From: Agmasoma carcini (nom. nud.)
Taxonomy: Eukaryota; Microsporidia; Thelohaniidae
Assembly (NCBI GenBank): GCA_029232285.1
Contig: JAOXFI010000008.1
Span: 62,001 to 126,000 of the forward strand
Length of the DNA: 64,000 nt
Direction of reading: 5' to 3'
Made by a program: the position numbers and the translations under genes. The notes beneath the pieces are model-generated. The model was not told the origin of the DNA and searched no databases. It worked only from the letters and a program-made list of their open reading frames with translations. Each line of letters starts with the position of its first letter. Positions within the stretch are counted from its first letter, which is position 1. Below are positions 1 through 64,000 of this stretch, piece after piece.

Positions 1-180
1 GAGTTTAAAATATAACATGGAATTTAAGGAGAAGCATAGGCAATACATTTTAGGTAATACGTGGATGAATTTAGATAATTTAATAGAGCAGACAGTAGAA
101 GAGGTAAAGTACAATGGAATTTATGTTTTATTGTAGTTAGCATATGTTCTAACCATAACATAATTATAGCTAATCACACA

Positions 181-292
181 TAGGGTCATGTCTGTCGTGT
201 CTGTCGTGTCTGTCGTGTCTGTCGTGTCTGTCGTGTCGGTCATGTCTGTCGTGTCGGTCGTGTCGATCATGTCGATCGTGTCGGTCGTGTGT
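181..292. repeat. 9-bp minisatellite (TCGTGTCTG)
   Basis: About twelve head-to-tail copies of a 9-base unit, TCGTGTCTG with variants TCATGTCTG, TCGTGTCGG and TCATGTCGA. It is G/C-richer than its surroundings and directly abuts the next array. No gene is supported here. Confidence 0.85.
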
Positions 293-296
293 CTTC

Positions 297-575
297 ACAT
301 TGTCACACTTTCATGATCACACTATCATGATCACACTATCATTGTCACACCATCATGATCACAACATCATGGTCACACTATCATCATCACACTATTATGA
401 TCACACTATCATTGTCACACTATCATGGTCACACTATCATCATCACAACATCATGGTCACACTATCATCATCACACTATCATGGTCACACCATCATGGTC
501 ACACTATCATCATCACACCATCATGGTCACACTATCATCATCACACTTTCATGATCACACCATCATAAATCATAA
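297..575. repeat. 14-bp minisatellite (CACACTATCATGAT)
   Basis: About twenty copies of a 14-base unit, CACACTATCATSRT-like. Because 14 is not a multiple of 3, the pattern repeats every 42 bases in each frame. This creates open frames full of His-Tyr-His and Thr-Ile-Met, which are artefacts of the array and not genes. Confidence 0.85.
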
Positions 576-612
576 CAAAAAATAATAACAATATTCATAT
601 TTTATTATTTTA

Positions 613-1344
613 TTAAACACCCATACAAATGTAGTAAAGTAGTGCTAAAAACCCATTTATAAATAAAATACTTGTATTTGTTCTTATTTCATCAACATCT
701 GTATTAACACCAAAATCCATCAAATATTTTCTATATCTTAAATGCATAAAAATTATTAAAAATATGTAAAATATTAATGCAATGCATGGCACCATCAAAC
801 CTTTCCAAAATCTTTTGGCTGAATCCTTCAAGCTTTGATTGTCAGTCCTTAAATTTTTTATTAATAAAAATTCAGCTAAGTTAAAAAAAAAAGAAAGTGA
901 AATTCCATTGATTATGTATGATTGTAAAAAATCCAAACTTATTTTTCTATTTAATGGACTATTTGTGTAGTTTAGCAGTCTAAGCTTAAAATAGACATCT
1001 TTACGTGCTGAGAACGTAAATAACACCTCGAATAGCATGAGAGTGTTAACTAGTATGTAACTAAGTATGTACATGATGAACATGATCCTATAGCTCTTAT
1101 ATATAGGCTTAGCTTCATCGAATATACTTAACTTAAAATAACACAATGTATAGCAATTTATGCATAAAGGAATAATTATGCATAAAGTAAGTAAAATTAA
1201 GGTAGAACTAACGAAGTCTAACTTATAACCAAGTAGTATAGAAAATATGTCTACATGTGATGGTAATGATTGTATTTCTGGTAATAAAAACAATAGATAT
1301 GCAATATTTATAGTTATTAATGGTATAATGTATTTGTAGGTCAT
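613..1344 (-). CDS. Six-TM membrane protein, unknown function
   Basis: A 243-residue protein I do not recognise. Six hydrophobic stretches can be seen, near residues 4-22, 45-70, 87-110, 140-162, 183-200 and 223-242, so it should be a polytopic membrane protein. The longest hydrophilic loops lie between TM3 and TM4 (about 111-138) and between TM4 and TM5, and are rich in Lys, Arg and Asn. No catalytic motif is obvious. The start ATG follows an AAATAAATT run. It is transcribed away from the minisatellites at the left edge, and its 3' end lies about 35 bases from the 14-bp array. The uninterrupted length and consistent membrane pattern support a real gene; the function stays open. Confidence 0.75.
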   Translation of the reverse strand: MTYKYIIPLITINIAYLLFLLPEIQSLPSHVDIFSILLGYKLDFVSSTLILLTLCIIIPLCINCYTLCYFKLSIFDEAKPIYKSYRIMFIMYILSYILVNTLMLFEVLFTFSARKDVYFKLRLLNYTNSPLNRKISLDFLQSYIINGISLSFFFNLAEFLLIKNLRTDNQSLKDSAKRFWKGLMVPCIALIFYIFLIIFMHLRYRKYLMDFGVNTDVDEIRTNTSILFINGFLALLYYICMGV

Positions 1345-1477
1345 AATTTATTTATTTATGCAATTATTTATTAATAAAATTATTATGTTTCAAAACTTAA
1401 TATATGGAATAAGTCAAACAAATAAAAATATTATTTGTTTGTTTGCATAAAATATTGAATAAAATTGATATAAAAAT

Positions 1478-1618
1478 GTACTATAAATTGATATAAAAAT
1501 GTACCATAAATTGATATCAAAATGATATAAAAATATTGCATAAAAATTGATAAAAATATTGCATAAAAATCATAAAATATTGCATAAAAATTGATAAAAA
1601 TATTGCATAAAATCGTTA
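1478..1618. repeat. Short AT-rich direct repeats
   Basis: Two related repeat sets occupy the gap between two minus-strand genes: AAATTGATATAAAAATGTA-like copies at about 1478-1525, then TGCATAAAAATTGATAAAAA-like copies to about 1618. Confidence 0.7.
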
Positions 1619-1627
1619 CATTTATTT

Positions 1628-2302
1628 TTATTTAAATTCTAAAATTATTTTAAATATTTCATAAATTTCAAAATCACTTTTATATTTTCTTTCTTTAATA
1701 ATATTTTTATATTTTTCTAATTCCTTAATCAAAAAATTTGCATTATTTTCATTCATCTGTAAAAATATGCTATTCATCTCATTGCATAAATCTATGCATA
1801 AAAGTAAACTTACAGATTTTAAATCATTAACTGATAAATTATTTAAAAGTTTGGCCAACAAATTCTTAAATATTTCTTGATTAACCAAAATTGACTTATT
1901 AAAAAGTTTCCCTTTTTTTACTTTTATAATATTTCTTTGTTCCAACTGTGCATAAACTTTTTTTCTAAAGTTTGCAATTCTGCCTTTTTTTTTCTTTTCT
2001 CCATTCAACATATGAACAAGTTGTTTGATGGTTAGCCTTTCATTAAGCACTATCTGCATAATCTCATTGTATATAACATCATTATGCATCTTTTTACAAA
2101 TAACTATATTATTCTCAGTTGCTAAGTATCCATTATAGAACAAATCTATAAGAGAAATACATCTTAGAGATATGCTTAGGTAAGAACAAATGAATTTAAT
2201 CTCTTTATGACTCCTAAGGAGGATTACTAGTTGCTGGTATAAAGGTATTTCACTCTTTACCTGAGAGTTGGACCTGTAAGTTGTTGTGGAAGATCCATTC
2301 AT
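1628..2302 (-). CDS. VPS74: GOLPH3/Vps74 family protein (GPP34)
   Basis: The 224-residue product fits the GOLPH3 (GPP34) family, PI4P-binding Golgi peripheral proteins that help retain glycosyltransferases. The helical block with SLIDLFYNGYLA near residues 50-61 corresponds to the family's conserved Leu-Ile-x-x-Gly-Arg-Ile-Ala segment. A later stretch, VLNERLTIKQLVHMLNGE, is followed by a basic loop and VYAQLEQRNIIKV, matching the family order of winged-helix-like repeats. It is shorter than yeast Vps74 (about 345 residues), mainly at the N-terminus. I chose the ATG at 2302 because CAAATTTTTTTATTATGC stands directly before it, like the start context of neighbouring genes; an ATG at 2323 is also in frame. 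The assignment rests on pattern recognition, not on a search. Confidence 0.7.
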   Translation of the reverse strand: MNGSSTTTYRSNSQVKSEIPLYQQLVILLRSHKEIKFICSYLSISLRCISLIDLFYNGYLATENNIVICKKMHNDVIYNEIMQIVLNERLTIKQLVHMLNGEKKKKGRIANFRKKVYAQLEQRNIIKVKKGKLFNKSILVNQEIFKNLLAKLLNNLSVNDLKSVSLLLCIDLCNEMNSIFLQMNENNANFLIKELEKYKNIIKERKYKSDFEIYEIFKIILEFK

Positions 2303-2361
2303 GCATAATAAAAAAATTTGCATAAAAAACAAATGTATAAAAGTATAAAATTATAAAAGTA

Positions 2362-2503
2362 TTAGTTAGTAAGATTAGTTAGTCAGATTAGTTAGTCAGA
2401 TTAGTTAGTCAGATTAGTTAGTAAGATTAGTTAGTAAGATTAGTTAGTCAGATTAGTTAGTCAGGTCAGTTAGTAAGATTAGTTAGTCAGGTCAATTAGT
2501 CAC
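2362..2503. repeat. 13-bp tandem repeat (GTCAGATTAGTTA)
   Basis: About ten copies of GTCAGATTAGTTA or GTAAGATTAGTTA lie in the divergent gap between the GOLPH3-like gene and the exonuclease gene. The array belongs to the wider TTAG-rich repeat family seen in several gaps of this window. Confidence 0.85.
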
Positions 2504-2602
2504 AATTATGCATTTTATTAAATTTATGCATTTTTATATATAAAAAAGTACATTCTTAAACTATTTTACTTATATTGAATTAATATTAATTTTTATCCAA
2601 CA

Positions 2603-3655
2603 ATGGGAAAGGTCAAGCCTGCCAAGTATTTAAAGATAAAAGACATTCAAGACACACTTAAATACATATTTTTAGATTATAAACGTCCAAGATACATCCA
2701 ATGCAATCCAAAACCATCCAAAGTCACCTTTATTAGATTAAAGTCAAAACCCTCATTTGAAAAGTTTATGCACATAAATGAAAAATTTTCAGTAAATTTT
2801 ATTTTTCATAATTTACTTAAAAACTTTGAAGTAAATAATATAGATTTAAGCTTAATAACTGAAAATAACCTTAAATTAGTAGAAAAACACGATATTAATC
2901 ATTTATTTAGCTATTCTTTCTTTATAAAAACACAAACAGAATTTGATATTTCTACATTTGATTCTTATGCTAAACCTAAAATGCATAAAAAATATTTTTT
3001 AGTTAGCATTGACTGTGAAATGGTTGATACTAAGTTAGGAAGGGAACTTGGAAGGTTAACTATATTAGATTATGATGGTAAACTGATATATGACAAATTT
3101 ATAAAGCCTAAAGAGGTAATAATTGATTATTTAACTGAATATAGTGGATTAACTGAGTCTGATTTTAATAATTCAATTTCTTATGATCAAATGCAACATG
3201 AAATATTAGAAATCATTGGTAGTAACACATATGTACTAGGACATGGACTAGAGAATGACTTAGAGTGCTTAAGGTTGTATACTGATAAGGTTATTGATAC
3301 TGCTTACCTATTTTTAAATACAGAGGGGTATAAGGTGGGTCTAAGACATTTATCAAAGAAAATATTAGGAAAAACGATACAAGCCAATAATCATTGCTCT
3401 AGAGAGGATGCTATGACTTGTTTAGAGCTTCTTGCTTATAAAATAGCACAATTAACTAAGTTACAATCCACTGATACACCATTGATTGATTTAAATGTTA
3501 AAATATCAAATATTGATGATTTAGGTGATCCTATTGAAGGTGTAAGATTTTATAATACAGAAATTGATTTGAACAAAGAAAGCTTGTGTTATGATTCAAA
3601 TGAGTTAAGAATTTTTATGTATGAAGAAAAAAATGAAAGTTATATAAAATTTTAA
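2603..3655 (+). CDS. REX-type DEDDh 3'-5' RNA exonuclease
   Basis: A 350-residue protein whose second half is a DEDDh exonuclease domain of the REX1/REX3/REX4 class, which trims 3' ends of 5S rRNA, tRNA, snRNA or rRNA precursors. ExoI is IDCEM at residues 136-140 (Asp137, Glu139), ExoII is GHGLENDL with Asp219, and ExoIII is HCSREDA with His264 and Asp269, so all catalytic positions are present. The family hallmarks YLTEYSGLT (177-185) and IDTAYLF (231-237) are also visible. Residues 1-130 are a divergent N-terminal region with no recognised domain. The start ATG follows AATTTTTATCCAACA. Which REX paralogue it represents cannot be settled by eye; the length is closest to short fungal REX3/REX4 forms. 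Confidence 0.88.
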   Translation: MGKVKPAKYLKIKDIQDTLKYIFLDYKRPRYIQCNPKPSKVTFIRLKSKPSFEKFMHINEKFSVNFIFHNLLKNFEVNNIDLSLITENNLKLVEKHDINHLFSYSFFIKTQTEFDISTFDSYAKPKMHKKYFLVSIDCEMVDTKLGRELGRLTILDYDGKLIYDKFIKPKEVIIDYLTEYSGLTESDFNNSISYDQMQHEILEIIGSNTYVLGHGLENDLECLRLYTDKVIDTAYLFLNTEGYKVGLRHLSKKILGKTIQANNHCSREDAMTCLELLAYKIAQLTKLQSTDTPLIDLNVKISNIDDLGDPIEGVRFYNTEIDLNKESLCYDSNELRIFMYEEKNESYIKF

Positions 3656-3674
3656 TATAATTGATTAGATTATT

Positions 3675-3711
3675 GTTAGTTAGTTAGTTGGTTAGTTAGT
3701 TAGTTAGTTAG
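3675..3711. repeat. (TTAG)n tetranucleotide tract
   Basis: About nine TTAG units with one GTTG variant, in the short convergent gap between the exonuclease gene and the DUF167 gene. Confidence 0.85.
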
Positions 3712-3718
3712 ATTAATC

Positions 3719-4024
3719 TTAGCTTATATTCCAAATATTTTTATGCATATCCATTAATTTTTCTATTATTAAATTATTTTTTTCAATTTCAATTAATTTT
3801 GACGTGCTTGTTTTTCCTAATTTAATTTTTATATTATTTTTAGATATTTTAAATAATTTAGAAATAAAATTTATAAGTTCAATATTTGCTTTGTTTTCTT
3901 TAGGAACGGCATTTAATGCTACATAAATAAATTCTTCATCATAATTTAAGATTTTAGTTTCTTTTTTGTTGGTCTTAACTTTTATGCATATTCTAATTTT
4001 ATGTGCTTCTATTGCATAAAACAT
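3719..4024 (-). CDS. DUF167 / YggU family protein
   Basis: A 101-residue protein that matches the small DUF167 (YggU/C15orf40-like) family along its full length. The diagnostic part is the sequence around residues 41-55, where NAVPKENKANIELINF stands for the family's Pro-x-x-Gly-Lys-Ala-Asn-x-x-Leu-Ile-x-Phe. It is followed by LFKISKNNIKIKLGKTS, the family's Val-Ser-Lys-x-x-Val-x-Ile-x-x-Gly-x-Thr-Ser segment. The biochemical role of the family is unknown. The length equals the usual domain size, so the protein is complete. It ends close to the tail of the REX-type exonuclease gene (convergent, about 60 bases apart). Confidence 0.85.
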   Translation of the reverse strand: MFYAIEAHKIRICIKVKTNKKETKILNYDEEFIYVALNAVPKENKANIELINFISKLFKISKNNIKIKLGKTSTSKLIEIEKNNLIIEKLMDMHKNIWNIS

Positions 4025-4049
4025 TTTATAATTTTTTTCAAAAATTTAC

Positions 4050-4270
4050 ATTAACTAACTAACTAACTAACATGATTAACTAACTAACTAACTAACTAAC
4101 TAACATGATTAACTAACTAACCCTACTACCATTACTATAACTAACTACTACCCTACCATAACTACCTTGACTAACTACCCCTATACCACCACTACTATAA
4201 CTAACTACCCCTCTACCACCATTACTATAACTAACTACTACCCTACCATAACTAACTACCCTTACACCAA
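4050..4270. repeat. (CTAA)n tract and ACTACC-rich degenerate repeat
   Basis: A CTAACTAAC tract at 4050-4122 passes into a degenerate ACTATAACTAACTAC-CCCTACCACC repeat to about 4270. The open frame across it is repeat-derived. The tract lies between DUF167 and the RING gene. Confidence 0.8.
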
Positions 4271-4312
4271 AACATTTATCACTAAAAATTTATTTCATAC
4301 ACAATTTTATCA

Positions 4313-4756
4313 TTACTTAGTCACATTACTCCTACAAGCAGGACAAGTAAGACTATTACCTTCATACAACCATTTATCAATACATTTCTTATGAAATTCA
4401 TGCTTACATTTTAACCCTCTAAGAACATTCCCAAATTTAAATTTATCATAACATATCAAACAATCACCATCTCTCATGTTCTTCTTTGTTAGTTTAAAAG
4501 GTTTTAACTTCTTAAGTGTGTTATCTACAATTTTCTTCTTATGTTTAATATTATTTTTATTAACTATTGTTGATATAAAGAATGAACTAAACATCAAATG
4601 ACTTAAAAACCCACTTTCAATCAAATTATTCATATCAAAGGAACCTTCTGTATCATATCTAACCAAAACTATACCATCGCTTATGAAATCTACGTCAAGT
4701 TGAATGTCCACATCTGTAGTAAAAGATAATCTAATCCTTTGTTGTGATCCAGTCAT
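4313..4756 (-). CDS. RING-H2 zinc-finger protein (probable E3 ligase), paralogue A
   Basis: A 147-residue protein with a C-terminal RING-H2 finger. The ligands appear in order as Cys99, Cys102, Cys117, His119, His122, Cys125, Cys138 and Cys141, with the usual WLYEGNSLTCPAC spacing after the H2 pair. RING-H2 proteins act as E3 ubiquitin ligases with an E2 partner. The N-terminal 90 residues have no recognised domain and no clear membrane segment. A second gene of the same layout lies at 10141-10509 on the same strand, with similar RING loops (CKHEFHKKC versus CGHEFHKRC), so the two are paralogues on either side of a transposon-rich block. The start ATG follows AAATTATTTTAGTCC. Three TTCTAGAA boxes lie upstream. 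Confidence 0.85.
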   Translation of the reverse strand: MTGSQQRIRLSFTTDVDIQLDVDFISDGIVLVRYDTEGSFDMNNLIESGFLSHLMFSSFFISTIVNKNNIKHKKKIVDNTLKKLKPFKLTKKNMRDGDCLICYDKFKFGNVLRGLKCKHEFHKKCIDKWLYEGNSLTCPACRSNVTK

Positions 4757-4795
4757 GGACTAAAATAATTTTTTTTAAGAAAAAGGATGGAAATA

Positions 4796-4854
4796 TTCTA
4801 GAAAAAAAAATATTACACAAATAAAATTTCTAGAAAAAAATAAAAGTTCTAGAA
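4796..4854 (-). promoter_or_regulatory. Three TTCTAGAA boxes, possible heat-shock-type element
   Basis: TTCTAGAA occurs at 4796-4803, 4828-4835 and 4847-4854, about 40-100 bases upstream of the RING-H2 start at 4756. Each is a tail-to-tail TTCnnGAA unit, the pair that forms the core of heat-shock elements. The A/T background makes some recurrence likely by chance, so this is only a candidate. Confidence 0.3.
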
Positions 4855-4856
4855 AA

Positions 4857-5699
4857 AAAAATTTTATTAAAATTGTTTATATCTATAAATTTATTATTAT
4901 TTTGAATATGTACAAGTTATAAAGGATTTATAAAAGATATTTTATTAAGATTTATGAATTAATCGTTAACAGTTATCTACTATTATAATTATAGCTGATG
5001 ATATCTAAAAGTTACACCCTTAAAGATTTAATAATAGATTTATTTATCCAATGTACTTATTTATGAAAAAATACAAATTAGTATCGATTGGAACCCCTTC
5101 CGCCCATTTATATATTTTCTAAAAAAATATTAAATATCGGTCAACCTAGAAAAATTAAACCAGGAAGTAAAAATTCCTAAATCAAGTTTTAATATATAAA
5201 GGTACGAAAAATGGACCAGTCTACGTACACTTATCGTGCTTTAGTAAAAGGTAATGAAAAAAATCATGTTTTTATAGTTGGTGGCAGTAAGTCTTTTAAA
5301 ACACCATATTATATTGTATATGGGTTTAGTGATATTACCCCCACCAACCAGCTTATATCTTCAAGAGGTATCTGTCTATCGAATTTTCAAAATTATTTTT
5401 ATCTTTTAAACCCCTGATTTAGACCAATTAGCCTTTGTTTCCAATGTTACAATGTGAAGGTCCGGTTTCTCCTTAGAACAACAAATTTTAATTATTTCTA
5501 AAAGTATTTTCGCCCTATTAAACCATATACATTATTGATATTGGGCTTTAGATATTAAAAGGCTAATTATAAAATTTGGTATTATGGGGTTTTTTAAGAG
5601 AATATATATTTAAAATATTTTATAAAACCAACTAATTAAATATTTACAATATTGTTGGGGTGGGTTGTTTAAATTAACTAAAAATATTGTGATGACCAC
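4857..5699. other. AT-rich gap, one doubtful 68-aa open frame
   Basis: This gap holds an ATG-started frame of 68 codons at 5211-5417 (+), beginning MDQSTYTYRALVKG. It is not recognised and carries no clear domain. It lies beside transposon debris and may be a broken gene or a chance frame. Nothing else is supported. Confidence 0.3.
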
Positions 5700-6470
5700 A
5701 CATAAAGAGCATACCTATTAGAGTTTACTCGGGTATAAATAAGGAAAACTTTTATTTCCCCAATAATAGTCAAGAAAAGCCGCAACACAAGGAGTCGAAC
5801 ATAAAGAGACATCCCACAGTATATAATAAATACATTGAAATCAAGTTATTGTATCTAAGATGCTTATTAAGACTTGATACACCATCATTATGGCAATATT
5901 ACAAAAAATCAGATCACCTGATTAATTTCCCACGAATACTTAAAAATATATAAAATAATATATTTAAATGGATCACATTACAGCAGAATTTGCTCTACAA
6001 TAGAACTACATAAATTATGAAAGAGAATAAGTGAAAATTATCAAATCACACAATTTTTTTGTAAATAGAAAAGCAACAATCCCTTTTGACGCCTCACATT
6101 ATTATTATACGAGACTTATGCTTATTCCTGTTTGATTTAATGTTTTTTGTATTGGCATCGTTCAGCATATCTACAAATTCAAGGATGATTAGCTGTTATG
6201 TGAAAAAACCTGTGATTTAAATATTATTATATGTTTTTCATTCATCGTTATGTATTATTGAATCAGGTCTGGTTATTTAAAGTATATAAGGTGTTACTGC
6301 ACTCCACTTTTCTATATCTCTATATATCCAAATGCGAACGTTAAACGTGTATCAACTGGTCCAAAGATTTATAATGCAGTAAGGTTATGTGGTCTTTTTC
6401 CGTTTTGTTTTTTTTAAAATGCAGATTCATCAATTTGTATAATCACCTTCGATCTAACAAGGTAAATAGG
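5700..6470 (-). mobile_element. Decayed Merlin/IS1016-type transposon fragment
   Basis: Read on the minus strand from about 6460 downward, broken frames give VIIQIDES, then an IFGPVDT-like segment, then further down an EFVDxxNDANTKNIKS-like segment. These are in the order of the Merlin (ISXO2-like DDE) transposase motifs Gln-Ile-Asp-Glu-Ser, Trp-Ile-Phe-Gly-Gly-Val-Asp and Phe-Val-Asp-Pro-x-x-Gly-Ala-His-Thr-x-x-Ile-Glu-Ser. Several frame changes and stops show that it is dead. The part at 5736-5900 is similar to 27463-27640, so it belongs to a dispersed repeat. Confidence 0.5.
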
Positions 6471-8195
6471 GGAATCAAAATGGTATTTTGTTATTTTTTT
6501 GTATATACACAATTACTTAAAAAACGGTTCTAATTGATTTTTCTAGGCATTTTTGACAATATATTCAATTTTTAATAATAATTTGTGATATTTTACATAA
6601 AAATTAAAATATTTATAATCAGGAAATTGTATAATTTTTTTATATGTACAATCTGGGTAGAAAAAATAACACGAAAAACGGCATTCACTAATATAAATAA
6701 ATTGTAACTTATTAATATTTATTATGCGTTTTTTGTCTTAAATAATATAATAAATTACTGATTTTATGATAAAAATATATTAAGGAACAAAAATTGGGTA
6801 TTTTAATAATTTAAATCACTACCATGAGCTCTGAATACTTACTGGAACTGTTATTCATCGACTTTACTAATTTAAATCTATATTCGCTACTCATTTTGTC
6901 CTACTCAAATGCTTCTGTTATTGTTAATTAAATTTGGTTTTAATTAAAAGATTTTCATTTGATTTCTTGTTTAAAAATCACCCATAAACTTTCTAACGGT
7001 ATAAATCGGGTGATTAAGCGCGCCAGGACTGAAAATTTATGTTATTATAGCTAAAATATTCTCTGGCAAACTTATGATTAATTTTTTGGCCTTGTCTTGT
7101 GAAAATAAAACCATTAAACCCATGATCAGCAACTATCTAATGTAAATTTTGACCAAAATGATGTGAACCATCAAGACTACTTTAATTTTATATGTCATGC
7201 AGCCCCATACAAATATTTTTTTGCATTTGAAGAACCCTCAAGCCATACCTTTGATCTACCCGCATCATTATAATAACAGAAAGAGTTCTTATAACTAAAA
7301 ATTCACTTCATCATTCGTTTCCTTTAAAAAGACAGTTTTTATGATTTCATGCCTTGCCTCGATATGCCCTTTTTAAGTTTAAAAATCAGGGTATAAGCTC
7401 TAAAATCACACTCTTTTAACAAACTTTATTATTTTATGATATATTCTTATATTAGTCATGTATCATATTTTTAAAAAAATTATTTGTTTATTTCGTTCAC
7501 TACCCAACCTTCTTATTTTTTGTTCTAAATTTTTAACAACTTTTTCAATAATTGAATAATTTTTTTAAAATAGTCTCTCAATTTTGATTTTATCACTATC
7601 TAATTAATATCTTTTTATTATTTGGTATTTTAAGGTGAGAAAGTTTCTACAGAAGTTTTAAAAAATCGCAATTTTTTGATCAAATCTTATATTAAACTAA
7701 TAAAAAAATATTTTTTCACATTAAATTTTATAGACAATACCACAAATAAACATATAATACAAAACCAATTGCATAATTTTATAAAAAATATTAATAGACG
7801 TGATATAACATATATTAAAATTATTATGACTCTACCAGTGTAGTCAGAGTAAATATTTTTTGAATAAATAAACTATTATCATATAATATATTTAATTTTT
7901 GTAGCGAAGTATATTAATTAAAAATACCAAAAAACCAAACATTATAGTTAAAAATCAAGAAATTAAAATTTAATAATCAGATTGACGATTTTCGCGTAAA
8001 ATCACATCTTTATATATTTTTCATGCTTCTAACAATGTTTTGGTTAAGTCCCAGATAATGGAATATTAATTTTAAAATTTATTAATAAAAAATGGGATCA
8101 CGACCATAATTTAAATTTTTTAAATTAATAAAAAACATTTGATCAATATAATAATTTGTTAATTTTAACAATAATATTGAACCGCTATTAGATGA
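6471..8195. other. AT-rich region without a recognisable gene
   Basis: About 1.7 kb with no open frame of useful length on either strand. Composition and texture resemble the neighbouring transposon debris, but no motif could be assigned. Confidence 0.5.
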
Positions 8196-8740
8196 TATAT
8201 ACCTTTACGTTTTAAAATGAGAATAAGAAACTTTAAAATGAGAATATGTAAAAAACGAAAATCCACATTTAAATTTTATATGCATAAATAAATAAAAAAC
8301 AAAAAATTTTCATAAAAAATGTAAAAACAGTGAAGATTTGTTTTTTAATATCAATGAGAGAGGCTAAATTTTTATTTGTTTTTCGTTTGGAATTTTTGGG
8401 GGTTTTGATTAAAAAATATTTTTTCTTAGAAAAGATTTAAGATCATTTGTAAAACTGCATATATTATATTTTTTAATTAGAAAACCCATAATCGCGCGAT
8501 TAGAAAATAATGCGTTGTTAAAGATTTCCAATTTATATATACAAACACAAAAGCTCCAAAAAATATTGTTTTTTAAACAATATTATTCTATATGTATTAA
8601 TAAATGAATTTTATTTTTTTTAAATTATGTATATAAATATAAAAGTATAAATTTTTATTTTTTACATTTTCTCATTTTATAGTTTCTTATTCTCATTTTA
8701 AAGTTTACTATTCTCATTTTAAAACGGAAAAGGTATAGAT
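8196..8740. mobile_element. MITE-like element with ~60-80 bp terminal inverted repeats
   Basis: The left end (8196-8256) reads ACCTTTACGTTTTAAAATGA and continues with GAATAAGAAACTTTAAAATG. The reverse complement of the right end (8660-8738) begins ACCTTTTCCGTTTTAAAATG and continues with the same TTTAAAATGAGAATA units. Each end holds internal copies of that 15-mer. The element is about 545 bases long with no coding frame. A related end is found at 26410-26480. Confidence 0.6.
8401..8470 (-). repeat. Relic terminus of the IS630/Tc1-type element seen at 24963-26331
   Basis: Contains GATCATTTGTAAAACTGCAT followed by ATATTATATTT, which matches the reverse complement of the left terminal repeat at 24953-24995. 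The subterminal sequence to its left also matches. It lies inside the MITE-like element, so one is nested in or derived from the other. Confidence 0.5.
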
Positions 8741-9059
8741 CATATACTACAAATATTATGCCAGATTGATATTTTAAAAAGATATCACAGATGTTCTGAG
8801 GGATAATCAATTTGTTCAACACACAAGAAACATAAACAAAGAAGGTATTTATATGCATGAATAGTGCATATCTTTTTTACAAAAAAAAATTTAGTTCGAA
8901 AATGTAGGTTTTTCTGTGATCTCAACCTTGCTTTGAAAAACAATAATTCATGGCTAAATAATATAACAGCATCCAAAGCCGTAAAAATCATAAATTCTTG
9001 AAAAAATACAATTCAAAAATATACTTTAAATATAGTAATTTCATTTTAAATTATTTTGA

Positions 9060-9512
9060 AATAGGTAATCAAAATATTATATATCAGATTGATGAAACTA
9101 AATTCAACCACAAACGGAAAATACCAAAATACCGATATTTGGGTTTTTGGTATTGTTGATATTTTATCAATATTTTCAAAAGTATATATAGAATATGTAC
9201 ATGACAGAAGCTCATCTACTCTTTCACCAATCATATACAGAGTATGTCGCCGATGCTCAATAATTCATTCTGATGAATAAAAATCTTATTCAAAGATATA
9301 TCTTTACCTTGGTTTAGTCCACGGAACTATCGATCATAGTTTAAATTTTGTTAATCCTAATACTTTAGTTCATACTCAAAATATTGAGTCTTATTGGGCC
9401 AAAGTCAAGGCACGAATAAAAGAGAGGAAAGGGTTCAATCTACTATAGTAGATGTCTTCTTGGCGAAAATGATTTTGAAAGACAGTGTTCTTCGAGGTGA
9501 TTTTTAATAAAT
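9060..9512 (+). pseudogene. Merlin/ISXO2-like DDE transposase, C-terminal part, broken
   Basis: Across two or three frames the sequence encodes IIYQIDETKFN, then DIWVFGIVD, then DRSSSTLSPII, then a segment reading FVNPNTLVHTQNIESYWAKV and RIKERKG. This is the full motif order of a Merlin (IS1016/ISXO2-like) transposase C-terminal half, including the three acidic DDE-region blocks and the diagnostic His-Thr-x-x-Ile-Glu-Ser-x-Trp. An in-frame stop after IIHSDE and at least two frame changes show that it is inactive. Similar copies lie at 33873-34165 and 34900-35290. The N-terminal zinc-ribbon part was not found upstream. Confidence 0.75.
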
Positions 9513-10140
9513 GTTTGATATATTAAAAATTGTTTTTTTTTCTAAGGAGATTTTTTGATCTTGATCTAAAATATATATAATTAATTGACAAGAATTACCG
9601 CTAATAATCATTATTATGTGACATAGAAAAACTTTTTAGTTGGATATTAAAATATTTAAATCAAATAGTGATTAAGTGAGATAATATAGACGAAGAGTGT
9701 AAATTTTCTTTGTATTAAAATAATAAGAAAGAACAATAGTTTTTAAATGTTTGAATAGACGTGTATTAATAAAACTACAAAATTTAGAGTTGGGTGTTTA
9801 ATATATAAGCATTAACGCTATGTCATGGTTTGATAACTAAATGATGGTAAAAGAAATACCAAACCTGTATTTTAGAATATAATTTACAATTTTAACGCAA
9901 AATGTCTTTAGAACAGTTTACCTTTAACAAAATCAATGGTTTTTGTTATTCATAAAAGTTGATAAAATCACATCTAAATAAGGAGTGTTCAGTTAATCAC
10001 TAAATTCAAGATTATGTGGGGTATTCTAGAAATCTCAGGCATGCACTTAATGTAAAAACATTTAATATATGACTAATCATGACTAACTAACCCTACCATA
10101 TACAGACTATTATATTTTATTTTATATTTGTAATAAATAT
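9513..10140. other. AT-rich gap without recognised features
   Basis: No open frame of note. A short GACTAACTAAC tract lies just before the RING gene end, near 10076-10095. Confidence 0.5.
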
Positions 10141-10509
10141 TTAATTATTATACTTAAGATTATCTCTACACATAGGACACGTAGGTTTTATACTATTCTT
10201 TATCCACTTATCAAAGCATCTTTTATGAAATTCATGGCCACATAAAGTTCTTCTTATTTTATTTCCATGTCTAAACCCCTCATAGCAAATACAACAATCC
10301 TTTTGCATCATTTGTTTCTTATAAATGTAAACTTTAATTTTATTTAATATTTTTTTCTTTTCTTGTGGAGAATTTAAATATACTAAGTTTAAGTCCTGAG
10401 AATGAATTATTAGATGTTCATCAAGAATGAGAATGATTTCAAGATCAAAACCATCAGTTATGGTTAAAATATTTGAAATTCTTAAAAATTCTACTCTCCT
10501 TAGAGGCAT
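10141..10509 (-). CDS. RING-H2 zinc-finger protein, paralogue B
   Basis: A 122-residue protein with a C-terminal RING-H2 finger: Cys72, Cys75, Cys90, His92, His95, Cys98, Cys111 and Cys114, so the ligand set is complete. The segment HEFHKRCFDKWIK matches the H2 part of the paralogue at 4313-4756, and the layout (about 70-90 unknown residues, then RING) is the same. The likely role is E3 ubiquitin ligase. The start ATG follows AAAAATTGGTTTTTTCCC, the start context common to this window. Sequence between the two RING genes is transposon debris, so they may be an old tandem pair pushed apart by insertions. The substrate is unknown. Confidence 0.82.
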   Translation of the reverse strand: MPLRRVEFLRISNILTITDGFDLEIILILDEHLIIHSQDLNLVYLNSPQEKKKILNKIKVYIYKKQMMQKDCCICYEGFRHGNKIRRTLCGHEFHKRCFDKWIKNSIKPTCPMCRDNLKYNN

Positions 10510-10621
10510 GGGAAAAAACCAATTTTTCTTTCAAAATCAAAGATAAATAAAATTTTATATAAAGAAAAGATGTTAAGAAATATTATATTTATAAAATGAT
10601 TAATACTGATGTATTAACATG

Positions 10622-10694
10622 AATTGATATGACTATGCATGATATGACTATGCATGATATGACTAGGCATGATATGACTAGGCATGATATGACA
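10622..10694. repeat. 15-bp tandem repeat (ATGCATGATATGACT)
   Basis: About five copies of ATGCATGATATGACT/AGGCATGATATGACT upstream of RING paralogue B. The rest of 10510-11060 is AT-rich with no gene seen. Confidence 0.75.
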
Positions 10695-11060
10695 GTGAAC
10701 TAACCATGAGCTGATATGATTAACATGAGCTGATATAACTAGCTATTACAATATGTATAACCATAACTAGTATGACAGTTATATTATATAACTTATCAAT
10801 ATTATGTCATCATTTATTATATAAATTTATTAGTTAGTTATATTTTAAAATATGTCATTGTTTTTATTATAAATTTATTTAAAAGTTTGATATGACATAT
10901 TTAATAAATTTTTAATATTTAAAAATTATATTAAAATTGATGGTTTCCTTATTAAGCATAAATTTATGCAATTAAAACATATTTTTATCAAATTAATAAA
11001 ACCCTAAAATTATCACATAATAACTATGCATTACATAAAAACATTTTTAATCTCCAACAT

Positions 11061-12062
11061 TTATTTTCTGGACAAAAGAGACTCAAGTGCCTTATCAAAC
11101 ATACCACCACTTAATACAAGAGCATTAACCAACTCATCATCATCTCCTTCAATACCCATTTGTCTTAGTTTCTCAATCTCAGACTTAAAAAGCTCTTTTA
11201 ATTCAACCTTTATATTCTCTCCTTTTTGAGCAAATACTGAAAATTTCTTGCATGAACAAATTCCATTAACATTTTGTTGGGGTGGTGCATGAATATTTTG
11301 CATAGGATATCCATACTGATATGGACTTGTTGGGTATCCATTCATATCCTGTCCAGCAAAATTATTATTCATATCAGGGGTGTGCATAGGTGGCATAGGA
11401 TAGTATGGAGGGGGTGGATAATAACCATAAGGCGGTTGCATAGGATACCCACCCATCTGTGGGGTGTTATATGCTTGATTCATCATTGGATTTGTCGCCA
11501 TTTTCTGTAATTCAGGGTTTTCTCTAAGTGTATTAAGCATATTTTTCATATTGTTTTTTTCTTCTTCTGATACCGTCATTCCCATATTTTCCATCATTTC
11601 AATCATTTTTTTATAAGATTCAGGATCGTTAAGTGTAGATTGAATCATGGCTTGTTGCTGAGCCTGAGGAACATTTCTGGCGTAGTTTTGCATCATTTTC
11701 ATCAAATCATTCTGTGGTATGCCACCCATGCCAAATTGAGGCATTTGGTTTTGGTTGTTTGAAGGTTTTTGAGCATGAGATTTTTTCTCGTGACTTTTTT
11801 CTGAATTTGAACTTTCTTGAGGTTTTGGCATTAACATGATGAGAAGTGATTGTGCTTTTTCTTCTTCAAAATTTATAATTTTATAGTCTAAAGTTATTTT
11901 TTTGTTACCATAGACGAAGATGTATTGGGAAAGCTTTGATTGATCAAAACCTTCTATTTGAGACTTATATTTGTCTATGAATTGTTCAAGTGTTGTATTT
12001 TCATCGAAATCATTGACTTCTAAATGTATTGGCTTATTGTTGAATCTAACCTTTAGTTTCAT
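11061..12062 (-). CDS. DSK2: Ubiquilin/Dsk2-like UBL-UBA shuttle protein
   Basis: A 333-residue protein with the architecture of ubiquilins, which carry ubiquitinated cargo to the proteasome. Residues 1-80 form a divergent ubiquitin-like domain (MKLKVRFNNKPIHLEV). Residues about 105-190 are Met/Gln/Asn-rich with STI1-like helices (NDLMKMMQNYARNVPQ, TLRENPELQKMATNPMM). Residues about 195-265 are Pro/Tyr/Met-rich. The C-terminus (LRQMGIEGDDDELVNALVLS) is a UBA domain. An ATG at 12092 would add ten residues, but I prefer 12062 because AAAAATTTACTCCC precedes it and the UBL begins at once. The proteasome ATPase Rpt4 is encoded about 7 kb away, with no operon link. A full conventional ubiquilin usually has more STI1 repeats. 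Confidence 0.8.
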   Translation of the reverse strand: MKLKVRFNNKPIHLEVNDFDENTTLEQFIDKYKSQIEGFDQSKLSQYIFVYGNKKITLDYKIINFEEEKAQSLLIMLMPKPQESSNSEKSHEKKSHAQKPSNNQNQMPQFGMGGIPQNDLMKMMQNYARNVPQAQQQAMIQSTLNDPESYKKMIEMMENMGMTVSEEEKNNMKNMLNTLRENPELQKMATNPMMNQAYNTPQMGGYPMQPPYGYYPPPPYYPMPPMHTPDMNNNFAGQDMNGYPTSPYQYGYPMQNIHAPPQQNVNGICSCKKFSVFAQKGENIKVELKELFKSEIEKLRQMGIEGDDDELVNALVLSGGMFDKALESLLSRK

Positions 12063-12085
12063 ATGGGAGTAAATTTTTTTTTTTA
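12063..12085 (-). promoter_or_regulatory. A-run/T-run plus CCC start-proximal motif
   Basis: On the minus strand a long A-run leads into AAATTTACTCCCATATG, with the ATG being the chosen ubiquilin start. This A/T block plus CC(C) occurs within about 20 bases of most starts in the window. It resembles the AAATTT-like and CCC-like signals described upstream of microsporidian genes. Confidence 0.55.
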
Positions 12086-12185
12086 TAAACATTGTTTGAA
12101 AAATAAAGGAGAATCAATAACAAATAAACTATAAAAATAGAATGTAATAGGTTATATATAAGAAATAAGGGGGTGTGATGTAAGT

Positions 12186-12400
12186 TGTGGTTATATGAGC
12201 TGATATTCTGTACCTAGGAGTATATATGAGACTGTTACGTCATATTTAGAGGTATAAATATACCATACCTAGAAGTATATGATATACGATATCTAGAGGT
12301 GGTATATATGAGACTATTACGTCATATCTAGAAATATATGATATAAAATAACTCGAAGTATATATGAGACTGTTACTTCATATATAGAGGTATATATGAT
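12186..12400. repeat. Degenerate repeat with ATATGAGACTGTTACGTCAT units
   Basis: Three diverged copies contain ATATGAGACTGTTACGTCAT or its variants, with TAGAGGTATAT spacers, between ubiquilin and the next gene (divergent arrangement). Confidence 0.6.
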
Positions 12401-12537
12401 ATTTATATAGTATAAAAAATGATTAAATAATTTAATTTATATAACTAACTTATGCATCTATCAATCAATATAATATTTTCTTATATAAATAATATTTCAA
12501 TAAAAATTACAAAAAAATTATCAACAAATTTCTGTCC

Positions 12538-13050
12538 ATGGAAAAAGTTGTACATAAAAACTTATTTTTCTGCTTTTCTACAATTTTCTTATTAATTGTT
12601 TCATTCTGGGACATCTACAAAATGACAACCAACATTGAAATATCATCAGTCACGTATGGCAGTCTTGAATTATCAATTGAATATTTTTGTTTATTTGTAA
12701 ATATTTGTCTGGGTGTTCTATCACTCTTCATTGTTGGTAATTTTAATGATTTTATACTTAAGAGAATCATAAACCTTATAGGTGCGTATATGAGACTACG
12801 TATTATGACTATAATTCTATTTTTTAATTTTGTGATATTTTCTACGAACTTAGCTTATACCATAATTTGTAACTGGAGAAGCTTTGCAAGAGAGAATTAC
12901 GTCATACTCTTACCTTCATACTTTGTCATATTGGCACAACTTCAACAAATCATAGCTGCATACATTAGACATCCTGACTTACTAGGAATTAAATGGAGAA
13001 GGTACGTAAATCACTACAGAGAACATCCAAATAGATATTTTACAATGTAA
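12538..13050 (+). CDS. Four-TM membrane protein, unknown function
   Basis: A 170-residue protein I do not recognise. Four hydrophobic segments are visible at about 9-28, 45-66, 87-110 and 120-142. The 28 residues after the last segment are basic and His/Arg/Tyr-rich (RRYVNHYREHPNRYF). Short loops and a four-helix layout suggest a small integral membrane protein of the ER or plasma membrane. The ATG follows AAATTTCTGTCC, the common start context, which supports the gene. It is divergently oriented from the ubiquilin gene. No enzymatic motif is evident. Confidence 0.75.
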   Translation: MEKVVHKNLFFCFSTIFLLIVSFWDIYKMTTNIEISSVTYGSLELSIEYFCLFVNICLGVLSLFIVGNFNDFILKRIINLIGAYMRLRIMTIILFFNFVIFSTNLAYTIICNWRSFARENYVILLPSYFVILAQLQQIIAAYIRHPDLLGIKWRRYVNHYREHPNRYFTM

Positions 13051-13317
13051 ATAAAGCAATTTTTAAAAATTTTTATCTAAGACAAATAATTTGATAAGGT
13101 ATTAGTAAAGTTGCAATAAATGTTATAAATTTGATATATGATACTTTATTATGGTTATAGCACTATATTATGAGTGTAGTACTATGTTATAAGCATATAT
13201 ATCAATATATTATAAATCTAAGAGGTAGTCAAATATATTTTTGAATATCAAAGAATAAAAGTCAACATATATTTATTGAAATATTAAAAGGAAAATTATA
13301 AATTGACATGGTCAATC

Positions 13318-13425
13318 TGACATGACTGACCATCTAACTAATCTATATGACTAACCTAACTAATCTATATGACTAACCTAACTAATCTATATGACTAATC
13401 TAACTAACCTATATGACTAACTAAT
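13318..13425. repeat. 22-bp tandem repeat (CTAATCTATATGACTAACCTAA)
   Basis: Four to five copies with minor variants. The rest of 13051-13854 is AT-rich with further ATATATC-type simple sequence near 13520-13640; no gene is seen there. Confidence 0.75.
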
Positions 13426-13854
13426 CTACATTTCTACATTCCTATCATGACTCTTTTACATCACCCACTTACCCTTTCATATGACTTTATTATATACAAT
13501 TTTATATAAAAATGATTAACCATCCAATATATCTAAATATATCAACATATACCCATATATATCTCATATCACCAATATATACCTCATATCGCTACATATA
13601 CATCACATATTCATCATATATCAACATCTAAAACCTAATATATCATCTTTTACTAATCTTAACTTGTTTTGACACCCACTCAATCTCTTTATTAAAAAGT
13701 ATAAACAATTTAAAATCAAAACTTAAAATTTTTAATCTAAAATTTAGTTGCTAAAAGTCCATCCCCTCCTCAGAAATATTAACAATTCTCTCAAATTGAC
13801 AGATACTTATTTTTGTTATGATTCAATATTTAAAAATAAATTTGCAACTGACCC

Positions 13855-14538
13855 ATGCAAAGTTTTCATGGATATATCAGAAATTATGAAGAGGCATTGC
13901 TTATGGTCCATGCGCACCGCCTAAGGATACTCAGACCAACCTCTAAACGTTTGAACACCGAAGATAGAGATAAAATTGAGAGTGGAGACATATTTTGCTT
14001 TGTAGAAGAGGAGAATGGCATCAGAAGATGGACTGATGGCAAAGTTTGGTCTCCATCAAGAATAAGTGGAGAATTTTTGGTTTATAGAGAAATACCAGGC
14101 CATTTAAATAAAAGTAAAAAGAGATTTGACATGAATTTCAACGGTACAATGTCGTTTCTCAAGAAAAGCAATGAATATGTAGATAAGACGACGCTTCACA
14201 AGAAAACTGTAAGTATTAACGTAGATGGACGTAACTATCATGTGATTTCGTATTATAGACCAATATTTGAGGTTAATTCACTTCTTGATATTGAATTTTT
14301 TCAATCTCTTCTGGGAACGATCAGAAAGAAACCAGAACTGATGCAAGATAATTATGTTGAAAGGATGGTGATGAATGATAAGAATTATATAGAATGTTTA
14401 GGATTAAATAAATCACTTAATGTGACTAAGATAGCAGAGAAGGATAGAGACCATCTTGAAAATATAGCTTTAGAGGTATTAAGTGATTTAGCTAGAAAGG
14501 TTTCAAGGAATCGCAACTATTCTGATATAAATAAATGA
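13855..14538 (+). CDS. Gti1/Pac2 (WOPR) family transcription regulator
   Basis: A 227-residue protein with a recognisable WOPR DNA-binding domain, the fungal family that includes Wor1, Ryp1, Gti1 and Pac2, regulators of morphological switching. WOPRa is residues 1-80: FHGYIRNYEEALLMVHA, then IRRWTDGKVWSPSR at 56-69, then FLVYRE at 74-79, all near-consensus. WOPRb is residues about 115-140: HKKTVSINV and YHVISYYRPIFEV. The linker (81-114) is short and basic. The domain fills most of the protein, so no long activation domain is present. The start ATG follows AAATTTGCAACTGACCC. The family assignment is strong. Target genes and biological switch are unknown; stage-specific control in the parasite life cycle is only an inference. 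Confidence 0.88.
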   Translation: MQSFHGYIRNYEEALLMVHAHRLRILRPTSKRLNTEDRDKIESGDIFCFVEEENGIRRWTDGKVWSPSRISGEFLVYREIPGHLNKSKKRFDMNFNGTMSFLKKSNEYVDKTTLHKKTVSINVDGRNYHVISYYRPIFEVNSLLDIEFFQSLLGTIRKKPELMQDNYVERMVMNDKNYIECLGLNKSLNVTKIAEKDRDHLENIALEVLSDLARKVSRNRNYSDINK

Positions 14539-14550
14539 TTGAATTTTAAT

Positions 14551-14755
14551 GATATATGATGGTGAAATATGTTATATGGGTGATGGTGAAATATGTTATA
14601 TAAATGATGGTGAAAAATGTTATATAAATGATGGTGAAATATGTTATATGGGTGATGTATAATAGTGAAATATGTTATATAGGTGATGTATAATAGTGAA
14701 ATATGTAACATAAAGGTATGTAAGTGATGTATAATGGTGAAATATGTTATATAAT
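14551..14755. repeat. 24-27 bp minisatellite (GATGGTGAAATATGTTATAT)
   Basis: Seven or eight copies of GATGGTGAAATATGTTATAT with AAAT or GGGT joints, directly downstream of the WOPR gene. The antisense frame here, rich in His-His-Pro-Tyr-Asn, is repeat-derived and not a gene. Confidence 0.8.
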
Positions 14756-15111
14756 ATGCTTATATATAATTAATAATGTAGGGGTGTTAAAAGGAGACGA
14801 AAATAAGTATTAAATTATATAAAAATTAAAATTATAAACGTTACAACTGTCACGTGTTCTCAAATGTTTAGATATTGCAAATTTGTTTTGTTTATAAGAA
14901 TTAATCAAAAAAAATACTTTAGCATAAAAATTTTAACTAAAATATTTTTATTTTTTATATTAAAACAAATATTTTATTTATGCATAAATATCATAGATTG
15001 TTTATTGAAAAGTTACGCATTTTTTCATTTTTGATCAAAAATATGAAACATTTGAAATGATATAACTAATTTTTTATTTATTAAAAACTGTTTATCCAAT
15101 TGATCAAATAT

Positions 15112-15212
15112 TAAGTTAGTTAGTTAATAATTTGACTAACTAACTAACTTGATTAATTTGACTAACTAACTAACTAGACTAACTAGACTAAATGGCTTGA
15201 CTGACTAACTAG

Positions 15213-15243
<31 letters not shown>

Positions 15244-15340
15244 TGACTAACTAACTAACTAGACTAACTAACTAACTTGACTGACTAACTAGACTAACTA
15301 ACTAACTAACTTGACTAACTAACTTAACTAACTAACTATC
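15112..15340. repeat. (CTAA)n-type tract with GACT interruptions
   Basis: A long run of ACTAACTAACTAGACTAACT and ACTTGACTAACTAACTAACT-like units, in the same family as the tracts near 2366, 3675 and 4050. The surrounding 14760-15600 is AT-rich without a gene. Confidence 0.8.
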
Positions 15341-15602
15341 ATATCATCTAATATATATCAATTATTATCTTAAACCAAACAATTATTATTGTAAATAAAC
15401 ATCAAACTTGAAACATAAAAATATTTTTATGCAAATTTTTACATATAAACTTTTCATAAACAAATACTCATTTATTAATTTACTACTTTATTTGACTCAT
15501 TTGATTGATTATTTTTTTAATCAATGCCAATAAATCACTCTAACGCACAAACATGCTTATTTATTTTTAATTAATTTCTTTGAAAATGTCCACCCTCATC
15601 AG

Positions 15603-16055
15603 ATGAATATGAATAGCAACCACAACAGTGTTTTAATAAACCACATAAACATCCCAAAGAAGAATAACCAACGCAAGTTCATCCTTGGAAAGGAACTATC
15701 ACACTTAATAGAAGACTCAGACGAATACGAAATAGAAGACTTTCTTTATAACTTTAAGTGCTTCTCCGAAAAAACAATGATATTAGGCTTTATGTATTTA
15801 AAACGGTACTTTAGATGCTTTACTCAGAAATTTAAGGCTTTGCATAGATTTTTAAAAATATATTTTGTGTGCTGTCTTATAGCATTAAAATATCAGTTAG
15901 ACTCTAAAATACCAAGTCTATGGGAAAAATTCATGTCTAAGAGTGAATATAATTACTTAGAAGCATATATTATGAATAAGTTAAATTATAATTTAGAATT
16001 TAGCTCAGAGGATGTTAAGGGATTGATTTGGCCGGTTAATTTCATTAAATATTAG
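15603..16055 (+). CDS. Pho80/PCL-type cyclin
   Basis: A 150-residue protein with a compact cyclin fold of the Pho80/PCL type. These cyclins partner CDKs such as Pho85 in nutrient signalling and cell-cycle control. Recognisable parts are EKTMILGFMYLKRYF (helix with the Leu-Ile-Tyr-x-x-Arg-like block), FLKIYFVCCLIALKYQLD (family pattern of Leu-x-x-x-x-Leu-Ala-x-Lys) and YNYLEAYIMNKLNYNLEF (Glu-x-x-Phe-Leu-x-x-Leu-x-Tyr-Leu). The length is close to a single cyclin box with almost no extension. ATGs at 15603 and 15609 are both possible; CCACCCTCATCAG precedes the first. The PCL subtype is tentative. Confidence 0.72.
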   Translation: MNMNSNHNSVLINHINIPKKNNQRKFILGKELSHLIEDSDEYEIEDFLYNFKCFSEKTMILGFMYLKRYFRCFTQKFKALHRFLKIYFVCCLIALKYQLDSKIPSLWEKFMSKSEYNYLEAYIMNKLNYNLEFSSEDVKGLIWPVNFIKY

Positions 16056-16345
16056 ATTTTATTTATGTGTGAATTATATGTCAATTATTATGCATTTGCA
16101 TAAATATTATTTTAATTATTTTGTTTAAATATTATATTTATGTATAAATGATATGAAATTATTATGCATTTGCATAAATATTATTTTAATTATTTTGTTT
16201 ATATATAACAATTATACTTTAATATTATATTTTATTTATGTATTTGTTTAATATTTTGTTTATATATAAAAATTATACTTTAATATTATGTTTTATTTAT
16301 GTATTTGTTTAAATATTATTTTAAATATTTTATTTATATATAACA
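16056..16345. repeat. AT-rich long degenerate repeat (~70-80 bp units)
   Basis: Units containing TTATTATGCATTTGCATAAA then TATTATTTTAATTATTTTGTTTA recur three to four times after the cyclin gene. The TATGCATTTGCATA part is a small palindrome. No coding capacity is seen up to 16469. Confidence 0.65.
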
Positions 16346-16469
16346 ATTATTTTTTATTATTATGTTGACTTTAAAAAATTTTTTTTTTTTGTAAAAATTT
16401 TATTATGCAAATGCATAAATTTTTAATATTGATTGATGTATAATAATTTAAAAAATTAATAAGCATAAT

Positions 16470-16886
16470 TTATTCACCAAAGAAGTATTCCTTAAGGATA
16501 GTCAATATTCCTTTTTTTTTGACGTAAATATCCTTTTTTTCTATTGGTCCAAAGTTACATTTTATTATACCGATAATCTCACCATTAATTTTCTGATGGT
16601 TGAGCTCAGAAAGTCTTTCTAAATGGCTTAAATTGTCAGACCAAACGTTTAAATAGTTTTTTCCTTCTTCTTTCCTCTTGAGAGGCATTGAATCTAAAAG
16701 TTCTATGATAGCTTTTCTATTAGATGAAGAAAAGCCAAATATTGTGATATGTCTAGTGTTATCTGGTACTTGTGCTTGATTTGAGCAACTATACAACGTT
16801 TCTGATGGTATTCTCTCTTCTACATCCTCTGAACTTGAATCTTCAGTCTTTGTGAATAGATCTGGATGATATTCAGCTTTTTGCAT
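16470..16886 (-). CDS. NUP53: Nup35/Nup53-type nucleoporin with MPPN RRM domain
   Basis: A 138-residue protein. The middle (about residues 45-115) looks like the atypical RRM (MPPN) domain of Nup35/Nup53: RHITIFGFSSSNRKAIIELL, then a central NYLNVWSDNLSHLERLSELN, then INGEIIGIIKC. These correspond to the family's Val-Thr-Val-Phe-Gly-Phe-Pro, Asn-x-x-x-Ile/Leu-x-Tyr and Asn-Gly-x-Ile-Ile-x-Gly-Val blocks. The last residues (GILTILKEYFFGE) form an amphipathic end like the membrane-binding helix of Nup53. The Ser/Glu-rich N-terminus is short. The expected role is in the inner ring of the nuclear pore, linking Nup93/Nup155-type partners and membrane. The ATG follows TTTAAAATATTTCC. The call is moderate because sequence conservation is low. 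Confidence 0.6.
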   Translation of the reverse strand: MQKAEYHPDLFTKTEDSSSEDVEERIPSETLYSCSNQAQVPDNTRHITIFGFSSSNRKAIIELLDSMPLKRKEEGKNYLNVWSDNLSHLERLSELNHQKINGEIIGIIKCNFGPIEKKDIYVKKKGILTILKEYFFGE

Positions 16887-17035
16887 GGAAATATTTTAAA
16901 AAAATCTTTATGAATAAAAATTGATAAAATGATTTATGAAATATGATTGTAAAAATTGTTAAATAAGTTTATTATGCAACAATGTGCATGTAATTATCAT
17001 GAATTAAGTGTAGAAGTGAGTAATAGCAATCATGC

Positions 17036-17275
17036 ATGATTTATATTGATCTTAATATCAAATCATATAGCATCATTATCATCCCGTATCGTATCATATT
17101 GATGTTAATACCATATCATAATCATGTATTATAGCATCATATCGTATCAGTATCATATCGCATTGTATCACAATCACATAACACCGCATCGTATCACAAT
17201 CACATAAGACCACATCGTATCATAATCACTTAAACCCAAAATCAACTCATAATCACTTAACACCACATAATACCA
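17036..17275. repeat. Degenerate ATCATATCGTATC / CACAATCACATAA repeat
   Basis: Interleaved short units TATCATATCGTATCA and CACATCGTATCACAATCACA recur across about 240 bases upstream of the multi-OB gene. No gene is seen in 16887-17462. Confidence 0.7.
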
Positions 17276-17462
17276 CATCATGCTTGATATAACTAATTGA
17301 TTGTTGTTACAAAGGGTTTAACCCAAATATATCACATCTTAACATCTATTATACTTGTTTTTAATTAAAACACACCTTTTATATGCTTTAATACTCATTT
17401 ATTTGGTCTCTAAACAAAAATATTATGAATTTGTTAATTTCTAAAATTAAAAAAACTTTTCC

Positions 17463-19079
17463 ATGGAGAGTCAAAGACCATCCTTTGAAGTTCTTAACTT
17501 CTTTAGACTTTCAAATATTGAAAAAACATGCTTGTTATACATCTCAAAAGATGGTGAAAGACTATTGGTCAAGGCTCACAATAGCTTATCTAAACAACTC
17601 TTAGGGGGCTACCTTTTTAGAAATGATTTCATAGAAATAGTATCGTCTAAGGATGGCATCATATTCAATGTGGTAAAGCCAAGATATAGCACTGAAGTTC
17701 AGAATATCGATGAAAGCTCCATCATTTGTCGTAAAATGGATGGGGAAGACCTCAACGTAATGGATATGATAAGCAAAAGAATACTTCCTATGTTCTCTAA
17801 CACTTTCCCATACTCACCTATCAAGCTAAAAAGCATCAAATGTGAACCTATCTACATCAATGACACATTCTCTGAAAAATATAAAATAGGAAATCAAATA
17901 TTTTGTTCACTTACAAACCCAATAAGCACATCCTTTGTATGCAAAATTCAACAAAAAACCAAAATTTTTAATGTTGAACCAAAAAATAATTCTTTTTTCT
18001 TTATAATCGTCAAATCCAATCAAATACTTAAAAAAGTGGTATTTTGGAAGGAAAATCTTGAATATTCATCACTAAAAGTAGGAGATAACATATTAGTAGT
18101 TGATCATAAGAAATTAAGAGCATCATCACCACCAACCCACATGGAATATAACACATTGAGTGAGAGTGCTTATTTTGATGTAGAGGAAATCACAGGGATG
18201 AAAGTACAAAGGTTGGATTGTACTGATGATTCTAGTATAAGACGCTTGTTTGAAACAGTAGAAGGTGTGATTACGTATTTATCTGTAGCAAGCAGGGTAG
18301 ATTTTAACAATTCTAAGCTTGAGCTACTTCTTATGAAAGTTGGTAAAAAACGGGTGGTGCTATTTTATAATTCTGATGAAAACTTTTTTGATATAAAACA
18401 AGGAGATAAAATTAAAATAGCAGAGCTAAGAAAGATAAAAAGAGGTAAATTTGAATTCTATATTAGTACAATATACACACAATTTGAGACAGTTGAAGAC
18501 GAAAACATAAGCATGGGCAGTTATGGCTTAAGAGATGATTTTGAAGTGGTTAAGCGTAGAGCTATTGAAAAAAATATGAATAACGAGCATAAAACAATTA
18601 TTCATGGTGCTGTTGGGTTCATTCCTGATATTTTTGAAGATTCTAGTAAGATTGAAGAATTCTTTGAAAATGAAAATTTTAACAAATATGACTTGCCGGT
18701 TCTTGATTTTTTAAAGCCTGAAAAAATTGATTTGCTAAAGCTAGAATCGATTGGGGATGCGTTATTGTTTAATGAGACTAAGAAAGTCATGGTTGTTGCT
18801 GTTGTAAGGAGAGTTCAAAAGACGGATTTTGTAGTAAATTATAAGGTAAATGGCTTGGATGGTAAACAGAGCTGCTATGAGCTGAACCTAAACAATAAGG
18901 TATGTGTTTTATTAATACCTAATTATTTTGATAATGGAGAATATTACATTGAAGGTGTTGAAGGTGAAGATTTTTCAAGTCTTGTAAATAAAGAATATGC
19001 AGTCTTTATTGAAGCTTTTAGAAGATCATGTGATAGTGTTATTTACTATGTGACTGGTATGATGAGAATAAATAAATAG
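17463..19079 (+). CDS. Probable multi-OB-fold protein, RPA70/RADX-like layout (tentative)
   Basis: A 538-residue protein that I cannot name with confidence. Several stretches have the look of oligonucleotide-binding folds: about 170-225 (FFFIIVKSNQILKKVVFW followed by LKVGDNILVVDHKKLRA), about 260-345 (VEGVITYLSVASRV and FFDIKQGDKIKIAELRKIKR) and about 440-535 (KKVMVVAVVRRVQ, then strand-rich sequence). The strand-Gly-Asp-strand turn resembles DNA-binding domains of RPA70 and RADX. There is no zinc ribbon of the RPA1 type; the genuine RPA1 is encoded at 36505-38067. It could be a second RPA70-like protein or a lineage-specific single-strand DNA binder. The ATG follows AAAAAAACTTTTCC. Rpt4 lies 280 bases downstream on the same strand. 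Confidence 0.5.
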   Translation: MESQRPSFEVLNFFRLSNIEKTCLLYISKDGERLLVKAHNSLSKQLLGGYLFRNDFIEIVSSKDGIIFNVVKPRYSTEVQNIDESSIICRKMDGEDLNVMDMISKRILPMFSNTFPYSPIKLKSIKCEPIYINDTFSEKYKIGNQIFCSLTNPISTSFVCKIQQKTKIFNVEPKNNSFFFIIVKSNQILKKVVFWKENLEYSSLKVGDNILVVDHKKLRASSPPTHMEYNTLSESAYFDVEEITGMKVQRLDCTDDSSIRRLFETVEGVITYLSVASRVDFNNSKLELLLMKVGKKRVVLFYNSDENFFDIKQGDKIKIAELRKIKRGKFEFYISTIYTQFETVEDENISMGSYGLRDDFEVVKRRAIEKNMNNEHKTIIHGAVGFIPDIFEDSSKIEEFFENENFNKYDLPVLDFLKPEKIDLLKLESIGDALLFNETKKVMVVAVVRRVQKTDFVVNYKVNGLDGKQSCYELNLNNKVCVLLIPNYFDNGEYYIEGVEGEDFSSLVNKEYAVFIEAFRRSCDSVIYYVTGMMRINK

Positions 19080-19339
19080 TTGTTTTTTTACATAAATCAA
19101 AAGTATAGAAAAAATTATAGAAGTATCAATGATGATTATTTATAGAGGTTAATTTATGTCTGACGTGTCTGAATAACCATATCTGATTATATCTGGCATG
19201 CCTGACTAACCATATCTAAGTAATTTGAATATAAGCTTATAACGCACAATATAAATATTATTAACTGTCATTGCTAACCTTTACGACACGTAATCACACA
19301 TTCTCAGTCTTAAACTTAACATTTGTATAATTTTAAATT

Positions 19340-19359
19340 CACAAACAAATTTTTATACC
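19340..19359 (+). promoter_or_regulatory. Start-proximal AAATTTTT...CC motif of RPT4
   Basis: ACAAACAAATTTTTATACC stands immediately before the Rpt4 ATG. It matches the A/T block plus CC pattern shared by most starts in this window. Confidence 0.5.
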
Positions 19360-20532
19360 ATGGCAAGGCAAGATATGGATAAGATCTATGAAGACTATTA
19401 TAATGCTAAGACTGCACATGAATCAATCTCTGAAACCTTAAAAAGGGAACATCAACTCAGAAGACAAACTCAAAAGCAATTCGAAAAAAGTGAAAACGAT
19501 GTCAAGGCAGTCCAATCAGTTGGACAAAACATTGGTGAAATTCTTAAAAAAATAAACGATGAAAAATACATAGTTAAAACTTCACATGGTCCTAGATATA
19601 TAGTTGGGTGTGCAAGAGCTGTAGATAGATCTATGTGTGTAACTAATGCTAGAGTTTCATTAGACGTAACCACTTTGTGTATTACAACGGTCCTTCCTAG
19701 AGAAGTCGATCCTACAATCTTTAAAATGGCCGAGGAAAAACCAAAAGACATCGACTTCACAAAGATCGGTGGTCTTGCTGAACAGGTCAGAGACATCAAG
19801 GAAATCATTGAAAAACCTTTGAACAATCCTGACATCTTCAATCAAGTTGGTATTAAACCACCTAAGGGTGTCCTTCTCTATGGCCCCCCTGGTACAGGTA
19901 AAACCATCATAGCTAGAGCAATAGCAGCAACAATGGACTGTTCTTTTATCAAGGTTGTTGCTTCAGCCCTTATTGAAAAGTACATTGGTGAATCATCAAG
20001 AATGATCAGAGAAATGTTTGTATATGCACGTGAAAGACGACCTTGTATAATATTCATAGATGAGATTGATGCTATAGGGGGTAAAAGATCTACAGGATCA
20101 AACTCAAGTGATAAGGAAGTACAAAGAACACTGATGGAGTTGTTAAATCAGATGGATGGTTTTAAACAGCTTGAAGATGTTAAAATCATAATGGCAACTA
20201 ACAGACCAGATATTCTTGACCCTGCCCTGCTTAGACCAGGAAGGCTTGATCGTAGGATTGAAATTGGGTTGCCTTCGGAAAATGGAAGAAGAGAAATATT
20301 CAAAATTCACTCTGATAAGATGACAAAAGGTGAAGAGATTGATTTTGACTCTCTTGTTAAACTTAGTGAAGGTTTTAATGGTGCTGATCTTAAGACGACA
20401 TGTGTTGAAGCTGGTTATTTTGCTTTTAGGGACGATAGAAATTATGTCATACAGGATGACTTTGCTAAGGCTGTTAGAAAAATTGGAGAGAATAAAAAAT
20501 TGGAAAATGCGTTGGAGTATAAAAAACAATAA
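19360..20532 (+). CDS. RPT4: 26S proteasome regulatory AAA-ATPase Rpt4 (PSMC6)
   Basis: A 390-residue AAA-ATPase of the 19S base ring that unfolds substrates for the 20S proteasome. It has an N-terminal coiled coil (1-50) and an OB domain with [20 protein letters not shown] and [13 protein letters not shown]. Walker A is GPPGTGKT (175-182), Walker B IIFIDEID (230-237), sensor [20 protein letters not shown] (279-298). The near-identity of the OB segment to Rpt4/PSMC6 (Val-Gly-Cys-Arg-Arg-x-Val-Asp-Arg-like) separates it from the other five Rpt subunits. Length is normal for the family. The start is fixed by the AAATTTTTATACC context and by the coiled coil beginning directly after. The C-terminus ends in YKKQ and shows no HbYX motif, as usual for Rpt4. 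Confidence 0.95.
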
Positions 20533-20675
20533 AAATATTCAAAGGATTTTTTTAGGAGGGACAAAATGTCTATTTTTTATAAAGAGTAATTTTGACATTT
20601 ATTAATGAAAAATTATGTTGATTTGAAATATTTTTCAATATCAACGAATATAAAATATTTTGGTTTGTATTGAAA

Positions 20676-23462
20676 TTAGCTTTTAATGTTGTTGTTTTTA
20701 TTGGAACATTTACAGTCATTTCCACTGCATATGCAGTCTTCTTCGTTTTTTCTTTCACATTTAAAATTATTATTTGTATTTCTCAAATATGGTTTTTTAT
20801 TGCAATTTTGATCATTTTTACAGACTCTTTGACAATTTCCATTACAATTGTTATATCTACGAAACTGTGGTTTTGTGGTTGTGCCTTTTTCTTCATTATT
20901 TGAATGTGTTTGACTCTTGTGAAATTTCTTGTAGAAGTTTGTGGCAAGACCACATGAGTAATCTTTGATACCATTGAGAAAATTATTGAATCTAACTTTA
21001 ATCCCGCTATCTTTCTTTTCTTTATCATTATTTTCAAGATAATTAAAACAATAATTATAGTTACTATCACCATCATCACCAAAATATATATCTTCATCAA
21101 AAGATTCTTCAAAATCAGCATTACCATCATTAAAAGAACGAGGATCAATATCATCATTTCCATAATTATAATGATTTGAATGGTTTGGATATCCTTCATT
21201 AGGGCATCCACAAAATTGACCAACTCCGGTTTGATTACAACTAGAGAATTGACCTCCAACTTGACCACCTCCGGTTTGATTACAGCCAGAGAATTGACCT
21301 CCTATTTGACCACCACCTGAAATACCACCTCCAATATTAGCGTTACCAGGTAAACCACCTCCAAATTGAGCATTGCCTGATAAACCACCTCCTAATTGAG
21401 CATTGCCTGATAAACCACCTCCTAACTTGGCGTCACCAGATAGATCACCTCCTAGATTAGCGTTACCAGATAAACCACCTCCTAACTTGGCGTCACCAGA
21501 TAATTTGCCTCCTAAATTGGCGTCACCTGAAAGACCACCTCCTAGTTTAGCATCACCAGACAAACCACCCCCAAGTTGGGCATTGCCTGATAATCCACCT
21601 CCTAACTTAGCGTCACCTGAAAGACCACCTCCTAGTTTAGCGTTGCCTAACAAACCTCCACCGAGTTTAGCATCACCAGTTAATCCTCCACCAAGTTGTG
21701 CATCACCAGATAATCCTCCACCGAGTTGTGCATCACCAGATAATCCTCCACCGAGTTGTGCATTACCTGATAATCCTCCACCGAGTTGTGCATTACCTGA
21801 TAATCCTCCACCAAGTTGTGCATCACCAGATAATCCTCCACCGAGTTTAGCATCACCAGTTAATCCTCCACCGAGTTGTGCATCACCAGATAATCCTCCT
21901 TCAATTTCACCACCTCCAGAAAGTCCTCCTTCAACTTTACCACCTCCAGAAACTCCTCCTTCAATTTCACCACCTCCAGAAAGTCCTCCTTCAATTTCAC
22001 CACCTCCAGAAAGTCCTCCTTCAATTTCACCACCTCCACTAATCTGACCACTACCAGAAGCTTCTCCACTAGCATGACCACCTCCACTAATCTGGCCATT
22101 ACCAGAAGCTCCTCCACCAGCATGACCACCACCAGAAACTCCTCCACTAGCTTGACCTCCTGCAGAAGCTCCTCCACTACCAGAAATACTAGCTTTAAAA
22201 TATGAACCATGAATAGAATTAACTTCTTCACCATCATCCTCTGTGGTTTTTGAATTCTCACCTATCGGTAATTGAGATAAAATATCAATAGTGGTTTTGT
22301 GAGGAATTTTTGAATTCTTAAACTTTAATTCCTCTTTTACAACTACTTTCTTTTTAATTTCTGTGCTTATGGCTAGCTTCAATGGGTTAAATGCCTTTTC
22401 TATTAAGGTTATCATCTTATCAATATTATCTTTCTCCGAATCTTCACACGCGCTACAAACCTTGGTAATAAGATCAGAATTTGATGCATACATGTTTATA
22501 AATTTGACAAAATTCTTGAATAGAACGTATTCCTCATTATAAAATCCTATCTTCTTTGCCTCACCTCCATAAACTATCCTAACATACTTTCTTTTTGAAT
22601 TTTTCAATACTTCAATAAAAATCGCATCCCCATATGATGGAAACCTACTTATTGGTACATTAAGACCATTCAAAACCCGTGTTATGGTTATATCATCAAC
22701 TGATAATAATACCATTTCTTGATTATTATATAGTTTTTCTTTAATAAGTGAAGCTAGTTTTGCAAAAGAAAATCCATTTAAGCTAATATTCTCTCTTTCT
22801 TTTGCCATTGAATCCTGTAATTTCTGTTGTTCAACATCTAAAAATTCTTTGATCTTACTTGAATCACACTCAATCTCATCACAGTCCAATGGAACATCAG
22901 AACACAGACTTTTAAGATACGTGTCTCTGTCTTGTGACCCTTTATCACTTGATTCAAATGATGTCATCATGTATTTATATTTATTTTGAAGACCTTTTTC
23001 TAAGTTATTACAGTTCTTGTCAAATGTTAACCTACTATCTGCAACATTGGTTTTTCTGTAATTCTCAAAATTATTTAGCAGGCCCATCAGTGCTGGTAAT
23101 GATGTGTTATTATCGATATATGAACCATCTATCTTAACACTTTCCAACTTTGGTACATAATAATTTTTTAAAAACCTTCCCAAATCTTCACTCTGTTCAT
23201 ACCCTCTGATGGTTAGGCTACCTGCCTTACATTTTGAAATAAAACAATCATTTTCATTACATTTGATGCAATTTTTCTTCATTTGTGAATCATCATTATT
23301 ATTTGTGTTCTCACCATGCCTAAAGAATACAATCACCTTCTCAAGATCCATATTCGTATCGGTATATTTGTAGTTTGGACTGCAATATGAGCCAAACTCA
23401 ATCAAATTCTCATCTCTGTATATGATCTTTGTATCTGCGAGTATTTTTATATAGAACAGCAT
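20676..23462 (-). CDS. Histidine-phosphatase-like protein with Gly-rich repeat domain (copy 1)
   Basis: A 928-residue protein. Residues 40-300 resemble branch-2 histidine acid phosphatases: EKVIVFFRHGEN (41-52), SLTIRGYEQSEDLGRFLKNY (82-101), LLSVDDITITRVLNGL (252-267) and RFPSYGDAIFIEVL (273-286). The family's RHGxRxP is reduced to RHGENT and HD to DD, so activity is doubtful. Residues about 425-755 are Gly-rich ten-residue repeats (GGGLSGDAQL, GGGEIEGGLS). The C-terminus (about 804-928) has FLNGIKDYSCGLATNFYKK and a Cys-rich end (CICSGNDCKCS). Residues 1-371 are identical to copy 2 at 28891-31041. A weak hydrophobic start (MLFYIKILA) is the only candidate targeting signal. Upstream lacks the common A/T plus CC start motif. 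A surface or secreted role is inferred, not shown. Confidence 0.82.
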   Translation of the reverse strand: MLFYIKILADTKIIYRDENLIEFGSYCSPNYKYTDTNMDLEKVIVFFRHGENTNNNDDSQMKKNCIKCNENDCFISKCKAGSLTIRGYEQSEDLGRFLKNYYVPKLESVKIDGSYIDNNTSLPALMGLLNNFENYRKTNVADSRLTFDKNCNNLEKGLQNKYKYMMTSFESSDKGSQDRDTYLKSLCSDVPLDCDEIECDSSKIKEFLDVEQQKLQDSMAKERENISLNGFSFAKLASLIKEKLYNNQEMVLLSVDDITITRVLNGLNVPISRFPSYGDAIFIEVLKNSKRKYVRIVYGGEAKKIGFYNEEYVLFKNFVKFINMYASNSDLITKVCSACEDSEKDNIDKMITLIEKAFNPLKLAISTEIKKKVVVKEELKFKNSKIPHKTTIDILSQLPIGENSKTTEDDGEEVNSIHGSYFKASISGSGGASAGGQASGGVSGGGHAGGGASGNGQISGGGHASGEASGSGQISGGGEIEGGLSGGGEIEGGLSGGGEIEGGVSGGGKVEGGLSGGGEIEGGLSGDAQLGGGLTGDAKLGGGLSGDAQLGGGLSGNAQLGGGLSGNAQLGGGLSGDAQLGGGLSGDAQLGGGLTGDAKLGGGLLGNAKLGGGLSGDAKLGGGLSGNAQLGGGLSGDAKLGGGLSGDANLGGKLSGDAKLGGGLSGNANLGGDLSGDAKLGGGLSGNAQLGGGLSGNAQFGGGLPGNANIGGGISGGGQIGGQFSGCNQTGGGQVGGQFSSCNQTGVGQFCGCPNEGYPNHSNHYNYGNDDIDPRSFNDGNADFEESFDEDIYFGDDGDSNYNYCFNYLENNDKEKKDSGIKVRFNNFLNGIKDYSCGLATNFYKKFHKSQTHSNNEEKGTTTKPQFRRYNNCNGNCQRVCKNDQNCNKKPYLRNTNNNFKCERKNEEDCICSGNDCKCSNKNNNIKS
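21300..22190 (-). repeat. 30-bp coding repeats for ten-residue Gly-rich units
   Basis: Inside copy 1, roughly 21360-21900 holds tandem 30-base units encoding GGGLSGDAQL/GGGLSGNAKL, and 21890-22035 units encoding GGGEIEGGLS, flanked by longer GGGHASG/SGSGQIS-type units. The antisense strand therefore shows a Pro-rich open frame, which is a shadow. Confidence 0.9.
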
Positions 23463-23850
23463 GAAGTATATGTTATTCCTTGTTTTATAAAACTAGTGAA
23501 GGATATGTTAGATCTGTTATCTGTTTCAAAATTGACTTCAATAACGATGGTATAGAATTTAAAGCATATGAAATTTGGACAGCTATGAATTTTTATATGA
23601 ATTATATTCATTACTGAGATTTACTTATAGATAGGATGAATTTAAACCCAGAATTCATTTATAATTTTTTCGTATAATTATAAGTCATTATGGGCTTATT
23701 GCTTGTATTTTTATATAGAACAAGACAAAACGTCATTATTATATAATCTTTGCACCTACACTGTCTGCCAAAAAACAGTATTCAACGTTCAAATTTTCCC
23801 AAAAAATATAATTTTCATTTTTACATGATTAGTTCTTACCATAAAATTAA

Positions 23851-24704
23851 TACAGTACTCTAAAAAACCGGAAATCCCACAAATTTTGTTTATAGATTGG
23901 AAAATATTAAATAAAAAACAATTTTAGTTAATCGTATGATTATTTCAGTAATATTTTCAATTTATTAATTAAAAATTGATGAACCTGGCTATATTATGGC
24001 ATTTAAATGATATATAACAGGTAAGAAGATTTAAGAGAGCAATAAAGCTGGTTACAACTATATGGAGATACAAGAAGGTTATTATTACCGTATACATTTG
24101 TATCGGAAAAAGAGTGTAATGATGCTAATGTTTTCTTAAAGGACTTTGTGGTGTATGCAGGGTCAATTAGATATAGCTAGAATGAAAATAAATTTCATTT
24201 AAGCTAGCACTGAAGAGTGAGTCGAAAGTTTTGTATGAGGCAATGAAGCAAAAACAAAAAAAATGCTATTTTTTTGAAAATAGACTTATTTATAATATTT
24301 TTATGTTAGCAGATAAATTTTTAAAAACAATAAGAAGAATGAGTGATTAAGAACTTTTAAGTTCTCCGATGATTCATGGATATGTGATTAGAAGAAGAAG
24401 CTGTAAAAATTTATAACATTATAGAAATATAATCAAAATGTTTAGATTTTTTTCACGATTGTGTCATAATACTAACCGTCAATATTGTTTTAAATATTTT
24501 TCTTTAAGAGCTGGCGTTTTTAAACCTTTTAATTGTGATATTCACCTTGTTTGACAATATCAAAACATTTTTTGTTGAAACTTAATAATTAACAATTCTA
24601 ATTTTAATACAATAGCAATCATAAAAAAATAGATAGTTTTATTGACAAAATTCAAGAGACTGATTTTTCAACCAGTAAATTGGGTGTGTCCGGTATTAGA
24701 GTCC
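23851..24704. mobile_element. Possible decayed Tc1-like element
   Basis: TACAGTACTCTAAAAAACCG at 23851 matches the outer terminal repeat of the Tc1-like elements at 32432 and 61263. GGTGTGTCCGGTATTAGAGT at 24683-24702 could be its right end. No transposase could be read between them. The left end is convincing; the right end is tentative. The rest of 23463-23850 has no gene. Confidence 0.35.
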
Positions 24705-24962
24705 AAATGATAAACCATACTATACTTTAAAATTAAAAGTCATGTGAGAATAAAACAGGCGCTATTATATTTTTGAGTATAATATTAGATTACATTTATT
24801 TTTACAGAGTCTTTCTTGATAAGAAAGCTTCAACATTCATTCCTATATTTTGTAGTCAACTATCCCCAAGAAGTATAATTTGGAATGATGAACATTAAAA
24901 GTATAACAATCAAATCGTGTGATTATGAGGCAATTAATTATTTTTTCAATAAAAACATAATA

Positions 24963-26331
24963 TATGCAGTTTTACAACCGATTTTAAATCGTTTCTAAAA
25001 AAAACAGTTAATCAAAAAAATCAAAATTGAGCTTCTCTTATTTATATTAAAATTAAAAACACATCGTTTTTACTTTTTTTTAATATTAATAAAATTTTTG
25101 AACCCACAAAGTGAAAAAAAACAATTTTTGTAAAATTTATGAATATATTTAAAATTAAAAAAAATACCTAATGACGCAGAAATTCGTTCATAGATTATTT
25201 AATCATACGAGAATTGTGGAGATTTTAAGTGTTGGAAAGACAACATAAAGTTCTCTTATTAACCGTTTATAACCGGGTTACTCTTGGAAATAAACCTGAT
25301 ATGCGAGGTAGATTTAAGAAGAGAAAGGTTGCAGAAGAAAATGTTTATAAAATGATCAGAAAAATTTGTTTCCTCAAACATAACACTTAAAGAGTTAAGT
25401 TTTAGTCTTCAATCAAGGTTCCCTGGTCTATCCATAAGCAAAACAAAAATTGCGAAATATCTCGATATGTTTCTATACACGTTGATAAAGGTAACATAAA
25501 GAGTCTGAGAGAGCAAAAAGCGAAGTGAATAAAAAAGCGAGATGTACTTGTCTTGGAATGATTGGAATATTGTTCCGAGCAATGGCAAATCTTATTTATT
25601 GATGAAATTCATTTTAACTTATATATTAGTAGGTCATTTGTTATATCATCAAAAAATTCAAGGGCTATTGTAGTATTGACTGCTTCAAACGGTTTTAATG
25701 TACATATTATAGGCGCAATAAGTAACCTGAGTTTGGTATTAAAGGAATTAAAAAAAAGGTGCTTTAAAAAAGGTAAATGTATATGATTATATTCAAAAGT
25801 ACTTAAAAGAATGCATGTAAGTATACAAAAGGTTAGTTGTCTTAGTTATTAATAATGCGCCTGTTCATTTGTTATGAATGATGTTTTGTGCGAAACAGAA
25901 TTTTCCGAAAATGAAATTCTAGGGTTGGGCTGTATAGTTCAATGCTCAACCCCATTGAAAATATTAAGAGCACTCTTAAAGCTTAGGTTAAAAGGCAGAT
26001 GGCTTTAAGAATAAGTGAAATGATTGTGACAGAAACTGGTATTTAATCGGGAAATGGGTATGGAACACGAACTCTAGAATGTAAAATAAGATTATCTCTT
26101 AACAACGTGGTGCCCATTGAATGGTCTAATTTGATCGCCGCACTACAAGGAAGAATATCAGCAGTTTTAAATAAAGAAGACATGATATGGTAATAAAATA
26201 TAATTTTTCATGAATTGTTTTATTACTTTCAAGGATCAAAACTTTTATAAATATCAGAAAATGCTAAAGCAATAAAGTTAAAATTTTCCAATATCAATGA
26301 AAAGATTTTAAATCGATTGTAAAACCGCATA
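24963..26331 (+). pseudogene. IS630/Tc1-type (DDE_3) transposon with broken transposase
   Basis: Terminal inverted repeats of about 35-40 bases bound the element: left 24953-24995 with TATGCAGTTTTACAACCGAT, right 26303-26345 whose reverse complement has TATGCGGTTTTACAATCGAT. TA lies at both outer edges. The plus strand encodes a broken transposase: an N-terminal helix-turn-helix-like part near 25170-25500, then LFIDEIHFNLYISRSFVISS and VHIIGAISN at 25580-25740 (first catalytic Asp), and a late ML-NPIENI-like block near 25935-25970 (Pro-x-x-Asn-Pro-Ile-Glu motif). Stops and frame changes throughout show that it is inactive. A 74-codon frame at 25562-25786 is part of it, not a gene. Confidence 0.65.
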
Positions 26332-26409
26332 TATTGTATTTTTTATTTAAATTTTTTTACTATTAATTTTGTTTTTGAATTATGTTTATATATATATAAA
26401 TTCAAAATT

Positions 26410-26480
26410 TTTACATTTTCTCATTTAAAAGTTTACTATTCTTATTTTTAAGTTATATATTTTCATTTTAAACGGATAAT
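26410..26480. repeat. Terminal repeat related to the 8196-8740 element
   Basis: TTTACATTTTCTCATTTAAA followed by AGTTTACTATTCTTATTTTT and CATTTTAAACGG parallels the right terminus at 8660-8738. The matching left end was not located. Confidence 0.5.
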
Positions 26481-27462
26481 TTTATAGAATGAGCCTTTTT
26501 ATTGAACAACATATAAAACTATTAATATAAATAAAGATTTATAAAACAGGAAAGCATGTTGATTTAAATAATTAATCAAAAATACCTTTTGTAATTTTGT
26601 GTTTCACATCTACTCTATTAAATATGATTTTAACAACCCAGTATAAGAGTCTATCACATTTTAATTTTTAATCCAGTTTATTCTATAAAGACACAATGTT
26701 TTGAATATAAACATCATCAATTAGATCACCAAAATTAAAAAATGATTAACTGTTGAATAAGAAAAGTTTTAATTGTTATATTTATATAATTACAATATTA
26801 ACCACTTTTAAATAATCCGCTCTCTGCACATATTATGTAAAATAGGTAATAGAGTTGCTGCAATTCTATCCTAAGGCAGTTTAACAACATACTTTGAATT
26901 AGAAATAGACATATTCGCAATACTAAACATCCCCTGTTCTTTATCACTAATTCTTAACTAGTGGTATTTTTGCTTACAATTAAACATAAATTCATTGATT
27001 TAAACAATTCACACCCAAACCACCTGGCACCATTGAAATTTTTTTTTAAATTCTTTCCCATATTTTTTGTTACGCTTATTTGCTAATTTTTTAAACAAAC
27101 TAAGCTCACGAGATGTGGCAGATTATGTCAAATTCTCTAACTACCTAAACATAATATATTTTTCTTAAGGGTATCTTAATTTCACCAAGATCCTTTTGTT
27201 CGTATGCTTATTCTTTTTTTAAAAATTGGTACAACAACTTTTATAACAAATAAATGCTATATTATCAATTGAACTCATATACTTTACTTCTCTAATAGGA
27301 GTGTTACAACCACATCAATAAACGATAGAATGAAGAACCTTCTTTCTTTTTAGCGCTTTATAACATCTGTATTATCATTTTTAGTTATTATGAACTGTTT
27401 TTCAAAATTAAACATGATAAATTTTTGTAACTATATAGAATAAGGGTTATTTCTTTATATTA

Positions 27463-27640
27463 AAACCATAACTATAAAAGAGAAAATTTTCACAACCCTA
27501 ATGGTAGAAATGATTACAACCACAGAGCAGCCAGAACAAAAAGAGGCATCATAGTAGATTAATAAATCTTTTGAGATCAAGTATATATACGCAAGACTCT
27601 TATTGATATTTGATACACCATTCAGCTTCGGTAATATTAT
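27463..27640. repeat. Dispersed repeat shared with 5736-5900
   Basis: GAGATCAAGTATATATACGC followed by AAGACTCTTATTGATATTTG and ATACACCAT parallels GAAATCAAGTTATTGTATCT, AAGATGCTTATTAAGACTTG and ATACACCAT at 5838-5885. Both copies probably derive from one transposon. The 63-codon minus frame at 27455-27646 is not convincing as a gene. Confidence 0.45.
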
Positions 27641-28890
27641 ATTCAAATATGAAAATTTACGACAGATTTATTTCTTACATTATATTTTTTCAGTCCTAAT
27701 GTTTAAATGGCATTGGTGTGCTCATACGCTTATTCATAAACCCATTATTTTGATCGATAATAGAGGTCTATAATTAGATTACAAAAACAATAAATTGATA
27801 AGAATAATAGCCACATGTATTTATCAAAGTTCTTCAATAATTTTATATTTTTAAAGTGCTATACACTTTTATCAGAAAAGTATGGCTATTCTTATTTTTA
27901 ATCTACTCAAATATTGATACCATCATATATTTTATAGTACATATTTTAGTTTCAAAAGTGGTTAGATTGTATGTGGCTTTATCTACAACAACAAATTATT
28001 TCATGATTTGTAATGAGTGCAGCTTTCACTAATTTTTATTTTTTTCTCAGTAATTCCCTAATTGTATTCATAAAATATTATAGCTAAATATAGCCCCTTT
28101 TTATTATTTTTAAAATGACAGACCAAATGGTAGTTTTGCCGGTATGAAAATTATAGAAATATTTTATCAAATTTACATTTGTTTTATAAGTATGAGAACA
28201 TCTCAATTACTTTAAGATTATTGGTTTTGATGTTTTTTCACAATTGCCAGAACCAGCATTTTCTTTGGTAAAAAGCAATTTTATAGTAATATTCGCAATA
28301 AAAAGACTTTCCTATAGCCCATTTCTAGTATTTTATGCTCTTATGTTTAAAACAGTTTTTAAAAGATTTATATAGTAGATTCAAGTGTATTATTTAAGGT
28401 AATAATAAAAATTTTTAGTCTGCATTTTCTTATTTTTTATTTTCAATTTCGCTGTAACTATAAAAAGCCATCAAATTTTATTCGATGAGTTTTAGAAAAA
28501 ACATAAAGGTAAACCTTTGGGTGATTATGTAGACTTCCAAGACAATAAAACAACTTTTACCGTTTTATAGGATTATTACGCCAGGATTCTTCAATATAAT
28601 CACTTTTATAGTTTTTGTAGCAATTTTGTTCTATTACCTTACTGTGTGGATAATAATATTTCTAAATTTAAAATATAATAATTTTTTTATAAGTAATATT
28701 TTGATTTCAAAAAATTGATTATTATTTGTAATATGTTGAAAGATTGTTTATTATCGATAAATTTTACTTCCAAAAATCGGATGATTTAATATGCACCTAT
28801 TAAATAATTAATAATCAAATAGTCCTTTTCTTTTTAAAATCAGAATCAGTGTTTTAAAATATATTTCTTATTAGGAAAAAAAACATTTTA
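27641..28890. other. AT-rich region without a recognisable gene
   Basis: No open frame of useful length, and nothing could be assigned between the dispersed repeat and the 3' end of phosphatase copy 2. The segment 26480-27460 is likewise anonymous AT-rich sequence. Confidence 0.5.
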
Positions 28891-31041
28891 TTAATTTTTC
28901 ACGTTTGAACACCCACAGCCTAGTCCTGAACATTTACATCCTTCATCCTTCGATTTTTCGTTTAAGCTATCATCATTATCCTTTTCTGTTAATTGATTGT
29001 TCATTTCATTATCATTCATCTTTTCTTTTAAGCACCCACAACCGCTCAGATTTTCTGCATCAGATTTAATACCACATTCTTTACATCTTGAATTGTCTTT
29101 ATCATTCAAGTTTGATATTTCGGATTTATTCCCTTCATCGAATATATTAGCATTGCTGGTTTCCTTTGCCTTATTATCATGTAATTTGTTGTAAAAGAAA
29201 GTGGCCAATCCATTTGAATATTCTTTAACTCCATTAAGTAAATTATAAACCTTGCTTGTAATTCCTGTTTCTTTTTTATTTTTCTCATTCTTATCAAGAA
29301 AGCTAAAATGCATTCCACGCATCCCATCATTTGAGTGACTATCATCATGGTGACCTCCGTGATGCCCGTCATGATGGTCGCCATAATCCCCTCCACCCAT
29401 ATTGTGAGGATCAAAATGATCACTACTATTATGGTGATTATTATTATTATGATGACTACCATTGTTATAGTAATGCCCGTTATTTTGATAATTATTACCA
29501 CGACCAGAATACCGACCATTAGAATAGTTGTCATAAGGAGAACCATTACCTTCATACCCACTATCCGAATCATTTGAGTAATCTCTTCCCGAATAACCAC
29601 CATTTGAGTAACCACCATCAGAATTATCACTATCAGAATATTTATTGTTATTTGAATACTCGTTTTTATAATTGTTATGATTTGAACGGCCACCTCTAGA
29701 ACTCCAGTTATTATTTTCACCTCTATCACCATAATCTCTGCCGTCTTTAGAACAACGTTTGTTTCTATATCTATCATCACCATCACAATCATAATCTGAG
29801 CCATATGATCTATGATTCGATGAAAGTTGTGATATATTGTTGAATGATGGGATGAAAGAAGAAACAAAACTTGACTTCAATGAAGCCAGCAAGTTTTTAG
29901 AGCTAGTTTCTTCTTGTGGAGGAATCATCTTTTTAATTTCTGTGCTTATAGCTAGCTTCAATGGGTTAAATGCCTTTTCTATTAAGGTTATCATCTTATC
30001 AATATTATCTTTCTCCGAATCTTCACACGCGCTACAAACCTTGGTAATAAGATCAGAATTTGATGCATACATGTTTATAAATTTGACAAAATTCTTGAAT
30101 AGAACGTATTCCTCATTATAAAATCCTATCTTCTTTGCCTCACCTCCATAAACTATCCTAACATACTTTCTTTTTGAATTTTTCAATACTTCAATAAAAA
30201 TCGCATCCCCATATGATGGAAACCTACTTATTGGTACATTAAGACCATTCAAAACCCGTGTTATGGTTATATCATCAACTGATAATAATACCATTTCTTG
30301 ATTATTATATAGTTTTTCTTTAATAAGTGAAGCTAGTTTTGCAAAAGAAAATCCATTTAAGCTAATATTCTCTCTTTCTTTTGCCATTGAATCCTGTAAT
30401 TTCTGTTGTTCAACATCTAAAAATTCTTTGATCTTACTTGAATCACACTCAATCTCATCACAGTCCAATGGAACATCAGAACACAGACTTTTAAGATACG
30501 TGTCTCTGTCTTGTGACCCTTTATCACTTGATTCAAATGATGTCATCATGTATTTATATTTATTTTGAAGACCTTTTTCTAAGTTATTACAGTTCTTGTC
30601 AAATGTTAACCTACTATCTGCAACATTGGTTTTTCTGTAATTCTCAAAATTATTTAGCAGGCCCATCAGTGCTGGTAATGATGTGTTATTATCGATATAT
30701 GAACCATCTATCTTAACACTTTCCAACTTTGGTACATAATAATTTTTTAAAAACCTTCCCAAATCTTCACTCTGTTCATACCCTCTGATGGTTAGGCTAC
30801 CTGCCTTACATTTTGAAATAAAACAATCATTTTCATTACATTTGATGCAATTTTTCTTCATTTGTGAATCATCATTATTATTTGTGTTCTCACCATGCCT
30901 AAAGAATACAATCACCTTCTCAAGATCCATATTCGTATCGGTATATTTGTAGTTTGGACTGCAATATGAGCCAAACTCAATCAAATTCTCATCTCTGTAT
31001 ATGATCTTTGTATCTGCGAGTATCTTTATATAAAACAGCAT
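28891..31041 (-). CDS. Histidine-phosphatase-like protein with Asn/Gly/His-rich domain (copy 2)
   Basis: A 716-residue paralogue of the gene at 20676-23462, same strand, about 7.6 kb away. Residues 1-370 (RHGE at 48-51, SVDDIT at 254-259) are identical to copy 1, and the DNA of this part also reads identical over about 1.06 kb apart from substitutions at its two edges. After residue 371 it changes completely: about 372-577 is rich in Ser, Asn, Gly, Tyr, Asp and His (YSNGRYSGRGNNYQNNGHYY, HHDGHHGGHHDDSH) without tidy repeats. The tail is again related to copy 1: KVYNLLNGVKEYSNGLATFF and a Cys-rich end CKCSGLGCGCS. Catalytic Arg and His positions are lost as in copy 1. The likely role is extracellular or surface; the function is unknown. 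Confidence 0.82.
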   Translation of the reverse strand: MLFYIKILADTKIIYRDENLIEFGSYCSPNYKYTDTNMDLEKVIVFFRHGENTNNNDDSQMKKNCIKCNENDCFISKCKAGSLTIRGYEQSEDLGRFLKNYYVPKLESVKIDGSYIDNNTSLPALMGLLNNFENYRKTNVADSRLTFDKNCNNLEKGLQNKYKYMMTSFESSDKGSQDRDTYLKSLCSDVPLDCDEIECDSSKIKEFLDVEQQKLQDSMAKERENISLNGFSFAKLASLIKEKLYNNQEMVLLSVDDITITRVLNGLNVPISRFPSYGDAIFIEVLKNSKRKYVRIVYGGEAKKIGFYNEEYVLFKNFVKFINMYASNSDLITKVCSACEDSEKDNIDKMITLIEKAFNPLKLAISTEIKKMIPPQEETSSKNLLASLKSSFVSSFIPSFNNISQLSSNHRSYGSDYDCDGDDRYRNKRCSKDGRDYGDRGENNNWSSRGGRSNHNNYKNEYSNNNKYSDSDNSDGGYSNGGYSGRDYSNDSDSGYEGNGSPYDNYSNGRYSGRGNNYQNNGHYYNNGSHHNNNNHHNSSDHFDPHNMGGGDYGDHHDGHHGGHHDDSHSNDGMRGMHFSFLDKNEKNKKETGITSKVYNLLNGVKEYSNGLATFFYNKLHDNKAKETSNANIFDEGNKSEISNLNDKDNSRCKECGIKSDAENLSGCGCLKEKMNDNEMNNQLTEKDNDDSLNEKSKDEGCKCSGLGCGCSNVKN

Positions 31042-31067
31042 GGTTAATTTGCTATTTTTTATTTTAT

Positions 31068-31400
31068 ATGAATATTATAAGATTTGTCAGATCTGTTATA
31101 TGTTTCAAAATAAGTTACAAAATTAGTTTCAGAAATGAAAGTATGGATACAGAGACAAGGCGAAGTGAAACGAAGAAATCCTATAATATTGAAGAATCCA
31201 CATCAGAAACAACAAGTGAAGAATCACAAACGTTTAAATGTATACCTAAGGGTATTGTAGAGAATCTTATAAGAAGATTTGAAGAAATGAAGACAAATGA
31301 TGCTGCAGAAAATATTAAAAAGGTTAAAATTGACTATGTCATAGACATAAGCTTGAAAATTCAGTACTTTGAAGGACTCATAGCTACAAATAAATTTTGA
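31068..31400 (+). CDS. Small protein of unknown function
   Basis: An open frame of 110 codons starting divergently only 26 bases from phosphatase copy 2. A shorter form from the ATG at 31143 (85 residues, MDTETRRSETKK) is equally possible. The N-terminal part of the short form is Ser/Thr/Glu-rich. Residues from CIPKGIVENLIRRF to the end are predicted helical, with an ending VDIS-type amphipathic segment (IDYVIDISLKIQYFEGLIA). This could be a histone-fold-like or coiled partner protein, but nothing specific is recognised. A 25-base stretch near 31087-31112 resembles 23508-23533 upstream of phosphatase copy 1, a trace of shared ancestry of the two promoter regions. Confidence 0.5.
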   Translation: MNIIRFVRSVICFKISYKISFRNESMDTETRRSETKKSYNIEESTSETTSEESQTFKCIPKGIVENLIRRFEEMKTNDAAENIKKVKIDYVIDISLKIQYFEGLIATNKF

Positions 31401-31541
31401 AAAGTGTATTTTTAGATGTTTTAATAGAAATTATTTTATCAATGATATTAATTTTAAATAAAATTTCTTATTGTTATGATATGATATAATGTGTATTTTT
31501 AAGTAGTTGAAGTTTATCAAAAAAATATTAAAAATTTTCAT

Positions 31542-32126
31542 ATGAAAATTTATATTTCAAGAACGTTACTTCAAGACAGAGAAGTTATTACTGAACATTC
31601 TAAAGGAAGAATTAATATAGAAAAGGATTATATACTTGATTTCATCGATGGTTCAAACACTTTGAGGGCTTTTAAACAGTTATATTTGGCCAACAAGGAA
31701 GTTTACTTCAGGGTTAGGAATTTGGAAAATTTCTATGAAAAAATGAACAAATTCAGGGATTGTGAATTTATATTTTTAGAGTCAGAGGACGAACGTGAGT
31801 GTAGATTAGACGAATATTTAAGTATAGAGAAATCATTTAAGAGTAAAAATAGTGAAAGAGGTTCGCAGATCTCATTTATGCCGAAAATATATGAATCTAT
31901 CAAAACAAGCTTTCTAAGGCCAGATTTATATAAAATAAAACCCAATTATTCCAGTGAGATTTTTAAAAGAATAAATGATGCTGGTAAAGCTACATATGAA
32001 GATTTGATTTGTGGGCTAAAAAATTTAAAACAAAATGACTTTGATGACTGCTTGAAAAGTTTGGTGTTTTGTGGAATTGTTAAGCAAAAGAATAATTGTT
32101 TCTATATAAATGAGATATTGTTTTGA
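31542..32126 (+). CDS. Unknown protein with winged-helix-like C-terminus
   Basis: A 194-residue protein I do not recognise. The N-terminal half is mixed strand and helix (MKIYISRTLLQDREVITEHS). The last 55 residues (SSEIFKRINDAGKATYEDLI, then LKSLVFCGIVKQKNNCFYIN) read like a winged-helix domain: three helices, then a beta hairpin ending in Cys-Gly-Ile-Val-Lys. The ATG follows AAAAATATTAAAAATTTTCAT, the start context of the region. It is cotranscribable with the small gene upstream, 140 bases apart. Candidates include small subunits of replication, transcription or ESCRT complexes, but the sequence gives no basis for choosing. Confidence 0.6.
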   Translation: MKIYISRTLLQDREVITEHSKGRINIEKDYILDFIDGSNTLRAFKQLYLANKEVYFRVRNLENFYEKMNKFRDCEFIFLESEDERECRLDEYLSIEKSFKSKNSERGSQISFMPKIYESIKTSFLRPDLYKIKPNYSSEIFKRINDAGKATYEDLICGLKNLKQNDFDDCLKSLVFCGIVKQKNNCFYINEILF

Positions 32127-32431
32127 TGAAATTTACGTCAAAGGTGGTAATGGTTGGTATATGTTAAGCTACTTTGGTCTAGGGCTAAGTTAGACTCTTG
32201 CCTCAAAGGGTTATACCCTAAAGATCATTAAAGGAGTCTGGTTAAATTTTATGTATTTTTTCAAATATACTACGAAGGAACTGCTACTATAAATTTCTTA
32301 TTGTTGTGATGTAGAGTTGTATGTCTGCGCTGTAATGAGATTGATTTTACCTCAATTCATATTAAGTTGGTGGTTTTAATCATAAAAATACGTCAGCGTA
32401 AGTTATGTAAACATTTATTAGTAGATAATTA

Positions 32432-33872
32432 TAGTACTCCAAGAAAAACCCGGACACCTCAAAAAATTTGTTTAAAAGGTGTGTATTTATAAATAAAGAG
32501 ATAATTGAGCATGGTTATATAAGTATATCTATAATGTTTTTTATTTTTTAAATCGCGCAATTTTATATAAACTCTTTTGACAATCTTGATAAATTTTTTA
32601 ACTAAAAACCAATAAAAAAACCGTACACCTTTATTTAATATGATGTATGACCACCTTTGCCACGATAATTTCTTTAATTCTGTCACTCATGGAATCTACT
32701 AGTATTCTACAGTATAATGTATCAATATCAGCCCATATTTTACTAATTTTTGATATCAAATGCGCCTCGTTTTCAAAAACAACATTTCTTAGTTTTTGCT
32801 TTAAATAAGTACATAGATGTTCTATTGGGTTTAGGTTTTGGCTTTGTGAAGGCCATTCTAACACCCCAATGTTCATATATTCAAAAAACTTTGATGCCAT
32901 CTTTTTTTAATGTCTTGGATCATTTTCTTGTTGAAATATATATTTTGAAAATTAGAATTTTCTTGCACTTTCATTTAAATTATTGTTTAATATTTAAGTA
33001 TAATATACTGCATTTAAGGTCATCCAAAAAACAACAAATTCTTAACACCATTTCTACTCATACAATCCCAAACAAATATTTCCTTCTTAAATAAATTTGA
33101 CAGTTTCATTTATAGGCGTTGATTTTCCTTCTTCAACCCACACCTTTTGTCTCTTAGAGTCATTATAAATGTTAAAAAAACTTTCAAATGAAAAATAACA
33201 TCGCTAAAGAAGTCTTTGCCTTTAAATAGCCACATTTCGCAATTCTAAATCTGTTAATGATTTGCACATTTGATAATTTTGGCTTAGATGAAGGATAAAC
33301 ACATCTAAAATAAATTTTCTTTAATAAAAGATGCAACTTTTATCACAGATACATATATTTGACTCATCTTTAATCATTTTTATAATATTGTGGCATGTAG
33401 CGTAAGGGTTTTTACTGATCATTTTTTGATTAATTTGATATTGCTGATATCAATTGATTCCTTCCTACCTATACCACCTTTTCTTTTACCCTTTTTTATC
33501 ATTCTTGTATTGTAGATCATTTTAAGTCGGTTTTTACACTGATTTCGCGTATTAAAAACCTCATAGAAAATAACTTAAAAATTCGACCTTTGTCGAATTC
33601 AGAAACATGTTTACCCATTAGGGTATTTGTTCTATATTTTTTATTTATAGTTATACAAAGAGGGAAAATTATAACGTATTTTTTTAGGTGACCGGTTTTT
33701 TATTGGTTTTTAATTAAAAAATTATCAAAAGAATATATATAAAATTCGCGATTTAAAAATAAAAAACATTATAGATATACCTATACAATTATGCTCAAAT
33801 CATTTTTTTATTTAAAAGTTTACACCTTTTAAACAATTTTTGGGGTGTCCGGTTTTTTTTTGGAGTACTGTA
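32432..33872 (-). mobile_element. Tc1-like DNA transposon with IR/DR-type long inverted repeats (copy 1)
   Basis: The ends read TAGTACTCCAAGAAAAACCC (left) and, reversed, TACAGTACTCCAAAAAAAAA (right), each followed by CCGGACACC. Inverted similarity extends about 200 bases inward. A second internal direct repeat sits at the inner edge (CCGTACACC at 32621-32629; GGTGACCGG at about 33688). Two short direct repeats inside each long inverted repeat is the IR/DR layout of elements such as Sleeping Beauty. TA dinucleotides flank the ends. Total length is about 1.44 kb, within the range for Tc1-like elements. Confidence 0.75.
32640..33640 (-). pseudogene. Broken Tc1-like transposase
   Basis: On the minus strand the start region gives MGKHVSEFDKGRIFKLF, a Tc1-like helix-turn-helix opening. 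The end gives VLEWPSQSQNLNPIEHLCTY and LKQKLRNV, the classic Trp-Pro-x-x-Ser-Pro-Asp-Leu-Asn-Pro-Ile-Glu catalytic block. Between them the frame is repeatedly broken. The C-terminal 89 codons (32631-32900) are still open. It is inactive in this copy. Confidence 0.72.
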
Positions 33873-34165
33873 TGTGGTATATGCGTGATAGAAGCGCGTC
33901 TACTCTATTACAAATCATTCACAGAGCATGTCGAAGTTTTAATAATCTATTTTGATGAATATAAATCTTATTCTAGGATATATCCTAACTTTGGTTTAGT
34001 TCAAAAACAGTTTTTCACACTTTAAATTTTGTTAATCCAGATATTTTAGTTAATATTCAAAATATTAAAGATTACTGGGCTAAAGTTAAGGCGCGGATTA
34101 AAGAGAGAAAGGCTCACAATCTACTAAAGTGGAATTCTTCTTGGCAGAAATGGACCTAAAAGATA
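33873..34165 (+). pseudogene. Merlin transposase C-terminal fragment
   Basis: Starting exactly at the right end of the Tc1 element, broken frames give MRDRSASTLLQIIHRACR, FDEYKSYSRIYPNFGLV and then LNFVNPDILVNIQNIKDYWA followed by KVKARIKERKA. It is about as close to the copy at 9060-9512 as two old copies would be. The missing N-terminal part was not found left of the Tc1 element. Confidence 0.65.
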
Positions 34166-34899
34166 GTGTTTTGTGAGATTATTTTGAACAAATATTTTAT
34201 ATTATAAAAATCAATTTAAATATTAATTAAAAATTTCTAACTTTTCCCCTTGGGGTAAAATTTTTGGTTGTGGTCCAATGATTCTTTTATATGTTTTATT
34301 GTAATGTGTATGAAAATATTTGATCAAATAACTTAAGATTAAAACACTAAAAATTTTCACACAGTATTTTTCTTCCGGAACTTTCGTCAACTTCAACTGG
34401 ATAAAATAATTAAAATTTTCCCCATAATAGAAAACCTTTTCATAAAATTATTACCATGAATTAAAAATTTTAAAGCATATGACAGAAGCTTATTATATTA
34501 CTACGATAAACCTACTTTTCAACTATAATAATATGGTTATACGATATATAAACGTAACAAGGATCCTTAAACGAACTTATATGCCCATATTCTGTCAATC
34601 AATGTGTTCTTATATAATAAAAAGAATAATATATCAAAAGGTTTTTTGGAAGCATAAAAATTCATGCAAAATTTATAAAATTATTTTCCTTTACGAAAAT
34701 AAACGGTTTTTAAATCTTCAATAATTCGTCAAAGTATTATAAAAGTCATTGATTATCGGGAAAATGATATAAGAATTAAATCCGTATCATATTTGAACAA
34801 TTAAATATATAATACTGTATTTGAAATAGATAAAATGTTGAATGTGTTGTTTAAATTGGATAAAATCTAATACGTTTGGGCGGTGAGGTACTATGTGCC

Positions 34900-35290
34900 A
34901 AATAGAAAATCAAAATTATCAACAAAAGGAAGAATAATGTTGTTAAAATTTCATATGAAGAATTGTAGATTTTTGGAATCGTTGATTCTAATTCAGCCAA
35001 GCAAAGGTATACTTAAAACAAGTTGATTACAGAAAGGCAGATACATTATTCCCAATTATACAAGTTGTCTATATATAGAAATCTATAATTTTTTTTCTTA
35101 TCGTGGAAATCATATTCCAAAATATATGAGAGGATAGGGTTTTAACACGGTACAGTCATTTATAAATACAATTTTATAGGCTCTATTACTGCGACACATA
35201 TTTATAATATTGAGTCATATTGGACAAATACAAAATTAAGACAAAATCAATTAAAAAGATCAATTTACTATAAAATCGATAGTTTTAATC
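34900..35290 (+). pseudogene. Merlin transposase fragment, strongly decayed
   Basis: Broken plus-strand frames give IFGIVDSNSAKQRYT, then KLITERQIHY, and then THIYNIESYWTNTKLRQ. The order and spacing fit the Merlin C-terminal half. The 81-codon frame at 34479-34724 just upstream is not recognised and may be chance. Confidence 0.55.
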
Positions 35291-35350
35291 AAAATTAATG
35301 ATCAGAGATAATATTAAGCTAATACTTTGAAAATTAAACTACAGAAATTA

Positions 35351-35496
35351 TCCATCCAATTAGAAATATATTAATGGCAACCAATAATTATTTTTCGTCA
35401 GTAAATTATAATTTTATTTATTGATATGATTTTTCAATATATAGAAATAATGTAATTTTTAATTTTTGGTTGATGTATTATTTGCAATTGGATGGA
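35351..35496. mobile_element. ~150-bp MITE-like inverted-repeat element, copy A
   Basis: The left end TCCATCCAATTAGAAATATA and right end TTTGCAATTGGATGGA are inverted versions of each other. TTGGTTGATGTATTATTTGC precedes the right end. Related elements lie at 41701-41850, 43160-43322 and 51988-52114. Confidence 0.5.
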
Positions 35497-36504
35497 GAAA
35501 ACTTATAATATGAAAAAAATATATAATTTTAAATTATGTTCACATGGAATATCCAGTATGTGTTATTTTATAAGTGAATATATGATGATTTATGTTTTAA
35601 ATACTGGATTTTCACATTAAATTATGATTTGTAAATTGATTTACTAATCTATGTTTGTTCTTTCTAAATCTATATTGTCAGTCTTTTATATATCGAGTGA
35701 TGTAATCTATGTACTGGTTGTCATCATGTACCATTCCTATCTATGAATGTTTTAGTTAAAAATATATTGTTACACCTATGCAATATAACTATAATATATA
35801 TTTAATTATTCAGACACTATACCTGCACATAACACAAATTTTTATCAATTTTAAGTAAACCATGTATTTTTAAAACAAAGCAATATTAAAAATAACAAAT
35901 AAGCAAAATCTGGAAACCTATTAATATATTTTTGTTGGAATTAAAAGTCAATATTTAGACCATTCATAGTATTTCCACAAATAACATATTTTTTAGAATT
36001 CTTCACTTTGAATTTTTTATTATTTGGGAATACTTTTTACAGGCTGCATTTTATTTACCATACCCTTGATTATTTGAGGTTTGTTGTAGTTCATATTGAC
36101 ATAGAATGTAAGTGCATATACAATGGGTCGTAGAGCTTACAACTAATACTCATTCATCAGTATTTAAACATTTGTATCAATAATATTTATCTTGTGATAT
36201 ACAACTGGCCAATTTCTAGACTATATCATATATACATAATTTTTTAACAATCTTCACCCCTTTATTCTCTTAGCTTTCCGGTTTTATAACCTTTTCTAAC
36301 AAAATAAGAATAGATATAACAGCAGTATAAAAACACTTGTATTCATGTAATTATTTATTTTGGTCTAATAGAATTGTCCCACCTTCTGTCTTTATCATTC
36401 TCATATTATTTTACAAAGCTTATTTTTATTATTTATCATTGTAAATTTTTTTATATTTCAAAATAAATGTCTTCATTTATTATAAAAAATATTCCCATTT
36501 TATA
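35497..36504. other. AT-rich gap upstream of RPA1
   Basis: No open frame or repeat of note was seen. The sequence just before the RPA1 ATG is AAAAAATATTCCCATTTTATA, a looser form of the common start context. The stretch 32127-32431 is likewise empty. Confidence 0.5.
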
Positions 36505-38067
36505 ATGTCGTTATTTCCTAATGGTGACGAAATTTCAGAAATATGTGAAAATGATATAGAATCTGTAATTGAAGGTCAGTTTTGGACACAAATAATTGAA
36601 CTTACCAATGATCCTATCAAGGCTTTCATTAGTGATGGTAATTATTACATGAAAGCTGTAATTCATCCATCAATAAATAATCTGAGAGTAAAGAAGCTCT
36701 CATTTATCAACATTTCTAGTTTTTTTCTTAGAGTATCAAATAGTGAAAAATATTGTATAATATTAAAAATAAATCAATCTATAGACACACATTGGTTATA
36801 TAAAACCCCAATATGTTACAGCTCAACCGTTCCCGATAACATCTTAACCTTTAATACATTAGAGTTAGTCGATTCTAATCAATTTATCACAACTCAGATA
36901 AAAAATTTAGATCAAAATTCAAGCAATTTTACTATAGTTGGAAATATTGCATCCAAAATATTTAAAAAAGAAATAAAGAATAATAGAGCTGTTTTGTCAT
37001 TTGAAATTGCAGATAACAGTGGTCAGATCAAGGTTGTTACTTTTGATGATGAAATCATACAAAAGATTGAAAGTTTAAATAACAAACCCACCTTGACCAT
37101 CACTAATGCTAAAATACGACCCACAGACAGAAGATATACAATCAACAATCATCCATATGAGATAATATTAAATTTAAATACTGAAATTCAAATTTCAAAA
37201 ACTCCCATTATGATATTACCATCTAATGAAAAAAATATAACTACCATTGTAGAGACTAGTGATGAGCATGGTATTACCAATTTAAAGGCGATAGTAGCAC
37301 AGATCTTTCCAGTCAGTACCTTTATATCTGATAATGATACACCATCTAAGCTAAAGGAGCTATTTGTAATAGATGAGACAGGTTTCATCAATATAATACT
37401 ATATGATTCCCTTTGTGACCAAGAATTGGAAATTGGATCAGAATACATATTCACAAATGTTAAACTTTTTAAAAAGGGCGACCTTAAAATTCTAAAAACA
37501 ACAGAATTAACAAAGATAAACAAGTCTTCGATTGATGGATGTGAGTGGCATCGTGACTTAACGGCTACTATGATATATTTCAATATTATTACTAAAATGA
37601 AATTCAAATCCTTTAAGGCTCTGACTAAGAGTGAGAACCCTTGCTTTGTAAGATCAGTTATCACAAATGTATTTTCTGATAGCTACGTAATTAAGACGTG
37701 TGACAATGTTTGTCGTAAGAGGTTACTTGAGACAGACAAAGGTGAATACTTATGTGATGCCTGCTGCACTGTAAGAGATTCCTGTAATTATAACTTCAAG
37801 ATACCTGTTGAATTAACTGATACTTATGGCTCCATCAGAACGACTCTTTATGACCCTGTTGTATCTAAGATGGTTGGATGTACATCGTATGAGTATAAAA
37901 AGTCTAAATATGATTCAGAGTGGATTACCAGTCGCCTATTAGGAAGAGAGATAGTGGGACTAATTACTCTCGTTGAGGAAGACTTAGAAATGTATTATGA
38001 GATTAAGAATGTATTTATAATTGATACTGTTGCTGAAGCAGATATGATGTTAGAGGATATGAAATAA
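36505..38067 (+). CDS. RFA1: Replication protein A large subunit (RPA1/RFA1)
   Basis: A 520-residue single-strand DNA-binding subunit for replication and repair. The layout is an N-terminal divergent OB region, DBD-A/DBD-B near residues 135-340 (TIVGNIASKIFKKE, LSFEIADNSGQIKVVTFDD, INIILYDSLCDQELEIGSEY), and DBD-C with the RPA zinc ribbon near 398-424 (TCDNVCRKRLLE then EYLCDACC). After the ribbon, IRTTLYDPVVSKMVGCTSYE is the family's Gly-x-x-Trp-x-x-x-Phe-x-x-Ala-like segment. It is shorter than human or yeast RPA1 (about 616-621), mostly in DBD-F and the linker. All four ribbon cysteines are present. Identification is firm from the ribbon and OB order. It stands alone on the plus strand after the transposon block. 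Confidence 0.9.
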   Translation: MSLFPNGDEISEICENDIESVIEGQFWTQIIELTNDPIKAFISDGNYYMKAVIHPSINNLRVKKLSFINISSFFLRVSNSEKYCIILKINQSIDTHWLYKTPICYSSTVPDNILTFNTLELVDSNQFITTQIKNLDQNSSNFTIVGNIASKIFKKEIKNNRAVLSFEIADNSGQIKVVTFDDEIIQKIESLNNKPTLTITNAKIRPTDRRYTINNHPYEIILNLNTEIQISKTPIMILPSNEKNITTIVETSDEHGITNLKAIVAQIFPVSTFISDNDTPSKLKELFVIDETGFINIILYDSLCDQELEIGSEYIFTNVKLFKKGDLKILKTTELTKINKSSIDGCEWHRDLTATMIYFNIITKMKFKSFKALTKSENPCFVRSVITNVFSDSYVIKTCDNVCRKRLLETDKGEYLCDACCTVRDSCNYNFKIPVELTDTYGSIRTTLYDPVVSKMVGCTSYEYKKSKYDSEWITSRLLGREIVGLITLVEEDLEMYYEIKNVFIIDTVAEADMMLEDMK

Positions 38068-38352
38068 TATCAGTCAACGTGTGCTTAATACTCTTATATT
38101 GATGCTATATATGGTTTTTTAATTAAAGTTTTTAACTTAATAAACAAACAAAAATTTAATTGAAAAATTGATTTTTTAATTTGCTTATCATAGACGGTGT
38201 ACAAATGGTATAGTAACCTGACTAATACTTTAAATATTATGTATACAGTCGTAGTAATATTTATAATATAATATCTTCATTCTTTTAAACATAGTATTAA
38301 TATCAAATAAATATATGTGAGAATAAAATATTAAATTTAAACAAATTTTTGT

Positions 38353-39033
38353 TTATTTTTGAATTAATTTATTTAATTTTTCACTTAATCCAACAACCGT
38401 CTCAGATATTTTAAGACATTCTGCAACATCTCCTCCTTTATCCAAAATCTCCTTAAATACAAGAACTGCATTTTCTGCATCATCATATCCACCAATCCCA
38501 ACTTCTTCATTGATTTTATTAACATCAACTGCACATATACATTCAAATCTAAAAAATTCAGTAAGTAAATTTTTATCATCGTTGATTGTGATAGCCTTTA
38601 GAAAAAGTGCCCTAGCAGAGGTTTGATCATTAATTTCATATAGTTTAGATGCACAAAACACCCATAAATCAGTGTCACGCACAGCTCTCAAACACTTATC
38701 CCTGATAATATCCCTAAATGCATCAAATAGCTTATGTTTTATACAAAATTTACAAAAGTCATTTAAAAGGCCAGGATCATCAAAGTAATAAAGCGCTTTT
38801 AGATAAATCTGCCTTAAATTGTTATAGTTCTTTGTGATCTTTAATAATTTCTTTTCTGATTCAATATAATTGACAAAGTCATTAAATTTTCTATTTTGTG
38901 ATATTTTAGTCTCGTAATAGCGTCTATTTTCTACAATCTTAGATATTTGTTTGTTAGTAAGCAAATTGGTCTTTTTATATTCCTCCAGCTCTACAACAAA
39001 GCTTTCCATTCTAGATTGCACTTGATCTGGCAT
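38353..39033 (-). CDS. UTP6: UTP6-like U3 snoRNP protein, short
   Basis: A 226-residue protein whose N-terminus matches UTP6, a component of the SSU processome that acts in 18S rRNA maturation. MPDQVQSRMESFVVELEEYK followed by LTNKQISKIVENRRYYETKI corresponds to the family's Ala-Asp-x-Val-Gln-x-x-x-Glu and Glu-Ile-x-x-Ile-Val-x-x-Arg-Arg-x-Phe-Glu opening. FNDFVNYIESEKKLLKITKN is the first HAT-type repeat. Further helical HAT-like pairs follow (LLNDFCKFCIKHKLF, LWVFCASKLYEINDQTSARA). Yeast UTP6 is about 440 residues, so this is a reduced form; no continuation was found downstream. It is divergent from the P2 gene, 60 bases apart. The ATG follows AAAAAATATTTTATTATCC. Confidence 0.75.
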   Translation of the reverse strand: MPDQVQSRMESFVVELEEYKKTNLLTNKQISKIVENRRYYETKISQNRKFNDFVNYIESEKKLLKITKNYNNLRQIYLKALYYFDDPGLLNDFCKFCIKHKLFDAFRDIIRDKCLRAVRDTDLWVFCASKLYEINDQTSARALFLKAITINDDKNLLTEFFRFECICAVDVNKINEEVGIGGYDDAENAVLVFKEILDKGGDVAECLKISETVVGLSEKLNKLIQK

Positions 39034-39066
39034 GGATAATAAAATATTTTTTGAAAAAAGCTTTAC

Positions 39067-39093
39067 AAAAAATTTTTAAAAAATTTTTACCCA
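39067..39093 (+). promoter_or_regulatory. Doubled AAATTTTT block plus CCC before the P2 start
   Basis: AAAAAATTTTT occurs twice, then ACCCA and the ATG. This is the clearest instance in the window of the shared start-proximal motif, in front of a gene expected to be highly expressed. Confidence 0.6.
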
Positions 39094-39390
39094 ATGAAAT
39101 ACGTCTCATCTTATTTATTGTTAGAATCAAATGGAATACAAGCAGACAAGTCTCAAATGATGAAATTGTTTGAAGCCATCAACGCTGAAGTTACTGAGGA
39201 AAGCCTTGAACACTTTTTAACCCTCGTTGAAGGTAAAGGCCACAAAGATATTATCGAAGAAGGTAGTAAATTAATGGCTTCACAAGTTGGTGCAGCACCA
39301 GCAGCCTCCACCACAGGAGCCCAGAAGGAAGAGGCCGTAGCAGAAGAGGAAGAAGAAGAGGAGGAAGAAGAATTAGACTTTGACTTCTAA
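39094..39390 (+). CDS. RPP2: 60S acidic ribosomal protein P2
   Basis: A 98-residue stalk protein that recruits translation factors to the ribosome. The N-terminus MKYVSSYLLLESNGIQADKS and LEHFLTLVEGKGHKDIIEEG follow the P2 pattern (Met-Arg-Tyr-Val-Ala-Ala-Tyr-Leu-Leu; Asn-Gly-Lys-x-x-x-Glu-Val-Ile). An Ala-rich hinge (AAPAAS) leads to an acidic tail. The last residues are LDFDF instead of the usual Asp-Asp-Met-Gly-Phe-Gly-Leu-Phe-Asp, so the factor-binding tail is altered. P2 rather than P1 is indicated by the start and the Gly-Lys-x-x-x-Asp-Ile-Ile segment. Length is about ten residues below the norm. The codon use is less A/T-biased than in neighbours, which fits high expression. Confidence 0.9.
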   Translation: MKYVSSYLLLESNGIQADKSQMMKLFEAINAEVTEESLEHFLTLVEGKGHKDIIEEGSKLMASQVGAAPAASTTGAQKEEAVAEEEEEEEEEELDFDF

Positions 39391-39415
39391 ATAAATAATA
39401 CTTAAACTTTTCAAC

Positions 39416-40132
39416 TTAGAATTTATTTTTTAGATCTCTTAGAATTGCCACTATTTTATGGTCTTCACCCTCAATATTAGTGGCTTTGTAGTTTAAAAAA
39501 GGGTTGTAAATCATTTCCTCTTCAAGGGTTAAGAAATAGTTGTTACAATTTTCTATATCAAAGAATTTCTCAGCGAATTGTAGATTTTTTGTGTTATAAT
39601 CGTGTCCATAGAGCACAAGGCAAAGAGGATCGACTAATCTTCTTAGTTTGTCTATGATTTCTATGAAATCCTTAGCTGTTCCTTCAAAGAATTTGCCACA
39701 ACCCAGCCTAAAAATTGTATCACCTGTTAATAAATATTTTCTATTGATTAAGAAGCACATAGAGCACTCGGTATGACATGGAGTTGATATTGCTTGTATC
39801 TCAATGTTTTTAATATTAAAGATTTGTAGATCGGATGCTGTTAAATAGTTAATGAATGTAGTTTCTGGGCAGATTTTTGAAAGAATTTGATCTCCTGAAG
39901 AGTGATCACTATGAGAATGTGTTGTTAGAGCGTATCTGAGTATTCTTTTAGGGTGGTTTTGAGGTAATCTTGCTAATTCTTCTGGTGAGTAAGATAATTT
40001 TGTGAATGTACATGATAAAGCCCATACTATTTCGTTAGGGATGACTGAATCTACTGATATAGCATATTCTTCATTATAGAACAAGTAAATTAAATTGTTT
40101 TCAGGGCCATACTTTACAACGATGAAGTCCAT
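39416..40132 (-). CDS. Glyoxalase II (hydroxyacylglutathione hydrolase), metallo-beta-lactamase fold
   Basis: A 238-residue enzyme expected to hydrolyse S-D-lactoylglutathione to D-lactate and glutathione. Metal ligands are in place: THSHSDH at 71-77 (His72, His74, Asp76, His77), STPCHT with His120, TGDTIF with Asp138 and YGHDYN with His177. GCGKFFEGT (144-152) is the diagnostic glyoxalase II segment. Usual length is about 250-260, so it is complete, with a shortened C-terminal helical domain that binds the glutathione part. The ATG follows AAAAAAAATTATC. Its stop lies about 25 bases from the end of the P2 gene (convergent). No glyoxalase I is seen in this window. Confidence 0.9.
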   Translation of the reverse strand: MDFIVVKYGPENNLIYLFYNEEYAISVDSVIPNEIVWALSCTFTKLSYSPEELARLPQNHPKRILRYALTTHSHSDHSSGDQILSKICPETTFINYLTASDLQIFNIKNIEIQAISTPCHTECSMCFLINRKYLLTGDTIFRLGCGKFFEGTAKDFIEIIDKLRRLVDPLCLVLYGHDYNTKNLQFAEKFFDIENCNNYFLTLEEEMIYNPFLNYKATNIEGEDHKIVAILRDLKNKF

Positions 40133-40571
40133 GATAATTTTTTTTCAAATTATAAATAAATGACATGAGACCAATAAATTTATAGAAAATGTTTCAAAAG
40201 TTTAATTATGAATTAGAAAGATTGATAAAGCGAATTATATCTAATCTAAAGTTAATCAATTGCAATATATGGTTATACATATAATAATATCACAATAAAT
40301 GGTTACTCTCTTGTTATAAGATCGATATCTGATAACAGGAGAGTAAACTTTAATCAAAACTAATTATTAATAAATTGATATGAAGCATATAAACATTGTT
40401 TTAAGGGATTTAAACATGTTTAAGCATTGAATCAACACTATTTAAATCATTGTAAGTATTTTTACTCGTAACCTACCAAAAATATTTATTAAACTCAAAC
40501 AAACAAAATTTATATAAAAAAATTGGTTTCCCCTTTTAAAAACTATTTCTCCACGATTCTAACCCTTTAGA
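40133..40571. other. AT-rich divergent gap
   Basis: About 440 bases between glyoxalase II and the zinc-ribbon membrane protein. Only AT-rich sequence with weak TATATGGTTATAC/AAATGGTTACTC echoes is seen. Confidence 0.5.
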
Positions 40572-41198
40572 ATGAATACAAAAATTTGTCCAATATGTTA
40601 TGAAGTTTTTTACAAAGAGAAGTGCATGAGGTGTGAAGCACTTTCAAACTTGAATTGGGAAAAGTTTGATCTTTGTATCCCCTGCTCAGAGTATAAACAA
40701 AGCAGTAGACACAGCATAACGTGCAAGTCCTTTAGACAATATTTAAGGAAAATAAAATTTTGCAAAAGTTGCAAAACTAAAAATGATGACCTTTTAAGGT
40801 CGCTTTTCCATAGAAATTTTATGTTGTTTAGAACTACAATCAACCCATTTGGATTTTTAGAAAAGGTTTTGATGGTTTTGCTTAGTTTATCTGGTTATGT
40901 TATTTTTGATCTAATTAGTTGTATTTTGATTCTTAGGAAATATTTTAGTGTTAAAAGGTTGTTGATCATGTTCGTATTTTCTATATTTTCAGATATAGAA
41001 ATGATAGAAGTTGTAAAAGTGTTATATATAGTGTTTAATTTGTTTACAGCACGATGTGTTGCGTATAAAATGCCTGTAAATATAAATTCTACGGATGAAA
41101 TCAGCCGAATGATATCATCTTTAAATATATCAGGGAAAGGTAACGAAATATATAAGAGAAGGGATGTTGCTTGCTCTGTACCTACAATGGAAATATAA
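40572..41198 (+). CDS. Cys-rich zinc-ribbon membrane protein, possibly ARV1-like
   Basis: A 208-residue protein. The first 68 residues hold paired cysteines: CPIC (6-9), CMRC (18-21), CIPC (35-38), Cys51 and CKSC (63-66), a probable zinc-binding region. About 95-120 and 130-165 are hydrophobic and likely cross a membrane (EKVLMVLLSLSGYVIFDLIS). The C-terminal 40 residues are hydrophilic. An N-terminal zinc ribbon followed by a LFHRNFMLFR-type segment and membrane helices recalls ARV1, an ER lipid-homeostasis protein, but the cysteine spacing does not match well. It could also be a membrane RING-like or unrelated protein. The ATG follows CCACGATTCTAACCCTTTAGA. Confidence 0.55.
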   Translation: MNTKICPICYEVFYKEKCMRCEALSNLNWEKFDLCIPCSEYKQSSRHSITCKSFRQYLRKIKFCKSCKTKNDDLLRSLFHRNFMLFRTTINPFGFLEKVLMVLLSLSGYVIFDLISCILILRKYFSVKRLLIMFVFSIFSDIEMIEVVKVLYIVFNLFTARCVAYKMPVNINSTDEISRMISSLNISGKGNEIYKRRDVACSVPTMEI

Positions 41199-41296
41199 TT
41201 TAATAAATAAAATATGTTTTTTGTGTTTAAATATTAGAAATTAGTTAGTGATTTGAAGTTTAGTATAAATAAAATTAAGCCTTTGAAAATATTTAT

Positions 41297-41356
41297 AAAT
41301 TTGGTTATAATAGTTCAAATATTGACAAATTTGGTTATAATAGTTCAAATATTGAC
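41297..41356. repeat. Two exact 30-bp tandem copies
   Basis: AAATTTGGTTATAATAGTTC plus AAATATTGAC occurs twice head to tail. The 90-codon frame at 41253-41525 spans it (repeating NLVIIVQILT) and is probably chance; it has no start motif and no recognised domain. Confidence 0.8.
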
Positions 41357-41700
41357 ATTGATAGATCATTATCGATATATACACAAAATAAAACATTTAT
41401 TAGATATATTCACCTACATCACTTTAAATAGGGCCACATATGGTGTAAACCCCACTGTTATACTTCCATTTGACCCTTATCTGTTATTTATTAATATAGC
41501 ATATTCAGTGACGAATAAGTACTAAATATACCCTTTACGAATAATGATCAAAGCACAAAGATTTACCATCCCTGTCAACTCTGGATAATCTGTTTAATAG
41601 CTAATACGTTTTAAAATCAGTAGTAGAATGTAGGTTAAAATAATCATTATTTTTGATTTCATTTAAAAATTATTCTTTATCAAAAATATAAAGTAATACC

Positions 41701-41850
41701 TATCCAATTACAAAAATTCTACACATATGTGCTAGCTTTTCATATCAATTTACAAATATTTTCTTTATTATTTCCTACCCATTTGCATACATTCATAGCA
41801 ATAAAAAAAACATATTTTTGGTTGATATGAAAAGTTTGCAATTAGATGGA
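41701..41850. mobile_element. ~150-bp MITE-like element, copy B
   Basis: Left end TATCCAATTACAAAAATTCT, right end TTTGCAATTAGATGGA. Inner arms TTTTCATATCAA and TTGATATGAAAA are also inverted, so the element could fold into a long hairpin. Same family as copies A, C and D. Confidence 0.55.
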
Positions 41851-42102
41851 TAAACTATATAATAACTAACTCAATATAATTATAATCATTTATTTCATAT
41901 TCACTACCCTCATACTATAATTTATAACATCACTATTTAACCAAATTAATAAATCTTGATATATTCACACCTTAGATAGAATAAATACTGAATTAACTTC
42001 TAATGTTTAACAATAGTAAAATAAAATATAATTACAGAAAAATTGTGGTTAATTTTTATAATTATTTTATTTTTTACTGTTTCAATATAGTTTTTCTATG
42101 TT

Positions 42103-42741
42103 TTAATGTTTTCTTTTTTTATTCTTGTGATGTTTCTTAGATTTTTTCTTCTTTTTATGAGATTTTCTATCTGAATTATTTTCATCATTTTTATTACTTG
42201 TATTAGTATCTATACTTGGTTCTTCAGAGCTACTTGATGTTGAGCTGGTATCACTGCTTTCTGATGATGAACTATCATCTGAGCTGGTACTGCTTGAACT
42301 ACTATCACTGCTTGAACTGCTTGAACTGCTTGAACTGCTTGAACTGCTTGAACTGCTATCACTGCTTGAACTACTATCACTGCTTGAAGTATTATCACTG
42401 CTTGAACTGGTATCACTATCTGAACTACTGCTAGTAGTACTATTTTTAGAAGTCTCTGAATCTTCATCACTGGTAGATTCATGGTGACTATCATGGTGAT
42501 GATGGTGGTGATGATGATTCTTTTTATGGGAACCATCACGTTTAATAATGATTTTGTTTGTAGTTACTGTTGGTTCTTTTTTATCTTCACCTTTTTTCAA
42601 CATTTTTCCTAAAAATTTAGCACCTCCCGGGGGTGCCATTGAACCAACACCATCATCTTTCTTTTGATTATCAACTTTATTAACTGTTTCAACACTAACT
42701 ATTTCACTTCTTGAACGTATTAATAATATATAATGTAACAT
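42103..42741 (-). CDS. Ser/His/Lys-rich low-complexity protein
   Basis: A 212-residue protein of unknown function. A short hydrophobic start (MLHYILLI) is followed by SMAPPGGAKFLGKMLKKGED. Residues 76-83 are eight histidines, then about 85-175 are almost only Ser with Asp, Glu and Thr, and the last 20 residues are Lys/His-rich (KKKKKSKKHHKNKKRKH). A basic tail with an acidic/phosphorylatable Ser tract suggests a nuclear or nucleolar protein of the Nopp140/SR-like kind, but a secreted Ser-rich protein is also possible. The start lacks the common A/T plus CC motif, and an inner Met35 could be the true start. Tandem GAACTGCTT/GTATCACTGCTT DNA repeats underlie the Ser tract, so the length may vary between strains. 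Confidence 0.6.
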   Translation of the reverse strand: MLHYILLIRSRSEIVSVETVNKVDNQKKDDGVGSMAPPGGAKFLGKMLKKGEDKKEPTVTTNKIIIKRDGSHKKNHHHHHHHHDSHHESTSDEDSETSKNSTTSSSSDSDTSSSSDNTSSSDSSSSSDSSSSSSSSSSSSSSSSSDSSSSSTSSDDSSSSESSDTSSTSSSSEEPSIDTNTSNKNDENNSDRKSHKKKKKSKKHHKNKKRKH

Positions 42742-43159
42742 TCAATATATTTATCAATATTATTTTTAGTTTTTATTCTGTTTTAAATTTATTATTTTTG
42801 ATACTTGTTGCATTTATAAACAAATAAAAATTTTGAAATGATTGAATTTATATTATTTGAATATTGTTAACGTAAAGCTTTAGTTTCATATATGATTTAA
42901 TATATAAAAATATGTTTTGTTGTCTTTTCATGTTTCAACATGAATAAACCAATAATAAATTGATTATCATTTTATTAAAAGATAAAAATATATAAATGTA
43001 TCGGTTTTAGTATCTTATTTAATATATTACACCTTGTTAATGGTCTTTAGATTAATATATATCATTATCAGTAAAATTACATATTTAATTATATAAGTTT
43101 ATTGATTAAATCATAATAACATCGTTGTGTATTAAATATGATTTTAAAATTCATATTTT

Positions 43160-43322
43160 TGATATGGAATTTCTACACCATATTACAAAGTTTACATTTC
43201 AATTTGCAATTTTTTAATTATTTTCTAATATTTGGAAACTTTTATATCAATAAATATATTGAAAATTTACATAATAGAAATGTTATTTTGTTGGCTGATA
43301 TGAAATATTGCAATTAGATAAA
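43160..43322. mobile_element. ~160-bp MITE-like element, copy C
   Basis: GAATTTCTACACC and CATTTCAATTTGCAATTTTT on the left and TTGGCTGATATGAAATATTG then CAATTAGATAAA on the right parallel copy B, with more decay. No gene is seen in 42742-43680. Confidence 0.4.
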
Positions 43323-43680
43323 TAAATGATACATTATTGTTTATAATTGAAATAAAATAGAATATTTTAGATGAAAATAGGTTAATTTATACCATTAAGA
43401 CAGCTTAAAATCTATAAACAATGATAAAAACTATCCCTTTTATAATTCATAAGTATATTAAGCATTACAAGCACTGATTTAATACTTTGGTGATAAAATA
43501 TTTGATCACAGTTTTATATAAATAAAATTTATTTTTCTAATTCAATAATAGGCTTAAATAAATGAATTTTTCAAATAATTGATGATATTTTAATTAATAC
43601 TTACATTTATTCTAATGTATTTACATCTTTATACTTCTATGTTAAAATTGTGATATTTTTAATTAAAAAATCTAAGATAA

Positions 43681-43703
43681 AAATTTTTATAAAAAATTTC
43701 CCA
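43681..43703 (+). promoter_or_regulatory. AAATTTTT/AAAAAATTTCCC start motif of ASF1
   Basis: AAATTTTTATAAAAAATTTCCCA lies directly before the ATG at 43704. It decides between this ATG and an upstream in-frame one at 43650, whose extra 18 residues are Ile/Lys-rich and not part of ASF1. Confidence 0.6.
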
Positions 43704-44660
43704 ATGACAGTATTTGAATTTGTTGGTAGCAAGGTTGTTGGTGGTAAAAAACGAAAGATCACAGATCCTATCAAGTTTGAGTTCATGTTCAAATGCTTCT
43801 CTGCACTTAAACATGATCTTGAGTTCACTATTAGCTACTTCGGCAGTAAAAGTTCTGAAAAATTTACACAAATTTTAGGAAATGTTGAAATTGGACCTAT
43901 TGAAAAGGCTGGAAGTTACAAATTTGAACTTGATGCATCACCTATTGATCCTGCAAAGATGCCAATAAAGGATTTATGGCATGTTACAACTTTATTGATC
44001 TCTGTTAAATATCTTGGGCAAGAATTCTTAAGAATTGGTCATTTTGTACAAGTTGAATATCCAAAAATATCGCTAAGTTCTTTGGTTGGAGAAGCAGATC
44101 AAGAAGAAGGTGTTATTGAATTGGGTGAAGAAGATGAAATTACAGAGTCAGAAGAAGAAGAGAATGTTGAAGGTGAAGAAAATGATGATGAAGAAGATGA
44201 AACTGACAATGAAGAAGAAGATGAAACTGATAATGAAGAGGAATGCGAAGAAGATGATGTTGAATGTGAAGAAGGATGTGACGATTGCGAATGTGGACAT
44301 GAAGAAGGTTCAAATGATGATGTTCATGACGATTGCGAATGTGAGCATGAAGAAGGTTCAAATGATGATATTCAGATGACAAAGAATGATATGATTAAGG
44401 CTATTTCAGAGGCTTTAGGATTAGGTAAAAATGATGAATATGATGTTTTGGAGACCCCAATTAAAGAGGAGGAAGATAAATTTGAATATAAAGGACATGT
44501 TATGGAGAAGAGTAAAATCACAGTTGATATTGCTGAGAATCCTGTAAAGAATTCTTTTGAAATTGATTGGGATAAAGAAGAAGCAGAAAATGTTGAAGAA
44601 GGAGAAGGAGAAAATGTTGAAGAAGAAGAATCAGTTAAGAAATTTAAAAAAGAATTATAA
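43704..44660 (+). CDS. ASF1: Histone H3-H4 chaperone ASF1 with extended acidic tail
   Basis: A 318-residue protein. Residues 1-135 are the conserved ASF1 core that binds H3-H4: FEFMFKCFSALKHDLEFTIS, YFGSKSSEKFTQILGNVEIG, IGPIEKAGSYKFELDASPID and YLGQEFLRIGHFVQVEY correspond block by block to the family. After about residue 140 comes an acidic tail with runs of Glu and Asp. It includes a duplicated unit CDDCECGHEEGSNDD / HDDCECEHEEGSNDD at about 191-222, unusual because it brings six or more cysteines into the tail. The segment from about 228 on is less acidic (KNDMIKAISEALGLGKN) and then acidic again. Yeast ASF1 also has an acidic tail, but without such Cys units. The core assignment is firm. 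Confidence 0.93.
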   Translation: MTVFEFVGSKVVGGKKRKITDPIKFEFMFKCFSALKHDLEFTISYFGSKSSEKFTQILGNVEIGPIEKAGSYKFELDASPIDPAKMPIKDLWHVTTLLISVKYLGQEFLRIGHFVQVEYPKISLSSLVGEADQEEGVIELGEEDEITESEEEENVEGEENDDEEDETDNEEEDETDNEEECEEDDVECEEGCDDCECGHEEGSNDDVHDDCECEHEEGSNDDIQMTKNDMIKAISEALGLGKNDEYDVLETPIKEEEDKFEYKGHVMEKSKITVDIAENPVKNSFEIDWDKEEAENVEEGEGENVEEEESVKKFKKEL

Positions 44661-44751
44661 TTAAACAATATTTAATCTTAAAATTTATTTATATTGTTAT
44701 TTGATGATAAATGATAATTTTATAAATTTATTTTAGTGATCATGCTATACT

Positions 44752-44862
44752 GAGGATATAGAACTAATATTATTGTTGTTATTATAATAATCAAGTCATA
44801 ATATGAAGGTATATCACTAATATTATTGTTGTAATTAGATCATAATGAGGATATAGTAATCA
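44752..44862. repeat. ~53-bp direct duplication
   Basis: ACTAATATTATTGTTGT occurs at 44763 and 44816, inside longer similar context with ATAATATGAAGGTATAT and ATAATGAGGATATAG. It lies downstream of ASF1. The rest of 44661-45234 holds no gene. Confidence 0.55.
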
Positions 44863-45234
44863 GGTATAGCTGGTGTGCAGGGTTGGCAAAAAAACGGAAA
44901 AACCATTCTGATTCTACCAGTGCAGATCTTGCTAAATACCCATTTAAATAAATAACATAATATTATACAGGATTTTATAACAGTGTATATTAATTGTCGT
45001 ATTATGAGGTGACATCTCCCCATTTTTGGCTTATATTGAGGTATAAGGGTATAAAAATTTATATAATTGCCTTCTATTACATTGGTAGGTATATATAAAG
45101 GTATTTGATATTTTAATTTTAACTACCAAATATTTTTGTAAAAATTGTTAAAAGATAAAAATAAATTGTAAATATTATATTTGTGACACTATAAACTTAA
45201 ATAAATAAATAAAATGTTTAAATTTAATTTAAAT

Positions 45235-46420
45235 GAATAAATGCATTTCAAATTTACAAAATGATTTCAAAATAGAAAATGCAACTGAGAAATACAATAT
45301 TGTTAAGTATGGTTTATACCCAGGTGATCTAGATAAAGATCAGAGAATTGTAGAAAAGCGAACTGTATTGTTGTTTCAGTGATAATCTATACTATTATAG
45401 AGACAAAAGAACTGCTCAAGAATCTATAGTGTGTATGATGAAAACACACGAATTCAAGAAATTATGCATCTGGGGAATTAAAGATCACACCTAGAAATGT
45501 AAAGATTTGTGTGATTTTATTCTAAAAATATTAGTGGATATCCTGTAATATAAGATGACTGTGGTTCTTGCTTTTATTTTAATTCTATGCAAACTATTGA
45601 ACCTTTAAAGGTTTTTGCAGATCAGTGTCAAATTTTGATCGATATATGATCGACTGTATTAACCTTAGATGTTATGAAGATTACAATGAAGGCTTAAAAG
45701 TGGCTCTTAACAACGATAGATTGTCATACAATGTATGTATGGGGTATCCTATGAAATCTAAGACAGGTACTGAGGTAGCAAAAAAACCCAGACATGTTTC
45801 TATGCATTATGATAATGGTAGAGAATTTCGGAATTCAACCACATTCTATATATTATATAAATTCTTAGTTCACTCAGTATGCGGCAGACTAGACATTCAA
45901 AAGCCAAGGACAAGTAGAAAGACTTAATCAGACACTTAAAAGGCGAATGTGGATCGTTTCTAAAATGAATTTTATTTGATTATAACACCACTTCTCACAA
46001 AGAAATTTCAAATTTTCAATTATAATTGATTCATAAGCATCTTAGATTTAACACAATCAATGCTTCCATTCAACTTAACAATGATGAAGAAACAGTAAAT
46101 AATCATTTGAATACAGTTTTAATGGTAATCTATTCGACAATTCGAGCTCAGATGATGAAATGGAAGTTGAAAAATCTTTATCACTTACGGTATCACAATG
46201 CTAATAGTAACTTTTATAAAACAGAGATTCAACTGGGTGATCTTATTTTATTAAATAAAGACATTGACAATAATCGTTTAACAAGAAACGATGCATTTGG
46301 CTTTTGAATCTTCATAATGTTGAAATTATTGATCGAAATAAGCAAAAACTAGATGTATTATGTAATATTTCGATTTATCTGATAATATTAACTCTATACT
46401 CAACAACTATATAAATATAA
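45235..46420 (+). pseudogene. Broken retroelement-type integrase (rve) gene
   Basis: Plus-strand frames contain ENATEKYNIVKYGLYPGDLD, CINLRCYEDYNEGLKVALNN, YPMKSKTGTEVAKK, HYDNGREFRNS and an SQGQVERLNQTLKR-like segment. This is the order of an integrase catalytic core (DDE type, with Asp-Asn-Gly-x-Glu-Phe as second acidic block and Glu after Gly-Gln-Val). The later NANSNFYKTEIQLGDLILLN segment fits the region after the core. At least five frame changes or stops break it. No reverse transcriptase, protease or long terminal repeat could be recognised around it, so the parent element is undefined. It is described only as a dead fragment. Confidence 0.6.
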
Positions 46421-47816
46421 TAAAACACCCTTAGATCTTTTTATAAATTCTTTAACTTTAAGAAAATATGATGATGAGGAAGGGTCACTAAAAGTATACA
46501 AGGATCGCCTCATAATACCACATTAATTAAAAATATCAAATATTGATTTCCCCTGTTTTAATGACACTAATTTTACAAAAAAACCTATACTTTGGTAAGC
46601 ATGCGTCTGATTTTATTAAAGGTCAAGTTGTACCATTAAAATATTTGGATTTCAAACTTAAAGAAAATAAAACTGTCCATGATATATAGTACAATTGATA
46701 GAAAAATGGGTCAAGAAGGCTTGGTTTAATAAAAAATCAATCGATCAAAAAACTCAAAAGGCTTGTCGTAATTACATCAAATAAAATCCAAAAATGGTTG
46801 TAACGTTTAAATATTGAAACCATCTCACTTATTATTAAAATTGTGAAGGTTTATGTTTTTGCTGTGTGCAAGCCTTTTTTTCAAAAAAATATTTGGATAG
46901 AATTTTATTGTTGAAAAATTTATGAATAAAGAAAGGCGATATTATAAACAAAGAGAAGGCTTAGCTTATAATCACAAACATAGAGAAGTAAACTATAATG
47001 TAATTGGTTTTCATATATATAATTTTTAATAGAAGGCATAATGTATAAATACAAATATGTTGATATTTTAAATGAAAATTTAAAATTTGATAATTATATT
47101 TTTTAATCAAAATAAAAAACCTAAATATATATCAAAGCATATTCAAGCAATTTTAAAATTTGAATTATTACTATTCTTTAGATTTTAATTATATAGAGCA
47201 TCTTTAGGTTTATTGTGGTTTCAAAGCATGTTTAGTATATCATACCAGGTAATTTTAACAAAATATAATTATGTTGAATTTAAAATACATCGTATAATAT
47301 CATTTACTTATAATCTGCATTAGTAGATTCATAATAATTTTGGCCTCTTTCGTCAACCCTGTATAGTACTAATATTTATTGTTTTAATCAAGCTATAGTG
47401 AAAGTATGATACTTAATATATTACATTCGTTGTCTTGTCATAATTAGAGATATCAAACAATCAGAAGTGTTTGAATTACTAATTTAAAAGATTTAAATTT
47501 AAAATATTTCTTCTCTCGAGAGAAAACTGGCCCACCTCTTGAACAAAAGGTCCCATAAAAGTAATATTCATTATAAAACAATTCAAGTATAATAATTATA
47601 TTTTCCTTCTCGTCTATACAAATAAATTAATGTTTAAATATCATAATATAGAATAAACGAATCAAATAACAATCATTAACAGAATAAGAGGAGTTAAAAC
47701 ATTATCAATTGAAAACTTATCACTGAAATAATTAAAATTGAATATATGGCTCTATTATAGAAGGATAGTTTGTTTAATAATGAATAATTATTCTATATTA
47801 ACAAAATTAAATATTT
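46421..47816. other. AT-rich remnant region
   Basis: No gene is seen. The first 400 bases probably continue the broken element (a short VVPLKYLDFKLKENKTVHD-like frame at about 46620-46690). The remainder is anonymous. Confidence 0.4.
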
Positions 47817-47920
47817 CTATATTTATATATTTCTATATTTCTATATTTCTATATTTCTATATTTCTATATTTATATATTTCTATATTTCTATATTTCTAT
47901 ATTTCTATATTTCTATAAAG
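47817..47920. repeat. 9-bp tandem repeat (TATTTCTAT)
   Basis: About eleven copies of TATTTCTAT/TATTTATAT directly upstream of the large solenoid gene. The 72-codon frame over it (Ile-Phe-Tyr-rich) is repeat-derived. Confidence 0.85.
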
Positions 47921-47975
47921 ATATTATATAGAATCTATTTTTTTATTTTATTTTAAACTTTTAAAAAATTTCCAT

Positions 47976-50900
47976 ATGATAGTAAAGAATCCATCTAAGA
48001 CATACTTGAAAAGTAACATTAATAAACCTGCAAAAAGGAAACAAATAGTGGATTATCTATTAGCAAATCCCTTACAGAATAGATTATCAATTGATACTTT
48101 CATAGATGATGATATTTTTCATATAATAGAGAAAAAACTAGGGAAACTGGACATACAATTTCATACAAGAGCTGATAGGCTAAAATATATGCTTATGTTG
48201 AACAAAATACCCCTATTTGGTCATTCAAACATGTTCAAACACATGATATACCATAAAAGATATGATATAATTGATGATATATCTCATATGAACCAATCTA
48301 TCAAGGAAAAATTGTATAAATTGATCAAAAATGACAACATTGTATGTCCAGTAGCAGATTTATTGATCCTAGAATCACAGTATTGGAATAGAGATGAAGC
48401 ATCTTCTTATAAGAGTGGACTATCATTAAGTGAAACTATAAAAAAGCTGAAATATGTGCCAAATTGTATGAAAACTTTGTGTTCTACTGATTATGGCTGC
48501 TTTAAGCTACTTCCAAACATAAAAACAGATGTTAAATTTGATAAATCAATCATTCTTAAGTTTCTCACTTCAACATTCATGACTGAGCCCTACAAATTTT
48601 TAGTTCAAGTAAAGGACAACGTAGCAGATAATTATCTCGAAATATTTTTAGAAAATAACATAAAACTCCCACCATCTGATGTGATATTGAATATTGGAAA
48701 ATATCAAATTTTAGATTGTAACTTAAAAAATATTGATAATTTTAAGGAATTGCTTAAGATAAACGAATTTTATGATAGCGTGGTTGATAGTTTTTGTTTC
48801 ATAGGAGAATTTAACTGTCTTAGGCCTGATTATCAATACTTGTTCATGATGGCTAATCTTAACCCTCCAAATATTGTTTCTAGCGATTGTAACTATTCTT
48901 TTATCTATGAATTTTTCAACGGGGGTATGACAAAATATTTTTCTTTATATTTGAAGAAGCATGGTCTATCCTTACCTCTTCGTGTTTGGATATTCAACAA
49001 TATTTATAAACTTAGAGAATGTGATCTATGCTTGACTATGGAATCACTATACAGTGATTCATACGTAAGACCAGGTCAGATAGACTTACAACCAGTAGAT
49101 GATGATTCTTTAAACAAAAAAATGTGGGATGAGGCCGTGAGAAGAGGTTTTAGAGAATTTATTGTTTCTAGCAATCATCCTGTTGATTACAATCTCGTTC
49201 ATTTACTGAATGGTGATTATTCAAATGTAAAAGATGTTGAGCAATACATTCATTCTCACTTCAAGGAAGATTGTGCCGATTTTTTTATAAAAATGGACTA
49301 TGATTTAGTATTCTCTAATTTTATAGATGATGAAGAAGAATTCTTTAAAAATGTTATTTTAGAGAAATCAAAGGCTTCATTTCATCCTAAATTATTAAAA
49401 AATGATGGAAATGATTCAAAAATTGATCATTTTATTAATAATTCATTTGAAAGGGATGAAATACTTGACAATCTTAATCATGTTAAAGACCATCGAATTG
49501 TTCAGTTTTTAAATACTAAAGAACTTTTTGTATACACCCAGCACAATAGAGAATATATTGATCAATTTTTGACATGTATTGAGAAAAACAACAAATTAAC
49601 AGTTATAGATGCTTTTATGCTTAGCTATTTTGATAAGCCAATAATAATTGATAATGTTAGTTCAATCTTGGATGATGAGGCTGAACTGCTCATCAAAGTG
49701 TTCTTGAATTCTTTTATCAATCCAACCTACTCGTGTTATTACTTTGTTGAATATTTTGATTTGATCATAAAATATTTTAAAAACGAAGACTTTGAACTGT
49801 CCTTCTTGGATGAGTTGACATATGATAAAAATGGTGTATTTATTAAGGAATGTGATCTTAACGTAATATCTAACCTTCTTATTCTTATGAATATTTCAAA
49901 AATTGATAAAATATATACAAAATTATATAAAGGCTTTGAACTAGCCAATGAAATGAGAAAATATTCAATTTTTATTCTTTCAAACAAAATTTTGAAAATT
50001 CTTAACTCTGATGATCTTGAACTTAAATTTTTCATACTAAAAAACATGGACACACAAATTATTTCTAAAAATCACATCTCAAAATTTATAAATGCATTTT
50101 CTAGGCTATTAAAAAGTTACAATAAAGATGTTGTAGCATTGGCTTATAAGAAATTGCTAGAGATAAAAATTATAAATGATGAAATAAATCTTAATATGCT
50201 GGTCTGTAGTTACTTATCTGCTTCAGATCAGAGAATTATTCATAACAGTGGCGTTTATTACTTTAATAGCTTTACTGATGGTAATTTTAGTCAATTTTTG
50301 GATGAATTTGAAAATACCGTTTTTAACAATGCCTTGTGCTTTAATTCTCTTAATTTATTACTAAATGTTCTATTTCTTGATATAAACAATGAAAAAGTAT
50401 TGAAAATAGTAAAATTCATACCAAAAATCACATTTGATCTGAATTTGATATCAAATATGGTGTTTGAACACTTTTCTATGAATGTTATATCAAGTGGATT
50501 CAATGTTGATTCTTTTCTTAAGACTTTAGAAGAATATTTAGAGTTTGTTGATGATTTTGATCTTTTAATTAAAAATTTAGGATCAAATCAGCACATAAGT
50601 AAGTTTTTAATAAGGAGCCTTCTTATTAAAAATGATCATAATAAGAATAAGGAGATTCTGATAAAGATAATGAATAGTAGAACTGTTGTTTATGACGATC
50701 CTAGTGAAGATAAAGGTTTAGTTTATCTGCTAGGATATGTATTTGAACTAAAAGAAGCAATTGATTATTTAGATTACTTCCTTCCCACCATACAAAAGCT
50801 ATTTGTTTCTGATTGTTCTGTAGAATTTAAGATTATAGCTAAAAATGCTTATATTGCTATAAATAGATATGTTAACATAGAAGATTATGTTATAAAAAGC

Positions 50901-51911
50901 TGTATATTTGAAAAGAATGTAAGAATATATGGTGTAGAGATATTAGAGAAGAGTCCTTTTGTTTATATTTTAAGTTTTGATGAGAATCCACATGTTTCAA
51001 AAAAGGCTTATGAATATTTTAGATTTATGAATCCAAAGAGGTTCTTAAATGTGAACTATGTTAAGATACTTAAATATTTGGAATATAAAGATCAGCTTTC
51101 TTATAATATTAATTCTATGCTTAGTGATATGGTTAAGAAGTTTGACGAGATTCTTATTGATTTTGCAAAAGAATATCCTTTATTATCAGAAATAATTTAT
51201 ATTAAGTTGGCTCAAAAGGGTAAGGCTATTGATTTAGCACTTGATTATTGTTTAGAATACAAGTCTATTGAATTAGGTAAGATATTGTATGAACCATGTA
51301 AGGAGAGGTTCTTAAATCAGGATTCTTTCTTTTTATTTGAAGAGTGTCCGAATATAACTTATGATTATTATATGAAGTATGGAGATATTAAAATACTTGA
51401 CCATTTGAATGATCATAATAAGCTTAAGGTATTACTTAATGGGGTTGAAGATCATAAATATGAGATTATTGATAGTATATCATTTTCTTTAGAGGTTGAA
51501 CAATATTTATTAAGTCAAAAATATTTGGTTATTTTAAAATATTTATCAAGGGGACCAACCAACTTTGGTAAGCTAGAAGAATTATTTAAGAAAGTCTTTA
51601 ATGAGGCTAAGCAAAAGACATTTGATTTCTTAATATGTGAAGAGAACATAAAATACATAAGAAATGTCAATTTTAGGAACATAATTGATTATGAGAGGTT
51701 GGCTAGACTTCTAGTTAAGCATAAGCTTGTGTCTCGTGTGATTGAAATTTCAGAATTTTATTTTGATTATTCAACTTTAGGTCTTTTATTTTACAATTTT
51801 TTGAGTATTGATAAGAGAAATCATTGTGAGCATGCCTTAAGCGTTATATACAAGAAAAATAGTGATAAAATGGGCTATTTTAAGCAACTTTATGAACAAA
51901 TTAATAAATAA
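47976..51911 (+). CDS. 1311-residue probable alpha-solenoid (HEAT-like) protein
   Basis: A large protein I do not recognise. It is almost wholly alpha-helical by composition, rich in Leu, Ile, Asn, Asp, Lys and Tyr. Helix pairs of about 35-45 residues run through most of its length (for example FKELLKINEFYDSVVDSFCF, AVDKISKFINAFSRLLKSYN-like pairs, and LYEPCKERFLNQDSFFLFEE). There are no membrane spans, Walker motifs or zinc ligands. The start ATG follows AAAAAATTTCCAT. Large helical scaffolds left in reduced genomes include UTP10/UTP20, HEAT-type nucleoporins, cohesin/condensin HEAT subunits and TOR-related proteins; nothing decides between these. Its neighbour after the ABC-like gene is SMC1, so a cohesin-associated HEAT subunit deserves a test, but co-location is weak evidence. 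Confidence 0.7.
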   Translation: MIVKNPSKTYLKSNINKPAKRKQIVDYLLANPLQNRLSIDTFIDDDIFHIIEKKLGKLDIQFHTRADRLKYMLMLNKIPLFGHSNMFKHMIYHKRYDIIDDISHMNQSIKEKLYKLIKNDNIVCPVADLLILESQYWNRDEASSYKSGLSLSETIKKLKYVPNCMKTLCSTDYGCFKLLPNIKTDVKFDKSIILKFLTSTFMTEPYKFLVQVKDNVADNYLEIFLENNIKLPPSDVILNIGKYQILDCNLKNIDNFKELLKINEFYDSVVDSFCFIGEFNCLRPDYQYLFMMANLNPPNIVSSDCNYSFIYEFFNGGMTKYFSLYLKKHGLSLPLRVWIFNNIYKLRECDLCLTMESLYSDSYVRPGQIDLQPVDDDSLNKKMWDEAVRRGFREFIVSSNHPVDYNLVHLLNGDYSNVKDVEQYIHSHFKEDCADFFIKMDYDLVFSNFIDDEEEFFKNVILEKSKASFHPKLLKNDGNDSKIDHFINNSFERDEILDNLNHVKDHRIVQFLNTKELFVYTQHNREYIDQFLTCIEKNNKLTVIDAFMLSYFDKPIIIDNVSSILDDEAELLIKVFLNSFINPTYSCYYFVEYFDLIIKYFKNEDFELSFLDELTYDKNGVFIKECDLNVISNLLILMNISKIDKIYTKLYKGFELANEMRKYSIFILSNKILKILNSDDLELKFFILKNMDTQIISKNHISKFINAFSRLLKSYNKDVVALAYKKLLEIKIINDEINLNMLVCSYLSASDQRIIHNSGVYYFNSFTDGNFSQFLDEFENTVFNNALCFNSLNLLLNVLFLDINNEKVLKIVKFIPKITFDLNLISNMVFEHFSMNVISSGFNVDSFLKTLEEYLEFVDDFDLLIKNLGSNQHISKFLIRSLLIKNDHNKNKEILIKIMNSRTVVYDDPSEDKGLVYLLGYVFELKEAIDYLDYFLPTIQKLFVSDCSVEFKIIAKNAYIAINRYVNIEDYVIKSCIFEKNVRIYGVEILEKSPFVYILSFDENPHVSKKAYEYFRFMNPKRFLNVNYVKILKYLEYKDQLSYNINSMLSDMVKKFDEILIDFAKEYPLLSEIIYIKLAQKGKAIDLALDYCLEYKSIELGKILYEPCKERFLNQDSFFLFEECPNITYDYYMKYGDIKILDHLNDHNKLKVLLNGVEDHKYEIIDSISFSLEVEQYLLSQKYLVILKYLSRGPTNFGKLEELFKKVFNEAKQKTFDFLICEENIKYIRNVNFRNIIDYERLARLLVKHKLVSRVIEISEFYFDYSTLGLLFYNFLSIDKRNHCEHALSVIYKKNSDKMGYFKQLYEQINK

Positions 51912-51987
51912 ATATAATTTATTGATATAAGAATAATATAAGATTATTAGTATATATAAGAATAATATAATAATATGGTGTTTTTTC

Positions 51988-52114
51988 TATCGAATTGCAA
52001 ATTTTATACATCATTCGGTAAATATATTTTTCATTATTTTGTATCTATTTGTATACTTCTATACCAAATAATAGAAAATTATACGTAGATATGAATTATT
52101 TACAATTGGATGTA
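51988..52114. mobile_element. ~130-bp MITE-like element, copy D
   Basis: TATCGAATTGCAAATTTTAT on the left and GTAGATATGAATTATTTACA then ATTGGATGTA on the right are inverted and related to copies A-C. It sits between the convergent solenoid and ABC-like genes. Confidence 0.45.
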
Positions 52115-52163
52115 GAAACGTTATATAAATATAAGAATATAAACAAAACAGCTTACAAATATT

Positions 52164-53804
52164 TTATATCTTCGAATGTCTATAACAACACATAGCAAAT
52201 AGAAACACAACCAACAATATCGTTCTAAAAATCTTTCCAATATTATCAACATAGAAAAACTTTTCATCACCATCAACCTCAAATATAGGACACAAATAAT
52301 TAGCTATTTCAACAATACTTTTCGCCGTCTTAGTTGCCCTCAATTCTTTATTATAAAATCTAATCGTACAAAGGCTTGCCATCAAAGAATCTCTAATTTT
52401 AGTATTAAAAATAGAAAGCAACATAAAATTTTGAATAAAAGCAAACAGCAACTCTCTCAATACAAATCCTGTATTAATAAGAATCATCATCATTGAAAAT
52501 ATCGATAAAAACGATATGAAAGAATGAATAGAGCTCGAAATCACAAAAGTTCCAGGTGTTAACACAACACAAACATAATATCTTAATATTTGAATATCAT
52601 TACCAGTACCAAATGACTTGTTATAAAACACAATAATTGATATCAACGTTGCCACAACCTTATTAATAAATCTGGATGATTCCGAACACAGCAAAGCCCT
52701 GTACAAATCATAATAACCCCCTTTAACGCCAACAGAACAGATCAAATTAAAAATAAATGGAAGAAAATCTTCTCCAAATATAAAAAGATTGATTGAAGGA
52801 ACAACCATGACCTGTTGAATCAATTCATCACACTTTAATATAAAATTTTTAAATCTTGGCAAGAAAATTAGCGATAAGAAACATTTAAGTAGAAAAACGT
52901 TCGCTTCAAGTATTTTTTGCTTAGAAGCTGAATTACGATACCTACAAATAGACAATTTATAAGCACGTCTGAACAAAACAGAGTAAATATCCTTTTCAAA
53001 GAATCGTTCTCTAAAGCCAACAGCTCGTCTTTTTATTTTTAGAAGATTTTGACAATTATAAATCTTAAATCTTTCGGTATGATCAAAGAATATCCGATTT
53101 TTCTTGATCATGTTCAACTTTTTTTGGGTATGATTGATATTATTTACATAAATTGATAATTGTTCTCTCCTCCAGTACTCTTTACACTCCGCTTCACTGC
53201 CGTATGACAAGACCATGTTCTTATAAAGAACTATCATGCTATCAAAGCTTGGATTATACTTTGATTCGAGTAATATAACTGTTTCTTCGACCAGTGGATG
53301 GTATCTTATGAAATTTATGAGATAATCAAGATTTTTTTTAGGAAGGTTAAAGTCACTGATAAAAATGAATGGAGCACCTTCAACAATGCCACAAAGTAGC
53401 TGCAAGAGGAGTGCCTCTTCATAATTAAGATCTTGAATCCGTTCATTGATGAAAGTAAATAAAGGATTATCAAAAATCTCTCTTGCTCTATTTTTATCAA
53501 TAATTTCAAGTGTACTTTTTACTGTCCAGCTTCTTTCAAATAGTACAAATTGGGGAAGAAGATAAATAAAATCATTTGGAAGGACGCGTTTTCCATCATA
53601 ATAAATATCGCCGGTTACGCTTATGTCTCTGGTGCTGTCCATAGAACCTTTGAAAAAAAAATCTCTAAGATAAAACAATGATGTGTTAAAAGGATTAGCG
53701 TTTAGGCAGCAAACACCTTTTATTTTGAATGATATGTTTGTTACTGGTGGTTCATCCTTATTTACGAATGTCAAGTTCTCGAAACGAATTTCCTTTTCCT
53801 TCAT
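52164..53804 (-). CDS. ABCG-like half-transporter with degenerate ATPase domain
   Basis: A 546-residue protein in the order nucleotide-binding domain then membrane domain, as in ABCG/White half-transporters. NBD landmarks can be aligned but not their catalytic residues. The Walker A place reads NANPFNTS (35-42), without Gly or Lys. The Q-loop is kept (LLPQFVLFERSWTVKSTL, Gln85). The signature place reads LNYEEALLLQ (126-135) instead of LSGGQ-type, Walker B FIFISDFNL (147-154) has Asp but Phe for the catalytic Glu, and the switch His is Ser (about 181). About six membrane helices follow between 310 and 545. Residues 215-290 are a basic linker. The frame is intact over 546 codons, so it is not simply decaying. 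A role as a non-hydrolysing partner or receptor is an inference. Confidence 0.75.
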   Translation of the reverse strand: MKEKEIRFENLTFVNKDEPPVTNISFKIKGVCCLNANPFNTSLFYLRDFFFKGSMDSTRDISVTGDIYYDGKRVLPNDFIYLLPQFVLFERSWTVKSTLEIIDKNRAREIFDNPLFTFINERIQDLNYEEALLLQLLCGIVEGAPFIFISDFNLPKKNLDYLINFIRYHPLVEETVILLESKYNPSFDSMIVLYKNMVLSYGSEAECKEYWRREQLSIYVNNINHTQKKLNMIKKNRIFFDHTERFKIYNCQNLLKIKRRAVGFRERFFEKDIYSVLFRRAYKLSICRYRNSASKQKILEANVFLLKCFLSLIFLPRFKNFILKCDELIQQVMVVPSINLFIFGEDFLPFIFNLICSVGVKGGYYDLYRALLCSESSRFINKVVATLISIIVFYNKSFGTGNDIQILRYYVCVVLTPGTFVISSSIHSFISFLSIFSMMMILINTGFVLRELLFAFIQNFMLLSIFNTKIRDSLMASLCTIRFYNKELRATKTAKSIVEIANYLCPIFEVDGDEKFFYVDNIGKIFRTILLVVFLFAMCCYRHSKI

Positions 53805-53956
53805 GGATAATAAATTTGAAAAAAATTTAAAATGAATAAATTTTTAATTTTTTCATTTTATTTATTAATTTTAGCATTCAAAGGCTGGTAAAATGTCACT
53901 TAAAGTGGACCAAAATATATTTTTATATCTTTGTCTTATGTGTGACAGACGAATAT

Positions 53957-54037
53957 GAATCATTTTGAAATATATTGAATCATTTTGAAATATCTTAAAT
54001 CATTTTGAGACATTTTGAATCACTTTAGACTTATTTT
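53957..54037. repeat. Degenerate GAATCATTTTGAAATAT repeat
   Basis: Four to five copies of GAATCATTTTGAAATAT or AAATCATTTTGAGACAT in the divergent gap between the ABC-like gene and SMC1. The rest of the gap is AT-rich. Confidence 0.7.
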
Positions 54038-54335
54038 AAATTATTAATATTCTTGATTAAGATGATATTTATTCAATGATAAGTGATATATCATATTAAA
54101 TAACTATATTTAAGATCAACACTGTTCTTCTTATATAAAATACTCTTATAATAATTATATTATAGTCCTTAGATCATTATAATATTTAACTTATATGTAA
54201 ATTATTATATCAAACTCTAATACAATATAAAATTAATAATTAAAGCCATATTATCTAAAATTATATCTCATAATATTAAAATTTTAATTTTAAACTTATT
54301 TTATTTATAAAAAATAATAATTGTAAAAATTTTCC

Positions 54336-57300
54336 ATGGATTTAAATTCATTGGAGATAAAGAATTTCAAAAGCTATGAAGGAGTCTATCTTATCGAACC
54401 ATTTGAAAGATTCACTTCCATTATAGGCCCTAATGGCTCTGGAAAGAGTAACATTCTAGATGCAATAGGATTTTGCTTAAATATGGATCTAAAACAGCTA
54501 AGATCATCCAATGTTCAATCACTTATCAATGAAAAGGCGTCTGAGGCTAGCGTAAGACTAACATTGTGCGGTCAATCATTTAAAAAGATAATTACCAATA
54601 ACCACCGTGTATCTTACCATATAAATGATGAAAAGACCACAAAGGATCTATATAATCAGCATCTACGTAATATCAACATATTTTCTAATATTCAAAATTA
54701 TTGTATTTTACAGGGCGAAATAATAAAACCAGAAATAAATTTGGTAAATATGATTGAAACCATAAGTGGCAGCATTGATAAAAAACATGAATATGAAAGA
54801 CTGGAATATGAAACAATCGATGCAAGTAAAGATCTACAGCAAAAATTTGCATTAAAAAAGGAATCTATGAATTTATTGAAGGAAATAAAATTTGAAAAGG
54901 AACAAGAAAAAAACTTTAAAAAATGCTTAAAAGAAAAGGAATCACTAGAAAATGAAATTACCATAAAAGAAATTAAACAAAAAACAGAATTGGTCAAGTT
55001 TTATGAGAAAAATAGAAGCGAGGAAGAAAGAAAAAAAGTAAACATGAGTGATTCTTTTAGTAACGAGCAAAATATCAACATTAAATATCAAAAGGAAGCC
55101 TTGGAACTACAAAAAAGATTTTTTGAAATGGAAAATTCTCTTCAAGGGGAATCGAAACCAGCCAAAGACGTTTTTGTAGAAGCTGAAATAGAACGACTTA
55201 GTAAAATTATCAAACCAAAATTTGAATTTAATAATTTGACAAATTTTAAGGATGAATGTGAATTGTATAATCTTGATATAAATGAATTGGACAAGGCTCC
55301 TAATCAATCATTCAAAGGACAATCAATCGTTGATTCTATCTTGGAGGAGAAAGAGAAAGTATTTAAGGCGAGGGTTGAAGATCAAGAAAGAGAATTAAAT
55401 ATACTCACTCTTATGAACTACAATGACATTTCAAAAAGAGAAACATTCGAAAACAACATTAAAAATACACAGAGCAAGATTCGAACTCTAGAAAAACTTA
55501 ATCAACAGAAAAAAAGTGCAAATGAATCCAAACAAAATTTTATTAAACAGAACGAAATTAAAATTCAGAATTTAAAAAAGCAAATACCTGAGGATTTCTC
55601 ACGGTTAGTTAAGAAAGAAGAGGAACTAAATAAAACAGTAAACAAGTTAACATGTGAAATTCTCCTTTTAAAGGCTAAAAAGAAGGATAAAACTAATAAA
55701 ATTGCTATGAAATCACTGGTAGAAAATCTAAAAATGATTAAAAGTGGTGTATATGGCTTAATATGTGATATACTAAAGCCTATTCAAGATAAATATAACC
55801 TAAGTTTAAGTATGTTAATGTCTGATGTTGTTGTTGTGGAGAATGAGAGTGTGGCTGTAGATTGTATAAGGTACATTAAAGAAAAAAAATCTGGTAAAAT
55901 GACATTTCTTTGTATAAGTATGATTGATGATTACAGTGTTCAAGAAAATTTGACAGTTGATGATAGCGTTAAGATGGCCATTGATTGTTGTAAGTATTGT
56001 GATATTTCTGATGAGAAAGGGGAGAAGCTTAAGAGGTTTGTTCTTAAAAACTCTTTAATAGTTGAAAATCAAAGTATTGCTAAAGAGCTTTTGTATATTA
56101 AAAATTATAAAGGAAAGGTTGTGACCAAGTGTGGTATTTTATATCATCCTAATGGTTTAATATTTAGCTCTAATACTGATAAATTTTCAGATGCTAAGTT
56201 TGATGAATTGATTTCTAAGAGGAATCAAATAGTAATTGATCATAAGAAAATAAAAGAGAAAATATCGTTACATTCTAAAATAATAGAAATCAATAATGAG
56301 ATAAATAAATTGACCAAGTCCAACACTGATGTTGATTTTGAGAAGATAGAAACGGATCAATTGAACGAATTATATAAAAAAATGGAAGGGTTAGAAATTG
56401 GATCAAGAAATTTGAACGAAAATGGTGAATTTTACAATAAAAAGAAGAAAATTGTTGAATTTATTGAAGGAGAAAAATACAAAATTTATGGTGATTTTTT
56501 TGATAAAATTGGTGTAACAAGCTTAGTTGAATATCATGAAAAAAGGAATGAAAATATAAAAATTGATGATGCTCAAAAATCATGTGATATTTTATTAAGT
56601 ACTTACGATGTTGATGATAATAAGGAAAATACAATTGGGAACAAACCAGAGGTGACAGCAAAGGATGTTGAGGCTGTTTCTAGGCTTTTAGATGAGGCAA
56701 AATCAAAATTTAGAAAATCAAATATTGCTTTATCAAACTTAAAAGAAAAACGAGATGAGATCAATAGAAATATCATAAAGAATGAGTATAGCAAGTCTAA
56801 AATAGTTGAAGACATCAGAGAATTGGAAAAATTTGCAGAACCTGTTGAAAAGATATCATCAAAGCCTATAGAAGTGCTTAAAAAGGAATTATTTGATGTT
56901 GAAAAGAAGATTTCTGGTTTTAATTTAACGTTTAAGTCATCGAGTAGGGGTGTAAAAGATGATTTTCTTAGATTAACAGAAGATTTTGATATTGCTAAAG
57001 AAAAGGCAGCAGATGTTAGGGCTCGTTTCAACAAGGCTAGAGATGAAAGGTTGAGATTGTTTAATGCATGTTTTGAAAAGATATCTTCAGAGGTGAGTTC
57101 TATATATAAAAAGCTTACTGATGAGGATGGTAATGCATATGTTGTATATGAAGGTAATCCTTTTGATTCTATGAGATATTATTTGATGCCACCTGGTAAG
57201 GCGTATACGGAGTTTAAGAATTTAAGTGGGGGTGAAAGATCAATAGCGTTGCTTTCTTTTATTTTAGCACTTAATACTTTCAAGCCTGCACCGTTTTATA

Positions 57301-57494
57301 TTATGGATGAGGTAGATTCTGCGTTAGATAAGCATAATGTGAGTAAGTTGGGAGATTTTCTTGAGGGTTCATCATTGCAATTTGTGGTGATTAGTTTAAA
57401 GAGGCAGTTGTTCCAATGTTCAGATGCGTTGATTGGAGTTTATAAGTGTCCAAAAGACTTGAAGAGTAAGATTTTGACGTATAAATTAAATTGA
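54336..57494 (+). CDS. SMC1: Cohesin subunit SMC1
   Basis: A 1052-residue SMC ATPase that holds sister chromatids together with SMC3 and the kleisin. The head N-part has LEIKNFKSYEGVYLIEPFER and Walker A GPNGSGKSN (31-39). Long coiled coils (about 150-460 and 640-900) flank a hinge near 465-600 (SGVYGLICDILKPIQDKYNL). The C-part has signature LSGGERS (near 963) and Walker B FYIMDEVDSALD (near 988), followed by VVISLKRQLFQCSDALIGVY. That last block, with Ile-Ser-Leu-Lys and Leu-Ile-Gly-Val-Tyr, is specific to SMC1 against SMC2/3/4. Typical SMC1 has about 1220 residues, so the arms are shortened by about 150. The ATG follows GTAAAAATTTTCC. Confidence 0.93.
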   Translation: MDLNSLEIKNFKSYEGVYLIEPFERFTSIIGPNGSGKSNILDAIGFCLNMDLKQLRSSNVQSLINEKASEASVRLTLCGQSFKKIITNNHRVSYHINDEKTTKDLYNQHLRNINIFSNIQNYCILQGEIIKPEINLVNMIETISGSIDKKHEYERLEYETIDASKDLQQKFALKKESMNLLKEIKFEKEQEKNFKKCLKEKESLENEITIKEIKQKTELVKFYEKNRSEEERKKVNMSDSFSNEQNINIKYQKEALELQKRFFEMENSLQGESKPAKDVFVEAEIERLSKIIKPKFEFNNLTNFKDECELYNLDINELDKAPNQSFKGQSIVDSILEEKEKVFKARVEDQERELNILTLMNYNDISKRETFENNIKNTQSKIRTLEKLNQQKKSANESKQNFIKQNEIKIQNLKKQIPEDFSRLVKKEEELNKTVNKLTCEILLLKAKKKDKTNKIAMKSLVENLKMIKSGVYGLICDILKPIQDKYNLSLSMLMSDVVVVENESVAVDCIRYIKEKKSGKMTFLCISMIDDYSVQENLTVDDSVKMAIDCCKYCDISDEKGEKLKRFVLKNSLIVENQSIAKELLYIKNYKGKVVTKCGILYHPNGLIFSSNTDKFSDAKFDELISKRNQIVIDHKKIKEKISLHSKIIEINNEINKLTKSNTDVDFEKIETDQLNELYKKMEGLEIGSRNLNENGEFYNKKKKIVEFIEGEKYKIYGDFFDKIGVTSLVEYHEKRNENIKIDDAQKSCDILLSTYDVDDNKENTIGNKPEVTAKDVEAVSRLLDEAKSKFRKSNIALSNLKEKRDEINRNIIKNEYSKSKIVEDIRELEKFAEPVEKISSKPIEVLKKELFDVEKKISGFNLTFKSSSRGVKDDFLRLTEDFDIAKEKAADVRARFNKARDERLRLFNACFEKISSEVSSIYKKLTDEDGNAYVVYEGNPFDSMRYYLMPPGKAYTEFKNLSGGERSIALLSFILALNTFKPAPFYIMDEVDSALDKHNVSKLGDFLEGSSLQFVVISLKRQLFQCSDALIGVYKCPKDLKSKILTYKLN

Positions 57495-57810
57495 ATGTTT
57501 AAAATTTAAATATTAAGATAACAGAAGATGTAAATAAATTATATTTTGGATGTATGGAAGGAAGTGAATAACTATAGATTATAGATCAAAGATTAAAGAT
57601 TTAAGATCGATTTTTATAAATATACCAAAGACAGACATATGATAAAGATAAGAACACATTCCTTTTTAATAAATAAAAATATAACTGTTGTAGTCTGTGT
57701 TTGATGGAAATCTGATATTATATCATAAATATCATGACTGATATATTTTAATTAGTTAAAATATCTTTGACAGGTTTGAAACTATATAAGCAGTTTAACC
57801 CTTACAGAAA

Positions 57811-57960
57811 ATGGTCAGCGAGCAGACAAATAGGATAAATAAACACTTTGAACCTACTTACAACAATAACAAGGATAAAGATAGTGAAAATTGCTTTGAA
57901 GTGTTGGAGAATATAAATAAGTATAAGTCAATTATGAAAAGAATTTTACGCCACATGTAA
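57811..57960 (+). CDS. Possible 49-residue small protein
   Basis: An ATG-to-stop frame of 49 codons (MVSEQTNRINKHFEPTYNNN to the end LRHM), hydrophilic, with no recognised domain and no A/T plus CC start motif. It lies in an otherwise empty gap after SMC1. It may be a chance frame or a piece of a broken gene belonging to the GC-richer island downstream. Confidence 0.2.
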   Translation: MVSEQTNRINKHFEPTYNNNKDKDSENCFEVLENINKYKSIMKRILRHM

Positions 57961-58478
57961 TAATAATATTTAATATGCCTAATTCTCGGAAAGGCAGATA
58001 TGAACATAAAATTATTAATATTTTTGTTAACTGTCATGTCACAGACAATCTATTGATTGTATTTGGTCTTAGCCTAAGAAAGTTTTGTTAAAAATTATTA
58101 CTTATTTAAAAATGATTACTTAAAAACAATGTCACCATCTATAAAGGCATGATGTTCTGCCTTTGTTTCAATTTTATCAAATGTGTATGATTTGTATCAA
58201 CCAATATTATTTTCTTTGGATTTACTGAACAATAGAAACTTTAAGGGGTCTCTTTTTCTTATATTTTATAATTGAAGTGTTCCAATTTTGGAACAATAAC
58301 TCATCAATCCTTTATCTAATTATTATATAGCCTATTCTTATTAAGCCATATTCTTACTTAGTCATATTCTTATATAGTCTTAATCTTCAAAATATAAGAA
58401 AAGTTTCTAATAACTAATATTCTATAATTTATATATTTTACAAATAAACGTAGATAATGTATTTCACATTATCACAGA

Positions 58479-58998
58479 GTGCAGAGTCAGTCAAACAGAA
58501 AGAGAAGAGCTGAAAGTAGATGTGGATGGAATAACATTGAGCTATTAGACAACATCTTATCTCTCAACATGGAACACAAAGAACTGGTCATGAAATTTAT
58601 TAAGGCAACCCGAAACAATAGAGTGTTAGCATTTGCTAAAGTAGTTAAAAAGAAAGATAACCGGGCGGAAACCCAATTACATGTTGTTGAAACTAAAGGT
58701 GGTCACTCTATAGCCCGCTCCCGTGGAGAGAGCGTACGCTGGCGAAATCCAAGCGTGCCTACCTTCGGATCTAGAAGTTCTATTTCTAACTGACTCTGTC
58801 AGCAAGATAACTTACTTTCTGAACGATATAGGTCGTAATGATGATAGATCATTTACTCTGGTGATAACGATCCAACAACTTCTCTCCTATACCAAAGCAC
58901 ATCTCGATTGTAAGGTGGCGCAAGGCGAGTTTATGGAACGAGATCTGGCGGTGGCTTCTGGTTGTTTTTACCAGCTCTCACCAAAGGATCCCGAATAA
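58479..58998 (+). pseudogene. GC-richer island with two overlapping frames, unknown origin
   Basis: Two plus-strand frames, 58479-58793 (starts at GTG, not ATG) and 58723-58998, overlap in different phases and read like one protein split by a single frame change near 58725. The joined reading is not attempted here. Segments such as VLAFAKVVKKKDNRAETQLH and SVSKITYFLNDIGRNDDRSF look like genuine protein, and base composition (many CG and GGC-type codons such as CGGGCGG, GGTGGCG) differs sharply from every neighbour. I do not recognise the family. There is no start motif of the local type. It may be a recent horizontal insertion, part of a mobile element, or an assembly or contamination artefact. 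Confidence 0.45.
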
Positions 58999-59046
58999 TG
59001 AACTTCTTTTTTTTACAAATAAACGAAAATAATTTAAAATTTATTT

Positions 59047-59805
59047 TTATGTATTTCTGAAATAAAAAGGATAAATAATTCTTGTTTTATATTCCCCATT
59101 AAGTAAAGTTCCGGTTTTATTTACATTTATTGAAAAACATAAACAACAACTTTTGTGATTCTCAATGATTTTTATTATCCAAAACCCATAACAATGCCAT
59201 CCATTCAAACTAAATGATACGTCAGACGTTGGTCTGCTTAATATGGTCTTAGTAACATACATTGGATACTCATAAACATTATTCCATAATTCAACAATAT
59301 AAAAACAGTTGTTATTGTATCCATTCAACCCAATTAAATTTTGTAGAATATTTCCAAGATTATAAACTATAATTTGATGTGAATCTTCTGAATAAGTACA
59401 AGGTAATGAAAATATATTTATAAAATCTAAAAAGAATCTAGCTGAACTTGGAAAATCGTTTAAGTATAAGTGATAATGACCTAAATATTTCCATTTTGGT
59501 AGTTGTGATATTGTAAAAACTATTCTATCAATATTTGATGGGGTTTTATCAATTATTGATATTTCATAATCATTATCATTCCCTTTAAACCAATTATTAA
59601 AATTATAATCAAAATATGAACTTTCAAGACCATTTTTACAAATAAAGTTCATTTCCAAGTATAAATAGTCTATTGTTGAATTAGGAGTGTCTAAAATTGT
59701 TTTTTTAAGATTTTTAACTACGAGTTTATTATTTTCAACATTGAATATAACATTAGAAGATGAAATTATTATTATATTTAAAAAGGTAATCCATAGAATT
59801 GACAT
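59047..59805 (-). CDS. Secreted protein, microsporidia-type family, paralogue 1
   Basis: A 252-residue protein with a clear hydrophobic N-terminal signal (MSILWITFLNIIIISSSNVI) and no further membrane helix. It is related to the divergently oriented neighbour at 60121-60870. Shared blocks include LYLEMNFICKNGLESSYFDY / LYLELKFEYISGECVSYFNY, NNWFKGNDNDYEIS / SEWLKENSNDFEIK and FYIVELWNNVYEYP / FYIIEMWDLKSEIP. Several cysteines (such as CKNG, Cys at about 135, CCLC) could form disulphides outside the cell. The function is unknown. A role at the host-parasite interface is an inference from secretion and divergence. The ATG follows TTTTTTTAAAATCAACCC, in the local start context. Confidence 0.75.
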   Translation of the reverse strand: MSILWITFLNIIIISSSNVIFNVENNKLVVKNLKKTILDTPNSTIDYLYLEMNFICKNGLESSYFDYNFNNWFKGNDNDYEISIIDKTPSNIDRIVFTISQLPKWKYLGHYHLYLNDFPSSARFFLDFINIFSLPCTYSEDSHQIIVYNLGNILQNLIGLNGYNNNCFYIVELWNNVYEYPMYVTKTILSRPTSDVSFSLNGWHCYGFWIIKIIENHKSCCLCFSINVNKTGTLLNGEYKTRIIYPFYFRNT

Positions 59806-60047
59806 GGGTTGATTTTAAAAAAGTTTAATATTTTAAAGAATGACATAATGTTAATAAAAATATTTAAGGAATTCAATTAAAAATGACAGGTAAAAATTAT
59901 TAAAGAGAATCTTATTGCTTTGTAATGATTATTGAATATTATATTATAGTTAATCAAAAGTAATAATACATAAATTAAAATGTAACTTAATTGTTAAATA
60001 TTTATATTTTAATATCAATCCTTTGGATCTGTCTCATGGAACTCAAT

Positions 60048-60100
60048 TATAAAATTTTAATATTTATAATTTTAATATTTATAATTTTAATATTTATAAA
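60048..60100. repeat. 15-bp tandem repeat (TATAATTTTAATATT)
   Basis: About three and a half copies directly upstream of the second secreted-protein gene. The rest of 59806-60047 is AT-rich. Confidence 0.75.
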
Positions 60101-60120
60101 AAAATTGGATAAAAATCCAT

Positions 60121-60870
60121 ATGAAATTTTTAAATTTATTTATAATTTTGATATTATGTTTACCAACTAAAGTCATAATCAACAAAGAAGATAAAAATAT
60201 TAAAATAAAAAACCTTAAAAACTTAATTCATACAAATATAGACAAGTTGGCAGGTCTAACTCATTGTAAGTTGTATCTAGAACTAAAATTTGAATATATA
60301 AGTGGAGAGTGTGTTTCATATTTTAATTATGGCTTATCTGAATGGCTCAAAGAAAATTCAAATGATTTTGAAATAAAATACAAAGAAATAGAAAATCACT
60401 TAAAAAATCAAAAATTTAGAAAATTATCATTTAAAATTTCAAACATGCCTCAATTAATACATTTAATTGATTATTCTATTGTCATTTGTTCTACCGCAAA
60501 AGATTCTCATTTATTTAAAGAATGTTATAAAACTGAAACTTGGTATCCTATCAAAGTCAAAGACCACAATCAATTTATTTTTAGTGGCTTAAAAAATATT
60601 CTAAAAGACTATGAAACACAAAATTTATATTCATTTTACATTATTGAAATGTGGGATTTGAAATCTGAAATTCCAAAACTTTTTTCTAAAACAACAGTTT
60701 TTTATAATTTTAATGATATTGTTTTTAATTTGCAATATGGTTTTATTGATAAGGAATTAACAATAAAAATATTTGGTAATCTTAAAACTAAAACGTTGAT
60801 CTTTTCTACATACATCATAGAAAGTGAAATAAAAAATATTGAAGAGTTCAATGTGTATGTATATGAATAA
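60121..60870 (+). CDS. Secreted protein, microsporidia-type family, paralogue 2
   Basis: A 249-residue protein with an N-terminal signal peptide (MKFLNLFIILILCLPTKVII) and no other membrane helix. It aligns with the gene at 59047-59805 through most of its length, with common blocks around residues 50-90 and 175-210 (see that entry), but identity is low, so the duplication is old or the proteins evolve fast. Cysteines are mostly not at shared positions. The two genes are head to head with about 315 bases between starts, so a shared control region is possible. The ATG follows AAAAAAATTGGATAAAAATCCAT. No known domain was recognised; function unknown. Confidence 0.75.
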   Translation: MKFLNLFIILILCLPTKVIINKEDKNIKIKNLKNLIHTNIDKLAGLTHCKLYLELKFEYISGECVSYFNYGLSEWLKENSNDFEIKYKEIENHLKNQKFRKLSFKISNMPQLIHLIDYSIVICSTAKDSHLFKECYKTETWYPIKVKDHNQFIFSGLKNILKDYETQNLYSFYIIEMWDLKSEIPKLFSKTTVFYNFNDIVFNLQYGFIDKELTIKIFGNLKTKTLIFSTYIIESEIKNIEEFNVYVYE

Positions 60871-60907
60871 ATTAAGGTTTTAATATATAAATAGGTATAC
60901 ATTTAAG

Positions 60908-61215
60908 GTTAGTATCTTTTAGGTTACTGTCTTTAAAGGTTATTACCTTTTAGGTTACTGTCTTTGAAGGTTATTACCTTTTAGGTTACTGTCTTTAATG
61001 TTGTTATTATCTTTAAGGTTACTGTCTTTAAAGGTTATTATCTTTAAGGTTACTGTCTTTAATGTTGTTATTATCTTTTAGGTTACTGTCTTTGAAGGTT
61101 ATTACCTTTTAGGTTACTGTCTTTAAAGGTTATTACCTTTTAGGTTACTGTCTTTAAAGGTTATTATCTTTAAGGTCACTGTCCTTAAGATCATTGTTAT
61201 CTTTAAGGTTTTTGC
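60908..61215. repeat. 31-bp minisatellite (GGTTACTGTCTTTAAAGGTT...)
   Basis: About ten units built from GGTTACTGTCTTTAAAGG and TTATTACCTTTTA, with shorter variants (ATGTTGTTATTATCTTTAA). It follows the second secreted-protein gene and ends near the Tc1 copy 2. Confidence 0.8.
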
Positions 61216-61262
61216 TATATTTGTAACCGGAGCAATTTTATAAGTTTTTATATTCGTATATT

Positions 61263-62222
61263 ACAGTACTCCAAAAAAGTTTATTTAAAAACTGTAAATT
61301 TTTGAATAAAAATAATTTAAGTTCAATAGTATAAATATACCTATAATATTTTTATGATAGCACATTTTATATAAACTCTTTTGATAATTCTTTAAATTAA
61401 AAATGATTAAAGATGAATCGATTGTGAGTATCTGTAAGAAAGTGTGAATCTTTTCCTAAAGAAAATTATCAAATAATTAACAGATAAAGAATTGCAAAAA
61501 CGTGGTTATTTAAAAGCAAAGACTATTTTGGTTATGTTATTATTCAAACATTTATAATGACTCTAAGAAGTAAAACCAACGCCTATAAATAAAACTGTAC
61601 ATTTGGTCAAAAGAAAACATTTGTTTGGGGTTATATGAGTGAAAATACTGTTCGAAATTTGGTGTTTTAATATGGAACCTTAAATACACTATGTTATATT
61701 TTAATATTAAGCAATAATGTAAATCAGAGTGCACGAAGTTTTTAATTTTCAACAAAACAATGATCGAAAGCATAAAAGTAAGATGGCATCAGAGTTTTTA
61801 AATATATGAACATTAAGGTGTTAGAAAAGTATTCATAGAGCTCATATCTTAACCCTGTAGAACATCTATTGGCTTATTTTAAGCTAAAACTAAGAAATGT
61901 TGTTTTTAAAATGAGGCGCAATTTAATTAAAATTTATTAAAATGTGGTCAGATATGGTACCTTATATTGTAAAACACTAGTAGATTTATAAGTAAAAAAT
62001 TAAAGAAGTTATTGTGACAAAAGGTGGTCATACATCATATTAAATAAAGGTGTCTGGTTTTTACAGGGTTTTAATTAAAATTTTATCTATAGAATTTATA
62101 TAAAATGCCCGATTATAAAAATGTTAAAGATATACTATTGAACTCAATTTTATTTTTTATTCAAAAATTTACACTTTTTAAATAATTTTTTAGTGTGTCC
62201 GGTTTTTTTGTTGAGTACTGTA
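61263..62222 (+). mobile_element. Tc1-like element copy 2, internally deleted
   Basis: The ends ACAGTACTCCAAAAAAGTTT and, reversed, ACAGTACTCAACAAAAAAAC with CCGGACAC match those of the element at 32432-33872, including the long inverted arms with the inner repeat (AAAGGTGTCTGG near 62047). The plus strand keeps a broken transposase: GIRVFKYMNIKVLE, then LNPVEHLLAYFKLKLRNVVF near 61850-61910. It is about 960 bases long against 1440, so roughly a third is deleted. Orientation is opposite to copy 1. Confidence 0.7.
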
Positions 62223-62239
62223 TGTTTGTTGTATAAAAA

Positions 62240-63250
62240 TATATTTCCTTTAGACTTAACCCTCGTCTATCCAAATTTATATCTTTACGTTTTCATTATT
62301 AAAGGACTCAATTGCTTGTATGTTCACCCCTGTGTTATGATTTATAAATTGATATTTTTATGAGCATAGTTAAAAAATTAAACAGTCATACGATAAGTTT
62401 TTATCAATTTACATTGTCGAATATTCAGAATCTGACAAACAATTATTTGAATTATTGTTTCTTTCTATTTTAAATTGCGATAGTGGTTTTTTAATTAAGG
62501 ATCTCTTCTATGTAATACAAAAGCCAATTATTCTTTTTTATGACCTTCAACAACGAACTTTATAATAATTAACAACATTTTGATCAATTTTAACCACACC
62601 GTTTCTATTAATTTGGTATATTATTGAGATGTTTTATTTAAACCCTAAATATAAACTAAAATACAATTAAATTTCATCAGTACTAAGTTTGTTGTTAAGA
62701 ACCCAACAAAATTACTTCAATTTTTTACTTTTTTGTTGTAAATTTCATTATTAAAAGACTTAACCCCATTGGCAGAATTCACAAACTTATATTTATGACA
62801 TACACTATATAAATTAATAATATGGATTAAGATACCGATAGCTTCTATTCTGATCAGTCCAAATTACACTCCAACGCACACTTGGCTACAAATCATTGTA
62901 ATTAGTGTGGTAGCTTTTTTGTTTAAATTGTTCTTGCATATACTCTAGTGATCCTATTATTATAAATCATATTAATTGAAGGTTTTCCTTATGACTTTAA
63001 ATTCATTATGATTTTATCAAATTGTACAAGTAAAACCAAACACAAATTTATTTAATTAAAAACCTGTTAATTTTATAATGTTTTTAGAGTTTTGAATTAT
63101 TTAACACCTTGAAATACCACGTTTTATAGTTAATATTGTTATAATATCATTATTAAAAGATTAAAAATGTGATTTCTCTTATCAATTTATATTTTGTGTA
63201 ACAAATTGACTTATTCATATCCACCTGTGTTTCAAAACCATATGAACCCA
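62240..63250 (-). pseudogene. Several tiny fragments of a Merlin-like transposase
   Basis: On the minus strand, three spots carry recognisable pieces: TGVNIQAIESFNNENVKI near 62285-62345, YKFVNSANGVKSFNNEIYN near 62725-62800, and SFNNDIITILTIKRGI-like near 63105-63165. All resemble the Phe-Val-Asn-x-x-x-Gly-Val-x-Thr-Gln-x-Ile-Glu-Ser-Phe-Asn-Asn segment of a Merlin/ISXO2-like subfamily different from the His-Thr-Gln-Asn-Ile-Glu-Ser-Tyr-Trp copies. This suggests three decayed copies in a row. Confidence 0.45.
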
Positions 63251-64000
63251 CAACCATCACATATCTCCTATTAAAGTATAAATCATTTTTTTCTTACTTG
63301 TCTCTTACATTTTGATTTAGCTGATCTACGGTCATTCATAATTTTTTTTCTAGCTGGGAAAAATTGATAGGAGACCCGAAAATCTTAATATATAGAAACC
63401 AACTTTATAAGAAAATTATATGATATTTTGGATATAATTTTAACATTTCATTATCAGAATTATTTAATATCCTTTTCAATAAATGGTATTATATATCTTT
63501 TCTTAAAAAGAATTTGTTATTTAGAAGTGTTTTCTCATTAAAAATTAACTTTAAACTTATTTTCTTTTCTTGACTTTGCCAGCCAAATTATTTTTGTCCG
63601 TTAAAAATGTATAATATGTGCTAAAACCGGGTTTCTGCATCCTATACCTGACATTTAACTCATATATTGAATCACCTTTTCCTAAATTTAAGTTAATCAC
63701 CTTAATTCTTCACACCAACCCCTTATTTAGCATTTATCGCTCATATAATCTTAATATTTAAATTTTGTGTTCGAAATATTCTTAAATTCAACTTAAAACA
63801 AGTTTCTCCGTATAAATTAGTCAAAAGGTTCATTAACTGTAAAGCTTGCACATATATTTATATTATGCGTTGCGTTTCTAATAGTTTAGAATTACAATAA
63901 ATGATGTTTTTTTTGCTGACTTGAAAAAGAAAATTTTTATAATATTTTATTTAAATCATCCATCTGGTGAATGTCGATCTATCAGAACCATTCGTCTTTC
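63251..64000. other. AT-rich end of the window, nothing recognised
   Basis: No open frame, repeat array or motif could be supported in the last 750 bases. It is probably more transposon debris. Confidence 0.5.

Follow-up and report, generated by a model that had tools for sequence, protein, structure and literature searches.

Two neighbouring genes of the microsporidium Agmasoma carcini (nom. nud.) begin with the same coding sequence and continue with different ones. How did one part of these genes come to be identical, when the parts around it are unrelated or only distantly alike? The question was addressed in one stretch of DNA of 64,000 nt (here called the window), which is positions 62001-126000 of contig JAOXFI010000008.1 in an assembly of 4.26 Mb and 69 contigs. 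The window contained no N bases, and its GC content, measured in 2-kb steps, was 23-37%. Ribosomal protein uL2 of the assembly had its best match in chain 11he, which matched twice, followed by 6rm3, 6zu5, 7qep and 7qca, microsporidian ribosomes of V. necatrix, P. locustae, E. cuniculi and S. lophii, in keeping with a microsporidian source; the SSU rRNA family of microsporidia had no match among the 5 of 64 candidates that were scored. The two genes, A and B, have the same orientation and are separated by 5.4 kb:

20676..23462, minus strand: gene A, open reading frame of 928 aa, with a phosphatase-like head, a middle of Gly-rich decapeptide repeats and a diverged tail with a Cys-rich end
28891..31041, minus strand: gene B, open reading frame of 716 aa, with the same head as A, a low-complexity middle and a diverged tail with a Cys-rich end

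Searches of the assembly found two copies of the head and, with the tails of A and B as queries, two copies of the tail; these copy counts are lower bounds. The middle of A matched itself alone in the assembly. The middle of B was covered by the search with full-length B.

The two loci were aligned base by base, which placed a run of 1,073 identical nucleotides amid diverged homologous sequence:

22350..23462, minus strand: head of A, codons 1-371, same protein as in B (alignment)
29929..31041, minus strand: head of B, codons 1-371, same protein as in A (alignment)
22372..23444, minus strand: identical tract in A, 1,073 nt the same as in B (base-by-base alignment)
29951..31023, minus strand: identical tract in B, 1,073 nt the same as in A (base-by-base alignment)

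The first-pass annotation had described about 370 initial codons with the same protein product, identical DNA at about 22375-23440 and 29955-31020, and substitutions clustered at the edges. The alignment agreed with each of these and gave the exact limits listed above. The first amino-acid difference was at codon 372; homology ended after codon 371, and the sequences were unrelated from there. Only three differences were present in codons 1-371, all synonymous: codon 3 (TTC/TTT, A versus B), codon 6 (AAA/AAG) and codon 364 (GCC/GCT). All three fell within the outer 41 of 1,114 nt, for which the random chance is 5e-5 (calculated post hoc). This suggested that they are, most simply, bases of the recipient that the tract did not reach, and not mutations of a later date. 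When the 59 differences were shuffled 20,000 times over the 1,308 homologous columns, no identical run was longer than 282, compared with the 1,073 observed.

The contrast with the tails was seen at synonymous sites. In the head 3 of 212 synonymous sites differed (pS 0.014), and in the tail 15.5 of 22.8 (pS 0.68; pN 0.24), counted over the 43 codons that aligned best without gaps. Had the head changed at the rate of the tail, about 144 synonymous differences would be expected in it; 3 were seen (Fisher p 9e-17, rounded counts). The tract itself had no difference over about 205 synonymous sites. This would place the event at less than 1% of the Jukes-Cantor distance of the tails, a bound good to an order of magnitude at most, because the tail estimate rests on those few codons and is near saturation. 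That selection at the nucleotide level has held both heads identical without any conversion is exceedingly improbable: nothing specific was found in its favour, and the absence of synonymous differences in the tract stands against a pS of 0.68 in the tails of the same genes. No second open reading frame of at least 150 aa overlapped either head.

Downstream of the heads, the following segments were distinguished:

21297..22038, minus strand: 30-bp tandem arrays in the middle of A, with decapeptides of the GGGLSGDAQL type (TRF)
29308..29928, minus strand: middle of B, low complexity, unrelated to the middle of A (TRF, BLASTP)
20679..21047, minus strand: tail of A, homologous to that of B, diverged (alignment)
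28894..29307, minus strand: tail of B, homologous to that of A, diverged (alignment)

The middles had been called entirely different and the tails related but diverged, and both descriptions held. The middles showed no similarity to each other (BLASTP E 4.1), and the tails were identical in 45 of 139 columns (E 3e-14). Both middles had also been called repeat-rich. This was correct for A, with its 30-bp tandem array, but not for B, whose middle is of low complexity, rich in N, S, G, D, K, Y and H, and contained no tandem array at a TRF score threshold of 50. The repeat units of A gave a pooled pS of 0.57 and pN of 0.35 over 27 units in mixed registers, and we left these values uninterpreted because of the mixing. 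GC3 was 0.29 in the head, 0.14 in the rest of A and 0.25 in the rest of B; no donor was named from these figures. The 3' flanks of A and B aligned no better than shuffled sequences. Elsewhere in the window, tandem arrays were present at 60902-61210 (31-bp unit) and 303-566 (14-bp unit).

Upstream of the heads, the two genes were again alike over a short distance:

23463..23532, minus strand: upstream block of A, with TATAAAA at -27 (23483-23489) (alignment with B)
31042..31111, minus strand: upstream block of B; TATAAAA is at 31062-31068 (-27), and the ATG is preceded by CC (alignment with A)

Next to the ATG, 50 of 65 aligned columns matched and the similarity was then lost, in keeping with the weak likeness of the 5' flanks reported before. 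The annotated starts of both genes look real, because both have TATAAAA at -27 and the ATG of B is directly preceded by CC, as in 9 of 21 ATG-initiated open reading frames (A is not among the nine). The 21 were taken from the 27 frames listed for the window, leaving out GTG and TTG starts and overlapping frames. An upstream exon, or a signal peptide hidden in one, was considered and thought unlikely in view of the TATAAAA at -27 in A and B and the CC before the ATG of B.

The promoter motif common to A and B, TTTTGAAACAKA, had three sites within the window. A longer form of the pattern was found in the assembly at A, at B and at one further site with three mismatches. Extension around the third TTTTGAAACAKA site gave 7 matches, versus 3.3 expected. 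A promoter-proximal block, TTTTGAAACAKATAACAGATCT, was conserved upstream of A (23510-23531) and B (31089-31110). Its first 12 bases also occurred at 1384-1395, which is 40-51 bp upstream of a hydrophobic-looking open reading frame at 613-1344. The 18-mer TGTTCTATATAAAAATAC, which covers codons 2-7 of A (23441-23458), had an exact second copy on the minus strand at 23705-23722, 264 bp further upstream. Three sites were present in the window when two mismatches at most were allowed (0.11 expected), two of them being the starts of A and B. A divergent open reading frame on the plus strand (31008-31400) has in-frame ATGs near 31068 and near 31143. Should the frame begin at the second of these, the promoter of B and the block shared with A would lie within a gap of about 100 bp.

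The old flanking homology bears directly on how the heads became identical. If a gene without this head, or with a different one, had lately received a copy of it, as a fresh partial duplication or domain transplant, a tract of about one domain with a 3' edge adjoining unrelated sequence would be expected, and both were found. However, the two genes have old homology in their tails and in 65 bp upstream, where the TATA spacing is also the same. In addition, the synonymous edge differences lie inside the head and are most simply old, so that both genes probably already had it. We regard the transplant as very unlikely. The age and homology of the upstream block and the tail show that each gene was already complete in its layout when the event took place, which favours conversion over a fresh duplication or a transplant.

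The other possibility that had to be weighed was an artefact of assembly or polishing, in which collapsing or gap-filling merged two near-identical heads into one consensus and the exact identity is false. Inserts of short-read libraries usually span less than about 1.1 kb, and a repeat of this length would exceed them. The protein searches also provided no independent copy of the sequence. On the other hand, the window is free of N, each copy is joined to different flanks in one contig of at least 126 kb, and the edge differences are still present. Divergence as high as in the tails would have kept the heads from being collapsed, and near-identity holds even if a few differences were erased. 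The exact identity of the tract may thus come partly from the assembly, and the near-identity would survive; as an explanation of the whole pattern, an artefact is improbable, about as much so as the transplant.

We interpreted A and B as old full-length paralogues whose heads were very probably made identical in recent time by ectopic gene conversion. The first-pass annotation had proposed that the duplication is old and the conversion of the phosphatase domain recent, and the present measurements strongly support this: a tail pS of 0.68 as opposed to 0.014 in the head, diverged homologous sequence on both sides, and differences confined to the edges.

The gene conversion may be pictured as follows. 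The old pair share a promoter layout and a head, have tails that are related, and differ in their middles. One gene would have been repaired or recombined with the other as template, through ectopic homologous recombination that did not result in a crossover. The copied tract, which begins behind codon 6 and reaches codon 364 just short of the unrelated middles, would extend over nearly all of the homology that was left. Copying would have ended where the homology ended, and the bases of the recipient at the edges would have kept the old synonymous differences.

If the heads were as diverged as the tails, conversion between them would be inefficient. This hints that conversion recurs in the pair, and that earlier rounds may have kept the heads alike. 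Selection may also favour keeping both heads alike, which is possible and not required.

The repair may have been of the RAD51/DMC1 type. Two loci of the assembly scored over the cut-off for the Rad51 family. For one of these genes, all six matches at E 1e-110 were DMC1 structures; the second is presumably RAD51. A search for Ku in the assembly gave no match at E 1, with a model that matched B. subtilis alone among 14 controls, all prokaryote. Classical end joining is described as lost in microsporidia (PMC6635534). The two Rad51-family genes, the lack of a Ku match and this published loss together make homologous repair from a neighbouring gene plausible. Signals of segmental duplication and recombination have been described in microsporidian genomes (PMC12558613).

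In its form, the pair resembles known cases of ectopic gene conversion and concerted evolution, with a sharply bounded identical tract inside older, diverged homology in neighbouring genes of the same orientation. No mechanistic difference from these was apparent; a feature of the A/B tract is that it covers nearly all of one domain. Rearrangement between microsporidian paralogues is likewise described for the subtelomeric families interAE, interB and interD of E. cuniculi (PMC4704409). By that account, those families lie at chromosome ends and have many recombination sites, whereas A and B are a single pair well inside a contig.

The DNA between A and B, and some of that beyond B, contained repeats:

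23847..25783, strand not assigned: spacer of decayed repeats between A and B (assembly matches of 23463-25200)
25562..25783, plus strand: transposase fragment of the DDE_3 type in this spacer (16.4 bits for DDE_3, below the cut-off of 28.6)

The segment 23463-25200 had 39 matches in the assembly including itself, the others being 66-88% identical, and the spacer appears from these to be old repeat debris. What looks like a dispersed repeat was present as an inverted pair at 32433-33133 and 61565-62219 (about 700 bp, 76.5% identity), and a fragment related to it lay at 33686-33869.

What protein part was converted? The head had been called a phosphatase. In Pfam, codons 1-370 alone matched His_Phos_2 with 24.1 bits, just over the cut-off of 23.6 (E 2.9e-5), through residues 41-105. 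Full-length A scored 20.6 bits, under the cut-off, and full-length B matched no Pfam family at E 0.1. Residues 1-150 matched the start of the His_Phos_2 profile (E 0.003), with a weaker, unrelated DUF beside it, and the second half of the head had no Pfam match at E 10.

Comparison with PDB gave complementary results. At E 1, all four matches of the whole head were acid phosphatases. The first half gave no acid phosphatase and two unrelated weak matches. Residues 200-370 matched, at E 10, the C-terminal part of acid phosphatases in four of the five matches listed (E 0.012-0.18). NCBIfam gave nothing for the head, A or B. A single-sequence AlphaFold model of the head had a pLDDT of 36 and was unusable for fold comparison. 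A six-frame search of the assembly for His_Phos_2 at E 1 gave no match and missed A and B themselves, so other members may be present there.

The following positions of the active site were located:

23313..23321, minus strand: RHG motif of A, residues 48-50, followed by E51 and N52 where the family has x-R (placed by spacing)
30892..30900, minus strand: RHG motif of B, residues 48-50 (translation of the open reading frame)
22692..22697, minus strand: D256-D257 of A, at the place of the catalytic HD (alignment)
30271..30276, minus strand: D256-D257 of B, at the place of the catalytic HD (alignment)

In EhHAPp49, an amoebic member of the family, the catalytic residues are given as Arg41, His42, Arg45, Arg152, His334 and Asp335 (PMC7926622). 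The RHG of A and B, with the nucleophile His, was kept as R48, H49 and G50 inside the profile match. The Arg expected two residues after it was replaced by N52, as placed by spacing. The HD of 7doq and 5cdh aligned with D256 and D257, that is, the His was replaced and the Asp kept. Thus R48, H49 and D257 were kept out of six catalytic residues, two were substituted and the sixth was not placed.

These matches make it likely that the head has the fold of a branch-2 histidine acid phosphatase. It is like members of that branch (5cdh, 7doq and 3it0) in its weak collinear matches at both ends of the domain and in keeping RHG and the Asp of HD. It differs from them in having Asn52 for the Arg of RHGxR, Asp256 for the His of HD and 11 cysteines, and in being fused to low-complexity middles behind a weakly hydrophobic N-terminus. 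Hence the earlier term is probably right for the fold but perhaps wrong for the activity. With two catalytic positions replaced, catalysis would be impaired or absent, and the head perhaps a pseudoenzyme. On balance, we lean towards a head that has lost or weakened its catalysis and would serve as a binding module on two different low-complexity linkers.

Relatives of the head were sought in 5.8 billion proteins. No match was obtained at E 1e-3 or E 10 (2,203 candidates each), a search that had no positive control and is weak evidence. Full-length limits at E 10 also gave none (3,808 candidates, with uncontrolled microsporidian coverage). A literature search on microsporidia and histidine acid phosphatase found nothing, and the sole match for microsporidia and histidine phosphatase was on wasp venom. 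Judged by title and the start of the abstract, none of the matches listed for microsporidia and acid phosphatase concerned such a gene.

The first-pass annotation had also proposed that the conserved domain is carried on two repeat-rich presenters, in a layout suited to surface variation. The data did not support this. Two copies were found, neither protein had a transmembrane-like segment as judged by hydropathy alone (the highest 19-residue Kyte-Doolittle mean in either was 1.05), and it is the constant part that was homogenised. Antigenic variation by gene conversion involves many donors and the exchange of the variable part. In the A/B pair the identical tract is the conserved head, and the middles are unrelated. 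From the alignments, conversion appears to act on the conserved module and not to shuffle variable ones. No archive of variant donors was found in the assembly, which may be incomplete (two copies of head and tail, one of the middle of A). The VSG genes of trypanosomes are similar in that conversion takes place between paralogues of a parasite. They differ from A and B, for which two copies and no silent archive were found, the constant module was converted and a surface location is unsupported.

As a more speculative reading, which we consider doubtful, A and B could be a lineage-specific pair with an acid-phosphatase head that has been retired from catalysis. Recurrent conversion and selection would keep this head identical, and it would be expressed from one type of promoter on two different low-complexity stalks. 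If this were true, one binding head would be presented on two scaffolds, for example in the spore wall or polar tube. The head is phosphatase-like with an active site that is probably broken, marginal in Pfam and absent from NCBIfam. Recombination and the sexual cycle of microsporidia are under debate (PMC12558613, PMC3566094). Since the edges of the tract are sharp, other isolates would show the recurrence and direction of conversion directly. The case looks like an ordinary, recent and well-supported gene conversion on a little-known gene pair, and it would provide a clean example of conversion between protein-coding paralogues in a microsporidian.
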